The translations under genes and the position numbers were made by a program. 64,000 nucleotides of DNA from Gammaproteobacteria bacterium (GTDB lineage: Bacteria > Pseudomonadota > Gammaproteobacteria > Pseudomonadales > Azotimanducaceae): assembly GCA_012269545.1 (NCBI GenBank), contig JAAXKB010000048.1, positions 14,283-78,282 of the forward strand. Direction: 5' to 3'. Under the pieces are notes generated by a model. The model was not told the origin of the DNA. It did not search any database and was given only the letters and a program-made list of their open reading frames with translations. The number at the start of each line of letters is the position of its first letter. Positions within the stretch are counted from its first letter, which is position 1. This document shows, piece after piece, positions 1-64,000 of the stretch.

Positions 1-45
1 GTCATAGTCCTCCGAGTCATAGTCCTCTGAGTCATAGTCCTCTCT
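1..45 (-). repeat. three tandem 15-bp units encoding an acidic DSEDY-type repeat
   Basis: Units 1-15, 16-30 and 31-45 are nearly identical (GTCATAGTCCTC plus three variable bases). Read on the minus strand they encode repeats of the type DYDSE in the cytoplasmic tail of FimV. The array may continue beyond the left edge. In-frame 15-bp units change protein length without shifting the frame. Confidence 0.85.
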
Positions 46-1284
46 GTCAGAGTCGTCGTTGTCATCGTTCTCATTGGCATAGCGATATGCGTCCTCTTGC
101 TCCGACAATGCCGCATCATCTGCTTGGTCATTAGTGCCCAAGACGTCATCCAATGCCTGTTCTTGCTGCGCCGCTCGACGTCTGAGCATGAGCAGCAATA
201 TGGCTGCTGCCAAAAGGAGCGCAGCAAGAATGCCGATACCGTTCGGCGTTAGCGCCCAATTCAGCACTCGCCACAGGGTGCCCGCTTCTTCTTCCCGAAC
301 CTGAGCTTCCAATTGCTCCAAATCGAAGGCATCGGCGTTCGGTAGCGCTTCGTTGACCGCTGCAATAGGCGCAGTTACCGCCGTCTCGGACAACGCCTCG
401 TCCAGCGCAGCTTCAGCCTCACCGCCCGGCGCTGACGCTTCGAAGCCAAACTCTTCCACCGAATCGCTGTATTCGGGCACATCGCGTGCTTCGACAGAAG
501 GGTCATCCTCAATAACATACAGCGTTTCTTCGTAGCTGGGTTCTGGCTCTTCAACTGCAGTAATCCTGACGTCGCCATAGTCTTGCGTCGACTCTTTTGC
601 TGGCGGTGCGCCGACGCTCTGTGCCAACCGCCAACTCACCTTTTGTGCTGCGACATCGTCTGCTGCACGACGGCGGGACATCATCACTGCCTCTTCAAAC
701 AAAGGCAGTGTCAACATGATCCAAGGTTTGAGACCATTGATGTTACTGGCCCGGAAGGCCTGCGGGTTGAGTCGCTGCACAGCCAGCATCTGCTGATCAT
801 TCGTCACCAAATCGTCTCTCGTTCGATTGGCAATTCGCCACAGCGTGTCGTTGGGCCGACTCAACAACAGCCGGCGCTCTTGCCCGGTGGCATCTTCTGA
901 GGGCAGTAACAGTTCAATAGGTATCTGCCGAAGACCCGAGCCATCTTCCAAGTCCACGACAAATCTCAGACTGGGTTCATAGACCGGCTGATCAGTAAAA
1001 ACTTTCAGTATGAAATCCCCGGCAGCATTGTTGCTCAAGTCTAAGGAAATCGCGTCAAGCACTTGATAGCGCTGCATCCCAAATGCCGCAAAGGATTCTT
1101 CGTCGCCCAAAACAGCACTGACCAACCCAACCCGCACGTCGAGCTGGCCAAGATTGACTTGCGCTTGAATCGGCTGGCCTAGCGAAGAGTTTACCTCTGG
1201 CATCAAGAAATCCACGGGCTCGGTTTGCGCAAAGCTCGCCGATGCACCCATTAACAGGCCTGCCCACAAGAATCTAGCGAACAT
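1..1284 (-). CDS. fimV: FimV/HubP-family polar hub protein, N-terminal part (runs off left edge)
   Basis: Inner-membrane protein of the FimV/HubP family, which binds peptidoglycan and organises type IV pili and other polar machinery. The window holds 428 codons and no stop. In order: signal peptide (residues 1-19, ending ASFA), FimV-type periplasmic domain, a LysM-like segment near 133-190 (DTLWRIANRTR), a long acidic linker, one membrane helix near 348-367 (GILAALLLAAAILLLML) followed by RRR, and the start of an Asp/Glu-rich cytoplasmic tail. Its place downstream of asd matches pseudomonad gene order. An in-frame TTG at 1296, preceded by AAAGGGA at suitable spacing, could be the true start and would add MRLK to the signal peptide. 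Confidence 0.9.
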   Translation of the reverse strand, partial: MFARFLWAGLLMGASASFAQTEPVDFLMPEVNSSLGQPIQAQVNLGQLDVRVGLVSAVLGDEESFAAFGMQRYQVLDAISLDLSNNAAGDFILKVFTDQPVYEPSLRFVVDLEDGSGLRQIPIELLLPSEDATGQERRLLLSRPNDTLWRIANRTRDDLVTNDQQMLAVQRLNPQAFRASNINGLKPWIMLTLPLFEEAVMMSRRRAADDVAAQKVSWRLAQSVGAPPAKESTQDYGDVRITAVEEPEPSYEETLYVIEDDPSVEARDVPEYSDSVEEFGFEASAPGGEAEAALDEALSETAVTAPIAAVNEALPNADAFDLEQLEAQVREEEAGTLWRVLNWALTPNGIGILAALLLAAAILLLMLRRRAAQQEQALDDVLGTNDQADDAALSEQEDAYRYANENDDNDDSDREDYDSEDYDSEDYD

Positions 1285-1402
1285 TTTTAAGCGCAAAATA
1301 CTGTCCCTTTTATCTCATGCCTATTGGCGTTAAATCCGCTCACTCATCACAGACTTTTGAGAGCAACACATTGTCTGCAGGACCCGATGGGGCCCGGACA
1401 CC

Positions 1403-2419
1403 TCACAAATGCGCCAAGAGCAGCTCTGCAATTTGCACACTGTTGAGCGCCGCTCCCTTACGGACGTTATCCGCCACCACCCACAAATTAAGCCCATTAG
1501 AATGAAAGATGTCTTTGCGGAGACGGCTGACAAAGACCGGATCCGTTCCGGCACCGTGTTCCACTGGTGTGGCCAGTTCGTGATCTCCGAGCAGCGTGAC
1601 ACCAGGGGCGGCAGTGAGCAAAGCACGTGCATCATCCACACTCAACGGCTGCCGTGTTTCGATGTGAACCGCTTCACTGTGACCGTAAAAAACCGGTATG
1701 CGCACGCAGGTGGCGTTCACGGCGATGCTGTCATCCTGCAGAATCTTGCAGGTTTCCCACGCCATTTTCATTTCTTCCCGTGTATAGCCGTTTTCTTGAA
1801 ACGTATCAATTTGCGGAATAGCGTTGAATGCGATCTGTGCGGGCATCTTTCCGGGCTCAATAGGTTGACCGTTAAGCAGCTTGGCAGTTTGTCCCGCAAG
1901 TTCTTCGATACCGCTTGCGCCTGCGCCTGATACCGCTTGATAGGTCGCCACGTTAATACGCGTAATGCCCACCGCATCGTGTATTGGTTTCAATGCCACC
2001 ATCATCTGAATGGTTGAGCAATTAGGATTAGCGATAATGTTTCGAGGTGCATAATCCGCAACACACTCGGGATTCACTTCACTCACCACCAAGGGAATGT
2101 CATCGTCATTTCGAAAGTGCGAGGTGTTATCCACAACGATACAGCCCTGAGCGGCTGCCTTTGGCGCGAACTCCGCTGACACAGACCCGCCGGCTGAGAA
2201 CAGACCTATTTGAGTGTTGCTGAAGTCAAAGGTGTCCAGGCGCTGGATTTGCACTGATTTGCCGTTGAACTGGACGCGCTTTCCTTCCGAACGGGGCGAA
2301 GCCAACAACGCCAATTCTCCCACCGGAAAATTGCGTTCCTGCAGAATCTCCACTAGGGCCTCGCCGACGGCACCCGAAGCACCTGCGATGGCGACATTGA
2401 CTGTTTTTTCGCTACTCAT
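1403..2419 (-). CDS. asd: aspartate-semialdehyde dehydrogenase
   Basis: Reduces aspartyl phosphate to aspartate semialdehyde, the shared precursor of lysine, diaminopimelate, methionine and threonine. The 338-residue length is normal for the family. An N-terminal NADP-binding loop (GASGAVGE, about 13-20) and the catalytic cysteine in NPNCST (Cys134) are visible, as is the later GHSEAVHIE segment. It follows leuB on the same strand after 44 bases and precedes fimV by about 118 bases, the leuB-asd-fimV order known in pseudomonads. The ATG at 2419 starts the conserved N-terminus directly. Confidence 0.96.
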   Translation of the reverse strand: MSSEKTVNVAIAGASGAVGEALVEILQERNFPVGELALLASPRSEGKRVQFNGKSVQIQRLDTFDFSNTQIGLFSAGGSVSAEFAPKAAAQGCIVVDNTSHFRNDDDIPLVVSEVNPECVADYAPRNIIANPNCSTIQMMVALKPIHDAVGITRINVATYQAVSGAGASGIEELAGQTAKLLNGQPIEPGKMPAQIAFNAIPQIDTFQENGYTREEMKMAWETCKILQDDSIAVNATCVRIPVFYGHSEAVHIETRQPLSVDDARALLTAAPGVTLLGDHELATPVEHGAGTDPVFVSRLRKDIFHSNGLNLWVVADNVRKGAALNSVQIAELLLAHL

Positions 2420-2463
2420 TACCTGACTAGAACCTCTTTGTTATGGCTTAAATAATTTCGGAC

Positions 2464-3534
2464 TTAAAGATTTTCGATCACCAGCTCACCCATGGTTCGA
2501 CATCCCACGGCTTCGTCTTGGTCATCTCCTGCAATATCGGCGGTTCTGTGGCCGTCCGCGAGCACCTTGGCCACCGCACGATCAACATTGTCTGCAGCCT
2601 CTGGCATATCTAGGCTGTAACGGAACAGCATGCCGACCGAGAGTATGGTCGCTAACGGATTGGCTTTGTCTTGGCCCGCTATATCCGGCGCTGTACCGTG
2701 TACAGGCTCGTACATGCCCGCGCCGCTGGCTGACAATGACGCTGATGGCAGCATGCCCAAACTACCGGTCAGCATGGCCGCCACATCAGACAAAATGTCG
2801 CCAAACATGTTGCCGGTCACGATCACGTCAAACTGCTTGGGCGCTCGCACCAGCTGCATGGCCGCGTTATCGACGTACATATGCGACAGCTCAACATCCG
2901 GGTAATCGCCGGCAATGCTGGTTACCACCTCGCGCCAAAGCTGACTGACTTCCAGCACGTTGGCTTTGTCTACACTGCACAGCCGCCCGTTACGCTTACT
3001 GGCCAGATCAAAACTCACCCGGGCAATACGTTCGATTTCGTGTTCGGCATAGACCAAGGTATTAAAACCCACGCGCTCATTATCACGTGTCTCAACCCCG
3101 CGTGGTTCGCCGAAATAGATACCGCCGGTCAGCTCGCGCACGATTAAAATGTCCAGATCCGATACCAACTCGGGCTTCAGCGACGACGCGCTGGCCAATG
3201 AACTGGCTAATAACGCCGGTCGCAAATTGGCAAACAAACCCAGTTCTTGTCGAAGGCCCAGCAGACCCTTCTCCGGACGTTGAGCCGTGGGCAGGTCATC
3301 CCACTTAGGACCACCCACCCCACCCAACAACACCGCGTCGGCGGCTTTGGCTTTTGCCAAGGTCACCTCAGGCAGCGGGCTGCCGCAGTCATCAATGGCT
3401 GCACCGCCAACTAAGGCTTCTTCCAGTTCGATGGCAACGCCCTGCTGCTGCGCTGCGACCTGCAACACCTCTACTGCCGGAGCAACCACCTCTTTGCCGA
3501 TGCCATCACCGGGCAGAACTAATACTTTTTTCAC
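2464..3534 (-). CDS. leuB: 3-isopropylmalate dehydrogenase
   Basis: Oxidatively decarboxylates 3-isopropylmalate to 2-oxoisocaproate in leucine synthesis, using NAD. At 356 residues it has family length. The N-terminus [10 protein letters not shown] and the nucleotide-binding region [11 protein letters not shown] followed by [12 protein letters not shown] are diagnostic of the isocitrate/isopropylmalate dehydrogenase family. It lies 46 bases after leuD in the leuCDB operon. A short stem (CCAAGG at 3556-3561 with CCTTGG at 3567-3572) sits in the leuD-leuB gap but has no U-tract, so it need not stop transcription. Confidence 0.97.
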
Positions 3535-3580
3535 ATCAAATCCTTTTTGAGTGAACCAAGGGCTCGCCTTGGATCAGTGT

Positions 3581-4213
3581 TTAATCACGAAACAGCCACG
3601 GTTGGCGCTGACGATGCCCGACTTCAAAGTCACGAATCAGCTGCGCTTCCGCCAGCGTTAAATCTATATCGTCCATACCCTTGAGCATTTTCTCCTTGAG
3701 GGCCGAATCAATATCAAAGCCATGCACCTGCTCGCCATCGGTCACAGTCTGAGCTTGAAGATCGATGGTCAACTGCAACCCCGAAGCGACACGCTCGAAA
3801 AAACCGTCCAGCACATCGGCTGGCAGCGTGATGGGCAACACCCCATTTTTGAAGCAGTTACCAAAGAAAATGTCGGCAAAACTCGGTGCTATAACCGCTC
3901 GAAAACCAAATTCCTTTAACGCCCAAACCGCATGCTCCCGAGAGGAACCACAGCCAAAATTATCTCGGGCAATTAAGATCGAAGCCCCCTGATATTCGGG
4001 TAAATTCAGAGAGAACTCGCGATTGAGCTGACGCTCATTTGGCGTCATGCCAATGGTGCCCTGATCGAGAAAGCGCCAGGCGTCGAACAGATAGTCGCCA
4101 AACCCTGTGCGCTTGATCGACTTCAAATACTGCTTGGGAATGATCTGATCCGTATCGACATTGGCGCGATCGAGCGGCGCCACCAAGCCGTCCAATTGAG
4201 TGAATGCGTCCAT
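3581..4213 (-). CDS. leuD: 3-isopropylmalate dehydratase small subunit
   Basis: Swivelling small subunit of isopropylmalate isomerase, which with LeuC converts 2- to 3-isopropylmalate. It has 210 residues, the bacterial LeuD length. The N-terminus ([20 protein letters not shown]) and the substrate-loop motif [11 protein letters not shown] are those of aconitase-family small subunits. Its ATG overlaps the leuC TGA by one base at 4213 (TGATG), so the two subunits are probably translationally coupled. Confidence 0.97.
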
Positions 4214-5646
4214 CAGCCTTCTCCCCCTTGATGATCTCGAATGTCGACAAATCGACCGTTGATGGCCGCAGCTGCAGCCATGGCAGGACTCACTAAATGG
4301 GTTCGTCCACCGTAGCCCTGTCGACCTTCAAAGTTGCGATTGGATGTCGACGCGCAATGCTCGCCCTCACCCAGTTGATCCGGATTCATGCCCAGGCACA
4401 TGGAGCAACCCGCCGCACGCCACTCAAAACCTGCCTGCATGAACTGATCTGCCAGCCCCTCGGCTTCAGCTTGAGCTTTGACCAAGCCCGAACCCGGCAC
4501 CACCAAGGCTTCGGTCACATTGGGCGATACCTTACCGCCGCGAATCTGCGCTGCCGCTGCACGCAAATCTTCGATCCGCGCGTTGGTACACGAACCAATA
4601 AACACTCGGCTGATCGCGATATCCGTAATCTTTTGATTCGCGCTCAAATCCATGTATTTCAATGCAAGCGCCGTTGATTCCGCCTGCACTGCGTCGCTTA
4701 TTGCCTCGGGGTTGGGTACTTCTTCATCAATGCCCGCTACCATTTCCGGCGACGTACCCCAACTGACTTGGGGGGCAACAGTGCTGGCATCTATGGTGAT
4801 GGAGGCATCAAATACTGCGCCTTCATCCGAAACTAAGGTACGCCAGTAGTTTTCAGCCTGATTCCACAGCTCACCCTTCGGTGCAAAGGGCCGACCGTGA
4901 AGGTAATTGATGGTCGTATCATCCACCGCCACCAGACCCGCTCGCGCACCCGCTTCAATACTCATGTTGCACAAGGTCATGCGGCCTTCCATAGACAGCC
5001 GGCGAATGGCCTCGCCGCGATACTCAATGGTATGGCCAGTCGCCCCAGCCGTGCCCAACCGACCGATAATGGCCAGTACAAGATCCTTTGCGGTAACACC
5101 ATCAGCCAGCGAACCGGTGACATTGACCGCAAAATTCTTAGCCTTGTTTTGCACCAGACACTGAGTCGCCATCACATGCTCGACTTCCGACGTACCAATA
5201 CCCTGAGCCAAGGCTGCAAAGGCACCGTGCGTGGACGTATGCGAGTCGCCACAGACCACGGTCATTCCCGGCATGGTCGCGCCCTGCTCCGGCCCAACGA
5301 CGTGAACGATGCCCTGACGGGGGTCCAAAATTTCAAACTGTTGGACACCAAACGATTTACAGTTTTTGTCTAGGGTGACCACTTGCTCCAGCGCCACTTC
5401 GTCAGAGATGCCGGCTAACCCGAGTTCGCGTCCCGAGGTTGGCACATTGTGATCTGGCGTTGCCAAGTTGGCATCGACACGCCACAGCGGGCGGCCGGCC
5501 AGCTGCAAACCCTCAAACGCTTGCGGCGAGGTGACTTCGTGCAACAACTGTAAGTCGATGTATAACAGGGAGTTACCGTCAGCCCTGCTGCCCACTTCGT
5601 GCGCGGCCCAGATCTTGTCGTAAAGTGTCTTTGGCTCTGATGGCAT
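4213..5646 (-). CDS. leuC: 3-isopropylmalate dehydratase large subunit
   Basis: Iron-sulfur large subunit of isopropylmalate isomerase, paired with LeuD. The frame is open back to 5787, but the family N-terminus begins at [16 protein letters not shown], whose ATG is at 5646 behind a GAGG ribosome site. This gives 477 residues, as expected. Cluster ligands are visible in [11 protein letters not shown] and in [13 protein letters not shown]. It heads the leuCDB-asd block and is divergent from a LysR regulator across 135 bases, so that regulator is the obvious candidate controller. Confidence 0.97.
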
Positions 5647-5711
5647 GTCATTACCCTCAAAAATTTGGCGCAGTCTAGGCTGGCGCCTACCATAAAACAA
5701 TTCGATATTTT

Positions 5712-5726
5712 TTATATTTTGTATAA
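5712..5726. promoter_or_regulatory. candidate LysR operator between leuC and the LysR gene
   Basis: The AT-rich palindrome TTATATTTTGTATAA (arms TTATA/TATAA) lies in the 135-base divergent gap. It fits the loose T-N11-A interrupted dyad bound by LysR-type regulators. It sits 66 bases upstream of the leuC start codon, where an activator site or promoter element could be. AT-richness alone could produce such a dyad. Confidence 0.4.
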
Positions 5727-5781
5727 CTTTTAGGAATTTTAATCGGCATACTGCGCCCTCCAAAATATTGGCTTGGCCACC

Positions 5782-6651
5782 ATGCATCTAGACGAACTCG
5801 ATTCCTTTATCCATGTCGCTCGCCTGAACTCGTTTTCTGCTGCAGCGGAGCAGCTGCACATCAGCCAGCCCGCGATGAGCAAGCGCATACAGTCTCTGGA
5901 AAGCCGTTTGGGGGTAACGCTCTTCGACCGACTGGGTAAACGGGTCCGATTGACACCGGCAGGAGAACTGCTGGTCGGCAAGGCAAACGCCATGCTGGAT
6001 CTGTCCAAGGACATGGAGCGCGATATTGGCAATCTAGCCCAATCCGTCAGCGGACGGTTGAGTCTGGCGACCTCTCACCATATTGGCTTGCATCGTCTCG
6101 CGCCGGTGCTGCAAGCCTTTACCCGAGCCTACCCCGACGTCGAGCTGGACATTCAGTTTGAAGATTCAGAAGTGGCCTACAATCTTGTACAAGCCGGTGC
6201 CATCGAACTTGCCGTGGTTACCCTCAATCCGGCCGTTGATGAGGCGCAAAAGGAACTCGCAACGCAAACCGTCTGGCAAGACCCACTGTGCTTTGTCAAC
6301 GCCAAACCTTTGCCATCGGTAACATCGCTGGAACAACTGGCGGCCTTGCCCTGTATCTTGCCGGGACCGAACACCTTCACCGGCAGAATTGTCACCCAGC
6401 GTTTCGCCACTGAAGGACTGAGCCTTCAGCCAGCGCTTTCTACTAATTATTTAGAGACCATCAGCATGTTGGTCAGCGTAGGCGTGGGCTGGAGCGTGCT
6501 GCCGCAGACCATGGCGGGGAATCTAGATCAACTCAGCCCCCGCTGCGCCCCAATCACCCGGACGCTGGGGTCGGTGATTCATGCCAAACGCACGCTGTCG
6601 AACAGCGCGAGGGCCTTTTTGGCCGTGCTGGAGGATTACGCTTCTGACTGA
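5782..6651 (+). CDS. LysR-family transcriptional regulator, divergent from leuC
   Basis: DNA-binding regulator of 289 residues. Residues 1-60 form the LysR winged helix-turn-helix ([20 protein letters not shown], then [15 protein letters not shown]); the rest is a periplasmic-binding-like effector domain. An in-frame TTG at 5773 would add three residues, but the ATG at 5782 begins the conserved HTH. Pseudomonads also have a LysR gene in this position, so control of the leu operon is likely; the effector is unknown. Its 3' end overlaps the convergent aroC by 16 bases. Confidence 0.9.
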
Positions 6652-7730
6652 GACGGCTGCAAGCCTGCCTCGCGACCCATCTGTCCACGATGACGCAGCA
6701 GGTGATCCATCAGTACCAAGGCAACCATGGCTTCAGCGATAGGTGTGGCGCGAATACCAACACAGGGGTCATGGCGCCCCTTCGTCACCACCTCTACCGG
6801 ATTACCGAAGCGATCAATGGATTGCCCCGGATTGGTCAGGCTGCTCGTTGGCTTAAGCGCCATGCGCAGTACGATGTCTTGGCCCGAGGAGATGCCACCT
6901 AGGATGCCGCCGGCATGGTTGCTCGTAAAACCATTGGGAGTCATTTCATCGCGATGTTCGGTGCCGCGCTGGTTTGATACCTGCATACCATCACCCACCT
7001 CGACGCCTTTTACCGCATTGATGCCCATTAGCGCACCGGCCAGATCTGCATCCAGCCGGGAAAATACCGGTTCGCCCAAACCCACGGGAACTCCGCTAGC
7101 GATCACCGATACTTCTGCACCAATGGAATCGCCATCTTTGCGCACATCGTCAATCAGCGCGGCAATATCGTGGAGCATGGACGGATCGGGGCAGAAAAAC
7201 GGGTTGTCGTCCACGATGCTCATGTCGACGGGTTGAGGCCGCAGGCTGCCGATACCGGACAAGTAGCCCTTGATCGAAATACCCGTCTGAGAAGCCAGAT
7301 ATTTCTTCGCTATGGCTCCCGACGCTACGCGCATGGTGGTTTCACGCGCAGACGAGCGGCCGCCACCGCGGTAATCCCTCACCCCATACTTGTGGTGATA
7401 GGTGTAATCCGCATGAGCCGGACGAAACACATCCTTAATGGCGCCGTAGTCTTTGCTCTTTTGGTCTTCATTACGAACCAGTAAGCCAATGGGCGTGCCC
7501 GTTGTGACTCCCTCGAAAACACCGGACAGAATCTCTACGCGGTCACCTTCACGGCGCTGAGTTGTGTACTTTGACTGACCGGGCTTGCGCCGATCCAGAT
7601 CCGGCTGCAGGTCTTCTTCGGTTAACGGCAGCCCCGGCGGGCAGCCATCGACAATGGCGCCCAAGGCCAGCCCATGGCTTTCGCCGAAGGTGGTCACGGT
7701 AAAGAGTGAACCGAAGGTATTTGCTGCCAT
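6636..7730 (-). CDS. aroC: chorismate synthase
   Basis: Converts 5-enolpyruvylshikimate 3-phosphate to chorismate with reduced FMN, the last common step to aromatic amino acids, folate and quinones. The 364-residue length is usual. Family signatures are visible: GESHG near residue 16, [12 protein letters not shown] in the middle and [17 protein letters not shown] near the C-terminus. It follows prmB on the minus strand after 207 bases. That gap has no recognisable gene, only a short dyad (AAGCGC 7765-7770, GCGCTT 7774-7779). Confidence 0.97.
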
Positions 7731-7937
7731 GTGCTGCTCTGTTGGTGAGAAACGCTGTTGATCGAAGCGCCAAGCGCTTTGCTAAGGCGCATTATCTGGC
7801 TTGTGCCCTCCGCGCATCAAGTAAAAAAGACCTTGAGAATGAACTTGCAACGCCAGTTCCCCGCAAGGCATCAAATACTTCTTCAGCAAGAGATCGGGTT
7901 TTTCAACTTCACTCTTTTTTTATCAACCGGCTGTCAC

Positions 7938-8813
7938 TCAACGAATCGCAGACGAAAGAAGAAACACCCCTTCCCCACCCTCAGGCAGCTCCAACCACTG
8001 AATCGGTAAGTCTGGATATTTGCGCTGCAGGGCCGGGGCACTGGCACCGACCTCGCAGAGAAACACCCCATCTGCTGCTAGCCGCTCAGCCAGTTCCGGC
8101 AAAAACCGATCGACCATACTCAAACCGTCTTCGCCCGCCGCCAACCCAAGCACCGGTTCGTGCCGATATTCCTCGGGCAGGGTTTTCATATCCGGTGCGT
8201 CAACGTAGGGCGGGTTGGTCAGAATCAAATCCCATTGGCCGGTCTGTTCTGCCAGCCACTGACAGGCATCGCCCTGCACGACGTGGACGCGATCGCCAAG
8301 GTTGTGCAGGGCGACATTTTGCCGCGCCAGTCTGGCAGCCCTAGCATCCAGCTCCACAAGGGTCACATGGGCTTGCGGGTAACGCTGAGCGGCCAAAATG
8401 CCCAAGCAACCGACTCCGGCGCACAGATCGACAACTTTCGTGATATTTTGCCCAAGCCATTCTTGCAGCGGCTCACCCAGCAAGTAACCGATGGGAGACC
8501 TAGGAATCATCACACCGGGTTCCACCAAAAACCGTTGGCCCATAAAACGGCATTCGCCGAGGAGGTGCGCCAGTGGCGCGCGTTCTTCGATCCTGCGGGT
8601 GGTTAGTTGCTGGATACGCTCCTTGTCAGCTGACGCAACCGGCAGATGCAGCGATGCTTCATCATCGGCGTAGCCCGTGACGCATAGCACCAAGTAAACG
8701 GCTTCATCCCATGCGTTGTCGGTACCGTGCCCGTAACTCAGAGGTGTTTGCGCAAAGTGCTCATATACGCGCTCGATTAACTCCCCGACAAACAGCTGTT
8801 CTGTTATTGCCAA
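7938..8813 (-). CDS. prmB: 50S ribosomal protein uL3 N5-glutamine methyltransferase
   Basis: SAM-dependent methyltransferase of the HemK/PrmB group that modifies a glutamine of ribosomal protein uL3. The catalytic motif NPPY falls at residues 190-193 (LTNPPYVDAPDM) and the SAM-binding motif is DLCAGVGCLGI near 129-139. The N-terminal YGHGTDNAWDEA segment is typical of PrmB and separates it from PrmC. The start is uncertain: the frame opens with TTG at 8813, which overlaps the gpsA 3' end by 10 bases, and no ATG precedes the conserved N-terminal region. Confidence 0.9.
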   Translation of the reverse strand: MAITEQLFVGELIERVYEHFAQTPLSYGHGTDNAWDEAVYLVLCVTGYADDEASLHLPVASADKERIQQLTTRRIEERAPLAHLLGECRFMGQRFLVEPGVMIPRSPIGYLLGEPLQEWLGQNITKVVDLCAGVGCLGILAAQRYPQAHVTLVELDARAARLARQNVALHNLGDRVHVVQGDACQWLAEQTGQWDLILTNPPYVDAPDMKTLPEEYRHEPVLGLAAGEDGLSMVDRFLPELAERLAADGVFLCEVGASAPALQRKYPDLPIQWLELPEGGEGVFLLSSAIR

Positions 8814-9820
8814 CGGGATGGATCCACAAATTCGACATCCGCGCCTTCGCTGTTGCCCATGAGCGTGCTGATGACTTCGGTGATACTTCGCTGCTCGAAG
8901 AGAATGCTGTGCAAACCGTCCACCAAGGGCATGTAGACATCTAACTCGTGGCTTTTGGCGTGCACCAAGCGCAGAGTGTTCACGCCTTCCGCTAGCTTAC
9001 CCAAGGAGTCTGCGGCTTCATCCAGCGACATTCCCTTGGCAATACAAGTACCCAACTGATGATTGCGACTCAGCTGTGAGGTGCAGGTGACCAGCAAATC
9101 GCCGACACCCGCAAGCCCCAAAAAGGTAAACGGGTTGCCACCCATGGATACGGCAAAGCGGCTCATTTCCGCCAACGCCCGGGTAACGAGCAAACCGATG
9201 GTGTTTTGACCGACGTCTAACCCTGCCGCCAAACCACATACGATAGCGTAGATATTCTTCAGCGCACCGCCGAGTTCTACCCCGTACACATCGGCGCTGG
9301 GGTACACGCGAAGCGTATCGTTGCGCATGATCTCCTGTACAAGCAGTGCATCGGCCTGATGATGGGTCGCGATGACCGTACCGGCGTATTGCTGCTCAGC
9401 GATCTCCTCGGCCAAGTTTGGACCGGAAATTGCCCCCACGTGCTCGCTCGGGGTGAGGTCGCTCAGCAATTGGCTCATCAGCCGGAACCCGTCGGGCTCT
9501 ATGCCCTTCGTCGCGCTGATAAGGACATCATCGGGCAGGATAAAGGGAGCCATCTCCCGGCAAACGGCAGCGAATCCAGAGCTCGGCACGGCAACGAAAA
9601 TCAGTCTGGCAGATTGGGTTGCCTGCGCTAGGTCAGCCGTCGGCAGCACGCCGGACTCTATGGGATGTCCGGGCAAATAACGCTGGTTTTCTCCAGCCTC
9701 TAAGGTGTTAGCGACCTGCTGAGGGTCCCGCATCCACAGATACGTAGTGTATCCGTTTCGAGCAATGATATTGGCGATGGCGGTACCGAAGTTCCCGCCT
9801 CCGACTATGGCTACTTCCAT
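8804..9820 (-). CDS. gpsA: glycerol-3-phosphate dehydrogenase [NAD(P)+]
   Basis: Reduces dihydroxyacetone phosphate to sn-glycerol 3-phosphate for phospholipid synthesis. The Rossmann motif GGGNFGTAIA is at the very N-terminus, and the family blocks SATKGIEPDG and GALKNIYAI follow. The frame extends upstream to 9853, but the ATG at 9820 (MEVAIVGG) matches the family start and gives 338 residues. It lies between htpG and prmB on the same strand and overlaps prmB by 10 bases. Confidence 0.95.
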   Translation of the reverse strand: MEVAIVGGGNFGTAIANIIARNGYTTYLWMRDPQQVANTLEAGENQRYLPGHPIESGVLPTADLAQATQSARLIFVAVPSSGFAAVCREMAPFILPDDVLISATKGIEPDGFRLMSQLLSDLTPSEHVGAISGPNLAEEIAEQQYAGTVIATHHQADALLVQEIMRNDTLRVYPSADVYGVELGGALKNIYAIVCGLAAGLDVGQNTIGLLVTRALAEMSRFAVSMGGNPFTFLGLAGVGDLLVTCTSQLSRNHQLGTCIAKGMSLDEAADSLGKLAEGVNTLRLVHAKSHELDVYMPLVDGLHSILFEQRSITEVISTLMGNSEGADVEFVDPSRWQ

Positions 9821-9885
9821 CTCACTAACCAAACAAGAAGAGTCGGCCGCCATTGTGACGGCTTGAAGCTCAGATAGATATGCTG

Positions 9886-11802
9886 TCAGCTCTCGCTTGG
9901 AGGCAAAAGATCCATCAACAGCCGATTCATGCGCGATACGTAGGTTGCCGGATCCTGTAGCGTTCCCCCTTCCGCTAAGCTGGCTTGATCAAACAACAGT
10001 TCGACCAGTTCAGCAAAACGGTCTTCGTCCACTTCGGTGTCCAACCGGTGCACCAGGGGATGCTCAGAATTGAACTCGAAGAACGGCTTGCTCTCAGGCA
10101 TCGTTTGCCCGCTGGCTTCGAGAATTTTGCGCATCTGAATGCCCACGCCGAAATCTGACAACACCAAACAAGCAGGAGAGTCCGTCAGACGCTTGGAAGG
10201 CCGCACCCCTTCGACTTTGTCGCCAATGACTGCCTGAATGCGCTCGGTCAGCGGGTGTTCGTCGGCCTCTTCGTCACTCTTGTCATCATCGGGCTTAGCC
10301 TCACCGGGTAGGGTCACATCACCGCGCATCACATCAACAAAGGGCACGCCCTCGTACTCGGAGAGCGAACTCATCAGCCATTCATCGATTCGATCGAACA
10401 TCAACAGCACTTCCACACCTTTGTCCTTAAAGATCTCAAGGTGCGGGCTGCGGCTGGCGGTTTCATAGGTTTCGGCGCAAATGTAGTAAATGCTCTCCTG
10501 TCCTTCTTTTTTGCGCGCCAGATAGTCTTCCAGACCTACATTTTTGACGTTGCCCTCGCCGGATGTCGATGCAAAACGCAGCAGCTTCATGATCGCGGTG
10601 CGGTTGGCAAAGTCTTCGCCGGCACCTTCTTTAAGGACCTCTCCGAATTCGTCCCAAAACGCCTGGTATTGCTCTGGCTCTTTCTTTGCCATGTCTTCCA
10701 ACATGCTCAGCACACGCTTTGTCACCGCGTTGCGGATCGAGGTAACGCGTTCGTCTTGCTGCAAAATTTCCCGAGACACGTTTAGGGGCAGGTCGTTAGA
10801 GTCGATCACGCCCTTAACGAAACGCAGATATAGGGGCAGGAACTGATCGGCATCGTCCATGATGAATACGCGCTGCACGTACAGCTTCAGTCCTTTCGGC
10901 ATCTCGCGGTTATATAAATCAAACGGTGCGCGCTTGGGCAAATAGATCAGGCTTGTGTACTCGAACTTGCCCTCCACTCGATTGTGACTCCAGCTTAGCG
11001 GGTCCTCAAAATCGTGGGAGACATGCTTATAGAACTCCTTGTATTCCTCGTCCTCCACGTCCGAGCGCGAGCGGGTCCACAATGCTTGGGCAGAGTTAAC
11101 CCCTTCAAGCTCGGACACAAACTCTTCGTCTTCTGAGGCACCGTAGCCGGGTTGCGAAAACATGCGCACAGGCACGCCAATGTGGTCGGAGTATCTCGTT
11201 ACGATGTGACGCAGACGAGCATCTTCGGCATATTCCAGTGCGTCTTCCTGCAAATGCAAAACGACCTGAGTGCCTCTAGCAAGGCCCTCTGCCACATCAA
11301 GGCTGTAGGCGTCCTCGCCAGTAGAACGCCAACGCACCCCATCACCACCAGCAGCGCTTTGGGTTAGCACTTCAACTTCCTTGGCCACCATGAAGGCGCT
11401 ATAAAAACCTACGCCGAACTGACCAATCAACTGGGAGTCAGACTTTTGATCGCCAGTGAGATTTGCCAGGAACTCTGCCGTGCCGGATTTGGCAATGGTG
11501 CCGAGATGGGCAATCACCTCATCCCGAGACATACCGATGCCATTATCCGCAATGCTCAGAGTCCCAGCGTCTTTGTCAAAAGTGACGTCGATATGGAAGT
11601 CGGCGTCATTGCCAATGAGTGCAGGTTCTTCAATGGATCGAAAACGCAGCTTGTCGATGGCATCGGACGCGTTGGATATGAGCTCTCGAAGAAAAATCTC
11701 GCGATTGGAATACAGCGAGTGGATCATCAGCTGCAGCAGCTGTTTGGCCTCGGTTTGAAAATTAAGAGTTTCGGACTGTTTTTCGGACTGCGTATCGCTC
11801 AT
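9886..11802 (-). CDS. htpG: molecular chaperone HtpG (Hsp90)
   Basis: Cytosolic ATP-dependent chaperone of the Hsp90 family, 638 residues. The GHKL ATPase domain is N-terminal ([40 protein letters not shown]); middle and C-terminal dimerisation domains follow. An acidic stretch around [12 protein letters not shown] lies near the middle/C-terminal domain boundary. The start at 11802 is preceded by GGGGAAG. A strong stem-loop separates it from sucD, so it probably has its own promoter, though no heat-shock promoter was identified. Confidence 0.97.
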
Positions 11803-11877
11803 GTGACGTTCTTCCCCTCTGCATTGGTGAGATCTCCTATGCGCAGGAAGATGGGGGTTAGCGGGGGAAATTCAAGC

Positions 11878-11903
11878 GTTTCAGGGGCTGGCGCCCCTGA
11901 AAC
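11878..11903 (-). terminator. stem-loop downstream of sucD, putative terminator
   Basis: A perfect 11-bp inverted repeat (GTTTCAGGGGC / GCCCCTGAAAC) with a four-base loop begins 17 bases beyond the sucD stop. It lies between the TCA block and htpG. A long U-tract is lacking on both strands (CGCTTGAATTTC follows on the minus strand), so it may work as an inefficient terminator or as an mRNA 3' stabiliser. Confidence 0.6.
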
Positions 11904-11919
11904 ACAGCAGCAAAATACC

Positions 11920-12795
11920 TTAGCTCCAGCCGGTCACCTCAGCCAAGGCATCGCCGATTTCCGCCAAGCTGCGCACGGTACGAACGCCGGCATCTTGCAA
12001 TGCGGCAAATTTATCGTCCGCTGTACCCTTGCCTCCGGCAATGATGGCACCAGCGTGGCCCATACGCTTGCCCGGAGGTGCAGTCACACCAGCGATATAG
12101 CCTACTACCGGCTTGGTCACATGGGCTTTGATAAAGGCGGCAGCCTCTTCTTCAGCGTTACCGCCAATCTCGCCCACCATCACGATGGCTTCAGTGGCCG
12201 GATCTTTCTCGAACAACGCTAAAATGTCGATAAAGTGGCTGCCCGGAATCGGGTCACCACCAATACCAACGCAAGAACTTTGGCCAAAACCCCGGTCTGT
12301 CGTCTGTTTGACGGCCTCGTAGGTTAGGGTTCCCGAACGCGACACGATGCCGACTTTACCCGGCAGGTGTATGTCTCCTGGCATGATGCCGATTTTGCAT
12401 TCGCCGGGAGTGATCACACCCGGACAGTTGGGACCAATCATACGCGCCCCGCTTTGCTCAAGTCGCGCTTTCACAACCAGCATGTCCAGTGTTGGAATGC
12501 CTTCTGTGATGCATACAATGAGTTCGATGCCCGCATTCAGCGCTTCCAAAATCGAGTCTTTACAGAAACTTGCCGGCACGTAAATCACACTGGCCGTCGC
12601 GCCGGTTTGAGCTACAGCGTCGGACACCGTATCGAAAACTGGCAGGCCCAGATGTGTCGTTCCACCCTTGCCCGGCGTTACGCCCCCGACAAGCTGTGTG
12701 CCGTATGCCAACGCTTGCTCACTGTGCAGGGTACCCTGCGAACCGGTAAAACCCTGGCAAATCACCTTAGTGTCTTTATTGATCAAAATACTCAT
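11920..12795 (-). CDS. sucD: succinyl-CoA synthetase alpha subunit
   Basis: Alpha subunit of the TCA enzyme that couples succinyl-CoA hydrolysis to ATP or GTP formation. At 291 residues it has standard length. The CoA-binding N-terminal domain ([18 protein letters not shown]) and the phosphorylated histidine segment ([12 protein letters not shown]) are visible. Its ATG overlaps the sucC stop by four bases (12792-12795), so the subunits are translationally coupled. It is the last gene of the sdh-suc block before the stem-loop at 11878-11903. Confidence 0.97.
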
Positions 12796-13961
12796 GCTTG
12801 ACCTCCAGCCGCCGCTACGGCCTTTTCGACCGCATCTACCAGTGATTCACCGGGAATAATGTTTAATCCGCTATCCGCCAGCGTTTGACGGCCAAGGGCT
12901 GAATTATTGCCCTCAAAGCGCACCACGACAGGCACCTCAACACCCACCTCTTGAACCGCACCAATGATGCCCTCGGCAATGGTTGCGCAGCTGACGATGC
13001 CGCCAAAAATGTTGATCAGTACGGCTTTTACCGCTGAATCCGACAAAATGATCTTGAAGGCTTCGGCTACCGCCTCCTTGGTCGCACCGCCTCCAACATC
13101 TAGAAAGTTAGCTGGGTTACCGCCGTGCAGCTTCACCAAGTCCATGGTACCCATAGCCAGCCCAGCGCCGTTGACCATGCAGCCAATGTTGCCTTCCAGC
13201 GCCACGTAGTTGAGGCTGAATTCCGCCGCCTGCGCCTCACGCTCGTCCTCTTGGCTTGGGTCGTTCATCTCTGCAATGGCGGGCTGGCGATACAAGGCGT
13301 TACCGTCAATGTTGATTTTCGCGTCTAGGCAGTGAATGTCGCCATCTGTCGTGACGACTAGGGGATTAATTTCGAGCAAGGAGCAATCTGATTCCTCAAA
13401 AAGCTTAGATAAACCCATGAATAAATTGGAAAATTGTCGGATTTGAGCGCCTTTTAAACCGAGTTTGAATGCCAGTTCTCGGCCCTGATAGGGCTGGGCC
13501 CCCACTGCTGGATCGATGGTTGCGCGGAGGATTTTCTCAGGAGTTTCTTCGGCCACCTGTTCGATTTCTACGCCTCCTTCAGTAGACGCCATAAACACCA
13601 CTCGCCGGCTGCCTCGGTCAATAACCGCACTGAGGTAAAGCTCTCGTTCAATATCGGTGCAGCTTTCAACGTAGATCTTGCTGACCGGCTGACCGTTTTC
13701 GTCGGTCTGAATGGTGACGAGGTTCTTGCCAATCCAATGATCGGCAAAGGCGCGTATTTCGTCCAGAGAATCCGCCAACTTGACACCACCCGCCTTGCCT
13801 CGGCCACCTGCATGAACCTGCACCTTTACCACCCAGCGATCGCCGCCAATTTTTTGTGCTGCTGCAACGGCTTCGTCTGCGGTATCTACCGCGTACCCTT
13901 CTGAGACAGGTAAGCCATACTGCGCAAACAGACTCTTGGCCTGATACTCGTGTAGATTCAT
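12792..13961 (-). CDS. sucC: succinyl-CoA synthetase beta subunit
   Basis: ATP-grasp beta subunit of succinyl-CoA synthetase, 389 residues. The N-terminus [19 protein letters not shown], the nucleotide-binding [13 protein letters not shown] and the CoA-side [14 protein letters not shown] are diagnostic. It is separated from lpdA by about 100 bases containing a stem-loop, so sucCD may be partly uncoupled from sucAB-lpdA, but they are on the same strand and in pathway order. Confidence 0.97.
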
Positions 13962-14003
13962 GGTGTTTCATCCTCCCTTTTACTGATTCACCCAACGGCA
14001 TTT

Positions 14004-14024
14004 GACGCCGCGTAATGTGGCGTC
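14004..14024. other. stem-loop in the lpdA-sucC gap
   Basis: GACGCC (14004-14009) pairs with GGCGTC (14019-14024) across a nine-base loop. No T-run follows on either strand. It could be an mRNA processing or attenuation element inside the operon; this is weak evidence. Confidence 0.35.
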
Positions 14025-14063
14025 GATTCAACATCGACAACGGCTGGAATGCCAACCGGACGG

Positions 14064-16746
<2,683 letters not shown>

Positions 16747-16748
16747 GC

Positions 16749-19613
16749 TTAGTGTCCATTCTCCATGTCGTCACGGGGCTCTTCTGTGAGAGCGGTTTGA
16801 ACGAGTTGTTGCTGTTGTTCGTTGTGCACGCTGGCGTACCCCACGGCCGGGGCCGCAAAGGCTTCACGGCCCGCATAGTGCAGCGAGGGAACCTTGTCGA
16901 GCCGATTGATGACACGCCGAATGCGGTGTTGTATCGAGAACCAAGCACCTTGGTTGATTGGCTCTTCCTGACACCAGATTACCTGTTCTACGTTGGTGAA
17001 ACCGCTGAGCTCTTGGAGCAGTTCCTCATCTGGAAAGGGATAGAGCTGCTCAATGCGCACAATCGCTACATTGTCGAGTTTTTGTTCAGCACGGGCTTCC
17101 CACAAATCGTAAAAAACCTTACCGCTGCACAGCACGACACGCTTTGCCTTGTCGCAGAGCGATGGCTGAGATTCGCCGATCACAAGCTGGAACTGGCCAT
17201 CACACAACTCGTCGACTGTAGAAACCGCTAACTTGTGACGAAGCAGGCTCTTCGGAGTCATCGCAATCAGCGGCTTTCGCGTCGGCCGGATCGCCTGACG
17301 ACGCAGCATGTGGTAGACCTGTGCTGGCGTTGAAGGCACGCAGATCTGCATATTGCGCTCAGCGCAAAGCTGCAGAAAACGCTCCAGTCGTGCTGACGAG
17401 TGCTCTGGACCGGCTCCTTCGAAGCCGTGCGGCAGCAGCATGGTTAATCCACACAAACGGGCCCATTTGGTTTCTCCTGAGCTGATGAACTGATCAATCA
17501 CAACCTGAGCGCCGTTGGCAAAGTCGCCAAATTGCGCCTCCCAAACAACCAAGGTACCCGGAGTGGTGGTCGCATAGCCGTATTCAAAAGCCAGAACAGC
17601 TTCTTCGGAAAGCAGTGAATCGTAGACGTCAAAAGTCACGTCATCTCGCAATCGATTCAAAGGAATCAGACGCGAACCGTCCTTTTGGTTGTGCAGCGCA
17701 GCATGACGATGGGAAAACGTGCCGACTCCCACGTCTTGGCCGGTCAATCGCACGGGGTACCCCTGATCGATCAGCGTGGCGTAGGCCATAACCTCGGCCA
17801 TGCCCCAGTTGACCGACATCGCGCCTGCCGCCATACGATGGCGATCTTCCAAAATTTTGCTTACCTGCCGATGCAGGACAAATCCGTCGGGCAAGCTCTC
17901 CATCCGAGCGGATAGCTCTTGGAAGGCAGCACTATCAAAACGGGTATCTGCTGGCGTATCCAAACTCGAATCCAAATAGGGCGTCCAGTCGACAAATAAC
18001 TTGGTATCCGGTTCATGCACCAATTCCAGAGCAACGCTCTCGCCAGACTCCAGCCGCGTGCGGTAACGCTCGGTCATCGCTTCAATCGCCTCTGCCTTAC
18101 CAACACCATCAGCCACCATCTTTTCACTGAAGGAGGCGCAAACCGTGTTTTGCGTGCGGATTTTCTGATACATCAACGGCTGAGTCTTCATGGGCTCTTC
18201 GGCTTCATTATGACCACGACGTCGATAACAGATCAGATCGATAACCACGTCTTTGCGAAATTCCATGCGATAGTCGGCAGCCAGCTGAGTCGCAAAAATA
18301 ACCGCCTCAGGGTCATCACCATTCACGTGCAGGATTGGCGCCTGAATCATCTTGGCCACTTCGGTACAGTATTCGGTGGACCGAGCATCAATCTGCTTGT
18401 GCGTGGTGAAGCCAATCTGGTTGTTCACGATTATGTGGACGCTACCGCCCGTTTTGAAACCGCGGGTTTGAGACATCTGGAAGGTTTCCATCACTACACC
18501 TTGGCCCGCGAACGCGGCGTCGCCGTGAATGATGATTGGGGCAACCAAGTTCCCAGCGTAGTCTTTACGACGATCTTGCCGAGCGCGGACGGAGCCTTCT
18601 GCCACTGGCGCAACGATCTCCAAATGCGAGGGGTTAAACGACAGCGCGAGGTGCATCTCACCGCCCGGGGTCATCACATTGGATGAAAAACCTTGGTGGT
18701 ATTTGACGTCACCAGAGCCGTTTTCGCTTTGTACCCGGCCATCAAATTCATCGAACAACTCGCCGGGATTTTTACCCAGCACGTTCACCAAAACATTGAG
18801 TCGACCGCGATGCGCCATCGCAATCACTGATTCTCGGATGCCGTGAGTGCCCAGACGCTGAAGCAGTTCGTGCAACATGGGGATCAAGCTCTCGCCGCCC
18901 TCAAGACCAAAACGTTTGGTTCCCGGGTAACGCCGATGCAGATACTTTTCTAACCCTTCTGCTGCAATCAGGCGTTCCAGAATTCGCTGCTTTTGCTGAT
19001 CATCAAACTGCGGCTTGCCTCGGGCACTCTCTAATCTTTGCTGCACCCAGAGCTGTTCGCGCGCATCCACAATATGCATGTATTCCGCGCCGATGGAGCC
19101 GCAGTAAGTGCTCTCCAGGGCATCTACTAAATCTCTGAGCTTCGCAGCCCCATCGCCATAGTGGAATGTGCCAGTCTGAAAGGTTTCATCCAGACTGGCC
19201 GGCGATAAGTTATGGTACGCAAGATCAAGCACCGGCATATCAGGGCGCTCCATCATCCCCAATGGATCGATATCAGCTCGCTTGTGTCCCCGATGGCGAT
19301 AAGCGGCCACCAAATCTTGCACCCGCATTTGCTGTGTTTCATGGGCGCTGGAGATCTTGGTGGAAACTTTCTCAGGACGCGCTTTCAGCCGGTTCCGGCC
19401 AAGGCGCTCAAAATGTTGAATAACTTCAGAGTGAGGGGTATCTGGGCCAATGGTGCTTGCTACCGTAGGCAATGTATCAAAATAACTGCGCCACACCTCT
19501 GGGACCGAGCTGGGATCCTGCAGATACTCTTCGTACAGAGCTTCAATGTAGGCGGCGTTCTGTCCGCCAAGGTGAGAGCTACGCAGCATGCGCTGCATGA
19601 ATCCTTCAGTCAC
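16749..19613 (-). CDS. sucA: 2-oxoglutarate dehydrogenase E1
   Basis: Thiamine-diphosphate E1 subunit that decarboxylates 2-oxoglutarate. Start choice: GTG at 19613 has an AGAGGAA ribosome site five bases upstream, while the next ATG (19598) has none; both give the conserved [20 protein letters not shown] start. From the GTG the protein is 954 residues, a normal length. ThDP and substrate segments are visible ([29 protein letters not shown]; the transketolase-like domain with [14 protein letters not shown]). It heads sucAB-lpdA-sucCD. Confidence 0.96.
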
Positions 19614-19963
19614 CGTATTCCTCTTTTCTTTACTGACGAGCACGTTTTGTCTGTCATGCTCTTCGGTTTGTTACTCGCTCATGTTTCATCGGCACGGATT
19701 CGTTGGGCTCATGCCCACGCGTCTTTGCATTACGGCTTGTTTCGATGCTTTAGCGTTAGGCAGGTCTACCTGCCCTTGGGTTTCGCTGGGCGGGGCTTGA
19801 ATCGCTCTACTGCCTTGCCTCCACCGAGCTTTTCCGGAGATTGAATTCTCGACTTTCGCGGCGGCATTGCCAAGGTTTTTGAGCACAATAATCGACTAAA
19901 AGGCCGCTACGAGCGGCGGCCTGACTGGTTTTGGGTCTCGCCCAAGGAATTTTATCCGTTTTG
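19614..19963. other. sucA-sdhB intergenic region, leader of the suc genes
   Basis: About 350 bases without a convincing gene. It holds the sdhB terminator (19898-19922) and a short dyad (GGCAGG 19759-19764 with CCTGCC 19769-19774). The remaining stretch upstream of sucA probably contains the suc promoter, but I could not assign -35 and -10 boxes with confidence. A 66-codon minus-strand frame at 19686-19886 has no ribosome site and was not called. Confidence 0.5.
19898..19922 (-). terminator. rho-independent terminator after sdhB
   Basis: On the minus strand AGGCCGC pairs with GCGGCCT across an eight-base loop and is followed directly by TTT (CCTTTTAG). It lies about 40 bases after the sdhB stop. 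It suggests that the sdh operon ends here and that sucA is transcribed from its own promoter or by read-through. Confidence 0.7.
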
Positions 19964-20668
19964 CTAGGTTCCCTGCTGCATCAGCATCGTTCGGATCTTA
20001 CCAATTGCCCGGGTTGGGTTGAGTCCCTTGGGGCATACGCTGACACAGTTCATGATGCCTCTGCAGCGAAAGACACTGAATGGGTCGTCCAAATTAGCAA
20101 GCCGCTCCTCGGTGTCTGTGTCCCGAGAATCCGCTAAGAAGCGATAGGCCTGCAAAAGACCAGCAGGGCCAATGAACTTATCAGGGTTCCACCAAAATGA
20201 TGGGCACGAGGTCGAGCAGCAAGCGCAAAGGATACACTCGTACAACCCATCAAGTTTTTCTCGCTCTTCCGGACTTTGCAGTCGCTCTTGAGCGGGAGGC
20301 GCTTCTTTGTTCACTAGGTAGGGCTGTACCTTCGCGTACTGATTATAGAATTGGCTCATGTCGACAACGAGGTCGCGTACTACCGGAAGTCCCGGCAAGG
20401 GACGCAGAACCAGTTTATTGCGTTTCACGACTTCCGATACCGGCGTGATGCACGCAAGTCCGTTCTTACCATTCATGTTGACACCGTCGGAGCCGCAAAC
20501 GCCCTCGCGGCAGCTACGGCGAAAGCTCAACGTTGGGTCGGCATCCTTCATTAAATGCAGAACGTCCAGAACCATTAAATCCCTGCCTTCCGGCAGCTCG
20601 ACTTCCACATCACGCATTACCGGCACTTCGTCCAGATCCGGGTTGTAGCGATAGACACTTACTTGCAT
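19964..20668 (-). CDS. sdhB: succinate dehydrogenase iron-sulfur subunit
   Basis: Electron-transfer subunit of complex II, 234 residues. Three clusters can be read from the cysteines: the [2Fe-2S] set in SCREGVCGSDG with the later NGLAC, the [4Fe-4S] set in CILCACCSTSCP, and the [3Fe-4S] set in CRGIMNCVSVCPKGLNP. It carries electrons from SdhA to quinone at SdhCD. It is the last gene of sdhCDAB, 46 bases after sdhA, and a terminator follows. Confidence 0.97.
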   Translation of the reverse strand: MQVSVYRYNPDLDEVPVMRDVEVELPEGRDLMVLDVLHLMKDADPTLSFRRSCREGVCGSDGVNMNGKNGLACITPVSEVVKRNKLVLRPLPGLPVVRDLVVDMSQFYNQYAKVQPYLVNKEAPPAQERLQSPEEREKLDGLYECILCACCSTSCPSFWWNPDKFIGPAGLLQAYRFLADSRDTDTEERLANLDDPFSVFRCRGIMNCVSVCPKGLNPTRAIGKIRTMLMQQGT

Positions 20669-20714
20669 AACAGTAAACCTAATTCTTAGTAAAGACGTTT
20701 AAAATGTATCTGGC

Positions 20715-22487
20715 CTAGTAAACCCGTTCTTTGGGTTCGAAGGCCTCCATCGTGCGCGGCGCAAAGTTCACGTCTCGCTTGCCAACGCGCTTATCTTCGG
20801 GGAAGTACATTGAGTGGCATAACCAGTTCTCGTCGTCACGGGATTGGTAATCGTCACGCGCGTGCGCCCCTCGGCTTTCTTTTCTGCCCTCTGCGGTAAT
20901 CGCCGTGGCTTCCGCCACTTCCAACAGGTTGTCCAGCTCTAATGCTTCCAACCGCGCCGTGTTAAATGCTGAGGACTTGTCTGGCATGTTCGCTTTCTCA
21001 ATCCGCTCGCGCAGATCCGCTAGCTGCTTGATGCCGTCCTGCATATTCTTTTCTGTGCGGAACACGCCGAAACTGTTCTGCATGGTGGTTTGCAGTTCTT
21101 TCTTCAGGTCATAAATCGACTCTCCGTCGCCGGATTCATTCCAGCGATTCAAGCGCGCCATGGACGCTTCGATATCAGATTCGCTCGCCTCTCGATAGGA
21201 GACGCCCTGACGCATGACCTGCTCAATGTGCAAACCTGCTGCCCGACCGAACACCACCAAGTCCAGCAATGAGTTTCCGCCCAATCGGTTTGCACCGTGG
21301 ACCGAGACACAGGCGGCTTCGCCGGCAGCATACAATCCCTCAACTGCGACATCCTGTCCCGACGCGTCTTGCGTCAAAGCCTGTCCGCTAACTTGAGTCG
21401 GAATGCCGCCCATCATGTAGTGACACGTCGGCACCACTGGAATGGGTTCTTTGACCGGGTCAACGTGGGCGAAGGTGCGCGACAGCTCTAGGATGCCCGG
21501 CAGACGACTATTCAGCACTTCCTCTCCCAAGTGGTCGAGCTTCAGTTTGACGTGATCCCCTTCCGGACCGCAGCCTCTGCCCTCAATGATCTCAATTACC
21601 ATGGAACGAGCAACGACGTCTCTACCGGCCAAATCCTTGGCTGACGGTGCGTAGCGCTCCATAAAGCGCTCGCCGTCCTTATTGATCAGATAGCCGCCCT
21701 CACCGCGGCATCCCTCGGTGACTAGCGTGCCAGCGCCAGCTATGCCCGTCGGGTGGAACTGCCACATCTCAATGTCTTGGACAGGAACACCTGCTCGCAA
21801 CGCCATGCCAATGCCGTCGCCCGTGCACATCAACGCGTTCGTGGTCGATGCGTAAATGCGTCCAGCGCCGCCGGTCGCAACAACGGTGGCCTTGGAGCTG
21901 ATGTGAACGACTTCGCCAGTTTCCATGCACAGAGCGATCACACCAACGACGACGCCGTCTTGATTTTTCACCATGTCCACAGCAAACCACTCATTTAAAA
22001 AGGTCGTTTCTGCTTTGACATTGGCCTGATACAGCGTATGCAGCAGGGCGTGACCGGTACGGTCTGCGGCTGCGCAGGTACGCGCTGCCTGACCACCATT
22101 ACCAAAATCCTTGGACTGTCCGCCAAACGGACGCTGATAGATGCGTCCGCTCTCGGTGCGAGAAAAAGGCAGCCCCATGTGCTCGAGTTCGAACACCGCT
22201 TGAGGTCCTTCAGAACACATGTATTCGATGGCGTCTTGGTCTCCAATATAGTCTGACCCTTTGACGGTGTCGTACATATGCCAGCGCCAGTCATCGTTCG
22301 GGTCGTCACTGGCTATCGCGCAGGTGATACCGCCTTGAGCTGAAACCGTATGCGATCGAGTAGGAAAGACCTTGCTGATTACCGCTGTCTTCAAACCTGA
22401 CTGGGCCAACTGCAGCGCAGCGCGAAGGCCAGAACCTCCGCCACCTACGATCACGCCGTCGAACTCCATTTTGCGAATTTGAGCCAT
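20715..22487 (-). CDS. sdhA: succinate dehydrogenase flavoprotein subunit
   Basis: FAD-containing catalytic subunit of complex II that oxidises succinate to fumarate. At 590 residues it has family length. The dinucleotide fold [14 protein letters not shown], the FAD-linked histidine in SHTVSAQGG and the substrate-site [14 protein letters not shown] are visible. The start at 22487 has an AGGAAAT ribosome site. It sits between sdhD and sdhB. Confidence 0.97.
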
Positions 22488-22511
22488 GAGTTATTTCCTA
22501 CAAATAAATTC

Positions 22512-22889
22512 TTAAAATTGCCAAACCAGTCGCATTGCCCACACGAGATAGACAAAGAGCACAAGTAAACACACCGCCTGATAGGCAAAACGCACCGATG
22601 TAGCGTACTGCCCAACGTGAGCTGGCCGCAGATAATCTGTGCCAATGGTCCAAAGACCAATCCATGCGTGTGCTACCGTCGACAGGACAGCCAGCGTTCC
22701 TGCAATCTTCATTGCCGGCGAACCGAAAAACGCCGTCAAAGCTGCAAAATCAATATTCTGCGTGAACAGGAAAAAAGCCATTACCCACGAAAAATACACG
22801 GTAAGAATAACCGCGGTGGAACGCTGCACAACCCAATCTGATAGACCACTGTTGGACAGGGCCATTACTTGAGAAACCTGCTTTACCAT
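22512..22889 (-). CDS. sdhD: succinate dehydrogenase membrane anchor SdhD
   Basis: Small membrane anchor of complex II, 125 residues with three predicted helices (near 25-48, 58-80 and 95-120). The segment VAHAWIGLWTIGTDYLRP is the conserved SdhD region holding the heme- and quinone-site residues. It overlaps sdhC by seven bases, which implies coupled translation of the two anchors. Confidence 0.93.
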   Translation of the reverse strand: MVKQVSQVMALSNSGLSDWVVQRSTAVILTVYFSWVMAFFLFTQNIDFAALTAFFGSPAMKIAGTLAVLSTVAHAWIGLWTIGTDYLRPAHVGQYATSVRFAYQAVCLLVLFVYLVWAMRLVWQF

Positions 22890-23257
22890 AACATTGCTCC
22901 GATGACGCCGGTCGAGATAACCGTGAGAACAATAACGATCACTGATCCGCGTTGGGCGGCGGCAACAGAGTCGCCGAGGTGAAAGTCCATTAAAATGTGT
23001 TTGAGCCCCGCCAAAATATGGAATTCAAGCGCGGCGATGAGGCCGAGCAGAATAAACTTACCCAGAGGCTGGGCAACGAGGTGCTGGGCAGCTGCAAAAC
23101 CCTCGGGTGACGCCAGCGCCAAATCAAGCGCGTACAGCGCAAAAGCTAATCCCACAAACAACACGACCCCTGTGATTCGGTGCGTAATGGAAACAATGGC
23201 TGCCAGCGGGAAACTGAAGGCGAGTAAGTTCAGGTTGACAGGTCTGTCTGTCTTCAT
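22883..23257 (-). CDS. sdhC: succinate dehydrogenase cytochrome b556 subunit
   Basis: Heme b-binding membrane anchor of complex II, 124 residues and three helices. PVNLNLLAFSFPLAAI and SITHRITGV form the typical SdhC N-terminus, and the heme histidine is in HILAGLKHILMD. A TTG at 23263 is in frame, but the ATG at 23257 has an AGGA box seven bases upstream and matches the family start. It is the first gene of sdhCDAB and is divergent from gltA. Confidence 0.95.
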   Translation of the reverse strand: MKTDRPVNLNLLAFSFPLAAIVSITHRITGVVLFVGLAFALYALDLALASPEGFAAAQHLVAQPLGKFILLGLIAALEFHILAGLKHILMDFHLGDSVAAAQRGSVIVIVLTVISTGVIGAMLW

Positions 23258-23266
23258 GGCCAAATC

Positions 23267-23377
23267 CTAAATGTGATGAAAGTCAGGAGCGTTCTTGATT
23301 CCCAAGGCGCCGGCAGCGGTTTTGCCGCAGGCCCGGACACCGCTGGGTAATCTCGAAGCGTCGATTTTAGTCGCCAT
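23267..23377 (-). CDS. possible 36-codon leader ORF just upstream of sdhC
   Basis: A minus-strand ATG frame (MATKIDASRLPSG..., ending in HHI) stops at 23267. The bases of its TAG stop are part of the AGGA ribosome site of sdhC. No good ribosome site precedes its own ATG. It may be chance, or a short leader whose translation affects sdhC initiation. I recognise no family. Confidence 0.22.
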   Translation of the reverse strand: MATKIDASRLPSGVRACGKTAAGALGIKNAPDFHHI

Positions 23378-23897
23378 CAGCGGTAAAGCCAAGAAGGATC
23401 CCCTGAATCATTTGCGTCAGCTCTTGGCCATCGACTTGACGGCAATGTCCTGCGCTACCAATTCACCCGCCGAATCACCCGGGCCCTTCGCGATCCCGCG
23501 ACCACGCTGCAAAAAGCACATCGGACCTGGTCTGCAGCAATGCGACAACCGCCGACGCAAACTGATGGTCGTCAAAAAAACCAACAGTGCTGGAAATAGT
23601 GCTGACTTTCGTCAATGATACTCAGACTTGGCTCGAGATAGATGCGTTCGCCTGCGAGCAGTCTGCAAACACTATCACGCCTTTCACAGGGCACTGTGAA
23701 GCGTAAACCTAAGCAGTTTTGAGCAACCATAAAAAATCACGCAGAACAAAATTTGATGTTTATGCTGTCTGAAAGCTTCTGACCATTTGCGACTTGGCCA
23801 CCATTGGGCAACGAAACAGAATAAACGACATTACATTTAGGGCTTAGCTAACCGCGCAATTGCGTCCGGGTAAGTACAGTAGAACTGGGGAGAGACG
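23378..23897. other. gltA-sdhC divergent regulatory region
   Basis: An unusually long divergent gap (640 bases between the gltA and sdhC start codons). The gltA-proximal 250 bases are AT-richer and should hold the gltA promoter; the sdhC-proximal half is GC-rich. A 107-codon plus-strand frame at 23295-23618 has no ribosome site or recognisable similarity and was not called. In many proteobacteria gltA and sdh are controlled from such a shared region, but I could not assign operators by eye. Confidence 0.5.
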
Positions 23898-25196
23898 ATG
23901 TCCGAACAAAAAACACAACCTGCCGAGTTGAAAATTCCAGGGGTAGACGAACCCATAGAGTTACCCATTTACTCCGGTAACTTAGGACCAGACGTCATTG
24001 ATGTTGGCAAGCTCACAAGTCAGGGACACTTCACTTACGACCCCGGCTTCGTTTCCACCGCTGCTTGCGAATCGGGCATTACGTACATCGATGGCGATGA
24101 GGGCACCCTGCTCCACCGCGGTTACCCCATCGAACAACTGGCGGATAAATCAGATTATCTGGAACTTTGCTATTTGCTGCTCAATGGCGAGCTGCCCAAC
24201 GCCGCCGCGAAAACCGAATTCGTGGACACGATAAAAAACCACACCATGGTGAACGAACAGCTGCGCAGCTTCTTCAAAGGTTTCAGCCATGACGCCCACC
24301 CCATGGCCATCATGTGCGGCGTAGTCGGCGCTCTATCCGCCTTCTACCACGACTCTACGGACATCGATAATCCGCAGCACCGAATGATCACTGCCCATAG
24401 ACTCATAGCGAAAATGCCGACGCTAGCGGCCATGAGCTACAAACACGCTCAAGGGCAGCCGTTCATCTACCCGCGCAATGACATGGGTTATGCAGAGAAC
24501 TTCCTGCACATGATGTTCGCGACTCCCTGTGAGGAATATGCCGTTAGCCCTACGCTTGCGAAGGCGATGGACCGTATCTTCCTGCTGCACGCAGATCATG
24601 AGCAAAATGCATCAACCTCTACCGTGCGACTGGCTGGATCCACGGGCGCCAACCCATTTGCAAGCGTTGCCGCAGGCATCGCGGCTCTGTGGGGGCCCTC
24701 GCACGGAGGAGCAAACGAAGCCGTGCTTACCATGCTGGAAGAAATTGGCAGCGTTGATAACATTCCCGAGTACGTCAGACGTGCCAAGGACAAGGACGAC
24801 CCCTTCCGCATCATGGGCTTTGGTCACCGGGTTTATAAAAACTACGACCCTCGCGCCAAGGTCATGCAACAGACCTGTCATGAGGTATTGGAAGAGCTGG
24901 GTGTGCAAGATGACCCCGTACTGGCAATGGCGCGAGAACTCGAGCGCATTGCGCTGGAGGACGAGTACTTTGTTGAAAAACGTCTGTATCCGAATGTGGA
25001 CTTCTATTCGGGCATCATCTTAAAAGCCATTGGTATTCCAGTAGAAATGTTCACCGTTATCTTCGCGACCGGCCGCACACCCGGCTGGATTGCACACTGG
25101 TGTGAGATGATCGGCAGCAGCTACAAAATCGGCCGGCCGCGCCAGCTTTATACCGGCAGCGCGAAAAGGGACTTCGTCGAAGTAGCCGACCGCTGA
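23898..25196 (+). CDS. gltA: citrate synthase
   Basis: Condenses oxaloacetate and acetyl-CoA at the entry of the TCA cycle. The 432-residue length is that of the large gammaproteobacterial hexameric type. Active-site regions are visible: [32 protein letters not shown] (His) and [14 protein letters not shown] (His). GGGGAGA precedes the ATG. It is divergent from sdhCDAB as in Escherichia and Pseudomonas. Confidence 0.97.
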
Positions 25197-25236
25197 GTCG
25201 CTAAGCCGCGAGTAGCAAAACAGTAGAAAGAACCAC

Positions 25237-25264
25237 TTCTAGCGCGCCGAGCGCCGCGCTAGAA
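25237..25264. terminator. stem-loop between convergent gltA and the dehydrogenase gene, putative bidirectional terminator
   Basis: A perfect 10-bp inverted repeat, TTCTAGCGCG / CGCGCTAGAA, with an eight-base loop sits between the two convergent stop codons (25196 and 25279). No strong T-run follows on either strand, so terminator function is inferred from position and stem strength. Confidence 0.6.
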
Positions 25265-25278
25265 CGATTCGGCAAGAT

Positions 25279-26169
25279 CTACTTGAGCCGTTTTAGCAAA
25301 CTGGACGTATCCCAGCGACCACCGCCCAAGGCTTGTACATCCCCGTAAAATTGATCGACCAGCGCGGTTACAGGCAGTCGGGCGTCAAGCTGCTTTGCAG
25401 CGTCCAAGGCAATGCTTAGATCCTTACGCATCCAATCCACTGCAAAACCAAATTCGTACTCATCCCGAGCCATCGTTTGCGCTCTGTTATTCATCTGCCA
25501 GCTTTGGGCCGCGCCTTGTGAAATCACATCGACAACGGCGTCTACATCCAAGCCTGCCTGCTGAGCGAAATGCACCCCTTCACTCAACCCCTGCAAAACG
25601 CCTGCGATACAAATTTGATTGACCATCTTCGTGAGTTGGCCCGCTCCGACTCCGCCCATCAGGGCATGCTTTTTCGCGAAACAATCAAAGTAGGGTTTTG
25701 CTCGCCGATAATCCGCATCGCTTCCGCCTGCCATCACCGTAAGCACGCCATTTTCAGCCCCAGCCTGACCGCCTGACACCGGCGCGTCCAAAAACCCAAC
25801 AGATTGCTCGGCGCAAGCAGTGCCCACCCGTTCAGCCAGAGCTTTCGACGCTGTCGTGTGATCGACAAGGAGGGAGCCGGGGATCATGCCGGCTAGGGCT
25901 CCTTCATCGTCCAGCACCACTTGCGCGACGTCGTTATCGTTGCCAACACAAACAAACACCACATCCGCCTGAGCCGCTGCCTCCTTGGGTGTCGATGCAA
26001 CAGAGCATTGCCCTGCGCTGCCCTGATGCTGATCCAACCACTGAGTTGCTCTTGCGGTATTGCGATTAAATACCGTGGTTGAACTGGCATGCTTAGCCAA
26101 ATGACCGGCCATGGGATAGCCCATCACTCCCAGTCCAATGAAGGCGACGCGACCGATGTGTTCTGACAT
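25279..26169 (-). CDS. NAD(P)-dependent beta-hydroxyacid dehydrogenase (3-hydroxyisobutyrate/tartronate semialdehyde family)
   Basis: Cytosolic oxidoreductase of 296 residues. The N-terminal Rossmann motif is GLGVMGYPMAGHL (about 12-24), the substrate-binding loop is DAPVSGGQAGAENG, and the catalytic lysine lies in GQLTKMVNQI. The family acts on 3-hydroxyisobutyrate, tartronate semialdehyde or succinic semialdehyde; the sequence alone does not fix the substrate. It has no operon partner: it is convergent with gltA and divergent from selA. GAGAGAGA precedes the ATG. Confidence 0.88.
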   Translation of the reverse strand: MSEHIGRVAFIGLGVMGYPMAGHLAKHASSTTVFNRNTARATQWLDQHQGSAGQCSVASTPKEAAAQADVVFVCVGNDNDVAQVVLDDEGALAGMIPGSLLVDHTTASKALAERVGTACAEQSVGFLDAPVSGGQAGAENGVLTVMAGGSDADYRRAKPYFDCFAKKHALMGGVGAGQLTKMVNQICIAGVLQGLSEGVHFAQQAGLDVDAVVDVISQGAAQSWQMNNRAQTMARDEYEFGFAVDWMRKDLSIALDAAKQLDARLPVTALVDQFYGDVQALGGGRWDTSSLLKRLK

Positions 26170-26405
26170 GTTTCTCTCTCAACGGTTAATTCAGCAAAAT
26201 TCACAAGTAGACCGAGGTCTCGCGCTATGATGCCAAGAGAACTCACGGGAGCACAAAGCCTTCTGCAAACATTCCTGCTTTCGTGCAAGCGAGGCGATCA
26301 CAGAAATTTTGTCTCGCAACCTGCGCGGCCCTTGGCTATAACACTGCCTCTTTGCGTCCAAGTTTTCGAAACAGTATGTTAAGACGACTTGATACTAGGA
26401 ACGTC

Positions 26406-27764
26406 ATGCCAACACTTCGCGACCTGCCAGCCATCGAAACACTGATGCAAAGTGATTCCATCTCGCCGCTGATCAAAATTCACGGCGCGCACGTAATCAA
26501 GGATCGTTTAAGGGATCTGCAAAGCGCCATGCGTCAGACACGAAGCATACCTGAGTGGGCGGCAGAACCATTGGGTTACTCAAAAGAGCTCGAAAGAACG
26601 CTAGTGAAAACCGACTTCGTACCCGTTTTCAATCTGACCGGCACAATCATTCATACGAATTTAGGTCGCGCCCTCCTCAGCAAAGAGTTGTGGAACGACA
26701 TAGAACCCTTGGTCACGCGCCCGATGAATCTGGAGTACGATCTGGTGAAAGGCTCTCGCGGCCAGCGAGACACCGCCGTCGAAGAGCGTCTGTGCGAGCT
26801 CATGCGCTGCGAAGCGGTCACCATTGTGAACAACAATGCGGCCGCTTTAATGCTGGTGCTAAACACCTTCGGTTTGAACGCAGAAGTGGCTGTCTCGCGC
26901 GGCGAACTGGTCGAGATCGGCGGCAGCTTCAGACTGCCGGAACTGATGAGCCGCGCTGGTTGTCGCCTATTAGAGGTTGGCACTACCAATCGTACCCGCT
27001 TAGATGATTTTGCCGCGGAGATTGATCGCGCCTCCATGCTGCTAAAAGTTCACCCAAGCAACTATCATATTGAGGGATTCACTGAGTCCGTCCAAGCGCC
27101 GGAATTGGCGACCCTCGCGACCGCCCACAACATTCCCAGTTGTGTCGATCTGGGCAGCGGCAGCTTAGTTGACTTGAGCCAGTGGGGCTTGCCCAAAGAG
27201 CCAACGCCCCAAAGCGTACTGGAGCAAGGCGTAGACCTCGTCACCTTCAGCGGAGACAAGCTTTTAGGCGCAGTACAGTGCGGAATCATTGCAGGCAAAA
27301 AACCGTTAATCGAACAAATACGAAAAAATCCGATGAAACGGGCACTGCGGGTGGATAAGGTCACCCTGGCGATCCTCAACGCCACGCTCAAGCTGTACAA
27401 CGATCCTGCAGAACTGCCGAAACATCTGCCGCTACTGAAAACACTCACGTTGTCGACAACGACCCTTACTGCTAGGGCGGAAGACATGATTGCAAATCTG
27501 CCCGCCGAGCTAACAGGTGAGGTGGTAAGCAGCCAAGCCCAGATAGGCAGTGGTGCGTTGCCAGATCAAACCATTGCAAGCGTCGCCGTCGGCCTAACGC
27601 ATCAATCGCTGAGCGCACAAAGACTGGTCGATGGGCTCAGAACTGCGCGGCCGCCTATCGTAGGTCGCGTTAAAGACGACCTGGTGCTTTTGGACATGCG
27701 CGGCGCGGATCCAATGGACGAATTAATTCAGGCCTTGCAAGACGTCGAATTGGGAACTGCGTGA
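26406..27764 (+). CDS. selA: L-seryl-tRNA(Sec) selenium transferase
   Basis: PLP enzyme that converts seryl-tRNA(Sec) to selenocysteyl-tRNA(Sec) using selenophosphate. The ATG at 26406 (AGGA five bases upstream) gives MPTLRDLPAIE, the SelA N-terminus. The longer upstream frame lacks that match. It has 452 residues, close to the usual ~463. The PLP lysine is in FSGDKLLGAVQ (Lys285), and FNLTGTIIHTNLGRALL is another SelA hallmark. The stop is four bases before selB, so the two form an operon; selC is 4.9 kb downstream. Confidence 0.96.
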   Translation: MPTLRDLPAIETLMQSDSISPLIKIHGAHVIKDRLRDLQSAMRQTRSIPEWAAEPLGYSKELERTLVKTDFVPVFNLTGTIIHTNLGRALLSKELWNDIEPLVTRPMNLEYDLVKGSRGQRDTAVEERLCELMRCEAVTIVNNNAAALMLVLNTFGLNAEVAVSRGELVEIGGSFRLPELMSRAGCRLLEVGTTNRTRLDDFAAEIDRASMLLKVHPSNYHIEGFTESVQAPELATLATAHNIPSCVDLGSGSLVDLSQWGLPKEPTPQSVLEQGVDLVTFSGDKLLGAVQCGIIAGKKPLIEQIRKNPMKRALRVDKVTLAILNATLKLYNDPAELPKHLPLLKTLTLSTTTLTARAEDMIANLPAELTGEVVSSQAQIGSGALPDQTIASVAVGLTHQSLSAQRLVDGLRTARPPIVGRVKDDLVLLDMRGADPMDELIQALQDVELGTA

Positions 27765-27768
27765 TCAC

Positions 27769-29619
27769 ATGATCATCACTTTGGCAGGCCACGTAGACCA
27801 TGGCAAAACAACACTGGTACGAGCACTCACAGGCGTTGACACGGACCGCCTAACCGAAGAAAAAGCCCGCGGATTGACCATCGACTTAGGATTCGCCTAC
27901 ACCGAGCACCTCGGCTTCGTCGATGTACCCGGACACCAAAAATTTATTCACAACATGGTTGCCGGCGTGGCATCACATCAGCACGCCCTGCTGGTTATTG
28001 CTGCAGACGATGGGCCAATGCCGCAAACCACCGAGCACTTAGAGATACTGTCCTTGCTCGGTATCGCTAAAGGGACCATTGCGCTCACCAAGTGTGATTT
28101 GGTTAGCAGTCAGCGCCTGAGCGCGTGTCGCGAGGAAATCGTGAAACTCACGCGTAACACCTTTCTGCAGGAAGCATCGATTTTCGAGACCAGTGCCCAA
28201 GACTCGGCGGGGTATGAGGCGTTAACACACCATTTGCAAGAGACTGCTGCCGCTGAGGAAACCTTGGTCGATGAATCATCGTTTCGCTTGGCCATCGATC
28301 GTGCCTTTACGGTAAAGGGAGCTGGAGTCGTCGTTACCGGCACCGTACACTGCGGCAGCATCGCAGTAGATCAGCAAGTAACCCACTTCCCCAGCGGCAA
28401 AACCTTGCGAGTGCGATCCATTCGGGCGCAAGACCAAACGGTGGATCGCGCTTATTCGGGTAATCGCTGCGCACTAAATCTGGTGGGAACATCGTTGGAT
28501 GAGCTTAAGCGCGGGGATTGGATTACCGCCAATCAAGCCGTGGGCAATCGTTCTGTCACCATCAGACTGAATAAAGCCGAGAGTTTCCCTAGGAGCTTAA
28601 AGCACTGGATGCCCGTGCACGTCTACCACGCCACCAGCCACAGCACCGCGCGGCTGGCAATCTTCACTGACGCTCCCGACGGCGAAGTCTGGGCGGAAGT
28701 TGTTTGCGATGACGCCCTAGCCTGCTATCGCGGCGATCGCATCGTGCTGCGTGATCATGCTCTAGACGCCACGCTGGGCGGTGGAGAGGTGCTCTTCGTG
28801 CGCCCGGAGCAGGCGAAAAGGCGAAATACTCACGAACATCAGACTTTAATTGCAGCCTATGCCGCACCCTCCCTCGCACAAAGTTTCACCGCACTTATGG
28901 CTGCTGGTGAATTGCGGTTAGAACAGTTCAGACATATCTGGAATGTGCCTGAGACACGTTTGGATGTTCTCAAACAACAACAAAACCTCGTGTCTCTTGA
29001 TGACGTTGTGGTCAGCGAGAGTCAGTGGCAAAACCTAAAAGACGCGTGTTTGAAAGAGATCGCTGCCGCGAACCCACAGGAAGCTTTGGATGGACAGCCC
29101 GCACTGCAGATAAACGATCTGGTCAACATACCCCGCGGGCTTCGGCACCCAATACTCAACGCCCTGTTAAGAAGCGGTGAAATTGAGCAGAAAGCAGGCC
29201 TTTATTTGCTGCCCAATCAGCAACCATCAATGGCACCGCAGCTGGCTGCACTATGGACGGCACTGGAACCTCTGCTGGATCACCTCCAGGCCCCAAGTTC
29301 CGGCGATTTAGCCAAGCAGTTAAACCTGCCGCTGCCGACATTGGAAAAGCAGATGATCGCATTAGCGAAAACACAGCGGCTCACGCACGTTGCGGCCCAT
29401 CGGTTTTATCTTCCTAGGCGCTTGTTAGAGGTAGCGCATAAGGTCCAATCCATAGCAGACGACAGTTCGGACGGGACACTGTCCGTGAAGACCTTTCGCG
29501 ACCAAACAGGCATCGGCCGCAACGTGGCAATTGAGGTGTTAGAGTATTTTGATGGCCGTGGATTTACCAAAAGGCAGGGCAACGAACGCGTGATTTTACG
29601 GGCATTTGACAAGTGTTAG
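27769..29619 (+). CDS. selB: selenocysteine-specific elongation factor SelB
   Basis: GTPase that delivers Sec-tRNA(Sec) to UGA codons followed by a SECIS hairpin. The 616-residue length matches the family. G1 is GHVDHGKTT (7-15), G3 is DVPGHQ and G4 is TKCD; EF-Tu-like domains 2 and 3 follow. The C-terminal ~200 residues are the winged-helix repeats that bind SECIS RNA, ending near [21 protein letters not shown]. It starts four bases after the selA stop. Confidence 0.96.
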
Positions 29620-29628
29620 GCGAGGCAT

Positions 29629-29648
29629 GGTGCGCCTAGGTGCGCCTA
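29629..29648. repeat. two tandem 10-bp units after selB
   Basis: GGTGCGCCTA occurs twice in direct succession (29629-29638 and 29639-29648), just past the selB stop. It is too short to assign a role. Confidence 0.6.
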
Positions 29649-29668
29649 GTCGTTACTCGCGCTTGTTC

Positions 29669-29899
29669 TTAGCCGTTACGACGAGACCCAGACCCCAATT
29701 TCTCATAAGTCGGGTCCACCGAAGCCTCAGGGCGACCGCTAAGCAGCACCTCGATACCTGAATCAATCGAAGTGTCTTTGGCGCGCTGGGTGGCTGCTTC
29801 AAAAGCCTGCTCCACTTGCTTAATCGCAAGTGACTTATCGCTCGACGCGCGCTGCATGTTGGCGGTGTTGAGAGGGCCTAAGGCGACACTGTCGGCCAT
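29669..29899 (-). CDS. small conserved-looking protein antisense to the selB-carrier gap
   Basis: A 76-residue frame with ATG at 29899 preceded by GGAAG at four-base spacing. It has no signal peptide or membrane helix. The middle (SDKSLAIKQVEQAFEAATQR) should form an amphipathic helix, and the C-terminus is polar (KLGSGSRRNG). Upstream in-frame codons to 29926 are probably not used. I do not recognise a family. It is convergent with selB and could be a small cytosolic protein of unrelated function. Confidence 0.5.
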   Translation of the reverse strand: MADSVALGPLNTANMQRASSDKSLAIKQVEQAFEAATQRAKDTSIDSGIEVLLSGRPEASVDPTYEKLGSGSRRNG

Positions 29900-30078
29900 A
29901 TATCTTCCAGATCCTGTACGAGACACGGCAGTCTACACCCCCTTCGACTCCGATTAAACTTTTTTTGCAGCCTCCAAATACGCTACAAACCCTTCTTTGC
30001 GCGCTTCACTGTGCGCGCTCCACTGTGTCGTTTACTGTCCTTGTTAGGGCGAATAGAAGGAATCTCCCCTTACCGGCC

Positions 30079-31593
30079 ATGACGCATCCAACGAAAAACC
30101 AAGAGCGCGAGTCCCTTCACCCGACTGTTTTATTCGTTAGATCGCGCCAACGACTTGGCAAGGTACCTCTCAGGGTCAAGCTGCTTCAAGGGTTTGGAAC
30201 GATTCCGGGACAGCATAAAGACTGGGCCTTCAACACTCTCCTGCTGCTCTACTATTCGCAAATTTTAGGACTGTCCGCCACCGTTGCGGCCTTCGCGTTG
30301 GCCCTGTCATTGGTCATTGACGCAGTCTCAGACCCGCTGGTCGGCGGTCTGTCGGACAACTTTCGTTCGAGCCTGGGCAGGCGACACGCCTTCATGCTTG
30401 CCTCGATCCTGCCTACGGGACTGTCGGTCTATGGGCTGTTTCAACCGCCACAGGATCTGAACCAAACGCTACTCGCGGCATGGATGATAACGTTCACAGT
30501 ACTCACGCGGTTGTCATTTACCTTCTTCTCCGTACCTTACGCCGCCATGGCTGCAGAATTGTCCGAGCACTATGAAGAACGAACCACCATCATGACCTAC
30601 CGGATTGCCCTCGGTTGGTTGGTTGGCGTGATCTTCATTTTCTGCATGTATTCTCTGATGTTCACGGACAGCCCTGAACACTCGAATGGTTTGCTTGATC
30701 CACGCCATTATGCCGGTTTTGGTCTGCTGCTAAGTATTCTCATGATGGGCTGGATGAGCGTCACTACACTGGGCACACTCAACCAGGTGCCTTACCTGCC
30801 TCAGCCTACGAAAGGCCTTCCTCCTGTTCGCTTGGCGTCACTGCTCAAGCAAACCTTAAGCGCCCTGCATAACCGAAATTTTCGATTGTTATTTTTAGCA
30901 ACCCTATTGAGCGCAGCCATAACCGGCACTGGACAGGTATTTGATATCTACATGAACCTGTATTTCTGGCAGTTTGGCACCGACGACATACGCTGGTTCA
31001 GCTTCGCGCTACTCGGCGCTGTCCTGGCTTTCGTCAGCGTCGGCCCCTTACAGAAACTCTTGGAAAAACATCAAATCATGATTTATGCCATGACAATGCT
31101 TATGGTCATGGCCATGCTCAAAGTCAGCCTGCGGTTTTTACAGATCTGGCCGGACAACGGAGCACCAAACCTTCTGCCAATACTCGTCGCTCACGCGAGC
31201 ATCATGGCCTATGGCGGATCGCTTGTATTGATCATGTTCGCCTCCATGGTCGCAGACATTGTTGATGAGCAAGAGCATCTCACTGACATGCGTCAAGAAG
31301 GCACATTTTCAGCCGGCGTGTCTCTAGCAGGCAAAAGCACGACAGGACTCGGGCTGATCATTGGCGGCCTGCTACTTGACTGGGTGATTGCCATACCTGT
31401 AGGAGCAACCCCTGAAGCAATACCTGCAGACGTTGTTATCCGATTGGGCGTGGTGGACGGCCTGCTCGTGCCAGCCTTTTACCTCATCCCCATTTTACTG
31501 ATACGCAACTACAGGCTCGATCGTCACCAACTAAGCCGACTGCAGCACAACATCCGACGACGCAGGCATCCTGCGCTGGATCACGACGCTTGA
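30079..31593 (+). CDS. MFS/GPH-family sugar-cation symporter-like transporter
   Basis: Integral membrane carrier of 504 residues with about 12 helices. The motif SDPLVGGLSDNFRSSLGRRH is the GPH (melibiose/glucuronide symporter) signature between helices 2 and 3. The ATG at 30079 leaves a polar N-terminus of ~45 residues; the upstream frame to 29965 has no ribosome site. It is one of three GPH carriers in the window. Its 3' end overlaps the convergent Coq4-like gene by 13 bases. Substrate unknown; glycosides, uronides or sulfonates are possible. Confidence 0.85.
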   Translation: MTHPTKNQERESLHPTVLFVRSRQRLGKVPLRVKLLQGFGTIPGQHKDWAFNTLLLLYYSQILGLSATVAAFALALSLVIDAVSDPLVGGLSDNFRSSLGRRHAFMLASILPTGLSVYGLFQPPQDLNQTLLAAWMITFTVLTRLSFTFFSVPYAAMAAELSEHYEERTTIMTYRIALGWLVGVIFIFCMYSLMFTDSPEHSNGLLDPRHYAGFGLLLSILMMGWMSVTTLGTLNQVPYLPQPTKGLPPVRLASLLKQTLSALHNRNFRLLFLATLLSAAITGTGQVFDIYMNLYFWQFGTDDIRWFSFALLGAVLAFVSVGPLQKLLEKHQIMIYAMTMLMVMAMLKVSLRFLQIWPDNGAPNLLPILVAHASIMAYGGSLVLIMFASMVADIVDEQEHLTDMRQEGTFSAGVSLAGKSTTGLGLIIGGLLLDWVIAIPVGATPEAIPADVVIRLGVVDGLLVPAFYLIPILLIRNYRLDRHQLSRLQHNIRRRRHPALDHDA

Positions 31594-32525
31594 CTGAGTT
31601 GCTCCAGCAAGTCTGCAGGAAAACTCCCGGCAAATGGTGCGATTCCATGCTTGGCACGAACCTCGTCGATGTTCATATGCCAGTCTTGCTCCCATTCGAT
31701 AGCCATGAACTTGGGTGCCTCACAGCCGTGAACCCACGCCTCTGAAAGGTTCTGCAAAAGTAATACGAACCCCTGAGGCTGGCGCAAATAACTCATCGTA
31801 CAAACCGTGCTCAAAAACATGGCAGAGTAATTGTGTCCGAACTGGGCCAACTGGAATGCCGAAATCGCCATTTCGTGCAAACTGGTGGTTTCATAACCCG
31901 CCACTAGGTGCCAGGTATCGTGCATCTGCAAAATACGTGTGTTCAGATAACCCAAGGCTGGGCTCAAATCAGACAGGCCAATGGCATCACGATCCAGCAC
32001 TTCTGGATCGAAACCATTATCCACCCACATGCTTAGTAGGTTTCTGGCCAGACTTCCATCTGGGTAATCATTCAGTTCTGTTAGCGAAATCATGGGCGGG
32101 AGCGATTTTGCTTCCGCTTTTCCCGTACCTGAGTGGGCGAGCGCAGCATCTTCACTTAGCGCCGCATAGCCCTCATCAAGCGCCGCATTCAAAGCCGCAA
32201 CAGCCACAGTAATAGATGTAGCGTCGTAACCCGCCTCAGGACCCACCAAGGTTTCTTCAAACTGCGTCCAAAAACGATCTGGCAGCTCTACGCTCGCAGA
32301 CTTAACGCTTGGACAAGGAGCCTGTTGACCAAGCTGAGTACGACAAATTGTGTCAAACACTAAGGGGATTGCGGCCGGTGCACTGAAAGACGCCCAGATC
32401 ATCGCGCCGCACAGTGTCGCCTGATCGGCGACAATGCCCTTGCGTGCCCCGGCTACACTGGCAGCTACCGTTTGGAGGTTTGGGCGAAGGGTTTTGCCTC
32501 TAAGTTCGCCGAGATCGATCGACAT
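31581..32525 (-). CDS. Coq4-like protein (ubiquinone biosynthesis COQ4 family)
   Basis: A protein of 314 residues whose middle holds MHDTWHLVAGYETTSLHE, a COQ4-type HDxxH-like metal-binding segment. COQ4 relatives act in quinone synthesis; bacterial members are also found with other oxidative genes. The frame continues upstream to 32906, but that would run through selC on the other strand. ATG at 32525 (MSIDLGEL) has AGGAG nine bases upstream; ATG at 32531 is the alternative. No clear membrane helix was seen. It is divergent from selC. Confidence 0.7.
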   Translation of the reverse strand: MSIDLGELRGKTLRPNLQTVAASVAGARKGIVADQATLCGAMIWASFSAPAAIPLVFDTICRTQLGQQAPCPSVKSASVELPDRFWTQFEETLVGPEAGYDATSITVAVAALNAALDEGYAALSEDAALAHSGTGKAEAKSLPPMISLTELNDYPDGSLARNLLSMWVDNGFDPEVLDRDAIGLSDLSPALGYLNTRILQMHDTWHLVAGYETTSLHEMAISAFQLAQFGHNYSAMFLSTVCTMSYLRQPQGFVLLLQNLSEAWVHGCEAPKFMAIEWEQDWHMNIDEVRAKHGIAPFAGSFPADLLEQLSQAS

Positions 32526-32592
32526 CGTCATACACTCCTTGACTTTGTTTTCTGAGAGTATATCCAAAACTCTAGGCAAGACAGATTTGCGC

Positions 32593-32621
32593 TGGTCACA
32601 GCAACAAAGCGCACTTACTAT
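32593..32621 (+). promoter_or_regulatory. candidate sigma-70 promoter of selC
   Basis: TGGTCA (32593-32598, four of six matches to TTGACA) and TACTAT (32616-32621, four of six to TATAAT) are 17 bases apart. The -10 box ends seven bases before the first tRNA base, so transcription would begin at or very near the mature 5' end. Confidence 0.4.
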
Positions 32622-32628
32622 TGCCCGC

Positions 32629-32721
32629 GGAAGAGCATCGCTCCCGGTGGGGTGCGCGGCCTTCAAAGCCGTTGAGGCGCGACTACGTGCCTGGTGGGTT
32701 CGACTCCTACCTCTTCCGCCA
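32629..32721 (+). tRNA. selC: selenocysteine tRNA, anticodon TCA
   Basis: A 93-nt tRNA-Sec with encoded CCA. The 5' GGAAGAG pairs with CTCTTCC before the discriminator G. A six-pair D-stem is present (CGCTCC/GGGGTG). The anticodon loop CTTCAAA carries TCA. The variable arm is long, with a seven-pair stem (AGGCGCG, loop ACTA, CGTGCCT). The T-arm is GTGGG TTCGACT CCTAC. The sequence closely resembles known selC genes. By my count the acceptor plus T branch is 12 pairs (7+5, or 8+4 with a C-C mismatch) rather than the bacterial 13. It lies 3 kb after selB on the same strand. Confidence 0.96.
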
Positions 32722-33127
32722 AACAGACCTCCACCACTTTCCGTCAGGATCAAAGGAAACGACTGTTCTACCTTTTTAACAAATCGTTTGTTGTTTTGTC
32801 CCGCGAACTTTGCCGCACTGACTTGGGGTAGATGGCTGATCAGTGAAAACAGCTTCCGGGCTGGTAACGCAACACAGGTAAGATTAATCCTGCCGATGGC
32901 CATCAAGGCTACAAGGGGAGTTGGTGTCAGGACAAACGCGAAAAGTTATTATGCGCTTTGCAACTGCAAAGTTATCCACCATGGGTTCCTTGAGGACAAA
33001 CCCGTAAACACTTGCTCTAGCATAATGTTGGATGTCCTTTTTCTGAAGATAAGACGTAGATGGGAAATTTTAGACGCTTGGTGTTTAGGCTGGTCTTATT
33101 AGCCACTGTTACCCGGAATCGGTTTCA
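32722..33127. other. intergenic region after selC
   Basis: About 400 bases with no gene I can support. An AT-rich hairpin AACAAA-TCG-TTTGTT at 32778-32792, followed by GTTTTG, might end selC transcription weakly. The remainder is the probable leader of the next membrane-protein gene. Confidence 0.4.
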
Positions 33128-33892
33128 ATGACCGAAACGATTCCACTCTCCACCTACATCGACGTTAATTCCTTTACCATCGTCGTCATCACTTGCGGTA
33201 TTTTTGCAGCAGCATCTCACCTTTCGGGCAGCACCAAAGCATTTGCGGTTTTGAGAGATATTGGTATCCCCTTGGGTTTGTTTGGAGCCCTAGCTGGCGC
33301 GTTCGGGGTATCGCTGAATCTCACCGACTATGCTCAGGTGTACAGCTACACGGCGCTGATGCTTATCACTGCTCTGTATGGGGGAATCATTTCTGGCATT
33401 GGAATTTTCGTCGCCGGACAACAACCAACGGAGAATTTGGTTCCACACTCGCCCATGGCTATTTACTGTACAACCTGTGTGGTGTCGGCTATCTGTCTTT
33501 GGGCCATGAATTCTTCGGCAGGGATCGGGCCTTACGTGTCTCCTATTTTACTCGGGATCTTTACCGCCGTTTTCGCACTGGCGCTGGCAACCAGAAAGAA
33601 GGCCATCGCAGCAACAATAGCTGACGCCGCTTTTTTTTCTTCCATGCTCTGCGTATTCGTCGGGCTGATCGCTCGTTTCTCTGATTTTGTGCAACTGGGC
33701 GTTAAGATTTCAATGGGAGGCTTGGTGATTGGCCTACTGCTGTATATCGCAGCACTTTGCGTGTCCTATGGCAGCGGCGGACAAGCAGAAATAAACGGTC
33801 AGAGGCAGAATTGGCACTGGTTAGAACTCACCGGTTTTTTGATCTTTATGTACTTTGCACCAGAGACCCTGCGAGAGGTGTTGTCCGTGTAG
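33128..33892 (+). CDS. membrane protein with two MotA-like transmembrane units
   Basis: A 254-residue integral membrane protein, about seven hydrophobic segments. Two parts resemble each other and the membrane helices of MotA. Unit 1 (about 8-95) has YIDVNSFTIVV, then AVLRDIGIPLGLFGALAG, then YTALMLITALYG. Unit 2 (from about 127) has AMNSSAGIGPYV, then ATIADAAFFSSMLCVFVG, then MGGLVIGLLLY. The long cytoplasmic domain of MotA is missing and no MotB is nearby. The next small protein (34287-34646) is a single unit of the same kind. Function unknown; an ion-channel-like role would be speculation. Confidence 0.7.
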   Translation: MTETIPLSTYIDVNSFTIVVITCGIFAAASHLSGSTKAFAVLRDIGIPLGLFGALAGAFGVSLNLTDYAQVYSYTALMLITALYGGIISGIGIFVAGQQPTENLVPHSPMAIYCTTCVVSAICLWAMNSSAGIGPYVSPILLGIFTAVFALALATRKKAIAATIADAAFFSSMLCVFVGLIARFSDFVQLGVKISMGGLVIGLLLYIAALCVSYGSGGQAEINGQRQNWHWLELTGFLIFMYFAPETLREVLSV

Positions 33893-34286
33893 TATCTCTT
33901 CGACAGCCTGCCCTATTTTACAACACCTAGTCGCTTAAGTTTCCGTGTTTACCGCGCACCATTTCGTCCTTGACCCACAGCAGCCGAAGGACGCCCTCAC
34001 GGCCGATTGACAACTTGGGCTATTCAACACATTAAGCCTCACGGGCAGAGATGTGAGGCTGGCTTACAACAAACGATAAAGATGAAACACATCATCATAA
34101 CTAATCGTAGTCACTAAAAAGAGTTGGTATTCCGGCCCGCTGAAGCACTGCGTTTAAGATGTCTGTCTGCGAATCGCCTCTAGAGCCAGTGATGTTGCTC
34201 CAAGCTACGCCTGCGATCGTTCTAGCCATGCGCTGGCACCGCATTCGCGTTAATCTCTACAAAAACAAGCTTAAGGATCTACGGGA
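33893..34286. other. gap between the two MotA-like genes
   Basis: About 390 bases without a supported gene. One hairpin is present: AGCCTCAC (34035-34042) with GTGAGGCT (34053-34060), loop ten bases, no T-run on the plus strand. It may end transcription of the first gene or lie in a leader. Confidence 0.4.
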
Positions 34287-34646
34287 ATGAAGTTAATTGG
34301 CTTCTTGGTTTGCTTTGCGCTTATGTTCTGGATGATGGATAGTTCTGCGGGCATCTCTGCGTTTATCGACGCGACAAGCATCGCTGTCGTACTTATCGGA
34401 GCAATCGCCTATGCGGCTGCTAAAGGCGGCATCAGCCAAACCCGTAATCAGGCGCTTCTGAATTTTGCTGACGGCGCTGTGTATTGGGGATGGTTGGGAT
34501 TTCTCGTAGGCTGCGTTGCTATAGCGGGGACGGTCAAAGAATTGAGTGGACTCGGTCCTGCCGCTGCAATCGCCTTTTTGACGGTACTTTATGGTTACTT
34601 CACTAAGTGGATGATCACGGCCATAGTCGACACAAGGGATGCTTAA
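34287..34646 (+). CDS. small membrane protein, single MotA-like transmembrane unit
   Basis: A 119-residue membrane protein with about four hydrophobic segments. MDSSAGISAFIDATSIAVVL (17-36) parallels MotA's FID-P-S-IV segment, ADGAVYWGWLGFLVG (61-75) parallels the next helix, and AAIAFLTVLYGYF (93-105) resembles the conserved LLTTLYG helix of MotA. The SSAGI motif and the helix order are shared with the 254-residue protein just upstream. It lacks the MotA cytoplasmic domain. Family and function are not known to me. Confidence 0.7.
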   Translation: MKLIGFLVCFALMFWMMDSSAGISAFIDATSIAVVLIGAIAYAAAKGGISQTRNQALLNFADGAVYWGWLGFLVGCVAIAGTVKELSGLGPAAAIAFLTVLYGYFTKWMITAIVDTRDA

Positions 34647-35006
34647 GTCCCTAAGCCCAAAGGGTTGAGTGAATGGCTGAGATTGCATAGTTGCCGAAAC
34701 TTCCGGGCAGTCCAGACCTTAAGAACAAACACATCAGCACAGGACTACTATTTCCCCGTTGAATACTGTTGGTCCGAGCGCGATGGCCTTCAGTGACAGT
34801 AAGAAGTAGATGGGACCCGTCATTGGTATGAGTTGGTGCAGCGTAATTATCTGCAAGAAGAACTGCATGATTTGAATGCCCAGCGAAGTTGGGCGGCTGA
34901 GCCGGATCAAAAAGAGCTGAAGTATGCTGCGAGAAAGCTGACAACGGGAGATGCTCCTCCAAGGCTGCGGCCTCAGCCTTCTTGTGATTCAACTAAGCGG
35001 ACTTGA
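34647..35006 (+). pseudogene. possible decayed coding fragment
   Basis: In the same frame as the preceding gene, codons stay open from 34647 to 34793, then meet TGA (34794) and TAA (34800), then stay open to a TGA at 35004-35006. The second part reads like protein (for example RHWYELVQRNYLQEELHDLN). GATGG occurs at 34782 and again at 34809; removing those 27 bases would delete both stops. No start codon with a ribosome site is present. This may be chance. Confidence 0.25.
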
Positions 35007-35419
35007 GGTTGGATAGCGTGTTCGGGATTTGGTGTTTGTCAAAATCCACCGCGAAAGCAACCGACGTCCCCCTATGGCTACAGATGTTTAGCCAGTGCTT
35101 CCCCGGGCACCTGAAAACACCATCCTGCTTTACCGACTGAAGCCGTTTTCGCAATACACACTACGGTACAAGATCAACACATACGAACGTGAATCTCATT
35201 CAAGCACTGCTAACATTGGTATTTTCCCCACACGGCTAGGGATACCTCTTAACCAAATGAAGCCCCGTGACCCCCGTGCCCGAGGCACGCAGCGAGGTTG
35301 GTTGGACTGGTTTCAGCAGAGCTTTGCAAGATAAATGAAAAGAGCAGGTCGCTGATAGAGGGGCTTTTGCAGCAAATCAGGCACCCAAGAAGTGTCCCTT
35401 GGGTGCCACCGGTCGAAGA
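35007..35419. other. intergenic region, no supported gene
   Basis: A 79-codon plus-strand frame at 35095-35334 ends in a plausible tail (GWLDWFQQSFAR) but has no ribosome site or recognisable domain and is not called. The stem-loop at 35380-35407 is the only clear element. Confidence 0.4.
35380..35407 (-). terminator. stem-loop after the tandem ABM-like gene
   Basis: GGCACCCAAG (35380-35389) pairs perfectly with CTTGGGTGCC (35398-35407) across an eight-base loop, 12 bases beyond the stop of the minus-strand gene. The following minus-strand bases, TGATTTGC, give only a weak U-tract. Confidence 0.6.
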
Positions 35420-36163
35420 TTAATCAAAGTCTTCCAGCGTATAATTATGATCGTAAACTGCCAGCCAGTTCACGGTAAACCTGTTGGTAATTACAAAGCT
35501 ATTTTGTGCGACGCCAGCCCATGTCTTCCAAGCATCGGTGGTTAACATGTAATCCTGCCAAGTTTCCATCTCCGCTAACGATTCGTAACCAACGACAATT
35601 TGGTGTGTCACTCTGCCGTCAGGCGCCGCATTACCGCGCACAACTTGAATCAGCCAGATTTGTCCGGGAAAGTCCTTCGATTCAGGCGCACTCATTAACG
35701 CATTCAAACCTGCTGCGGTTGCCGCAGCATCACTCACCTGCATGCGAACGACGTCAAATACCATGTCGTCGTTCGATACATCTCCCCAACTCTGCAGTGG
35801 CTGCTCCATGTACTGTGCTACTGGCGACGCAACGTCGTTTATCGCCTCCATGAACGCCGTGCCAGCCTCCGAACCCTCGAATTTCTTATTCCACGATTCC
35901 ATCTCAGCGATGCTTGGGTACAAAACGACAACACGGTGGGTAGCCGGATTCACTCCGTTGAAGCCAATGGATTCGAGGTGAAGCTGTGCCGTTCTATCTT
36001 GGGCGACCTTGCTTTTCTGCAAAGTATCTAAGGCTGCGGCAAACGCACCTGCCTTTCCTGCCTGTACGGCCCATTCATATACGATTACCGTGGGCGCGCC
36101 TTGCGCCAGACTGGAGACGCTGACCAGCAATGCCGAGAGCACGCCAAGGATTTTATTCTTCAT
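35420..36163 (-). CDS. exported protein with two dimeric alpha/beta-barrel-like domains
   Basis: A 247-residue secreted protein with signal peptide MKNKILGVLSALLVSVSSLA (cleavage near AQGA). The mature part holds two similar units. Each begins with a strand of the VIVYEWAVQAGKAG or VFDVVRMQVSDAAA type and ends near a conserved pair of phrases: HRVVVLYPSIAEMESWNKKF in the first and HQIVVGYESLAEMETWQDYM in the second. This is the layout of a tandem ABM/Dabb-like fold. AGGAAAATAAG precedes the ATG. Function unknown; periplasmic small-molecule binding is possible. Confidence 0.7.
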   Translation of the reverse strand: MKNKILGVLSALLVSVSSLAQGAPTVIVYEWAVQAGKAGAFAAALDTLQKSKVAQDRTAQLHLESIGFNGVNPATHRVVVLYPSIAEMESWNKKFEGSEAGTAFMEAINDVASPVAQYMEQPLQSWGDVSNDDMVFDVVRMQVSDAAATAAGLNALMSAPESKDFPGQIWLIQVVRGNAAPDGRVTHQIVVGYESLAEMETWQDYMLTTDAWKTWAGVAQNSFVITNRFTVNWLAVYDHNYTLEDFD

Positions 36164-36429
36164 CTTATTTTCCTTTATTGTTGATTTAGGCCTTCGGCCC
36201 GCGGGTAGTTAAGCAATTTTGACGCTCTATAGCACCAAAAAAGACGACACGCTGATGCGCGAAACACGACGGACTGCTGGGGCGCATCCCGTCATAATAA
36301 TGGGCAGTGCAGCAAAACATTGAGCTGTGCTTCTGCTAAGGAGTCTTTGCATTACTCTTTCAAGACCTTGAGACTTGAATAACGCTTGGGTTGCGCAGCG
36401 CAAAGAAACTGTGGCGGAGAGAAGAAAAC

Positions 36430-36873
36430 ATGACCCTTAACATTAGAAACGCAACGTCGAAGGACCGCGAACGATGCATGGAACTACTGCAGAGCCTTGC
36501 AAGTTTTACTGGCGGCTCGACGGCCCCCCTCGCTCATGAGATTTTCGATCAGCTTTTAGATAACGCCCGCGGCGAGGTCTTTGTTGCTGAAGATGCGGGC
36601 AGACTCCTTGGTATGGCTTCCATTTCGTACAACCTTGCTATGCGATTTGGCGGCGAGTACTGCCAACTTGAAGAGTTGATTGTTGACCCGGCAGGTCGCG
36701 GCAAGAATATCGGCGGCCAATTGGTGCAAAAAACTGTCGAGCAGGCAAGATTAAGGGGTTGTGCGGAATACGGCCTGTATCTCGTCGAGACGACCGAACA
36801 AAACCTGCCTTTCTATGAAAAGTACGGATTCAGAAAAGTTGGCTCAGAACTCAGACAGTCACTGAAAAACTAA
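36430..36873 (+). CDS. GNAT-family N-acetyltransferase
   Basis: A 147-residue single-domain acetyltransferase. The acetyl-CoA loop is seen in EELIVDPAGRGKNIGGQLVQ (R/QxxGxG/A-type), and the C-terminal NLPFYEKYGFRKVG is a typical GNAT end. The ATG at 36430 follows GGAGAGAAGAAAAC; the longer frame to 36391 is less likely. The substrate cannot be inferred. It begins a small run of plus-strand genes (acetyltransferase, lipoprotein, Cys-rich exported protein). Confidence 0.85.
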   Translation: MTLNIRNATSKDRERCMELLQSLASFTGGSTAPLAHEIFDQLLDNARGEVFVAEDAGRLLGMASISYNLAMRFGGEYCQLEELIVDPAGRGKNIGGQLVQKTVEQARLRGCAEYGLYLVETTEQNLPFYEKYGFRKVGSELRQSLKN

Positions 36874-36935
36874 TTCTACAAACAGAAAGAGGGGCGAATG
36901 CCATTGCGGTGTCCGTTAGCGGAAGCAGGAAGTAG

Positions 36936-37430
36936 ATGAAACATGTAGTGACGGGATTGGCATTATTGTCTTTAGTTGGCTGCAGTTGGGGTGAGCGACA
37001 GCTTGCGACTGGGCAGAAAGAAAAGGCCGATACGCTATCACTAACCTGTTACTTCGCGGCGAAAAACCAGATTTTCGAAACCTCCATTTTGCTCGACGAA
37101 AAACAGACAGAAGGAAGTCTCGAGACGTTCGATACCCGCCATAAAGTTGCTGTTGAGACTGTCACAACACCGGTGTTGCACGAAAACGGCTTTTGGATTT
37201 TAAAGACAGTGAACAGGAGCGATTCAGTGGCGACTTCGCGCGAACACCGAATTGACCAGTCAAACTTCGTTTACGAGAGACATACATTTATCCAGATGGG
37301 TAAGACGCCGCCATTAATCACCTTGGATCGAGGTCAGTGCAGTGCTCTCAGGGCATTGCATCGAAAGGCACAAGTCGTTGAAGGTCGCCTAGAAGAGCAC
37401 GCATTCGATGATCAGGTGCTCGACGAATGA
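36936..37430 (+). CDS. small lipoprotein of unknown function
   Basis: A 164-residue protein whose N-terminus MKHVVTGLALLSLVGCSWG ends in the lipobox LVGC, so it should be lipidated at Cys16. The mature part has few aromatic residues, a second pair of cysteines and no recognised domain. An AGGAAG box precedes the ATG. Its stop overlaps the next start by four bases (ATGA), which implies joint expression with the small exported protein behind it. Confidence 0.7.
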   Translation: MKHVVTGLALLSLVGCSWGERQLATGQKEKADTLSLTCYFAAKNQIFETSILLDEKQTEGSLETFDTRHKVAVETVTTPVLHENGFWILKTVNRSDSVATSREHRIDQSNFVYERHTFIQMGKTPPLITLDRGQCSALRALHRKAQVVEGRLEEHAFDDQVLDE

Positions 37431-37720
37431 GAAAGACCGTCATTGCAGTTTTGTTTTCAACGTTAGCTGAATTGAGCTGGGCAGAACCCTGCTCAATTCC
37501 ACTGCCCGATCAATGCGCCAGTGTTGGCTGTGTAAACAATGACATTCGCGCCTGTGAGTCTGAAGCCGACCTCAAGCGAATCAATAAAACACCGGCGGGC
37601 CAAGAAAACATCGATATTTGTCTTCGCAGAATTGTGAAGAATGAATCTGCGGAGCTGACCGTTGATTCAGTCCTTGCGGCTGTTCTTACTTGCCAGAATA
37701 AGGACGCTTTTGAATCATGA
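37427..37720 (+). CDS. small cysteine-rich exported protein
   Basis: A 97-residue protein with a signal peptide (MRKTVIAVLFSTLAELSWA, cleavage before EPCS). The mature ~78 residues contain six cysteines (CSIPLPDQCASVGC, DIRACESE, IDICLRR, VLTCQNK), suggesting disulfides in the periplasm. It overlaps the preceding lipoprotein gene by four bases. I recognise no family. Confidence 0.65.
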   Translation: MRKTVIAVLFSTLAELSWAEPCSIPLPDQCASVGCVNNDIRACESEADLKRINKTPAGQENIDICLRRIVKNESAELTVDSVLAAVLTCQNKDAFES

Positions 37721-37848
37721 GTCACGTCTTAACTGCTTTGCCTTTTACGCAGAGGAGCAGCGTGCGTTGGTCTGAAGCAGCAGACACCCTCGACAACATC
37801 AACAACGTGCAAGATTCGCCGCCATCAAAAAGAGCGCCGTAAGGAAAA

Positions 37849-38676
37849 ATGATGCCACTAGCCGTTTCGCAAACGCCGACCATCGGTGCTGAAATTCGCG
37901 GCATAGATTTGAGTCAGGATATCAGCCAAGAAAACGTAGAGTGGTTAGAGGCCCAACTTGTTCGACACAAAGTCATTTTTTTTCGCGATCAGAATATCGA
38001 CCCGGCGGCGCACCTTGGTTTTGCCCGAAAATTCGGCGAGCTGGAAACTCATCCGGTTAACCCCAAGGAAGGTTTCTCCGAAATCATGGTTCTGCATAAC
38101 AATGCAGAGAAGCCCCCATCAGGAACCGCTGTTTGGCATTCAGACGTTACCTGGCGAGCAAAGCCTTCTTTGGGTTCCATTCTCATTGCCCGCAAGGTGC
38201 CGAACGTGGGTGGAGACACCCTATTTGCTGACATGGAGGCTGCATACGAGTTTCTCGATGATGCTACTCAAAGCGAAATCAAGGGAATGAAGGCAATACA
38301 CCAGTTTGCGCCAATGCGCCGCTATCTGATCGAATCGGGCGCGGATGCTGAACGACTAGCCCGGTTCGATTTGGATTACCCGCCAGTGTTGCACCCGCTG
38401 GTACGCACACATCCAGTAACAGGCCGAAAGTCACTCTACGTGAACGCCCTTTTCACTGTGGGCATTGAGGGCGTTCCAAACGATGAGGCTAAGCGGTTGC
38501 TCCGCAATCTATTTGCAACTGCCGTAAGACCGGAAATCCAGTGTCGTTTTCGCTGGCAAGAAAACTCCATCGCGTTCTGGGACAATCGATCCTGTCAGCA
38601 CTACGCCACGGCCGATTACTACCCAAACGAGCGATTGATGGAAAGAGTCACTATTCAGGGGGATCAACCCTTTTAA
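37849..38676 (+). CDS. TauD/TfdA-family Fe(II)/2-oxoglutarate dioxygenase
   Basis: A 275-residue dioxygenase of the taurine/2,4-D/alpha-ketoglutarate sulfatase group. The iron triad can be placed in WHSDVTW (His and Asp) and in the distal CQHYATADY (His), with the 2-oxoglutarate arginine in ERLMERVTIQ. TGDTLFADM-like GGDTLFADMEAAYE is also conserved. An in-frame second ATG one codon later is equally possible as the start. Substrates of the family include sulfonates, sulfate esters and phenoxy acids; the context here (GPH carriers) does not decide. Confidence 0.88.
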   Translation: MMPLAVSQTPTIGAEIRGIDLSQDISQENVEWLEAQLVRHKVIFFRDQNIDPAAHLGFARKFGELETHPVNPKEGFSEIMVLHNNAEKPPSGTAVWHSDVTWRAKPSLGSILIARKVPNVGGDTLFADMEAAYEFLDDATQSEIKGMKAIHQFAPMRRYLIESGADAERLARFDLDYPPVLHPLVRTHPVTGRKSLYVNALFTVGIEGVPNDEAKRLLRNLFATAVRPEIQCRFRWQENSIAFWDNRSCQHYATADYYPNERLMERVTIQGDQPF

Positions 38677-38751
38677 CTATCCAAGCTAACTCATGGCTTC
38701 TCAGGCCAGCACCGCATAGCGATTACCGCGAGGAAAAGGCATGACGGGTAT

Positions 38752-40083
38752 CTACTTTCGTTCCGAGTTGGCCAACGCCTCCCGAATTTCAGCATGCTTT
38801 GCTTTTGTTAACGGATAATTCAGCATCGGCAGGTACGACAGGGCCAATCCCAGCACCGGCACAAAGCAATAGATCACCAACAAACCTTCTATTGCTGACG
38901 GGGGGTTGTTAGAACCGGGAACAAAACCAAAAACCAAGTCGGCAGCGGTAAGCGCTACGCCAACCGCGACCGCACTACCGAGTTTATTGACAGTGGTGAG
39001 AAGCGCGAAAAACATCCCTGCCCGTTTCTTTCCGCTCTGCAACTCGTCGATATCCGTAACGTCTGCCATCATCGATCGCAAGATAGGTGGCACCGCGCCA
39101 TAGGCGATGCCATAAAGGAATGTGTAACCCCAGAACATCGGGATATTGCCCGGATCAGCGACCAGAAACAGACCGGACTGCATCAGGATGCCGTAACCCA
39201 GGGCAATTTGAATCGCTCTGGTTTTACCAACGCGGTACGACAACTGCATCCACATAGGCATTGCTAAGAAACCCGCAAAAAAATACAGCAGCAGGGCTGT
39301 ACTGGCATGGTTAGGTAATTCGAAAACGTATGAGGCGAAGAAAATGTACAGCGCGGCGGTCGCAGAGGTCGCGAAATTACTCGTGAAGTCAGTGATGAGC
39401 AGGCGCCACAAAGAGGCGTTCGCCCGCACAATGCTCAACGCTTCCCGCCAGTCGAGGGTAGCCGGATTATGGCTCGGCTTGTCGGGCACAAAAAGAAGCG
39501 TTGGGAGCGCAGTCAGTGGGAACAGAATCAAACAGAATAGCCCCATGCTGGCTACTTTCGTGGTTAAAGCCACCTCGCCCAGCATCTCAACAGCAACGGG
39601 TATGGCCAGCACCATCCCCATGCCGCTGATCACAAAGATCTCGCGCCACCCGTATAGGCGTGACCGCTCATCATAGCCACTTGCCAGTTGAGCTCCCCAG
39701 GATTGATGGGCAATGCTCAAAATCGTATAGCCAACATATAAAACCAGTAACCAGCCAGCTAAATAGACGGCACTGGCACTCTCTTCGCGGGGTAAAAAAA
39801 CCATGTAGACCGCGAGCATCAGTATTGGAATAGCGACTGCAATCCAGTGTTTGTATTGCCCCCAGCGACTGCCGTATTTATCAATAACAACGCCCATAAT
39901 CGGGTCTGTGATGACGTCCCAGAAACGTGCCAGCGTGAACACCAGCCCTACTGTCGCAAGACTTAGACCCAAACTTTCGCCGTAAAGTGGGGGCAAATAC
40001 ACGGCGATAGGCATAGCCATCGCCCCTGCGGGCAAGGCGACGGCAGCGTAGCTACCCAGTATCCGCTTGCTCATTTGGCTCAT
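38752..40083 (-). CDS. MFS/GPH-family sugar-cation symporter-like transporter
   Basis: Integral membrane carrier of 443 residues from the ATG at 40083 (MSQMSKRILG); an upstream TTG at 40116 would add 11 polar residues. The GPH motif DVITDPIMGVVIDKYGSRWG (between helices 2 and 3) is clear, and SYDERSRLYGWREIF is another subfamily signature. It is convergent with the TauD gene and precedes a DUF1330 gene on the same strand. Probable substrate: a glycoside or other anionic solute. Confidence 0.85.
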   Translation of the reverse strand: MSQMSKRILGSYAAVALPAGAMAMPIAVYLPPLYGESLGLSLATVGLVFTLARFWDVITDPIMGVVIDKYGSRWGQYKHWIAVAIPILMLAVYMVFLPREESASAVYLAGWLLVLYVGYTILSIAHQSWGAQLASGYDERSRLYGWREIFVISGMGMVLAIPVAVEMLGEVALTTKVASMGLFCLILFPLTALPTLLFVPDKPSHNPATLDWREALSIVRANASLWRLLITDFTSNFATSATAALYIFFASYVFELPNHASTALLLYFFAGFLAMPMWMQLSYRVGKTRAIQIALGYGILMQSGLFLVADPGNIPMFWGYTFLYGIAYGAVPPILRSMMADVTDIDELQSGKKRAGMFFALLTTVNKLGSAVAVGVALTAADLVFGFVPGSNNPPSAIEGLLVIYCFVPVLGLALSYLPMLNYPLTKAKHAEIREALANSERK

Positions 40084-40187
40084 TTTACGGTTCTCATTGA
40101 CTTCTTCTTTTAGCAAGTGGGCAGTACATACAAAGGGCCCTTAGATGCCCAGACACTGATCCGTTCTGCAGTTGAGGCAACATTTGA

Positions 40188-40487
40188 TTATTGCGCTAGG
40201 TCTAATCCGTTGACCAATATGGCATTCGCTGTACTTCCAGCATCGCGGTGTTTCGCTATCGCCTGATAATCTTCGGATGTCATCCAAGCCATGGCGGATT
40301 CTTTTGAAGGGAATTCAATGAGCACGGACCGAGTGTCCTCCCAACTGCCTGACAGTACGGTGGGGGCTTCATCAACACTCAACATCTTGCCGTCGAATTT
40401 CTTGAACACGTCTGCAAATCCCGCTGAATACTGATCGTATTCGCTTCGGTCATGTATCTTAAATCTGGCGACGATATAAACGGCCAT
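40188..40487 (-). CDS. DUF1330-family protein
   Basis: A 99-residue protein of the DUF1330 family, a small ferredoxin-like (dimeric alpha/beta barrel) fold. MAVYIVARFKIHDRSEYDQY and the middle GSWEDTRSVLIEFPSKESA are characteristic. Biochemical role of the family is not established. It lies just upstream of the GPH carrier gene on the same strand and may be co-transcribed with it. Confidence 0.85.
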   Translation of the reverse strand: MAVYIVARFKIHDRSEYDQYSAGFADVFKKFDGKMLSVDEAPTVLSGSWEDTRSVLIEFPSKESAMAWMTSEDYQAIAKHRDAGSTANAILVNGLDLAQ

Positions 40488-40759
40488 TGCATGTCACTCC
40501 CTGATTTTTACAGCTCATTCGTCACAGCATCACGCCTTATCGGCACTTTACTGACTATGCGTCATTTAAATGGTGAGTCTATGGCCAAGGACACTTGAAG
40601 GCAAGCCGGCCTTACAACACGCGACAAGAAGGCTCCTGCGGCGCGCAACAGAAAGTACTTACTGATACCGAATGAGACCGTTTGGCCTTTGGAAGCCCGC
40701 AAAACGCGGAGCATCAGCCAATTGCCTTTGATTTGTTTGAGTTAAACCCGTGTAATGCG

Positions 40760-41158
40760 GTGAAAACCAAGAAAGATTGCGAGCCTTTGCGAAACATCAT
40801 CACAACGTTGCTGTTGTTGGCGGTTAACGGCACGAGTTGGGGCGAGGATGACTACCGCTGCCGCGTCCAAACTCAGGGGATATGGAAAGACGCCGAAACA
40901 ACTCAAACTAAGGAGATCAGACTGCTCCTCAGTCACCGCCAGCTGTGGCTCTATTTCCCAATGGAGCTGACCCAGATTGCCCATCAAGACGGCGTAATGA
41001 CGGCGAGTCTTCTGAACAAAGAGTCCCAAATGTCCATGGGAAATGTCTCCTTTAACAGTGATAGCTACGCTATCTCCGGTGCCTTCAAGTTTTACCAAGG
41101 ATCGGTTATCGACAGCAGCTTTGCCGGGCTGTGTTACAAATTGAGCAAGCAGCGGTAA
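40760..41158 (+). CDS. small exported protein of unknown function
   Basis: A 132-residue frame from GTG at 40760. From there the N-terminus is MKTKKDCEPLRNIITTLLLL..., a basic region and hydrophobic core ending near TSWG, so it looks exported. The mature part (from EDDYRCRVQ) has two cysteines at its ends (RCRV and GLCYKLS) that could pair. The frame also runs upstream to an ATG at 40682, which would bury the signal peptide and is less likely. No family recognised. Confidence 0.5.
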   Translation: MKTKKDCEPLRNIITTLLLLAVNGTSWGEDDYRCRVQTQGIWKDAETTQTKEIRLLLSHRQLWLYFPMELTQIAHQDGVMTASLLNKESQMSMGNVSFNSDSYAISGAFKFYQGSVIDSSFAGLCYKLSKQR

Positions 41159-41419
41159 TTGCGATTCACTAGAAACCCCTCGAGTGGAAGGAGAGCCTCA
41201 GTGTGCTGTCGTTTGCGTTGGGTCCTCTGTCGACACCGTCAGCCGAGAGTATTCAAAATGCGAGTCATCGGGGCGGGCATGCAGGCAAAATGTAACCACA
41301 GATAGTCCAAATAACGCTTGCAAAACGCCCGGCTTCGCGGTGCCATCAGGACATGGCAATACGAAAAGCACGTGCCACAAAGTCACGCGCAAACCCAAAC
41401 GCCATTCAGGGAGTTGACT

Positions 41420-42880
41420 ATGAATACTGGCGGCGAAAGCAACGTGCTGGAGCGACGACCGATCTTTTGGTTTTACGGTTCATCATCCATAGCCTACGGG
41501 ATCAAGGACAACGCATTTTCTTATTTATTACTGACCTTCGCGAACCAAGCTCTTGGCGTTCCGGGCTACTTGGCCAGCCTGGCCCTAGCCATCGCCATCG
41601 TCTGGGACGCGCTGACCGACCCTTTGCTCGGCCATTGGTCCGACAAAACACAGTCGAAACTGGGCCGGCGACACCCGTTTATGTACGCCGCTCTGTTCAT
41701 TCTGCCAGCCAGTTTCTATGCGCTGTTCAATCCCCTGCTTGATGTTCGCGGCGAAGACGCCTTCTGGTATGTCTTTGTTCTGGCTATCTTGATTCGCACG
41801 GGCACCACGCTGTTCGAGGTACCCTGCACCGCACTGCTGCCTGACCTTGAAAAAGACTACGACCGTCGCAACCGGTGGCTCGCTGTGCGTCATCTTTTTG
41901 GCTGGACCGGCGGCAATGGCCTGCACACCATCAACGTGACCTTCTGGGTGGGCGCTTACGGGTTTGCGTCTGCAACTGGCTACATGATCTACGGCACCGT
42001 CGGCGCGGTGATTATCGCCTTGGCCATCCTCGTTTCCAGCCTAGGAACCCAGCGAGTCGCGTCACAAATGCCTAAACCCCAAGAGCCGTTTCGCTTTAAC
42101 GCCATCGGTAGAGAGTTCGGGCAGATCTTCGAGTCCTTAAAAAACCGTAACTTTGCAGCACTGTTTTTTTACTCGCTCTTATTCGGCGCAGCGGCAGGTT
42201 TGAGTACAGCCCTATATCTTTACATCACACGGTTTTTCTTCGAGTTCACTGGCGCACAGATCGGCATTACCGGAATCGCCGTACTCCTCGCGCCCTTTAT
42301 CGCATGGCCCCTCGCCCCTCGATTGGGTTTAATACTGGGCAAGAAAGTCACCGCCATTTCCTTGCAGTTAACCCGGCTAGCCCTTTACCCCATTCCCTTC
42401 GTCTGCGTATTAATGGGGTGGTGGCCGGCGCTTGGATCTACTGCATCTATCGCCATCTACACGGCATTTATTTTTACCGAAGTAGCGGTCTTCATTGTGT
42501 CGGCCGTGATGTTGGACTCGATGATGGCCGATGTGGTGGAAGACAGCGAAAAACAAACCAACAGACGCTCCGAGGGTTTGTTTTTCGCCGCAAGAAGCTT
42601 TGCTGGCAAGTTCGTCAGTGCATCGGGCATTATCAGTGCCGGCGTGATCATTACCGCAGTTGGTTTCGACTCTATCACCAGCTTGGCCGATTTTACCGGC
42701 GAACATCGAGTGAAACTGGCTCAGCTGTTCTTACCTGCTTACTGTTCGCTCATTTTGGGCGCCATTGCTTGCATCAGTCTGTATCGGATTGATCGAAGCA
42801 CCCACGAGCAAAACATCAAAATCCTCAATGACCGCGCATTGAGTGTGAATATTGAGGGCACTGCCCAAGAAAAAGAGTAA
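41420..42880 (+). CDS. MFS/GPH-family sugar-cation symporter-like transporter
   Basis: Membrane carrier of 486 residues, about 12 helices. DALTDPLLGHWSDKTQSKLG followed by RRHPFMY is the GPH signature, and the later DSMMADVVEDSEKQTNRRSE matches the family's cytoplasmic loop. The ATG at 41420 has AGGGAG upstream; the upstream frame to 41318 is non-coding in character. It is the third GPH carrier in the window and is followed 64 bases later by a nitroreductase gene on the same strand. Confidence 0.87.
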   Translation: MNTGGESNVLERRPIFWFYGSSSIAYGIKDNAFSYLLLTFANQALGVPGYLASLALAIAIVWDALTDPLLGHWSDKTQSKLGRRHPFMYAALFILPASFYALFNPLLDVRGEDAFWYVFVLAILIRTGTTLFEVPCTALLPDLEKDYDRRNRWLAVRHLFGWTGGNGLHTINVTFWVGAYGFASATGYMIYGTVGAVIIALAILVSSLGTQRVASQMPKPQEPFRFNAIGREFGQIFESLKNRNFAALFFYSLLFGAAAGLSTALYLYITRFFFEFTGAQIGITGIAVLLAPFIAWPLAPRLGLILGKKVTAISLQLTRLALYPIPFVCVLMGWWPALGSTASIAIYTAFIFTEVAVFIVSAVMLDSMMADVVEDSEKQTNRRSEGLFFAARSFAGKFVSASGIISAGVIITAVGFDSITSLADFTGEHRVKLAQLFLPAYCSLILGAIACISLYRIDRSTHEQNIKILNDRALSVNIEGTAQEKE

Positions 42881-42944
42881 ATCAAATTTTTGTGGCCTCC
42901 ATATTCCTCTAAACTATCGCCTCACCCATTTGAGGAGATAGGAA

Positions 42945-43622
42945 ATGCAGTTTGATGAGGTCGTCACTGGACGCCGCAGTATTCGAGGGTATAAATCCGA
43001 CCCGGTTCCCAAGGCGCTGATTGAGGAAGTATTGGCTTTGGCAATGCGTTCCCCGTCATCAATGAATACTCAGCCGTGGAATTTTACTGTGCTCTCTGGC
43101 GAGCCGTTGGATCTCATTCGCGCTGGTAATACTGAGCGCAATCTTGCAGGCGTACCGCATTCTCGCGAATTTCGTATTGGCCAGCCTTTTGCCGGGCAAC
43201 ATCGCGATCGTCAGGTAGGCGTTGCAAAGCAGTTGTTTGCTGCCATGGACATTGCCCGTGACGACAAGGAAAAACGTCAAGATTGGGTGCTGCGCGGCTT
43301 TCGACAGTTCGATGCCCCAGTGTGCGTCATCATTACTTACGACGCCGTGCTCGCGGATAGCGACGATACTGCATTCGACTGTGGGGCCGTCACCACTGCG
43401 CTGGTAAACGCTGCATGGTCTCGAGGCCTAGGTGCGGTAATCAACAGCCAAGGCATCATGCAGTCCCCGGTGGTACGAGAGCACGCGAAGATTGCGGACG
43501 ATCAGGTCATCATGAAGGCCGTTGCACTGGGCTGGCCCGATGACAGCTTTCCTGCCAACGCCGTGGTTTCCGAACGCAAGAGCGTCGCAGAAGCGGCATC
43601 TTTCCTTGGTTTCCCAGACTAA
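42945..43622 (+). CDS. nitroreductase-family FMN oxidoreductase
   Basis: A 225-residue FMN-dependent oxidoreductase. The N-terminal RRSIRGYKSDPVPKALIEEV and AMRSPSSMNTQPWNF are nitroreductase signatures that bind FMN, and the C-terminal AVALGWPDDSFPANAVVSER is typical. GAGGAGATAGGA precedes the ATG. It may be co-transcribed with the GPH carrier before it. The natural substrate could be a quinone, enone or nitro compound. Confidence 0.9.
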   Translation: MQFDEVVTGRRSIRGYKSDPVPKALIEEVLALAMRSPSSMNTQPWNFTVLSGEPLDLIRAGNTERNLAGVPHSREFRIGQPFAGQHRDRQVGVAKQLFAAMDIARDDKEKRQDWVLRGFRQFDAPVCVIITYDAVLADSDDTAFDCGAVTTALVNAAWSRGLGAVINSQGIMQSPVVREHAKIADDQVIMKAVALGWPDDSFPANAVVSERKSVAEAASFLGFPD

Positions 43623-43722
43623 GAGCTTACAGACGCGGGTGGTCGATCACGGCTTGCCAACCTCCCCGCCCTCGGCTGCATTCTCAGCGCGATCCCATTT
43701 CAGTGGCCGAGTTCCATGCCGC

Positions 43723-44916
43723 TCAAGGCTGGGGTTTATCGTCGCCTAACTCCGTAAAGGGGATTAGCCGATCACTGCCGATCGCGGTGGCGATATTCTG
43801 ATGATAGTAAATCAAGGCAGGTTCATTACGCCCGAATACCAGATCCGGCACAGCGCCACTGGCCAAGTTTCGATGGATGGCAACACTCTGTGGGAAGTCT
43901 TCCTGAGTGGTTACATCCCACACCAAATCCACGTTGAGACGCGCCTTTCGTTGCGCTTCTGCATCCATTGGTTTTGGCCAGAACAGGCTGAGTTCTATGC
44001 GGCAACGGTTCGCCCCATCTATAGGGTAAGTGCGCCAAAACTGAACGTGGTCAACTTGGTAAGTCAGCATAGCATTGGGCGCAAGCAGGTACTCTGTCGT
44101 GCAATAGGGCAGAACCGAACCTTGCTCGGCAGGTGGCTTCTCAAATTCTTTATCAATTGTTTTGCGCGGCGAAACCAAGTGCACCACATCGGCCATTCGC
44201 TCCACTAGGGTGGAGTTTGAATAATAGTAGGGACTGATGGTGTTTTTGTGGAGGGGCCCGATGTGATAAGTCTCGGCGAACCCGTCCAGAAAAAACTTAT
44301 AGTTACAGTCCAATTCAGTCTCTCGACTGTCGATGTATTGCATACTCTCGATATCAAAGTTGGCAATATCGGACAACGATGACCCCATGAGTTCCTTCAC
44401 CTTGCCCTCGATATCATCACCCTCGAGCAATACGAAGATCATTCCTGCTGTTTCGTAACACATCACTTCAAGCAGTTGATCGTAACGAGCATCTGCCTGA
44501 GCGAATCCCTCGTGACTGTTAGGCCGCGCAATGATGCGACCGTCTAACCCCCAGTTCCATGCATGAAATGGACAGGAAAACGATAGCTTCTTTCCCCTGC
44601 CCTCGGCCAAACGGGCGCCTCGGTGCCGACAGGCGTTAACGTAAGCGCGCGCAGCACCGTCGCCATCTCGAACCAGCACGATGCTGGTGTCAATCACCTC
44701 GTGAGTCAGATAGTCGCCCTCGTTGGCAATATGCGGCGTCAGCGCCACCAACAAAGGACGCTGCTTGAACAATACCTCCACCTCCAAGGCAAACTGGTCT
44801 TCGCTAACGTAGTGCTCAGCAGGTACTTTTAATGCGTAGGGTGAGAGATCTGTTGTCTTATTCGACAAGTGCGCTCTCAGGCGCTCAAGCATCTCACTTT
44901 GCTTGCGTGCATCCAT
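43723..44916 (-). CDS. Rieske non-heme iron oxygenase, alpha subunit
   Basis: A 397-residue terminal oxygenase. The Rieske cluster ligands are Cys96/His98 (NACRHRG) and Cys115/His118 (CPFHAWNW). The mononuclear iron ligands are His218 and His223 in GFAETYHIGPLHKNT. The ATG at 44916 has GGGGAGAG upstream. No ferredoxin or reductase gene is adjacent, so electrons must come from elsewhere. Substrate unknown; family members hydroxylate or demethylate aromatic, steroid and quaternary-ammonium compounds. It is convergent with the nitroreductase gene. Confidence 0.9.
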   Translation of the reverse strand: MDARKQSEMLERLRAHLSNKTTDLSPYALKVPAEHYVSEDQFALEVEVLFKQRPLLVALTPHIANEGDYLTHEVIDTSIVLVRDGDGAARAYVNACRHRGARLAEGRGKKLSFSCPFHAWNWGLDGRIIARPNSHEGFAQADARYDQLLEVMCYETAGMIFVLLEGDDIEGKVKELMGSSLSDIANFDIESMQYIDSRETELDCNYKFFLDGFAETYHIGPLHKNTISPYYYSNSTLVERMADVVHLVSPRKTIDKEFEKPPAEQGSVLPYCTTEYLLAPNAMLTYQVDHVQFWRTYPIDGANRCRIELSLFWPKPMDAEAQRKARLNVDLVWDVTTQEDFPQSVAIHRNLASGAVPDLVFGRNEPALIYYHQNIATAIGSDRLIPFTELGDDKPQP

Positions 44917-45137
44917 GATGTCTCTCCCCGAGTCTTTCCGCTGACAATCTGTGCTGCGCCTGCACCCACACGGTCGCAGTGATGACGCCATGGCCAGTCT
45001 AGACGATTTGAACCTCGGCCGCTTAAGGCTTTAAAGAGCCTTGAACCCACTCATCCGCGCTCTGTCAGCGTATCGATTTGCTGCTCCGATATCCGCGCAG
45101 GCCCTGTGTTTTCAATTTCTCCTCTACGCCCCTCTTC

Positions 45138-45437
45138 CTACGGAGCAGCGATATCAAGTGCTCGTCGTGCACCGGCGTTCTGATCGTCAGTTCCGTCCAA
45201 TTCCCAGCCCGCCGTCAGCATACGAGTCATGTATTGTCGGTTATAAAGAAAGCAAACAATCAATTGCCAGAATCCCAAGGTCACAATGGTGAACAACAAA
45301 TGCAGGGCTCCAACGAAGAGCTCACCGCGAAACAAAGGTACGAACCAACCAAAAAACAGGTAAGTCCAGCTAAAGCCGTAGAATCCCTTTTTTATCATGC
45401 CGCTTTGCGTGTGCTTGATCGGAACTGATGTCGCCAT
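45138..45437 (-). CDS. small membrane protein (KGF-SW-FFG type)
   Basis: A 99-residue membrane protein with a GAGGGG ribosome site nine bases before the ATG. The first half, KKGFYGFSWTYLFFGWFVPL followed by FRGE, resembles a widespread family of small uncharacterised two-helix proteins. A second helix (GALHLLFTIVTLGFWQLIVC) is followed by FLYNRQYMTRMLTAGWE, the family's typical end. Function unknown. Confidence 0.75.
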   Translation of the reverse strand: MATSVPIKHTQSGMIKKGFYGFSWTYLFFGWFVPLFRGELFVGALHLLFTIVTLGFWQLIVCFLYNRQYMTRMLTAGWELDGTDDQNAGARRALDIAAP

Positions 45438-45586
45438 TTGCGCTACCCCTCTCGTTGATGAAACTGATTAGCACCTGACTTGCCAACGTCCCGATTTCGT
45501 CATTGGTGGTCCACAAACCCAACCATCTCCCAGACACATGGGAGTTGCGCGAAACATCAAACTGCAAACCAACATCTTCAAACCTC

Positions 45587-46537
45587 TCAGAATCGATACT
45601 GGGCCTTAAGCGTTGTGTCGACAGCCATTGGATGGTCGCGCAGATGTCCCAACATATCCTTCACCATGACCGGCACAATGTCGTCCGGCAGATTGTGCCC
45701 CATATTGTCATAGACCTTGAATTTCGCTCCCGCGATGGTTTCGGCTGTATGCCGGCCATGCTCAACGCTCAACAGTTTGTCGTCCGCACCGTGCAAGACC
45801 AATGTCGGGGCAGTGATTTTTTTTACTTCCTTGGTTCGATCACCAGCATTCAAAATGGCGGTCACTTGATTGGGCAGCGCACTGGTATAAAAGCCCAGCT
45901 GCTCCAAACGATCAGCCTCGTCCTCAGAGCTTTCGTTCATATCCGAGATGCCCTGCTGCTGGGCCTTGCCGGGAGGCGGCAAATGGGGCGCCCAAGTTGT
46001 CGACATAATCGACACCAAGGACTGAGCACGCTCGGGGTAATCGTAAGCTATCACCTGGCTGATCATTCCGCCCATGGATGCACCGATGACATGGGCGCGC
46101 TCAATACTCAAGGCATCCAGCACAGAAACTGCGTCCGCAGCCATATCTTGCAATGTATAAGGAGAGTTAACCTGCCAGCCGATTTGGTTTTTCAGTAGTT
46201 GCCATCCCAGCCAGAGCTTGCCCCTGCCCTGTATTCGAGATGACTGGCCAACATCCCGATTATCCAACAACACGACGCGATAGCCTCCGTCCACCAGACC
46301 GTCAATAATTGCCGGATTCCAGACGCGATGAGAGGCAGCGAGGCCCATTAAAATCAAAATGGGTTCTGCTTGTTCGTCGCCCACCACGGTGTATGCGATT
46401 TCCACGTCACCATTCCGAGTTTTCGACATAGGTCCGTTTGGATCGTAGTCGGCAAACGCAACGCCCGTCTGAGCGAGGAGAGAAAAAATCAGAGCGATAC
46501 GGATCGAGCGTGAGGCGTGATTGACGATGTCTAACAT
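45587..46537 (-). CDS. exported alpha/beta-hydrolase
   Basis: A 316-residue alpha/beta-hydrolase fold protein with an N-terminal signal peptide (basic start, then IALIFSLLAQTGVAFA). The nucleophile serine lies in HVIGASMGGMIS, the acid in LHGADDKLLS and the histidine in NMGHNLPDDI. ATG at 46537 is the likely start; the frame is open to 46624. Export suggests ester or amide cleavage in the periplasm. It follows the IPNS-like oxygenase gene after 302 bases on the same strand. Confidence 0.82.
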   Translation of the reverse strand: MLDIVNHASRSIRIALIFSLLAQTGVAFADYDPNGPMSKTRNGDVEIAYTVVGDEQAEPILILMGLAASHRVWNPAIIDGLVDGGYRVVLLDNRDVGQSSRIQGRGKLWLGWQLLKNQIGWQVNSPYTLQDMAADAVSVLDALSIERAHVIGASMGGMISQVIAYDYPERAQSLVSIMSTTWAPHLPPPGKAQQQGISDMNESSEDEADRLEQLGFYTSALPNQVTAILNAGDRTKEVKKITAPTLVLHGADDKLLSVEHGRHTAETIAGAKFKVYDNMGHNLPDDIVPVMVKDMLGHLRDHPMAVDTTLKAQYRF

Positions 46538-46839
46538 AGTGACAGCCGACCTTAATAACTCAGGCAGAAGATTTCCCCGATTGGGAGGATTTTGCAAGAC
46601 CTCTGCGACTGACTGGCAACGCAATCATCTCTGCAAGCGCCCACACGGCTATCGCGACGGATGTTGCCTTACTTTGAGTTGCCCGAGCTATCGGTATCCG
46701 TGCGATCGATGGTATCAGGCCAGCGAGCAAGCAACCGCGTGCGACGTTGCACTGTAGCAGTAGTCGCTGCAAAAATCGCCCGACGACAAGGCATATCAAT
46801 AGCGCACCGGCCGTCTTTGCCCGGCCCCAGGTGCCCAGA
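46538..46839. other. gap between the hydrolase and IPNS-like genes
   Basis: 302 bases without a supported gene. A minus-strand frame that crosses the region (46560-47081) is a shadow of the oxygenase gene at its far end, though it ends in a hydrophobic stretch. No terminator hairpin was clear, so transcription may continue from the oxygenase into the hydrolase. Confidence 0.4.
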
Positions 46840-48054
46840 TCATTGAGTTGGCCTGTTTTGTTTGAAGCGCCGGGCCCGCTCTTCAGCCAGTCGAAAAGCA
46901 GCCTGCGTTTCGGCCTCCACCTCTTCGCGCTGCTGTTGCTTGAGAGCCTCAAATTCCTCCGCCCACCAGCGTCTAGTGACCTGCGGAAAAGTACCCATGC
47001 GATTAACGCAGGCGTTCGCGCCCCGATCGCGTCCGGCTTGGTAGCCCGCCGCACCCTCCCGGGCCGCCTGCGTCTTACCAAAGGGCACTAGGTCGCCTTC
47101 CATTTTGGGTAGCAAAAAATAGGGCATGGATACCCGGGTTTCTCCATCTGGAATCAGCGTGGTGTTTACGCGATGCAGAGTCGCAGAGTACCTGCCCTCG
47201 CTGAGGTGCATCAGGGTGCCACCAGTGTTCACGATCACCGAGCCCGGAATCACCGGCACAGTATAGTCACCTTCTGCCGTTCTGCAGGTCACGGGCGCAT
47301 CAATCCACTGACCCTCACCGGCGACAACTTGTAGCCCGGGACGGTCGTTAATCAAAAGCGCGATAAATGGCGGACCATCGATATGCGCTCCGACATTGTC
47401 AGCATCGAATGCATCGTATGAGTTGCGAACAAACTCTTTGGAGTTTTCATCGAACACATCCATGCTGAAATTGTGATTCAGACTCGCAGCTAAATCTGGC
47501 TCATCGAAGTCGAAATACTCGCGGAATGCGGCCGGGTCCTCGCCCAAGGATTCCACAATCGCCTCGCCTAACTCGTGAGTCAAACGATGATAAACCAAGT
47601 TAATTTCTTCAATGAGCGGTCGAAAACCTGCAAGTTCATCCGCCTGAGGCCACGTGTTTGGGCCACGAAACAGGCGTCTATGAATGGGCTGGGACTTATC
47701 GTCATGGGCACATACCGGCTCTTGTTCAAAGCCATACTGGAAATTTTCAATAACCTGCCCGTGACCGCGATCCGCCGGCGTTGGCAGAGTATAGCCACGA
47801 AAATAAGGAGTATTGGAGATGTGCGCTGTCTTTTTGATATCCATTGGGGCATCAAAAAAACCCCGCACTTCCCGAAACGCACGCTGCTGGAATTCGTCAT
47901 CTAAGCCCGGCGCGTTGGTTAGGACCATGAAGCCGAATTCGGAAAGCGCATAAGACAGGTCCGCGAAAAATTTTTCGGGATTACTTTCTCGCTCCAGCCA
48001 GTCGACGGTTGGTAACGCCAGTTTGCGAACTTCACGCTTTTGATCTGTGCTCAT
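46840..48054 (-). CDS. isopenicillin N synthase-like Fe(II)/2-oxoglutarate oxygenase
   Basis: A 404-residue oxygenase of the IPNS/flavanone-hydroxylase superfamily. The N-terminal part (LPTVDWLERESNPEKFFADL) is the DIOX_N-type domain. The iron site is HIDGPPFIALL (His-x-Asp) with the distal HRVNTT, and the 2-oxoglutarate Arg-x-Ser is in TRVSMPYFL. The ATG at 48054 has a GGGAAA box. A charged C-terminal tail rich in Glu/Gln (about the last 60 residues) is unusual. It lies behind the glycosidase gene on the same strand. Confidence 0.87.
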   Translation of the reverse strand: MSTDQKREVRKLALPTVDWLERESNPEKFFADLSYALSEFGFMVLTNAPGLDDEFQQRAFREVRGFFDAPMDIKKTAHISNTPYFRGYTLPTPADRGHGQVIENFQYGFEQEPVCAHDDKSQPIHRRLFRGPNTWPQADELAGFRPLIEEINLVYHRLTHELGEAIVESLGEDPAAFREYFDFDEPDLAASLNHNFSMDVFDENSKEFVRNSYDAFDADNVGAHIDGPPFIALLINDRPGLQVVAGEGQWIDAPVTCRTAEGDYTVPVIPGSVIVNTGGTLMHLSEGRYSATLHRVNTTLIPDGETRVSMPYFLLPKMEGDLVPFGKTQAAREGAAGYQAGRDRGANACVNRMGTFPQVTRRWWAEEFEALKQQQREEVEAETQAAFRLAEERARRFKQNRPTQ

Positions 48055-48169
48055 TTTCCCGTTCCTTTGCGATAGTGGCCCTTGCATAGAGCCTAGACGC
48101 TATCCCGCTAATGCAGCCCGCTGACGAGCCAGCTCAAGCCCTTCTATTCTCTTTTTCATCCGCTCACCG

Positions 48170-49993
48170 TCACTCGGCGCCGAGTGACTCTACGCCAGCT
48201 CTATTCGCTTTTATTGCTGTGTTCTCCACGCGACGGGCGATCTCTTTTACCGGAATTTTTGCGCGGCGATCAAAATACAGCAGACCATTCACTTCCTGCT
48301 GCACATCCGTCAGCTGGGTCCACACGAATCCATTTAGCTGAGGAATTTCGCCAATTTCAACTAACAAGCGCTGACAGATCTGCAAAAGCTCATCTTCTGT
48401 TTCCGGTATGTCACCGTACGCAAAATCCGGCTCCAGACCTTCTCGTTTTCCCGCGCCGACAAAACCAATTCCGCCGCATTCCGACAGCACCAAGGGCAAT
48501 GAACGCGGATCGGCACCGGCCAATGCGCCCAGCCGCGGCCGGCCAATTTTCGTTACCTGAGTTTGTGGCGAATCAAACAAACCATCTATGCAACGCGCCA
48601 GAGCGCCGTCGCCTTGTTCGTAAGAATGTATTGCCCAGACGTCACCAGTAGAAAATTCCCAGCCGTCATTACCGATCACGGGCCGCGTTGGGTCCAGTGA
48701 TTTTGTTGCATGATACAGCGCATCAGCCAAATGGCGCTGCTCCGCCCGCTCGCCCTGATGCCAAATCCCCCAAGACTCGTTGAACACCACCCAACCGACA
48801 ATACAGGGATGACTGCGGTCTCGGATCACCACCTGCGGCCATTGCCCTGTTAGGGCTTGAGTGAGCTGAGTGGAAAAAATGCGGCCCGCCGGCATCTCTG
48901 CCCAAATCATCAATCCCAGTTTATCCGCCCAATACAGATAGCGCGGATCTTCGACTTTCTGGTGCTTGCGGACAAAATTAAAACCCATCGATTTGGTCAG
49001 TTCCACGTCACAGCGCAATGCCGCATCATCCAGAGCCGTATACCAGCCACTCGGGAAATAGCCTTGATCCAAGACACCTTTCAAATATTGAGGCTCGCCG
49101 TTCAACAATATCGCCCCACCTTCACAGCGCACCTCGCGCAACCCTGTGTAGCTGGTGATCTGGTCGAGCAAAGCGCCATTCTCAGCCACCACCGTGATCG
49201 CTATGTCATACAAGACAGGATTCACCGGCGTCCAAAGCTGCGGGTTATCTACCGTTAGCGTGACCGTACTCTCGTCGCGATTGGTAAATGCCGAACGCCC
49301 AAAAGTCACACGGACACCATCGAGGAACACCTCGACCTCCAAACTGCCCTGATACTGTTTCGCCAATGTCAGCGTGACTCTCAACTCTCGGGAGCCCACG
49401 TCATAACGACTGAAAATACTTCGCCCGTAGTTCTCCTGCACCGGCTCCAGCCAGACACTCTGCCAGATACCAATCACGGCGTCGTAATCGATTGGCCAAC
49501 GCGTGTCCCCGGCCTGCTTACCTCTGGGCTGCTGCCAGGAGTCCGTGTCCGCCGCACGCACAACCAACACATTGTCAGTTTCTTTTAAGAAACGCCCAAC
49601 AGCACATTGTACTGGCGTATAACCGCCTTGATGACGGCAGACGTGGTGTCCATTGAGATAGACATCCGCGGTGTAGTCGCACGCCCCAATGTTCAGTAAG
49701 ACATTTTGGGCGGACCAATCCGGTCGGTCAAATGACCGGCGATACCAAACAACGTTCGCTGCCTCCGCCCACTCCACACCACTAGCCTGAGAGCCAGGGG
49801 CATAAGGAACCGTGATTTCAGCGCTCCCTTCCCCAGGCCAATTCGCTGACACAAACCACTCATCCGTCTGCCCGCGGTCGGCAGCATCGGTTCTAAACGC
49901 CCATGTGCCGTTCAAATTCAACCACTGGTCGCGTCTGAGCAGGGGGCGAGGATATTCCGGTCGCGGTAAAGCCTGGGGTGAAGAATCTGACAT
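48170..49993 (-). CDS. glycoside hydrolase family 2 enzyme (beta-glucuronidase/galactosidase type)
   Basis: A 607-residue family 2 glycosidase. The N-terminal sugar-binding jelly-roll is near 20-190 (YPRPLLRRDQWLNLNGTWAF), an immunoglobulin-like domain follows near 195-300, and a TIM barrel completes the protein. The acid/base glutamate is in VVFNESWGIW and the nucleophile in LVLSECGGIGF. No signal peptide is seen, so it is probably cytosolic. It acts on beta-glycosides; the aglycone and sugar are not determined. Five bases separate its start from the stop of a Rieske oxygenase, which strongly suggests a common pathway. Confidence 0.9.
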   Translation of the reverse strand: MSDSSPQALPRPEYPRPLLRRDQWLNLNGTWAFRTDAADRGQTDEWFVSANWPGEGSAEITVPYAPGSQASGVEWAEAANVVWYRRSFDRPDWSAQNVLLNIGACDYTADVYLNGHHVCRHQGGYTPVQCAVGRFLKETDNVLVVRAADTDSWQQPRGKQAGDTRWPIDYDAVIGIWQSVWLEPVQENYGRSIFSRYDVGSRELRVTLTLAKQYQGSLEVEVFLDGVRVTFGRSAFTNRDESTVTLTVDNPQLWTPVNPVLYDIAITVVAENGALLDQITSYTGLREVRCEGGAILLNGEPQYLKGVLDQGYFPSGWYTALDDAALRCDVELTKSMGFNFVRKHQKVEDPRYLYWADKLGLMIWAEMPAGRIFSTQLTQALTGQWPQVVIRDRSHPCIVGWVVFNESWGIWHQGERAEQRHLADALYHATKSLDPTRPVIGNDGWEFSTGDVWAIHSYEQGDGALARCIDGLFDSPQTQVTKIGRPRLGALAGADPRSLPLVLSECGGIGFVGAGKREGLEPDFAYGDIPETEDELLQICQRLLVEIGEIPQLNGFVWTQLTDVQQEVNGLLYFDRRAKIPVKEIARRVENTAIKANRAGVESLGAE

Positions 49994-49998
49994 TCGGG

Positions 49999-51216
49999 CT
50001 AGAGCTGTTCCAACAACGGCTGGCCTAATGCCTCGCGATAGTTGTTATGAAAATGATGCAGCGCCGGTTCGTTTCGACCAAAGATGATCTCCTTCAACAG
50101 ACCACTTTCCGCCGCTCGCTGCTGCATTTCACCCATCACATAGTCCTCGTTTTCCACCGTGGACTTAAACACCTCTAAGGCATTTGCGAGGCTCGCACGC
50201 CCCTCTTCAAAATCGTAGGCATCTCTGTTTCTCGCGGATTCGTCATCTAAATCCGAAGCCTGTGCAGCCAATTCAGGCGCGTAGTAAAAGCTGATGCGCG
50301 TGACCGACCGAGACGGGTCACCCTTCACGGGATAAATTCGAATCAGCGTTGTTGATGCCCTGCTCGTAATCAGCTGTATGTTCGGAAATAGGTGATAGAG
50401 CACAAAGGTGCATTTGCCGATATCCCATTCTGACTCGGGCAACTGGCGCATGGTTTCCATGCCACGATTGGCCGTCACGAAGCGATGGTGACGGCCGAAT
50501 TCTTCGAAATGTAAGTTGTTGCCGTAATACAAGCGCCCCAGCGTGTCTTTGTGCAACTTGCCAAAATGATAGGTCTCACCGAAGGTATCGTTAGCAAACT
50601 TCCAATTCAGGGCCTTATCAATCGTCGTCTGACCGAGACTGACTTGGCTGTTCATATCAAAGGAGGGAAACTCGTCAGCCAACTCGCCCAGCAACGCCCT
50701 AACGTCGAGATGCCCATCAGGGTTCGGGTGAACCCACAGCAGCCCGCTTTCTTCAGCGCATGGCAGTTCGATCAGACCCCTACAGGATTTATCGATATCC
50801 CCGAAATGATCGTTGTTGGGGATGGTCATTAACTCGCCGCTGTTGGCGTAACTCCAGTGATGAAACGGGCAGGTAAACACGTGTTTCGTACCTCGCTCCT
50901 CTTGGGCCACCTTGACCGAGCGATGTCGGCAGGCGTTTAAAAATGCATGAAATACGCCGGCTTTGTCACGGGTCGCCAGCATGGGCACACCGAAGTCATC
51001 CAGGGTCATGAAAGACCCCGGAGCTGGAAGATCTCCTGACAAACCAATGAGCTGCGGGTGATCCATGAAAAAGTGCTTTTGCTCGTGCTCGGCAATCTCA
51101 GGACAGACATAGGATTGCGTCGTCATTTTGTATTGAACGCCGGCATCAACGTTTCTGCCCTCATCCAATTGGCTTATCAACTCTTTTATGATCGTTACCT
51201 GAAGGTCGTGTTTCAT
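49999..51216 (-). CDS. Rieske non-heme iron oxygenase, alpha subunit
   Basis: A 405-residue terminal oxygenase. Rieske ligands are Cys96/His98 (NACRHRS) and Cys116/His119 (CPFHHWSY); mononuclear iron ligands are His217 and His222 in DTFGETYHFGKLHKDT. The ATG at 51216 has GAGG seven bases upstream; the longer frame is not convincing. It is only distantly similar to the other Rieske protein (43723-44916) and lacks an adjacent reductase. It is directly upstream of a family 2 glycosidase in the same transcript, so its substrate may be a glycoside-derived aglycone or the glycoside itself. Confidence 0.9.
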   Translation of the reverse strand: MKHDLQVTIIKELISQLDEGRNVDAGVQYKMTTQSYVCPEIAEHEQKHFFMDHPQLIGLSGDLPAPGSFMTLDDFGVPMLATRDKAGVFHAFLNACRHRSVKVAQEERGTKHVFTCPFHHWSYANSGELMTIPNNDHFGDIDKSCRGLIELPCAEESGLLWVHPNPDGHLDVRALLGELADEFPSFDMNSQVSLGQTTIDKALNWKFANDTFGETYHFGKLHKDTLGRLYYGNNLHFEEFGRHHRFVTANRGMETMRQLPESEWDIGKCTFVLYHLFPNIQLITSRASTTLIRIYPVKGDPSRSVTRISFYYAPELAAQASDLDDESARNRDAYDFEEGRASLANALEVFKSTVENEDYVMGEMQQRAAESGLLKEIIFGRNEPALHHFHNNYREALGQPLLEQL

Positions 51217-51480
51217 TTGGCACCTCACCCGAGAGACGTATTGTCTGTTTAACTCAAAAACCCCTCGTACCAGAACTTGTGGCACACGTTGAACATACCA
51301 AAATCCGAGAATCCTGCCAGACCCGGGCGCGTTGTGCGAAAACAGCATCAGTAGTCCAGCAAGGCAGTCATGGTGAAAATCAGCCTCATTGCATCCTTAC
51401 GTTGGCATTTTTTTTGCTGTCTCTTCTGCAAACAATAAGGTTGCCGACATTTCGACAGCGGCACATCTAGGAGGAATGTA

Positions 51481-51990
51481 ATGTTGACCTATATTTCCGT
51501 TGGCGCAGACGTTTTGGCGTCTTTTGCGCTGGTTATTTCCGTGATTTTTTTACTTAAAGAACTGCGTCTCACACGAGATACCATGAGTCACGCAGACTTT
51601 GTCAACTCGATAAACCGCAGCGCCGAAAACATGCTGCGAATCACTGAAAACGACGAGTTATTGTCAACCATTGAGAAAATCAGTGTGTATCGAAGACAAC
51701 AAAAGCGTGACAAACGCCAATTACGGCGGATTTTGGACGGTCTAACACCTCAAGAACGGGTGCGATACTTCCACTTTCAACGAAATGCGTGCTTGAACTG
51801 TGAGGTGTTTTTGGAAAGCGCCAGTGCGGGCTATATCGATGCGGACCGATTCGCCATGGCGTTCGGCTGGACTAACGTTGATTATGAGATCTGGAACGCG
51901 CTTGGACTGGGTATCGGCGCCAGAACTCAACGGCATTTCGCCGCTCCCTCAGGAGCTGTCATGCCGCTGCATCCTGTCTCTGCGGGCTAG
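51481..51990 (+). CDS. membrane-anchored protein of unknown function
   Basis: A 169-residue protein with one N-terminal membrane helix (about 8-26, ADVLASFALVISVIFLL) and a cytosolic helical domain (LKELRLTRDTMSHADFVNSI...). The middle is rich in Arg/Lys (KRDKRQLRRIL). AGGAGGA precedes the ATG, a strong ribosome site. I recognise similar short one-helix proteins in marine bacteria but no named function. Confidence 0.65.
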   Translation: MLTYISVGADVLASFALVISVIFLLKELRLTRDTMSHADFVNSINRSAENMLRITENDELLSTIEKISVYRRQQKRDKRQLRRILDGLTPQERVRYFHFQRNACLNCEVFLESASAGYIDADRFAMAFGWTNVDYEIWNALGLGIGARTQRHFAAPSGAVMPLHPVSAG

Positions 51991-52053
51991 TTAACCAACG
52001 TCGCCGCACGATGTAATGCTCGGCCATCGTGCGGAGACAGGGTGAAGCCTACC

Positions 52054-52344
52054 TCAGTTGATGCTTTCACCCACTGCTTGCTGGGCGATGCTCGCCAACT
52101 CCAATCCCTTTTGCTCATAGGCCTCGGCAACGACTTCTTTTGCTGCTTTTTGGCAAAATCGTACCGTTTCAACTGCACCTACGAAGAGCCGATCACCTTC
52201 GCGATTGCGGTAACAGCTCATGGTGAGCTTCTTGACCAAGGAATCTATCGCCTGTTCTTGGCTTAATTCACTTGAAGTGCCCGCCGAAACGGAGGCCGAA
52301 AACGTCAAGATAGCGGTTGCCAACAAGGTTGAGAGAGTTTTCAT
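52054..52344 (-). CDS. small exported protein of unknown function
   Basis: A 96-residue protein with a signal peptide (MKTLSTLLATAILTFSASVSA, cleavage before GTSS). Two cysteines in the mature part (MSCYRNRE and VRFCQKAA) could form a disulfide. The rest is helical and polar. No convincing ribosome site is seen before the ATG. It is divergent from purU. Confidence 0.55.
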   Translation of the reverse strand: MKTLSTLLATAILTFSASVSAGTSSELSQEQAIDSLVKKLTMSCYRNREGDRLFVGAVETVRFCQKAAKEVVAEAYEQKGLELASIAQQAVGESIN

Positions 52345-52722
52345 GTTATACGTCCAATTTTTTGAGGGGACCTTAATGTTACCATAAGTAACGAACAGTG
52401 TGCACTTTTAATTACTTTCGGTAACATCCAGACCTGCCCAAAACCTAGACGCATCCAGCGGGCATAAACCCAACCGAAACGACATTCAATATCTCTAGCG
52501 ATGATGTATCGGACAGCAACGACGTAGCACGCGCCGCTGCCCCCCATTTCTCAAGCACCGTTGCTAACTTTCCCTGCGATCACCACCGTTTTTCTGGCCA
52601 CGTGGACTCTTGCACTCTAAAATCGCCCGCTTCCGGCATCGTAGGTCGCATGCTCTGAGCCACCGGATCGCAAAATCACTTACGTACTCGCATACCTGAT
52701 TAATATTTTTAAGGAGTCTACT
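52345..52722. other. divergent gap upstream of purU
   Basis: About 380 bases without a supported gene. An inverted repeat ATGTTACC (52376-52383) / GGTAACAT (52420-52427) with a 36-base spacer, and the shorter GTTAC/GTAAC dyad (52378-52392), lie near the minus-strand gene. They could be regulator sites but are unproven. Confidence 0.35.
52711..52716 (+). promoter_or_regulatory. ribosome-binding site that decides the purU start (CTG)
   Basis: AAGGAG at 52711-52716 is six bases before CTG 52723-52725. No ATG, GTG or TTG lies at a proper distance; the next in-frame TTG is at 52738, 21 bases away. The conserved PurU N-terminus also begins at this CTG. Confidence 0.65.
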
Positions 52723-53577
52723 CTGAACCGTTTTACCTTGGTCCTCCATTGCCCCAACGTCATTGGTATCGTTTACCGAGTCTCTAAATTCCTGTTCGAG
52801 CGACACGCGAACATTACCGAGAGCGCTCAGTACGACGACGAAGATTCGGACCGTTTTTTTATGCGGGTGACCTTTGATCTGCCCCAAATGACCTGTACTG
52901 CAGAGACTCTTACCGAGGACTTTGCAGTCATAGCGAACAGCCTTGATATGCAGGCAAGCTTCCACGCCGAAAGCGAACGCCCCCGACTATTGCTCTTAGC
53001 CTCTCAATGGACCCACTGCTTGGCAGACTTACTGCAACGCTACAGTTCTGGAGAACTGAAAGTTGATATTGTAGGCATCCTATCCAATCACACCGGACAA
53101 GCTGCAGAGTTGGCGAGCAAGTACCGTGTGCCTTTTGAGCATCTTGACATCGAAGAATCAGGTAAGGCCGCCGCAGAGCAGCGTATTCTCTCAATCATGA
53201 CCGAACGAGAGGTCGATCTCGCTGTACTGGCCAGATACATGCAGATTCTATCTGACGACTTCTGCCAGCAGGCACGCTGCCCAATCGTCAATATCCACCA
53301 TTCATTTTTACCAAGCTTCAAGGGCGCTCGACCCTATCACCAAGCCTTTGCGCGAGGCGTCAAAATCGTCGGCGCCACGGCCCATTACGTTACCGCAGAC
53401 CTCGACGAAGGGCCGATCATCGAACAGGATGTAGCTCGAGTGAACCATGCCATGGATTCCAAAGGTTTAGTGGAAATCGGTCGCGATCTGGAAAAAACCG
53501 TGCTGGCGCGCGCAGTCAAATTACATATTCGAAACCGCGTGCTGCCCAACGGGCCCCGAACTGTCGTCTTCGCGTAG
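52723..53577 (+). CDS. purU: formyltetrahydrofolate deformylase
   Basis: Hydrolyses 10-formyltetrahydrofolate to formate and tetrahydrofolate. From the CTG at 52723 it has 284 residues (family ~280-290). An ACT-like N-terminal domain (about 1-85, beginning NRFTLVLHCPN) is followed by a formyltransferase-like domain with IVNIHHSFLPSFKGARPYHQ and LDEGPIIEQD, which carry the catalytic Asn/His/Asp. It leads a plus-strand run with an MDR reductase and a BCCT carrier. In betaine-demethylating gene clusters purU often helps recycle one-carbon units, which is why the context is of interest. Confidence 0.93.
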   Translation: MNRFTLVLHCPNVIGIVYRVSKFLFERHANITESAQYDDEDSDRFFMRVTFDLPQMTCTAETLTEDFAVIANSLDMQASFHAESERPRLLLLASQWTHCLADLLQRYSSGELKVDIVGILSNHTGQAAELASKYRVPFEHLDIEESGKAAAEQRILSIMTEREVDLAVLARYMQILSDDFCQQARCPIVNIHHSFLPSFKGARPYHQAFARGVKIVGATAHYVTADLDEGPIIEQDVARVNHAMDSKGLVEIGRDLEKTVLARAVKLHIRNRVLPNGPRTVVFA

Positions 53578-53678
53578 CTCGCCCGACCAGTATTGCCTGC
53601 GCAGCGCTAACTCAAATTTTATATTCCTCGTTGCTATGCGCGAATGCTTCGCCATACTGATACATTGTTTTACCGGAG

Positions 53679-54704
53679 ATGAATATGAATACGAATAGGC
53701 AATGGTTACTGGCCAAGCGACCCAGCGGTCTTGTGACTCGAGCGAACTTTGATTACGCGGAAAACCCGATTCCCGAGCCGGCAGAGGGCCAAGTGCTTGT
53801 TCGCAACCTGTTTCTATCCTTTGATCCCACCCAACGAGGCTGGATGGAAGATCGTCCCAGCTACCTTCCACCGGTAGGTATCGGCGATCCCATGCGCGCA
53901 GGCTCAGTTGGACAAGTAACCGAATCTCGGCATCCGGACTTTGCAGTCGGCGATATCGTGCAGACCACGGGCGGTTGGCAAGACTTTGTGGTGGCCGCAC
54001 CAAACCAAGGACCGATGGGCCTAACGAAAGTACCTGAAGGCGTCACGCCCGAAATGATGCTCTCCGTGCTCGGAATCACTGGCCTTACCGCATACTTCGG
54101 TTTGCTGGATCTCGGCGACCCCAAGCCAGGTGAAACGGTGCTGGTTTCTGGCGCTGCTGGCGCGACCGGGTCCGTCGCAGGCCAAATTGCACGCATCAAA
54201 GACTGCCGCGTTGTCGGCATTGCTGGCGGCCCTGAAAAGTGTGCATGGCTTAAGGAAGAGGCTGGCTTCGACGACGTCATTGATTACAAACAGGGCAACG
54301 TTAGCGATCAGATCAAGACCACCTGTCCCGACAAAGTGGACATTTACTTCGATAACGTTGGCGGTGAAATTTTAGAAGCGGCCTTGAATCACATCAATCT
54401 CAAAGCACGAGTGGTCATGTGCGGCGGCATCTCCGGATACAACGCCACAGAACCAGTCCCAGGCCCGGCAAATTTGATGAACATCGTCACCATGCGAGCC
54501 CGAATGGAAGGTTTTATTATCCTCGACTATATGCCGCGGGCCGGTGAAGCAATCGCCGATCTGCTGCAGTGGATCGGTAGCGGAGAACTGAAGTACCAAG
54601 TGGACTTACAGCAAGGGTTCGACAACATCCCGGACACCTTGCAGCGTTTGTTCACGGGGGCAAATCTAGGCAAGCAGCTGCTGCAAATTGCGGAACCGTC
54701 CTAG
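53679..54704 (+). CDS. NADP-dependent MDR oxidoreductase (CurA/YncB-like)
   Basis: A 341-residue zinc-free medium-chain reductase of the leukotriene B4 12-hydroxydehydrogenase/CurA type. LSFDPTQRGWMEDRPSYLPP near 45-65 and VLVSGAAGATGSVAGQIA (Rossmann motif) are its hallmarks. The family reduces the double bond of alpha,beta-unsaturated ketones and aldehydes with NADPH. A GGAGATGA box precedes the ATG. It lies between purU and the BCCT carrier; a shared transcript is plausible. Confidence 0.9.
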   Translation: MNMNTNRQWLLAKRPSGLVTRANFDYAENPIPEPAEGQVLVRNLFLSFDPTQRGWMEDRPSYLPPVGIGDPMRAGSVGQVTESRHPDFAVGDIVQTTGGWQDFVVAAPNQGPMGLTKVPEGVTPEMMLSVLGITGLTAYFGLLDLGDPKPGETVLVSGAAGATGSVAGQIARIKDCRVVGIAGGPEKCAWLKEEAGFDDVIDYKQGNVSDQIKTTCPDKVDIYFDNVGGEILEAALNHINLKARVVMCGGISGYNATEPVPGPANLMNIVTMRARMEGFIILDYMPRAGEAIADLLQWIGSGELKYQVDLQQGFDNIPDTLQRLFTGANLGKQLLQIAEPS

Positions 54705-54748
54705 ACCGTCCCAGAGAGCACGACCGATCACCTGACACAGAATCTGCC

Positions 54749-56368
54749 ATGACTCCAGAAGCACCAAGCAACGATATCCGCATCGCAACTCAGTCTCGAG
54801 GCCTTTATGCCGGATTCAATGTCTGGGTTGCAGCGGTGCCTAAGATCGTTATTTTGGCACTGATTACTTGGGTCGCAGTGTCCCCAAGCCAAGCCGGCCA
54901 ACAGTTACTGAACCTGCAAACATGGTCAACGGCGTCTTTCGGCAGTTGGTACATTTATGTGACGGCCTTCTTCACGCTGACCTGTTTGGCCTTGGCTCTG
55001 TGGCCGCGAACCGGCCGTCTCGTGCTGGGCCAGCCCGGTGACGGACCAGAGTTTTCACAGTTCAGCTGGCTATCCATGATGTTCGGCGCGGGCATTGGTA
55101 TCGGCATGCTCACCTACTCCACAGCGGAACCCATATTTCACTTCGCCACCAACCCGGAAACCATCCAAGGTATCAGCACACCGCTGGACGCGGACAACGT
55201 CAGAAACGCATACAAATGGGCCCTACTGCACTATGGCCTGACGCCTTGGGCCTGCTACGGTGTCATTGGCATTGCCCTAGGCTATCTGCGTTACGCCAAG
55301 GGAATGCCCTTGACCATTCGCTCTGGATTGCAGCCCTTATTTGGTTCCTCTCTTTCAGGATGGCTCGGGCATCTCGTCGATATCGCCGCCATTCTCGCAA
55401 CCCTTATCGGGCTGGGCGTCACAATTGGTTATGGGGTTTCGCAGTTTTCCGCTGGCCTGTTCAATATCAGCGGTCTTTCGTTTCTGGTGAACGACAGCGG
55501 ACAACCTACGCTGAACGCTCAAATCATTGGCCTGCTGATAATCGTCAGTGCGTCATGTTTGTCTGCTTTGTCGGGGATTCAGAGAGGCATCAAGTGGCTA
55601 TCCAATATCAACATGGGCTTATCCATCTTTTTAGTCGGCTTTTTCGTCGTCTTTGGCTCGACTGCCTTCGCATTAACGACATTTGGCTACGCCATTTGGG
55701 ACTACCTGCTAGCGCTTCCCGCCATGTCGGTGACGGTTTGGCAAGATACCAGTACCGACGTCGGTGCAGCACTGCAGCAATGGCAAGGTGCATGGAACAT
55801 TTTTTATTGGGCGTGGTGGATAGCATTCGCGCCATTCGTCGGATTGTTTCTGGCCAGGGTCTCGCGCGGGCGCACCATTCGTGAGTATGTGGCAGGAGCC
55901 ATCGTCATGCCGGCAATGGTTTGCCTGACTTGGCTCGCTTTCGTTGGTGCGACGGCCATTGACCTGGAGCTACAGGGCATCGCCGGTGGCAGTATTGTAA
56001 ATGCCGACATCTCCGCGCAGTTGTTCGCCATGATCAATTTGATGCTGTCGCCAGACTTGGCTGTCGCTTTATCTGTCGTGGTCGTTCTGCTTTTGCTGAC
56101 TTTCCTCATCACCTCAGCAGACTCGGGGATTTTAATCATCAATACATTGGCCTCTGGTGGTAGCCAAAGCCAGAAAGGCGCTGCTCATATCGTGATCTGG
56201 GGCTTTATTTTCGCTCTGCTGATCGGCGCATTGCTCAGTGCTGGCGGCATGGACGCGCTCCGCTCCGCCATGATCGTTGGTGCCTTACCCTTTTCAATCG
56301 TGATGGCTCTGATGGCCATTGCGCTGATCAAGGTAATGGTCAGCGACGTATCGTCCGATAACGTTTAG
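54749..56368 (+). CDS. BCCT-family transporter
   Basis: A 539-residue carrier of the betaine/choline/carnitine family, about 12 helices. The hallmark segment MFGAGIGIGMLTYSTAEP follows helix 3, and the helix 8 region WNIFYWAWWIAFAPFVGLFL carries the aromatic box that binds quaternary ammonium groups. The substrate could be glycine betaine, carnitine, proline betaine or DMSP. Forty-four bases after the MDR gene, same strand, convergent with a PhyH-family gene. Confidence 0.92.
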   Translation: MTPEAPSNDIRIATQSRGLYAGFNVWVAAVPKIVILALITWVAVSPSQAGQQLLNLQTWSTASFGSWYIYVTAFFTLTCLALALWPRTGRLVLGQPGDGPEFSQFSWLSMMFGAGIGIGMLTYSTAEPIFHFATNPETIQGISTPLDADNVRNAYKWALLHYGLTPWACYGVIGIALGYLRYAKGMPLTIRSGLQPLFGSSLSGWLGHLVDIAAILATLIGLGVTIGYGVSQFSAGLFNISGLSFLVNDSGQPTLNAQIIGLLIIVSASCLSALSGIQRGIKWLSNINMGLSIFLVGFFVVFGSTAFALTTFGYAIWDYLLALPAMSVTVWQDTSTDVGAALQQWQGAWNIFYWAWWIAFAPFVGLFLARVSRGRTIREYVAGAIVMPAMVCLTWLAFVGATAIDLELQGIAGGSIVNADISAQLFAMINLMLSPDLAVALSVVVVLLLLTFLITSADSGILIINTLASGGSQSQKGAAHIVIWGFIFALLIGALLSAGGMDALRSAMIVGALPFSIVMALMAIALIKVMVSDVSSDNV

Positions 56369-56384
56369 CGGACTAAGCCCACGG

Positions 56385-57242
56385 CTATGGTAAGCCTCCC
56401 AAGGTGATGGCCTCTGGGATTCCTCCCAGCACATACTCTGGAGCCACGATCTCGCGCTGGCCAGTTTCGTCCAGCGGATCCGAAAAATACCCCAGCGCAT
56501 ACTCGCCCTGGGTATACCCCAACAGGGCCTGCACTTTCGGATCAAAGTTTTTCGCCAAATGCGGCGGGCAGGACAGATATTGATTTTCCTCTTGACGAAG
56601 CCAGCCCAAACAATACGTCAAGTTCAAGCCCAGCCGCGGCGCTGAAGACCGATTAGCTCCACCATTATGCAAAACACTGCCCGTGTAGAAAAATACCGAG
56701 CCCTTGCTCATTTCTGCTTGGCATATCTGCTCCGGCTTAGGCTTTTGCTCCCAGGGCCAGCGATGACTTCCCGGTACGCAGTGAGTGGCTCCATTCTCCT
56801 CAGTAAAGTCCGTCATTGCCCAGATGGTGTTCAATTGAGGCTCGACGCTGGTCGGCAAATAGGTGCCCCATGCGTAACGATCTCGATGAATTTGCTGCGC
56901 TGCATTACCCGGGTGAATTTCAATGGTCTGGGTGAGATGCAACGTGATTTTGCTGGTGAAAGGCTGCAAAAACGCTTCTGCAGTGTTCAGTACCAGCTCG
57001 TTAACAATCAAATCTCGACAGGTTGCCGACCGAGCCGCCAGCGCCCCTGTGCGCTTCGTCGATCTGCCGGCGAAATCATCTCGCCCCATGGGAGTTCGCT
57101 CGATATAGGGCATCACCTCTTCGTTGAATTGATCAACGGTCTGTGTATCGAGAACATCTCTTACGATCACCGCTCCGGCCTCTTCCAAAGCTGCTAACAC
57201 ATCTTTAACTTCCGCTTCTGGCCCCAGTGTCTTCAGCATCAT
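56385..57242 (-). CDS. phytanoyl-CoA dioxygenase (PhyH)-family oxygenase
   Basis: A 285-residue Fe(II)/2-oxoglutarate oxygenase of the PhyH family. The iron site is QIHRDRYAWG (His-x-Asp type) with the distal His in LHNGGANRSS. The start is a run of three ATGs (57245, 57242, 57239); GGAGG spacing favours the second or third, and the first overlaps the LLM gene stop. It is the third gene of a minus-strand operon with an LLM monooxygenase and a quinone oxidoreductase. Confidence 0.87.
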   Translation of the reverse strand: MMLKTLGPEAEVKDVLAALEEAGAVIVRDVLDTQTVDQFNEEVMPYIERTPMGRDDFAGRSTKRTGALAARSATCRDLIVNELVLNTAEAFLQPFTSKITLHLTQTIEIHPGNAAQQIHRDRYAWGTYLPTSVEPQLNTIWAMTDFTEENGATHCVPGSHRWPWEQKPKPEQICQAEMSKGSVFFYTGSVLHNGGANRSSAPRLGLNLTYCLGWLRQEENQYLSCPPHLAKNFDPKVQALLGYTQGEYALGYFSDPLDETGQREIVAPEYVLGGIPEAITLGGLP

Positions 57243-57244
57243 CA

Positions 57245-58165
57245 TTACCTCCCCGAAATCCAGTTTTTTAGGACAATGCGCGTATCGTCGCGCTCTTCTT
57301 TGCTTAAACAATACTCCGAAGGTGCAAAGTCTGTCACCCCTGCAGAAGCCAGAGCAGCAATGCCGTCTTCAACCTCTGCAGCACTGCCCACGATGGCCAA
57401 ATCTGCAGGACCTGCAACACCTTCCCGCTCGAACATCGCTCGATAAGACGGCAGCCTGCCGTACATGGACAGCCCCCGAGCAATGGCCTCACGTACATGG
57501 GCGGCTTGCGAAGTCACACACACAGGCAAGGTTGCCAGTATTCGCGGCGCAGGCCTTCCCTCAGCAGCGGCTGCATCGCTAATCCTGGGGACTATATGCT
57601 GTTTTACGGTTTTAGGTCCCACCCATGCCAGCGTGGTGCCCTGAGCTAATCGCCCTGCAACCGCCAATGCCTGAGGCCCCAGTGCGGCAACCAATACCTC
57701 TACCGGATTTTCTGGCGGTTGAAAAAATCGGGCGTTAGAACTGAAAAGCTCGCCACGAAAGTCCACCTCGCCGTCTCTGAGTAGAGGCATCAATACGTTC
57801 AAATACTCGCGCAGGTGCCGGATCGGCCGATCGAAGGCGATACCCAGCTGCGCCATCATCGGTTCGTGGGACAGTCCGATACCTAGGGTGAACTGCCTTT
57901 GCAATGCGTTCGCTGCAGTCACCGCGTGAGCTGCCATCGCCATCGGGTGACGGGGAAAAGTGGGTACGATCGCCGTGCCCAATTCGATACCGCGTACCTG
58001 GGCTCCTACCAGTGCCAAAACTGTGATTGCATCGAAACCGCCGGTAGGGTGCTCCGCCAGCCAGTAATGAGCGAAGCCATCATCAGCCGCCTGTCTTGCA
58101 TGATCAGTAACCGCTTGCACCGACGCTTGCTGCACCAACCCTGTACCGTTTATCCCAAGCCTCAT
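57245..58165 (-). CDS. LLM-class flavin-dependent oxidoreductase
   Basis: A 306-residue luciferase-like TIM-barrel protein. AHYWLAEHPTGGFDAITVLA, TAIVPTFPRHP and the C-terminal FAPSEYCLS are typical of the F420- or FMN-dependent LLM group. ATG at 58165 is preceded by GGGAGAGAG; the frame begins upstream with a TTG. Cofactor (FMN or F420) and substrate are not decided by sequence. It lies between the quinone oxidoreductase and PhyH genes with tight spacing. Confidence 0.88.
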   Translation of the reverse strand: MRLGINGTGLVQQASVQAVTDHARQAADDGFAHYWLAEHPTGGFDAITVLALVGAQVRGIELGTAIVPTFPRHPMAMAAHAVTAANALQRQFTLGIGLSHEPMMAQLGIAFDRPIRHLREYLNVLMPLLRDGEVDFRGELFSSNARFFQPPENPVEVLVAALGPQALAVAGRLAQGTTLAWVGPKTVKQHIVPRISDAAAAEGRPAPRILATLPVCVTSQAAHVREAIARGLSMYGRLPSYRAMFEREGVAGPADLAIVGSAAEVEDGIAALASAGVTDFAPSEYCLSKEERDDTRIVLKNWISGR

Positions 58166-58219
58166 GCTCTCTCCCAAGATCCTAACTGATTAGCGGGCGC
58201 TACATCGCACCGAAGCTGT

Positions 58220-59161
58220 TCAAGAAAAATCGATAACCATCCGCCCTCGAGTCCCCCCCGCAGCCAAGCGCCGATGCGCTTCGCCGGCCCGCTCAGGAGA
58301 TACGGTATCTGCCACTCTCAAGGTTAATGCACCTTGCTCCGCATGCTGGCGCAGTTCATCCAGTAGGTCGTAGCGTTTGTTGTACTGTGTTACCCAGGTT
58401 TCGGTAAATCTAATTTCCCGCTGCGGATCACCTTTGAAGCCCCGAACGGCCGTAAAAGCACCGCCATCTTTTACCGCAGGTATCGCTTTATCATTCAACA
58501 ACGCGCCATCCGCCAAACCGTCGACGCCTGCGGGGAAGTGATCTCGCACCCGTTCTGCAAACCCGTCCCCTCTGGCAATGATCACGTCGGCACCCAGCCT
58601 TTCCAGCAGTGCCCGATCGGTTTCCGCTGCATCAGCAATGACGATCAAGCCCGCGATCTTTGCCAGTTCAATCACATAGCCGCCGTAAGCGCCCGGCCCA
58701 CCGGTTACGGCTAGCACCTGACCGGGAGAAAGAGCCAGCAAATCCAAAGAAAGTCGTGCGGTAAGAGCATTCATCGGCAGAGTCGAGGCTTGCTGATGCG
58801 TCGTGTTTGCTGGCGCCGGCACTACCGCGTGTTGGTTTAAAACCAGCTGCTCACGATAGGCGCCATGTTGAGCCTTGGGTACGACCATGGCCATAACCCG
58901 ATCACCAACTTCGATACCGGTTGTCACGCCGTCACCAACTTGGTCGACAATTCCCGCAGCGTCCATACCGGGCACGTAGGGCGGCGGAAACTGGCTCTGC
59001 AGCTTTGCTCGCGTGCCGTCCCGAGCGACAACGTCCGTGGGATTAACCGCGGCCGCATAGTTGCGAATACGAATCTGGCCGGGGCCGGCCGTAACCTCGT
59101 CCACATCGACAATCTCAAGCACCTCTGGCCCGCCATGCTCCATCAACCCAACTGCTTTCAC
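58220..59161 (-). CDS. zinc-free MDR NADPH:quinone oxidoreductase-like protein
   Basis: A 313-residue medium-chain dehydrogenase/reductase. The start is GTG at 59161 (GGGGAGG six bases upstream), giving MKAVGLMEHGGPEVLEIVDV, the classical quinone oxidoreductase start; the upstream frame to 59188 lacks support. PYVPGMDAAGIVDQVGDGV and LAVTGGPGAYGGYVIELAKI (NADPH-binding) are visible, and zinc ligands are absent. It heads the operon QOR-LLM-PhyH. Confidence 0.88.
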   Translation of the reverse strand: MKAVGLMEHGGPEVLEIVDVDEVTAGPGQIRIRNYAAAVNPTDVVARDGTRAKLQSQFPPPYVPGMDAAGIVDQVGDGVTTGIEVGDRVMAMVVPKAQHGAYREQLVLNQHAVVPAPANTTHQQASTLPMNALTARLSLDLLALSPGQVLAVTGGPGAYGGYVIELAKIAGLIVIADAAETDRALLERLGADVIIARGDGFAERVRDHFPAGVDGLADGALLNDKAIPAVKDGGAFTAVRGFKGDPQREIRFTETWVTQYNKRYDLLDELRQHAEQGALTLRVADTVSPERAGEAHRRLAAGGTRGRMVIDFS

Positions 59162-59311
59162 AACAAACCTCCCCAACGTGAATCGCAAACATCAACCCGG
59201 AACACTGATCGGCATCAAAAAGTGTCAAAAATACGCTGATCGCTCCATCACAACATACATTTTATGTTTACCTTCTGGTACCTTCTTAGCTAAAAATAAG
59301 AGAGGATCGCC

Positions 59312-60367
59312 ATGGCTTCTGGGGAAAAATCCGGGGATATTTTCGATCACGAGACAACGGTATTGGAGACATCGCTCGCGCTCGTTGATTCTGGCGCAGC
59401 GTCTGCAGATGATCATCAAAAGCTGACAAAGGAGTATCAAAAACTTTTAAAAACCACGCGCCGAATCATCAAACTCAGCGACAAAAGTGAGAAACGCCTG
59501 ACGGAATTGTCCCACGAAGCGCAAGAAACGAATCGCCAACTGGAAGGCCTTTCAAACCAGCTATCTAAATATCTGTCGCCGCAGCTGTATCAGTCAATAT
59601 TCACAGGCTCAAAAGCAGTCGCCAGAACGAGTTCCAGGAAGAAACTCACCGTGTTCTTCGCGGATCTGTGCGGCTTTACGAACATCGCTGAAAACCTAGA
59701 ATCCGAGGACGTGGCTGAGATGCTCAACCTTTACCTTGGTACGATGACGGAAATCGCCCTCAGCTATGGAGCTACCGTGGACAAGTACATTGGTGACGCT
59801 ATTATGCTGTTTTTCGGCGACCCCGAATCAAAGGGAGTTAAGGAAGACGCTATCAACTGCGTCAACATGGCCTTGGAAATGCAGCGCACGCTGAAAGGTA
59901 TGCAGGACAACTGGCATCACTATGGCCTGCAAGAACCATTGGAAATGCGTATCGGCATCGCAACAGGCTTCTGCACGGTCGGCAACTTCGGCAGCGATGC
60001 GCGTTTGGAGTACACCGCCGTGGGCTCTGGCGTCAATACCGCGTCCCGACTGGAAACTGCCGCTGACAATAGCTCCATTTTAATGTCCTTCGACACCTAC
60101 TCCTTAGTCTCAGATCGAATTCCATGCCAAGAACTGGACACCATCCATCTGAAAGGGATCGGCCCTGTAAGGACCTTCAGACCCGTTACCGACGACGAAA
60201 CTGGGCTATCCCGGCTGTCAGTGGAAATTGGCTCCTCCGCCATGAACACCGACGTCAGTCACCTGAGCACCGCAGAACTCGAGGCTGCTAGGGCATCGTT
60301 GGAGAAAGCAATCGAGAAAGTGCAGACGCACTTGAAGGAGGGATCGGCTCAAGAGTCATTGCTGTAG
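59312..60367 (+). CDS. class III nucleotide cyclase with N-terminal coiled coil
   Basis: A 351-residue soluble cyclase. Residues ~35-90 form a coiled coil (heptad-like KLTKEYQKLLKTTRRI), followed by the catalytic domain near 108-290. Metal aspartates are Asp118 (FFADLCGF) and Asp162 (KYIGDAIM). The base-recognition residues are Lys158 and Thr235 (EYTAVGSGVN), which points to ATP. Asn242 and Arg246 (VNTASRLE) are the transition-state pair. Thus cAMP is the likely product. AGAGGATC precedes the ATG. It faces the siaACB operon and stops 60 bases from siaB. Confidence 0.9.
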   Translation: MASGEKSGDIFDHETTVLETSLALVDSGAASADDHQKLTKEYQKLLKTTRRIIKLSDKSEKRLTELSHEAQETNRQLEGLSNQLSKYLSPQLYQSIFTGSKAVARTSSRKKLTVFFADLCGFTNIAENLESEDVAEMLNLYLGTMTEIALSYGATVDKYIGDAIMLFFGDPESKGVKEDAINCVNMALEMQRTLKGMQDNWHHYGLQEPLEMRIGIATGFCTVGNFGSDARLEYTAVGSGVNTASRLETAADNSSILMSFDTYSLVSDRIPCQELDTIHLKGIGPVRTFRPVTDDETGLSRLSVEIGSSAMNTDVSHLSTAELEAARASLEKAIEKVQTHLKEGSAQESLL

Positions 60368-60369
60368 CC

Positions 60370-60387
60370 GCCAACCAACCGGTTGGC
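60370..60387. terminator. stem-loop between the cyclase and siaB, putative bidirectional terminator
   Basis: GCCAACC (60370-60376) pairs with GGTTGGC (60381-60387) across AACC, just after the cyclase stop at 60367. Downstream CATTCTTTCTGC gives a modest T-rich tail on the plus strand. Confidence 0.55.
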
Positions 60388-60426
60388 CGTGCGGCATTCT
60401 TTCTGCGCTGCCAGACGAAAACGCAG

Positions 60427-60960
60427 TTAAGACACGTAACCCCGGTACACAAAAACCGGGCCATTCTCGGTGTCGGCGATTTCGAATTCAAAGCGCTGCA
60501 CTCTGCGAGCCATTTCAATGAAGCCTAAGCCCGCACCCTGGGACCCTTCCGGCGGTCCGCTACGCAGTCGTTCCTTATACATCTTCCGCAGCTCTTTAGC
60601 GTCTTTCATGCTCAACTCGAGCAGCGTGCTCTCAAGCGCTGTGCGCTTATCCGAATCAATGGCGTTAACCGCCTCAATAAGAAAGCCATCGTCCTCAGTG
60701 ACGCTAATGGCAATCGTACCTACGCCCTCTCCGGTATCCGCACGAAGGTTCGCGTAGCGGATGATATTCTGAGCTTGCTCTACAAAGACGCCAAAGACCC
60801 GTTTAGCGACCCCTTCGTCGGACTCTGACTCACTCAGTTGCTGTCGAACAGGATTAGAGATCTGAGTTAGCAGATCCTCTGACAGCGGACCTGAATAGCA
60901 AAACAGCGTACGCCGAGCCTGCATAAATTTGTGAAGCTCAAGTGTTTCATCATTAATCAT
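60427..60960 (-). CDS. siaB: SiaB-family protein kinase
   Basis: A 177-residue protein of the SiaB kinase family (DUF6272). In Pseudomonas aeruginosa SiaB phosphorylates SiaC and so inactivates it. Conserved parts are NIIRYANLRAD (GHKL-like N-box equivalent) and SQGAGLGFIEMARR (glycine-rich nucleotide loop). GGAG precedes the ATG. It is the third gene of the siaA-siaC-siaB operon, 50 bases behind siaC. Assignment rests on this combination and on context. Confidence 0.85.
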   Translation of the reverse strand: MINDETLELHKFMQARRTLFCYSGPLSEDLLTQISNPVRQQLSESESDEGVAKRVFGVFVEQAQNIIRYANLRADTGEGVGTIAISVTEDDGFLIEAVNAIDSDKRTALESTLLELSMKDAKELRKMYKERLRSGPPEGSQGAGLGFIEMARRVQRFEFEIADTENGPVFVYRGYVS

Positions 60961-61010
60961 GGGATGTCTCCGCGGGATTCCGAGCCGTTATCATCAGGGT
61001 AAAAACCATG

Positions 61011-61397
61011 CTATTGCGCATCACCCTCGCTGGGTGCCTGTACCTCTATCAGTTCGAACACGCAGGATTCGAGGTCTTCCCCAAAGTCCTCGCCGGCTTC
61101 CAGCATCGTGTCGTCATCCTCTCGGTAGTTCCAATTGACTTTAACCGCCAAACCCGCCGCTGCCTTCTCTTCAAAAAATTCAAAGAAATCAAAGAAAAAC
61201 TTTGCCGACGAGCTATTAAAGTAAAACAGTTCAAGGTCTACTGTGAATGAGCCGGCGTCTGGCACCACCGAGCGCAGCGTGGACATGACCGGAGCCGAGA
61301 ACTCCTGAATATTCTCCGGGTAACATTCCCCCACCATGCGGCATCTTGCTTCATTGATTTCAATGAGAGGGGTTCGTTGAGTTGCTGCTTGTTCCAT
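61011..61397 (-). CDS. siaC: SiaC-family regulatory phosphoprotein (DUF1987)
   Basis: A 128-residue protein of the SiaC family. In P. aeruginosa unphosphorylated SiaC binds and activates the diguanylate cyclase SiaD, and a threonine in the NTSS motif is phosphorylated. Here the corresponding segment reads FYFNSSSAKFFFDFF, so the acceptor would be a serine (Ser62-Ser64). The gene starts two bases after the siaA stop, and its GGAGG ribosome site lies inside the end of siaA. Confidence 0.87.
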   Translation of the reverse strand: MEQAATQRTPLIEINEARCRMVGECYPENIQEFSAPVMSTLRSVVPDAGSFTVDLELFYFNSSSAKFFFDFFEFFEEKAAAGLAVKVNWNYREDDDTMLEAGEDFGEDLESCVFELIEVQAPSEGDAQ

Positions 61398-61399
61398 TC

Positions 61400-63673
61400 C
61401 TATACCTCTTCTACGTCGGGAGTGATGACCTCGTCTGCACCCCCATTAATCGAAAACGCCAACAACGTCAGATCGTCTCGATACGGTGCACCGCCTCTGT
61501 AAAGATCGACACTTTTCATGACATTGCTCACCAAGCCTTCCGGTGTCGCTTGGGGAGAATTCTGCAGCGTTCTGAGCACTCGGCGGCGACCAAACGCAAT
61601 GGGCCGATCTTCGGCACTCATCACATCCGTAATGCCGTCCGTAAGCATCACAAACGCGCCTTGCGGGTTATCAATCACGTGCGTGTTGAATTGGAATGCC
61701 CCTCCGGAGCGAGACGAACCAACTGATTTGCGATCACCTTTGACTTCTTCAGCTCCCTTGTCATTGACCCAAAATAGAGAAGACTTCGCTCCAGCGAACT
61801 CCAAGCGCCGTTCTTTGCGGTGGTAAATACACACGCCGCCGTCAAAACCTTCGTCAATTTTCTCGTTTGAGTTATCTTGCTGGCTCAGAGTTTCCATCAC
61901 GAGACCATGCGCCTTGGACAAGTAGTCACCAGCATTTTGAATTTCGCGTTCGTCAATCGCCCGTTCCAGCACTGAACGCGCAATGATCGACAAAAAGGCT
62001 CCTGGAACACCGTGACCGGTACAGTCCACGACCGCGATATAGACGCGATCAGGCAAGCTGTGCACGAAATAGATGTCGCCACCCACCAAATCCCTTGGCC
62101 GCCAGTGCACTTTGAACGAAATATCGCCCGGGTATTGCTTCGGCAACAGGGCGTTTTGCAGACGCGCCGCGTAGCGGATGGAACTGTCGATTTCATCTCT
62201 CGTGCGAACCAACTCTTCCGTTCGCGCATTGATTAAGGATGACACTTCATCGGACATGCGTGAAAAAGCCACGCCCATCAATTCTATTGAAGCGCGCTCT
62301 TTTGCCGCATCGTCCCCCGACTCCACCTCTGAGCGCATATGCTCAATGTCCTCCAGCATGAGATCCTTTGCCCCGCCCTCCAGTTCTGACGCCAAAATCT
62401 CCATTTTTTCAAACATCAAATTGTCACGCTCCACTCGGCGGCGCGAACGATCAACCCGCTGCTCTTCTGCTTCGAGCAACTGTTCTCGATACTGATCAAT
62501 CGCCCCGGACAACCGACCCACCTCGTCTTTATCGGAAGCCAAAATCCGGCTGCGCTCTGGCATCTCAAGATTCAGGTCTCCTTGAGCCATACCTCGAAGC
62601 ACGTCAATAGCCACCCTAATCTGACCAAAAGCACCCCAAATCAATCCAAGAATAACGCCTACAACCATAATCACTGTCGCCACAACGCTGGCATTTGTGT
62701 TGAACGTCGTTTGCTGCTGCTGCCCGATACTCTCGCTCTGATCCTTGAAAATCAGCAGGCTGATCTCTTCTGCGGTGGCTTGATAACTCAACGGTATGGA
62801 CGTAATCGAGACGCCCAAATCGGTGATAACCTCACTGAACGTCGCATCCGAGGATTCTTCTGCCATCTGCGAGCCTCGCGCGACTAACTTGCGTAGGTTT
62901 GCCACGCCGTATTCCGTCGAATCAGACCCATCATCATCGTAGTAATCATCCAGACTGATGCTGTTGCCATTTGAACGCACGGCCAACCGCACCTCAAAGT
63001 CTTCGCTGAACAGTTCAAGGTTATCCACCAAGTTCTTGCCGACGACCACAAGGGCAACGGCTTCTTCATCAGCGTTCAGCACACCAAATGCAAGCGAGTC
63101 GTTTATCGACAGCGGCTTGTCGCCCGTAATATCGGTGATGCGAACGATGTTGCGAGTCGGACGCTGGATCGCGTCGCGTAAGAAACTATCGAAACTCAGG
63201 AAAAAATCGGGACGGGCAGATTTTCCGCAGGGGTCCGCTCCATGCAGGAATAGGCCGGACAAGCAGTACACCTGCCGCCCTGTGGTGGTATACGCCATCA
63301 CGAAACTGATTTCTTCGAGGTCAACAGCGTCGGCAAACAGCGTGTCAAAATAGCTGCGTGCCAAGTCGGGCCGATCGGACTCCAGCGCTGCAATTAACGG
63401 GTTACTATCTCCGGAATCGTCAAAAGCGTTTTCAAACGGATCCCAAAGACGAGTGATTTCCGGAGCGCCAAGCTCAGGATCGAATTGTTCGACCGAGCGC
63501 TCGAACTGGGCATCCGAGGCCGACAACCAAGCTGCACTGTAAGTCTGTGCAAGGGAATCGGACGTAAATTTTTGCGACGCATTGTTCAGCGTCTGATTGG
63601 AGACATAAAAAATAGTAAGAAGAACCGAGAAGCCCGTAATCAGTAGGGCTAGGAGTTTGTTGCGTATGGACAT
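61400..63673 (-). CDS. siaA: SiaA-like membrane PP2C phosphatase with sensor domain
   Basis: A 757-residue membrane protein. TM1 is near 7-25 and TM2 near 328-347. Between them is a ~300-residue periplasmic sensor domain. A HAMP segment, a long coiled coil (about 385-530) and a C-terminal PP2C/SpoIIE-type phosphatase follow, the latter with GGDIYFV (near 535) and DCTGHGVPGAFLS (near 549). In P. aeruginosa SiaA dephosphorylates SiaC. No clear ribosome site precedes the ATG at 63673. It leads the siaA-siaC-siaB operon and lies 56 bases behind a TonB-C gene. Confidence 0.9.
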   Translation of the reverse strand: MSIRNKLLALLITGFSVLLTIFYVSNQTLNNASQKFTSDSLAQTYSAAWLSASDAQFERSVEQFDPELGAPEITRLWDPFENAFDDSGDSNPLIAALESDRPDLARSYFDTLFADAVDLEEISFVMAYTTTGRQVYCLSGLFLHGADPCGKSARPDFFLSFDSFLRDAIQRPTRNIVRITDITGDKPLSINDSLAFGVLNADEEAVALVVVGKNLVDNLELFSEDFEVRLAVRSNGNSISLDDYYDDDGSDSTEYGVANLRKLVARGSQMAEESSDATFSEVITDLGVSITSIPLSYQATAEEISLLIFKDQSESIGQQQQTTFNTNASVVATVIMVVGVILGLIWGAFGQIRVAIDVLRGMAQGDLNLEMPERSRILASDKDEVGRLSGAIDQYREQLLEAEEQRVDRSRRRVERDNLMFEKMEILASELEGGAKDLMLEDIEHMRSEVESGDDAAKERASIELMGVAFSRMSDEVSSLINARTEELVRTRDEIDSSIRYAARLQNALLPKQYPGDISFKVHWRPRDLVGGDIYFVHSLPDRVYIAVVDCTGHGVPGAFLSIIARSVLERAIDEREIQNAGDYLSKAHGLVMETLSQQDNSNEKIDEGFDGGVCIYHRKERRLEFAGAKSSLFWVNDKGAEEVKGDRKSVGSSRSGGAFQFNTHVIDNPQGAFVMLTDGITDVMSAEDRPIAFGRRRVLRTLQNSPQATPEGLVSNVMKSVDLYRGGAPYRDDLTLLAFSINGGADEVITPDVEEV

Positions 63674-63729
63674 TATGTTTTTTTATTCTTAGTTTGTTAG
63701 CTTTTCGCGGCTTCTGTGATCCTTGGTGC

Positions 63730-64000
63730 TCATTCCCCCAATCGGTAGGCCACTGTCATTCTAATGTCGTCGACCTGCGTCACCTCACCATCCACCTCAT
63801 ACGGCTTGAACTTCAGAGTTTCCATATAACGCATTGCGGAGCGATCAAACATTCGTCGCGGTTTTGATTCCACAATAACGGCACTTATCGCGTTGCCTTC
63901 CGTGTCCACCGAGAACCTCACTAGGACAGATCCGCTCACACCATAGGATTTAGCTCGACGTGGGAATACCGGCGTGCCTCGCTCAAGAAGCTCCACCTCC
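63730..64000 (-). CDS. TonB C-terminal-domain protein, C-terminal part (cut by right edge)
   Basis: The last 88-90 codons of a protein with a TonB C-terminal fold: PVFPRRAKSYGVSGSVLVRF, then VDTEGNAISAVIVESKPRRM, then FDRSAMRYMETLKFKPYEVD. These match energy-transducer TonB repeats that contact outer-membrane transporters. The first part lies outside the window, so anchor helix and Pro-rich linker cannot be seen. A GTG at 63996 could in principle be a start but more likely the frame continues upstream. Confidence 0.75.
   Translation of the reverse strand, partial: EVELLERGTPVFPRRAKSYGVSGSVLVRFSVDTEGNAISAVIVESKPRRMFDRSAMRYMETLKFKPYEVDGEVTQVDDIRMTVAYRLGE

Follow-up and report, generated by a model that had tools for sequence, protein, structure and literature searches.

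The closest described relative of the system reported here is SiaABCD of Pseudomonas aeruginosa, known as a c-di-GMP device. As far as the accessible text of the published accounts goes (PMC8457831, PMC7647112), it comprises a PP2C sensor (SiaA), a kinase (SiaB), a phosphoprotein (SiaC) and an output enzyme with a helical stalk (SiaD), in which an S-D motif is contacted by SiaC. The SiaC-contacting residues given there for the SiaD stalk include S82, D83, Y85 and Q86, and SiaD alone is reported to be an inactive pentamer, with the positive direction of SiaC control measured for this enzyme (PMC8457831). The same article makes the broad suggestion that members of the DUF1987 family modulate proteins adjacent to them (eLife 2021, PMC8457831).

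Other nucleotide cyclases under the control of partner proteins are mentioned in the accessible text of this literature, namely HsbRA-HsbD, BgrSTUWV-BgrR and, for transmembrane cAMP enzymes, the Campylobacterota ECF-module (PMC8457831, PMC9239204). In all three the regulator belongs to a family different from SiaC, and in the first two the output is c-di-GMP, unlike the system described below. In the literature searched (open-access papers, mostly titles and abstracts), I found no SiaC joined to a class III cyclase. The locus presented here is very probably a SiaABCD-type partner switch whose output, by the mechanism proposed below, would be a SiaC-activated stalk cyclase, most likely an adenylate cyclase.

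Organization of the locus

Within the window (the whole stretch of DNA analysed, 64,000 nucleotides), siaA (61400-63673), siaC (61011-61397) and siaB (60427-60960) form a single minus-strand cluster in the order A-C-B, with gaps of 2 nt between siaA and siaC and 50 nt between siaC and siaB in the ORF map. The class III cyclase gene (59312-60367, plus strand), proposed to encode the SiaC-controlled output enzyme, is convergent to siaACB and separated from siaB by 59 nt; its ORF is 351 amino acids long and matches PF00211 with an E-value of 1.3e-26. A preliminary description of this DNA had reported the three sia genes as one unit, the convergent soluble class III cyclase and the absence of a GGDEF gene from the cluster, and all of this was recovered in the ORF map and a family scan of the locus.

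SiaA is a membrane-bound sensor phosphatase (NF038263, E 4e-51, below cut-off; SpoIIE, E 1.2e-18), SiaB a SiaB-family, HATPase-like kinase (NF038262 SiaB_fam_kinase, E 4.2e-42; DUF6272, E 2.8e-30), and SiaC a STAS-like regulatory phosphoprotein of the SiaC family (PF09345, E 6.8e-30; PDB 6kko, SiaC of P. aeruginosa, E 1.5e-12). SiaB exceeds the NF038262 subfamily cut-off and SiaC that of PF09345. Against the P. aeruginosa-type NCBIfam models, all three (SiaA E 4e-51, SiaB E 5e-28, SiaC E 2.2e-18) stay under the equivalog cut-offs, SiaA reaching 174 of the 700 bits set for it, and they are therefore related to the Pseudomonas proteins without being close orthologues.

At its C-terminus SiaA carries a PP2C/SpoIIE catalytic domain (aa 542-742; 61448..62050, minus strand), whose metal-site Asp positions are conserved across the 4 proteins aligned. 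In a hydropathy scan, two hydrophobic segments stand out in SiaA (19-residue windows with starts at aa 3-8 and at aa 323-341), which would fit a periplasmic region lying between the two. In SiaB, the N-box and G-box are present, and E61, N65 and G142/G144/G146 are invariant among 6 aligned SiaB sequences. The predicted phosphosite of SiaC is Ser62 (codon at 61212..61214, minus strand), equivalent to Thr68 in P. aeruginosa; in an alignment of 133 SiaC ORFs, this position is S in 120, T in 12 and R in 1.

Compared with the P. aeruginosa system, as far as the accessible accounts describe it (PMC8457831, PMC7647112), the predicted phosphosite is Ser instead of Thr, the gene order is A-C-B, the cyclase gene is convergent in this clade, a class III cyclase takes the place of the GGDEF protein as proposed output enzyme, and the stalk motif occurs once, not twice.

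Stalk and catalytic unit of the cyclase

The cyclase is chimeric, with a SiaD-type stalk at aa ~8-75 (59333..59536, plus strand) in front of a CyaB-type unit with ATP-type residues at aa ~76-290. This unit consists of a CyaB-like linker (aa ~76-105, LSxxLSKYLSPQxY...; 59537..59626, plus strand), which is matched in CyaB-type control cyclases, and of the class III catalytic domain (aa 108-289; 59633..60178, plus strand). The PF00211 match, the metal Asp pair (D118 and D162), the Lys/Thr specificity residues (K158 and T235) and the Asn/Arg residues (N242 and R246) expected of class III are all present. D118 and D162 are the metal residues, and K158/T235 are of the ATP type by the residue rule for class III cyclases. 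The latter two are located where the preliminary description had placed them; in 16 aligned cyclases K158 is near-invariant (one X) and T235 is invariant.

CyaB of P. aeruginosa is an adenylate cyclase. Its catalytic domain is alike, and is the closest solved structure to that of the window cyclase (PDB 3r5g, E 2e-60). Guanylate cyclases exist in class III and only two residues underlie the specificity prediction, but with K158/T235 conserved and CyaB as the nearest structure, it is improbable that the product is cGMP and not cAMP. The N-terminal region sets the window cyclase apart from the CyaB-type enzymes: ten CyaB-type cyclases of related bacteria (ORFs of 454-505 aa) have the same SKYLSPQ-type linker ahead of the catalytic domain, but are preceded by a longer N-terminal region, presumably MASE2, and are without a SiaD stalk, whereas in the window cyclase this long region is replaced by 107 residues with the SiaD-type stalk.

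The stalk assignment was obtained with profiles. A stalk model built from GGDEF-type SiaDs alone finds the window cyclase in its own genome with an E-value of 6.5e-11, and an hhalign comparison of the stalks gives a probability of 98.9 (E 2.3e-17) covering cyclase aa 5-72; the NCBIfam SiaD model matches aa 30-93 with E 3.9e-4, under its cut-off. The SiaD stalk helix bound by SiaC in Pseudomonas falls within the stretch matched by the cyclase stalk. The direct profile match to the two-motif Pseudomonas stalk is weak (probability 14, E 0.0019), and the link runs via single-motif SiaDs (probability 79.5, E 1.5e-5). The stalks of these SiaD-type diguanylate cyclases (e.g., L063 from Caballeronia and L060 from Methylobacterium) are homologous to that of the window cyclase over ~68 residues; they adjoin siaC in Burkholderiales and Alphaproteobacteria plasmids, and their catalytic domain is GGDEF, unlike that of the window cyclase. 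I met no report of SiaC binding by single-motif SiaDs in the literature searched.

A phmmer search of the N-terminal 108 residues against the PDB returned 18 proteins, all unrelated and many of coiled-coil type, with a best E-value of 0.5, so a single-sequence search is insufficient for the stalk. Stalk models derived from the cyclases also match CyaB-type control cyclases, immediately upstream of the catalytic domain. AlphaFold predicts the cyclase with low confidence (mean pLDDT 64, and below 50 for aa 69-84 of the stalk helix). The preliminary description had proposed an N-terminal coiled coil as a docking site; the profile matches identify this N-terminus as a recognisable SiaD-type stalk and not a generic coiled coil. 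Since a class III domain replaces GGDEF, the window cyclase is not itself a SiaD, but it probably works like one.

Predicted docking and proposed mechanism

Alignments, together with the SiaD contacts listed in the accessible text (PMC8457831), place a predicted SiaC-docking motif at cyclase aa 50-63 (RRIIKLSDKSEKRL; 59459..59500, plus strand). Residues S56 and E60 align with SiaD S82 and Q86, and the equivalent of Y85 is S59. The Asp at the D83 position is invariant in 104/104 stalks, and Ser is found at the S82 position in all 32 cyclases. The cyclase stalk bears most of the published contact motif, in a single copy; taken as a set, the published stalk contact positions show no significant excess of conservation over neighbouring positions (p 0.16). 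On the SiaC side, Y65, N67 and S69 of P. aeruginosa are retained as Y59, N61 and S63. Among the 14 contact residues published for SiaC, the present protein has 6 in identical form, 4 with conservative replacements (D29E, T68S, D79E, E110D) and 4 changed (I71A, M75F, R103T, L107A).

Because the cyclase has a docking handle of the SiaD kind, the Sia switch appears to be wired to a cAMP-type cyclase, a coupling supported by the homologous docking sequence plus the proximity of the genes. From these data I infer SiaC-stalk binding, the direction of activation, ATP as the substrate and Ser62 as the phosphosite, and propose the following mechanism. The membrane phosphatase SiaA, probably with a sensing region in the periplasm, would dephosphorylate SiaC at Ser62, and SiaB would put the phosphate back. 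Unphosphorylated SiaC would dock on the cyclase stalk around aa 50-63 and, by analogy with SiaD, steady a parallel stalk dimer, which would join two catalytic domains for cAMP synthesis; phosphorylation of Ser62 would free SiaC from the stalk.

The coupling could also be real but of opposite sense, with SiaC or SiaC-P keeping the cyclase inactive, or SiaC-P being the binding form. The positive direction and the inactive pentamer concern SiaD and not the cyclase, as far as the published text available goes (PMC8457831), and in the cyclase stalk the motif is single, not double. The phosphosite position of SiaC and its flanking N/S residues are conserved, however, which makes binding of the unphosphorylated form the simplest reading, and I regard the opposite sense as unlikely.

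Distribution of the stalk and probable range of outputs

Of 33 class III cyclases encoded in SiaC loci, the GGDEF-only stalk model matches 32, including 12 from the clade of the window, whereas against 21 control class III cyclases it gives nothing significant (best E 0.52). The stalk is present in 54/67 SiaC+ versus 1/331 SiaC- Pseudomonadota genomes, and in 40/53 SiaC+ genomes once the 14 that donated rows to the model are removed. Co-occurrence with the cyclase, proposed earlier as a check, is pronounced within the genus, where an orthologous cyclase is found in 10/11 SiaC+ and 0/26 SiaC- genomes. In the remaining SiaC+ genome (G017, 99% complete), the orthologous cyclase was not found, and the contig stops within siaB.

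In other lineages, the stalk-cyclase genes are located within sia operons. Four loci (L044-L047) have the co-directional arrangement siaC-siaB-cyclase-siaA, with a 4-nt overlap of cyclase and siaB in L044 and L046, and two others (L090 and L092) have the order siaB-siaC-cyclase with a 3-nt gap; in the window clade, the cyclase gene is convergent and outside the operon. This convergence, and the spurious coiled-coil matches seen against the PDB, would fit siaACB and a stand-alone coiled-coil cyclase being chance neighbours, the stalk being a generic coiled coil. This reading is already disfavoured, and has only a slight probability, given the co-occurrence in the genus, the operon linkage in distant lineages, the specificity of the stalk to SiaC+ genomes and the negative control cyclases. 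I judge the window system to be a genuine variant of the SiaABCD switch that is conserved and appears in other bacteria as well. A stalk protein is absent from 20/80 SiaC loci in the Pseudomonadota sample, and no stalk-cyclase was found in 10 class-sample loci outside the genome of the window (6 GGDEF, 2 other, 1 PP2C, 1 none).

SiaC could instead act on a distant diguanylate cyclase, with the window cyclase answering to something else. The genome does encode one GGDEF-EAL protein, its sole GGDEF match, but this lies on a different contig and has no stalk match, and the only match of the stalk model in the genome is the window cyclase (14/37 first-look candidates scored). A siaD-like GGDEF partner elsewhere, which the preliminary description had named as a point against its proposal, was thus not found in this genome, and I consider action on a distant enzyme very improbable. 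As for a possible cAMP receptor, a Vfr-like protein aligns without part of the pocket for the cAMP phosphate. A candidate cNMP receptor (L163) occurs in 6/11 SiaC+ versus 2/26 SiaC- genomes of the genus (Fisher p 0.004), and was rejected as a strict, dedicated companion because of this incomplete distribution.

In other proteins encoded near siaC, the same stalk is joined to a GGDEF, GAF-HD, PP2C or histidine-kinase-type domain, and SiaC therefore probably has several kinds of output. With at least 5 types of protein carrying this stalk at the N-terminus (GGDEF and GAF-HD proteins, class III cyclases, histidine kinases, PP2C phosphatases), one switch architecture could drive varied outputs. 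I consider it likely that SiaC is a general-purpose phospho-controlled activator, acting through a portable stalk that joined class III cyclases at least twice, and that this architecture may lead to outputs of the c-di-GMP, cAMP, two-component or HD-type hydrolase kind. By exchange of the catalytic domain that follows a shared docking helix, one partner switch could be re-plugged into different second messengers. The general role in modulating adjacent proteins, suggested for DUF1987 proteins in the accessible text (PMC8457831), now has named candidate partners. If SiaC drives class III cyclases as well, a testable output is gained for a set of SiaC loci whose sole annotation is "SiaC family" or DUF1987, and the stalk motif offers a sequence handle for predicting SiaC targets in other genomes.

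The hypothesis that all stalk-cyclases go back to one origin is rejected (p-AU 3.5e-80) on a tree that excluded L148, which has no stalk, and three long-branched control rows (L183, L184 and L185). A first tree, with these four included, needs 4 changes, at least 3 of them forced.

A sia cluster convergent to a class III cyclase gene

The right end of the window carries siaA (61400–63673, minus strand), siaC (61011–61397, minus) and siaB (60427–60960, minus) and, convergent to these, a class III cyclase gene (59312–60367, plus). The preliminary description had suggested, from proximity, that this cluster controls the cyclase. The locus is real, with ORFs, Pfam and NCBIfam agreeing on all four genes; its interpretation is supported, and a SiaABCD-type switch with a class III (most likely adenylate) cyclase as output is very probably the best explanation of the whole. 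The window SiaA, SiaB and SiaC score under the cut-offs of the NCBIfam P. aeruginosa equivalog models, and SiaC resembles the solved P. aeruginosa SiaC (PDB 6kko, E 1.5e-12). SiaA has two hydrophobic segments some 300 residues apart, and in alignments its PP2C metal-site Asp positions agree with relatives, as do E61, N65, G142, G144 and G146 of SiaB. A gene for a small TonB_C-domain protein lies directly upstream of siaA (63730–64000, minus; L032:8013–8501), and is present in most genus loci extending that far.

The window's own genome (G000; 2.85 Mb, 99% complete) has one SiaC match, and a search of it for a siaD-like gene found none, its sole GGDEF match being a GGDEF-EAL protein on another contig. 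Its three PF00211 matches are the window cyclase and two stretches of one long frame on another contig. Among 37 genomes of the genus (G000–G036), 11 possess SiaC, and the association with the cyclase is conserved: an orthologue (72–100% identity) was identified in 10 of these 11, versus none of the 26 SiaC-negative genomes (Fisher p 3e-8, genome kinship ignored; 8 of the 26 are <90% complete). In the exception, G017, the SiaC contig stops inside siaB.

The cyclase and siaB are convergent in these ten genus loci as well as in L039 and L043 (12/12 with both genes). L044–L047, from two records labelled Proteobacteria, one labelled SAR324 cluster and one labelled Deltaproteobacteria bacterium, have all four genes on a single strand as siaC-siaB-cyclase-siaA, and the cyclase ORF and siaB overlap by 4 nt in L044 and L046. 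Five further loci (L090, L092, L112, L124, L156) show siaB-siaC-cyclase on one strand, with a gap of 3 nt in L090 and L092.

The SiaD-type stalk of the cyclase

The NCBIfam SiaD model matches residues 30–93 of the cyclase weakly (E 3.9e-4). I therefore built a profile from GGDEF-type N-termini only (21 SiaC-adjacent proteins), and searched it against 7093 ORFs from SiaC loci (E ≤ 0.01). The 105 matches comprise 33 GGDEF proteins, including the 21 training rows, 32 class III cyclases, 3 PP2C proteins and 37 others, and 95 lie within 1 kb of siaC. Thus 32 of the 33 class III cyclases in SiaC loci are matched, 12 of them from the window's clade; the one missed, in L148, has no stalk. This protein (L148:5775–7844) adjoins siaB/siaC, and shows a weak dCache match, below cut-off.

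Since these loci were selected around siaC, two controls were needed. A search of 95 ORFs included 21 class III cyclases that do not belong to sia loci, and the best stalk-profile E-value for these was 0.52. An alignment of 19 stalks from the GGDEF proteins above (A1) was then run on the 398 genomes already searched for SiaC, using the best 14 candidates at most from each, and matched in at least 54/67 SiaC-positive versus at least 1/331 SiaC-negative genomes (G400, E 1.7e-4); without the 14 SiaC-positive genomes supplying A1 rows, the former is at least 40/53. Five of the 13 SiaC-positive genomes without a match (G056, G382, G386, G465, G700) carry a two-motif Pseudomonas-type SiaD, which the single-motif model misses. 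Of the candidates scored in G000, only the window cyclase was matched (E 6.5e-11).

Profile comparison of the cyclase stalks (A4) with A1 is strong (prob 98.9, E 2.3e-17, cyclase residues 5–72). Compared directly with the two-motif stalks (A5), A4 scores weakly (prob 14, E 0.0019), with S56 placed on S82 of the motif adjoining the catalytic domain; A1 and A5 give an intermediate score (prob 79.5, E 1.5e-5). Judged from these comparisons, the cyclases' link to the experimentally studied SiaD runs through single-motif SiaDs.

According to the parts of PMC8457831 covered, P. aeruginosa SiaC contacts SiaD R74, K77, V78, R80, I81, S82 and D83, and further R84, Y85, Q86, M88, R90 and D91, with SiaC T68 between the SiaD helices at S82/Q86. 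In the alignment, K77, V78, R80 and I81 correspond to cyclase R51, I52, K54 and L55; S82, D83, R84 and Q86 to S56, D57, K58 and E60; and R74, Y85, M88, R90 and D91 to T48, S59, R62, T64 and E65. The D83 position is invariant in 104/104 stalks, across all output types, and Ser occupies the S82 position in 32/32 stalk-cyclases; conservation of the contact positions as a set does not significantly exceed that of neighbouring positions in the 104 stalks (p 0.16). Six of the 14 SiaC contact residues are identical in the window SiaC (Q10, Y31, Y65, N67, S69, D114), four are conservative and four changed. T68 is replaced by Ser62; Ser is found here in 120/133 SiaC ORFs of the fetched loci, Thr being the minority state.

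Catalytic domain and composite architecture

The nearest solved structure to the catalytic domain is CyaB (3r5g, E 2e-60). In class III cyclases, a Lys/Thr pair indicates ATP as substrate. The pair K158/T235, pointed out earlier, is borne out among 16 aligned cyclases, where K158 is nearly invariant and T235 invariant, as are D118, D162, N242 and R246. Models built from cyclase N-termini also match the segment that immediately precedes the catalytic domain in CyaB-type control cyclases; the window cyclase therefore reads as a stalk (residues ∼8–75), a CyaB-like linker (∼76–105) and the catalytic domain. The AlphaFold prediction for it is of low confidence (mean pLDDT 64, pTM 0.53), and shows residues 32–85 as one helix whose end (69–84) has pLDDT <50.

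A tree of catalytic domains splits the 32 stalk-cyclases: 28 group with CyaB-type sequences, and those of L095, L129, L131 and L133 fall in a different class III group. A single clade was rejected (p-AU 3.5e-80; tree excluding L148 and three long control rows). This implies that class III cyclases gained the stalk on two or more occasions, or that a catalytic domain was replaced. The SiaC-adjacent stalk-cyclase L131:5263–6960 has a C-terminal PilZ domain, so that cAMP and c-di-GMP signalling might converge on this protein.

Outputs across SiaC loci and a proposed mechanism

Outputs were surveyed by locus with the union of five stalk models (E ≤ 1e-3), some genomes giving more than one locus; as many loci stop at a contig end, partner counts are lower bounds where none was found. 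The 80 Pseudomonadota loci (83 SiaC rows, less three short or weak fragments) gave GGDEF 23, class III cyclase 10 (including the window), other 26, PP2C plus other 1 and none 20. In the phylum of G330, presumably SAR324, whose sample includes the genome of L046 (G332), 22 loci (25 SiaC rows) gave cyclase 11, other 6, PP2C 1, none 3 and one unrecovered siaC ORF. The class sample (10 loci) gave GGDEF 6, other 2, PP2C 1 and none 1, and 7 of 18 matching plasmid records gave GGDEF 5, GGDEF plus other 1 and none 1. As interpreted here, the window locus is a novel version of the Sia switch that occurs well beyond the window, and the stalk-cyclases are part of a larger set of siaC-adjacent stalk proteins with different outputs. 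No report of SiaC paired with a class III cyclase was found in the parts covered of the open-access literature searched, including the portions examined of PMC8457831, PMC7647112, PMC9239204 and PMC12834913; DUF1987 appears in a single paper of that literature.

The 37 other stalk proteins include 25 with Pfam HD_5 and 11 with HATPase_c. Stalk-GAF-HD proteins of roughly 670–715 residues adjoin siaC (L122:7373–9451, L114:6913–8976 and others), and are the commonest output besides cyclase and GGDEF. Stalks are also joined to histidine-kinase-type proteins (HATPase_c, some HisKA; L081, L116, L147, L148, L067, L055), one being a hybrid with two receivers and an Hpt; Sia switches may feed two-component systems. 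Stalks joined to soluble PP2C (SpoIIE) domains near siaC (L054:6991–8001, L157:6108–7085, L077:13107–14138) are suggestive of phosphatase cascades.

Coupling of the Sia switch to the cyclase is well supported from the sequences; direction, substrate and binding I infer from SiaD and CyaB. A signal would reach the putative periplasmic region of SiaA, the SiaA PP2C domain would strip phosphate from SiaC Ser62, and dephosphorylated SiaC would dock on the cyclase stalk, letting the catalytic domains dimerise and produce cAMP; SiaB would reverse the switch.

As candidate cAMP receivers, G000 has four cNMP-binding matches, of which two are almost identical and adjacent. One, a Vfr/CRP-like protein (E 2.8e-45 against Vfr), shows an alignment gap at the place where Vfr has the Arg/Ser of its cAMP pocket. 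The cNMP-binding protein of L163 has, as judged by eye, a canonical-looking FGEGAL...RNASAV cassette, and its co-distribution with SiaC in the genus is loose (6/11 SiaC-positive versus 2/26 SiaC-negative genomes). On C16 of G000 (L162, L163), a cNMP-binding gene precedes a partial, almost identical copy of itself, which may be a duplication introduced by the assembly.
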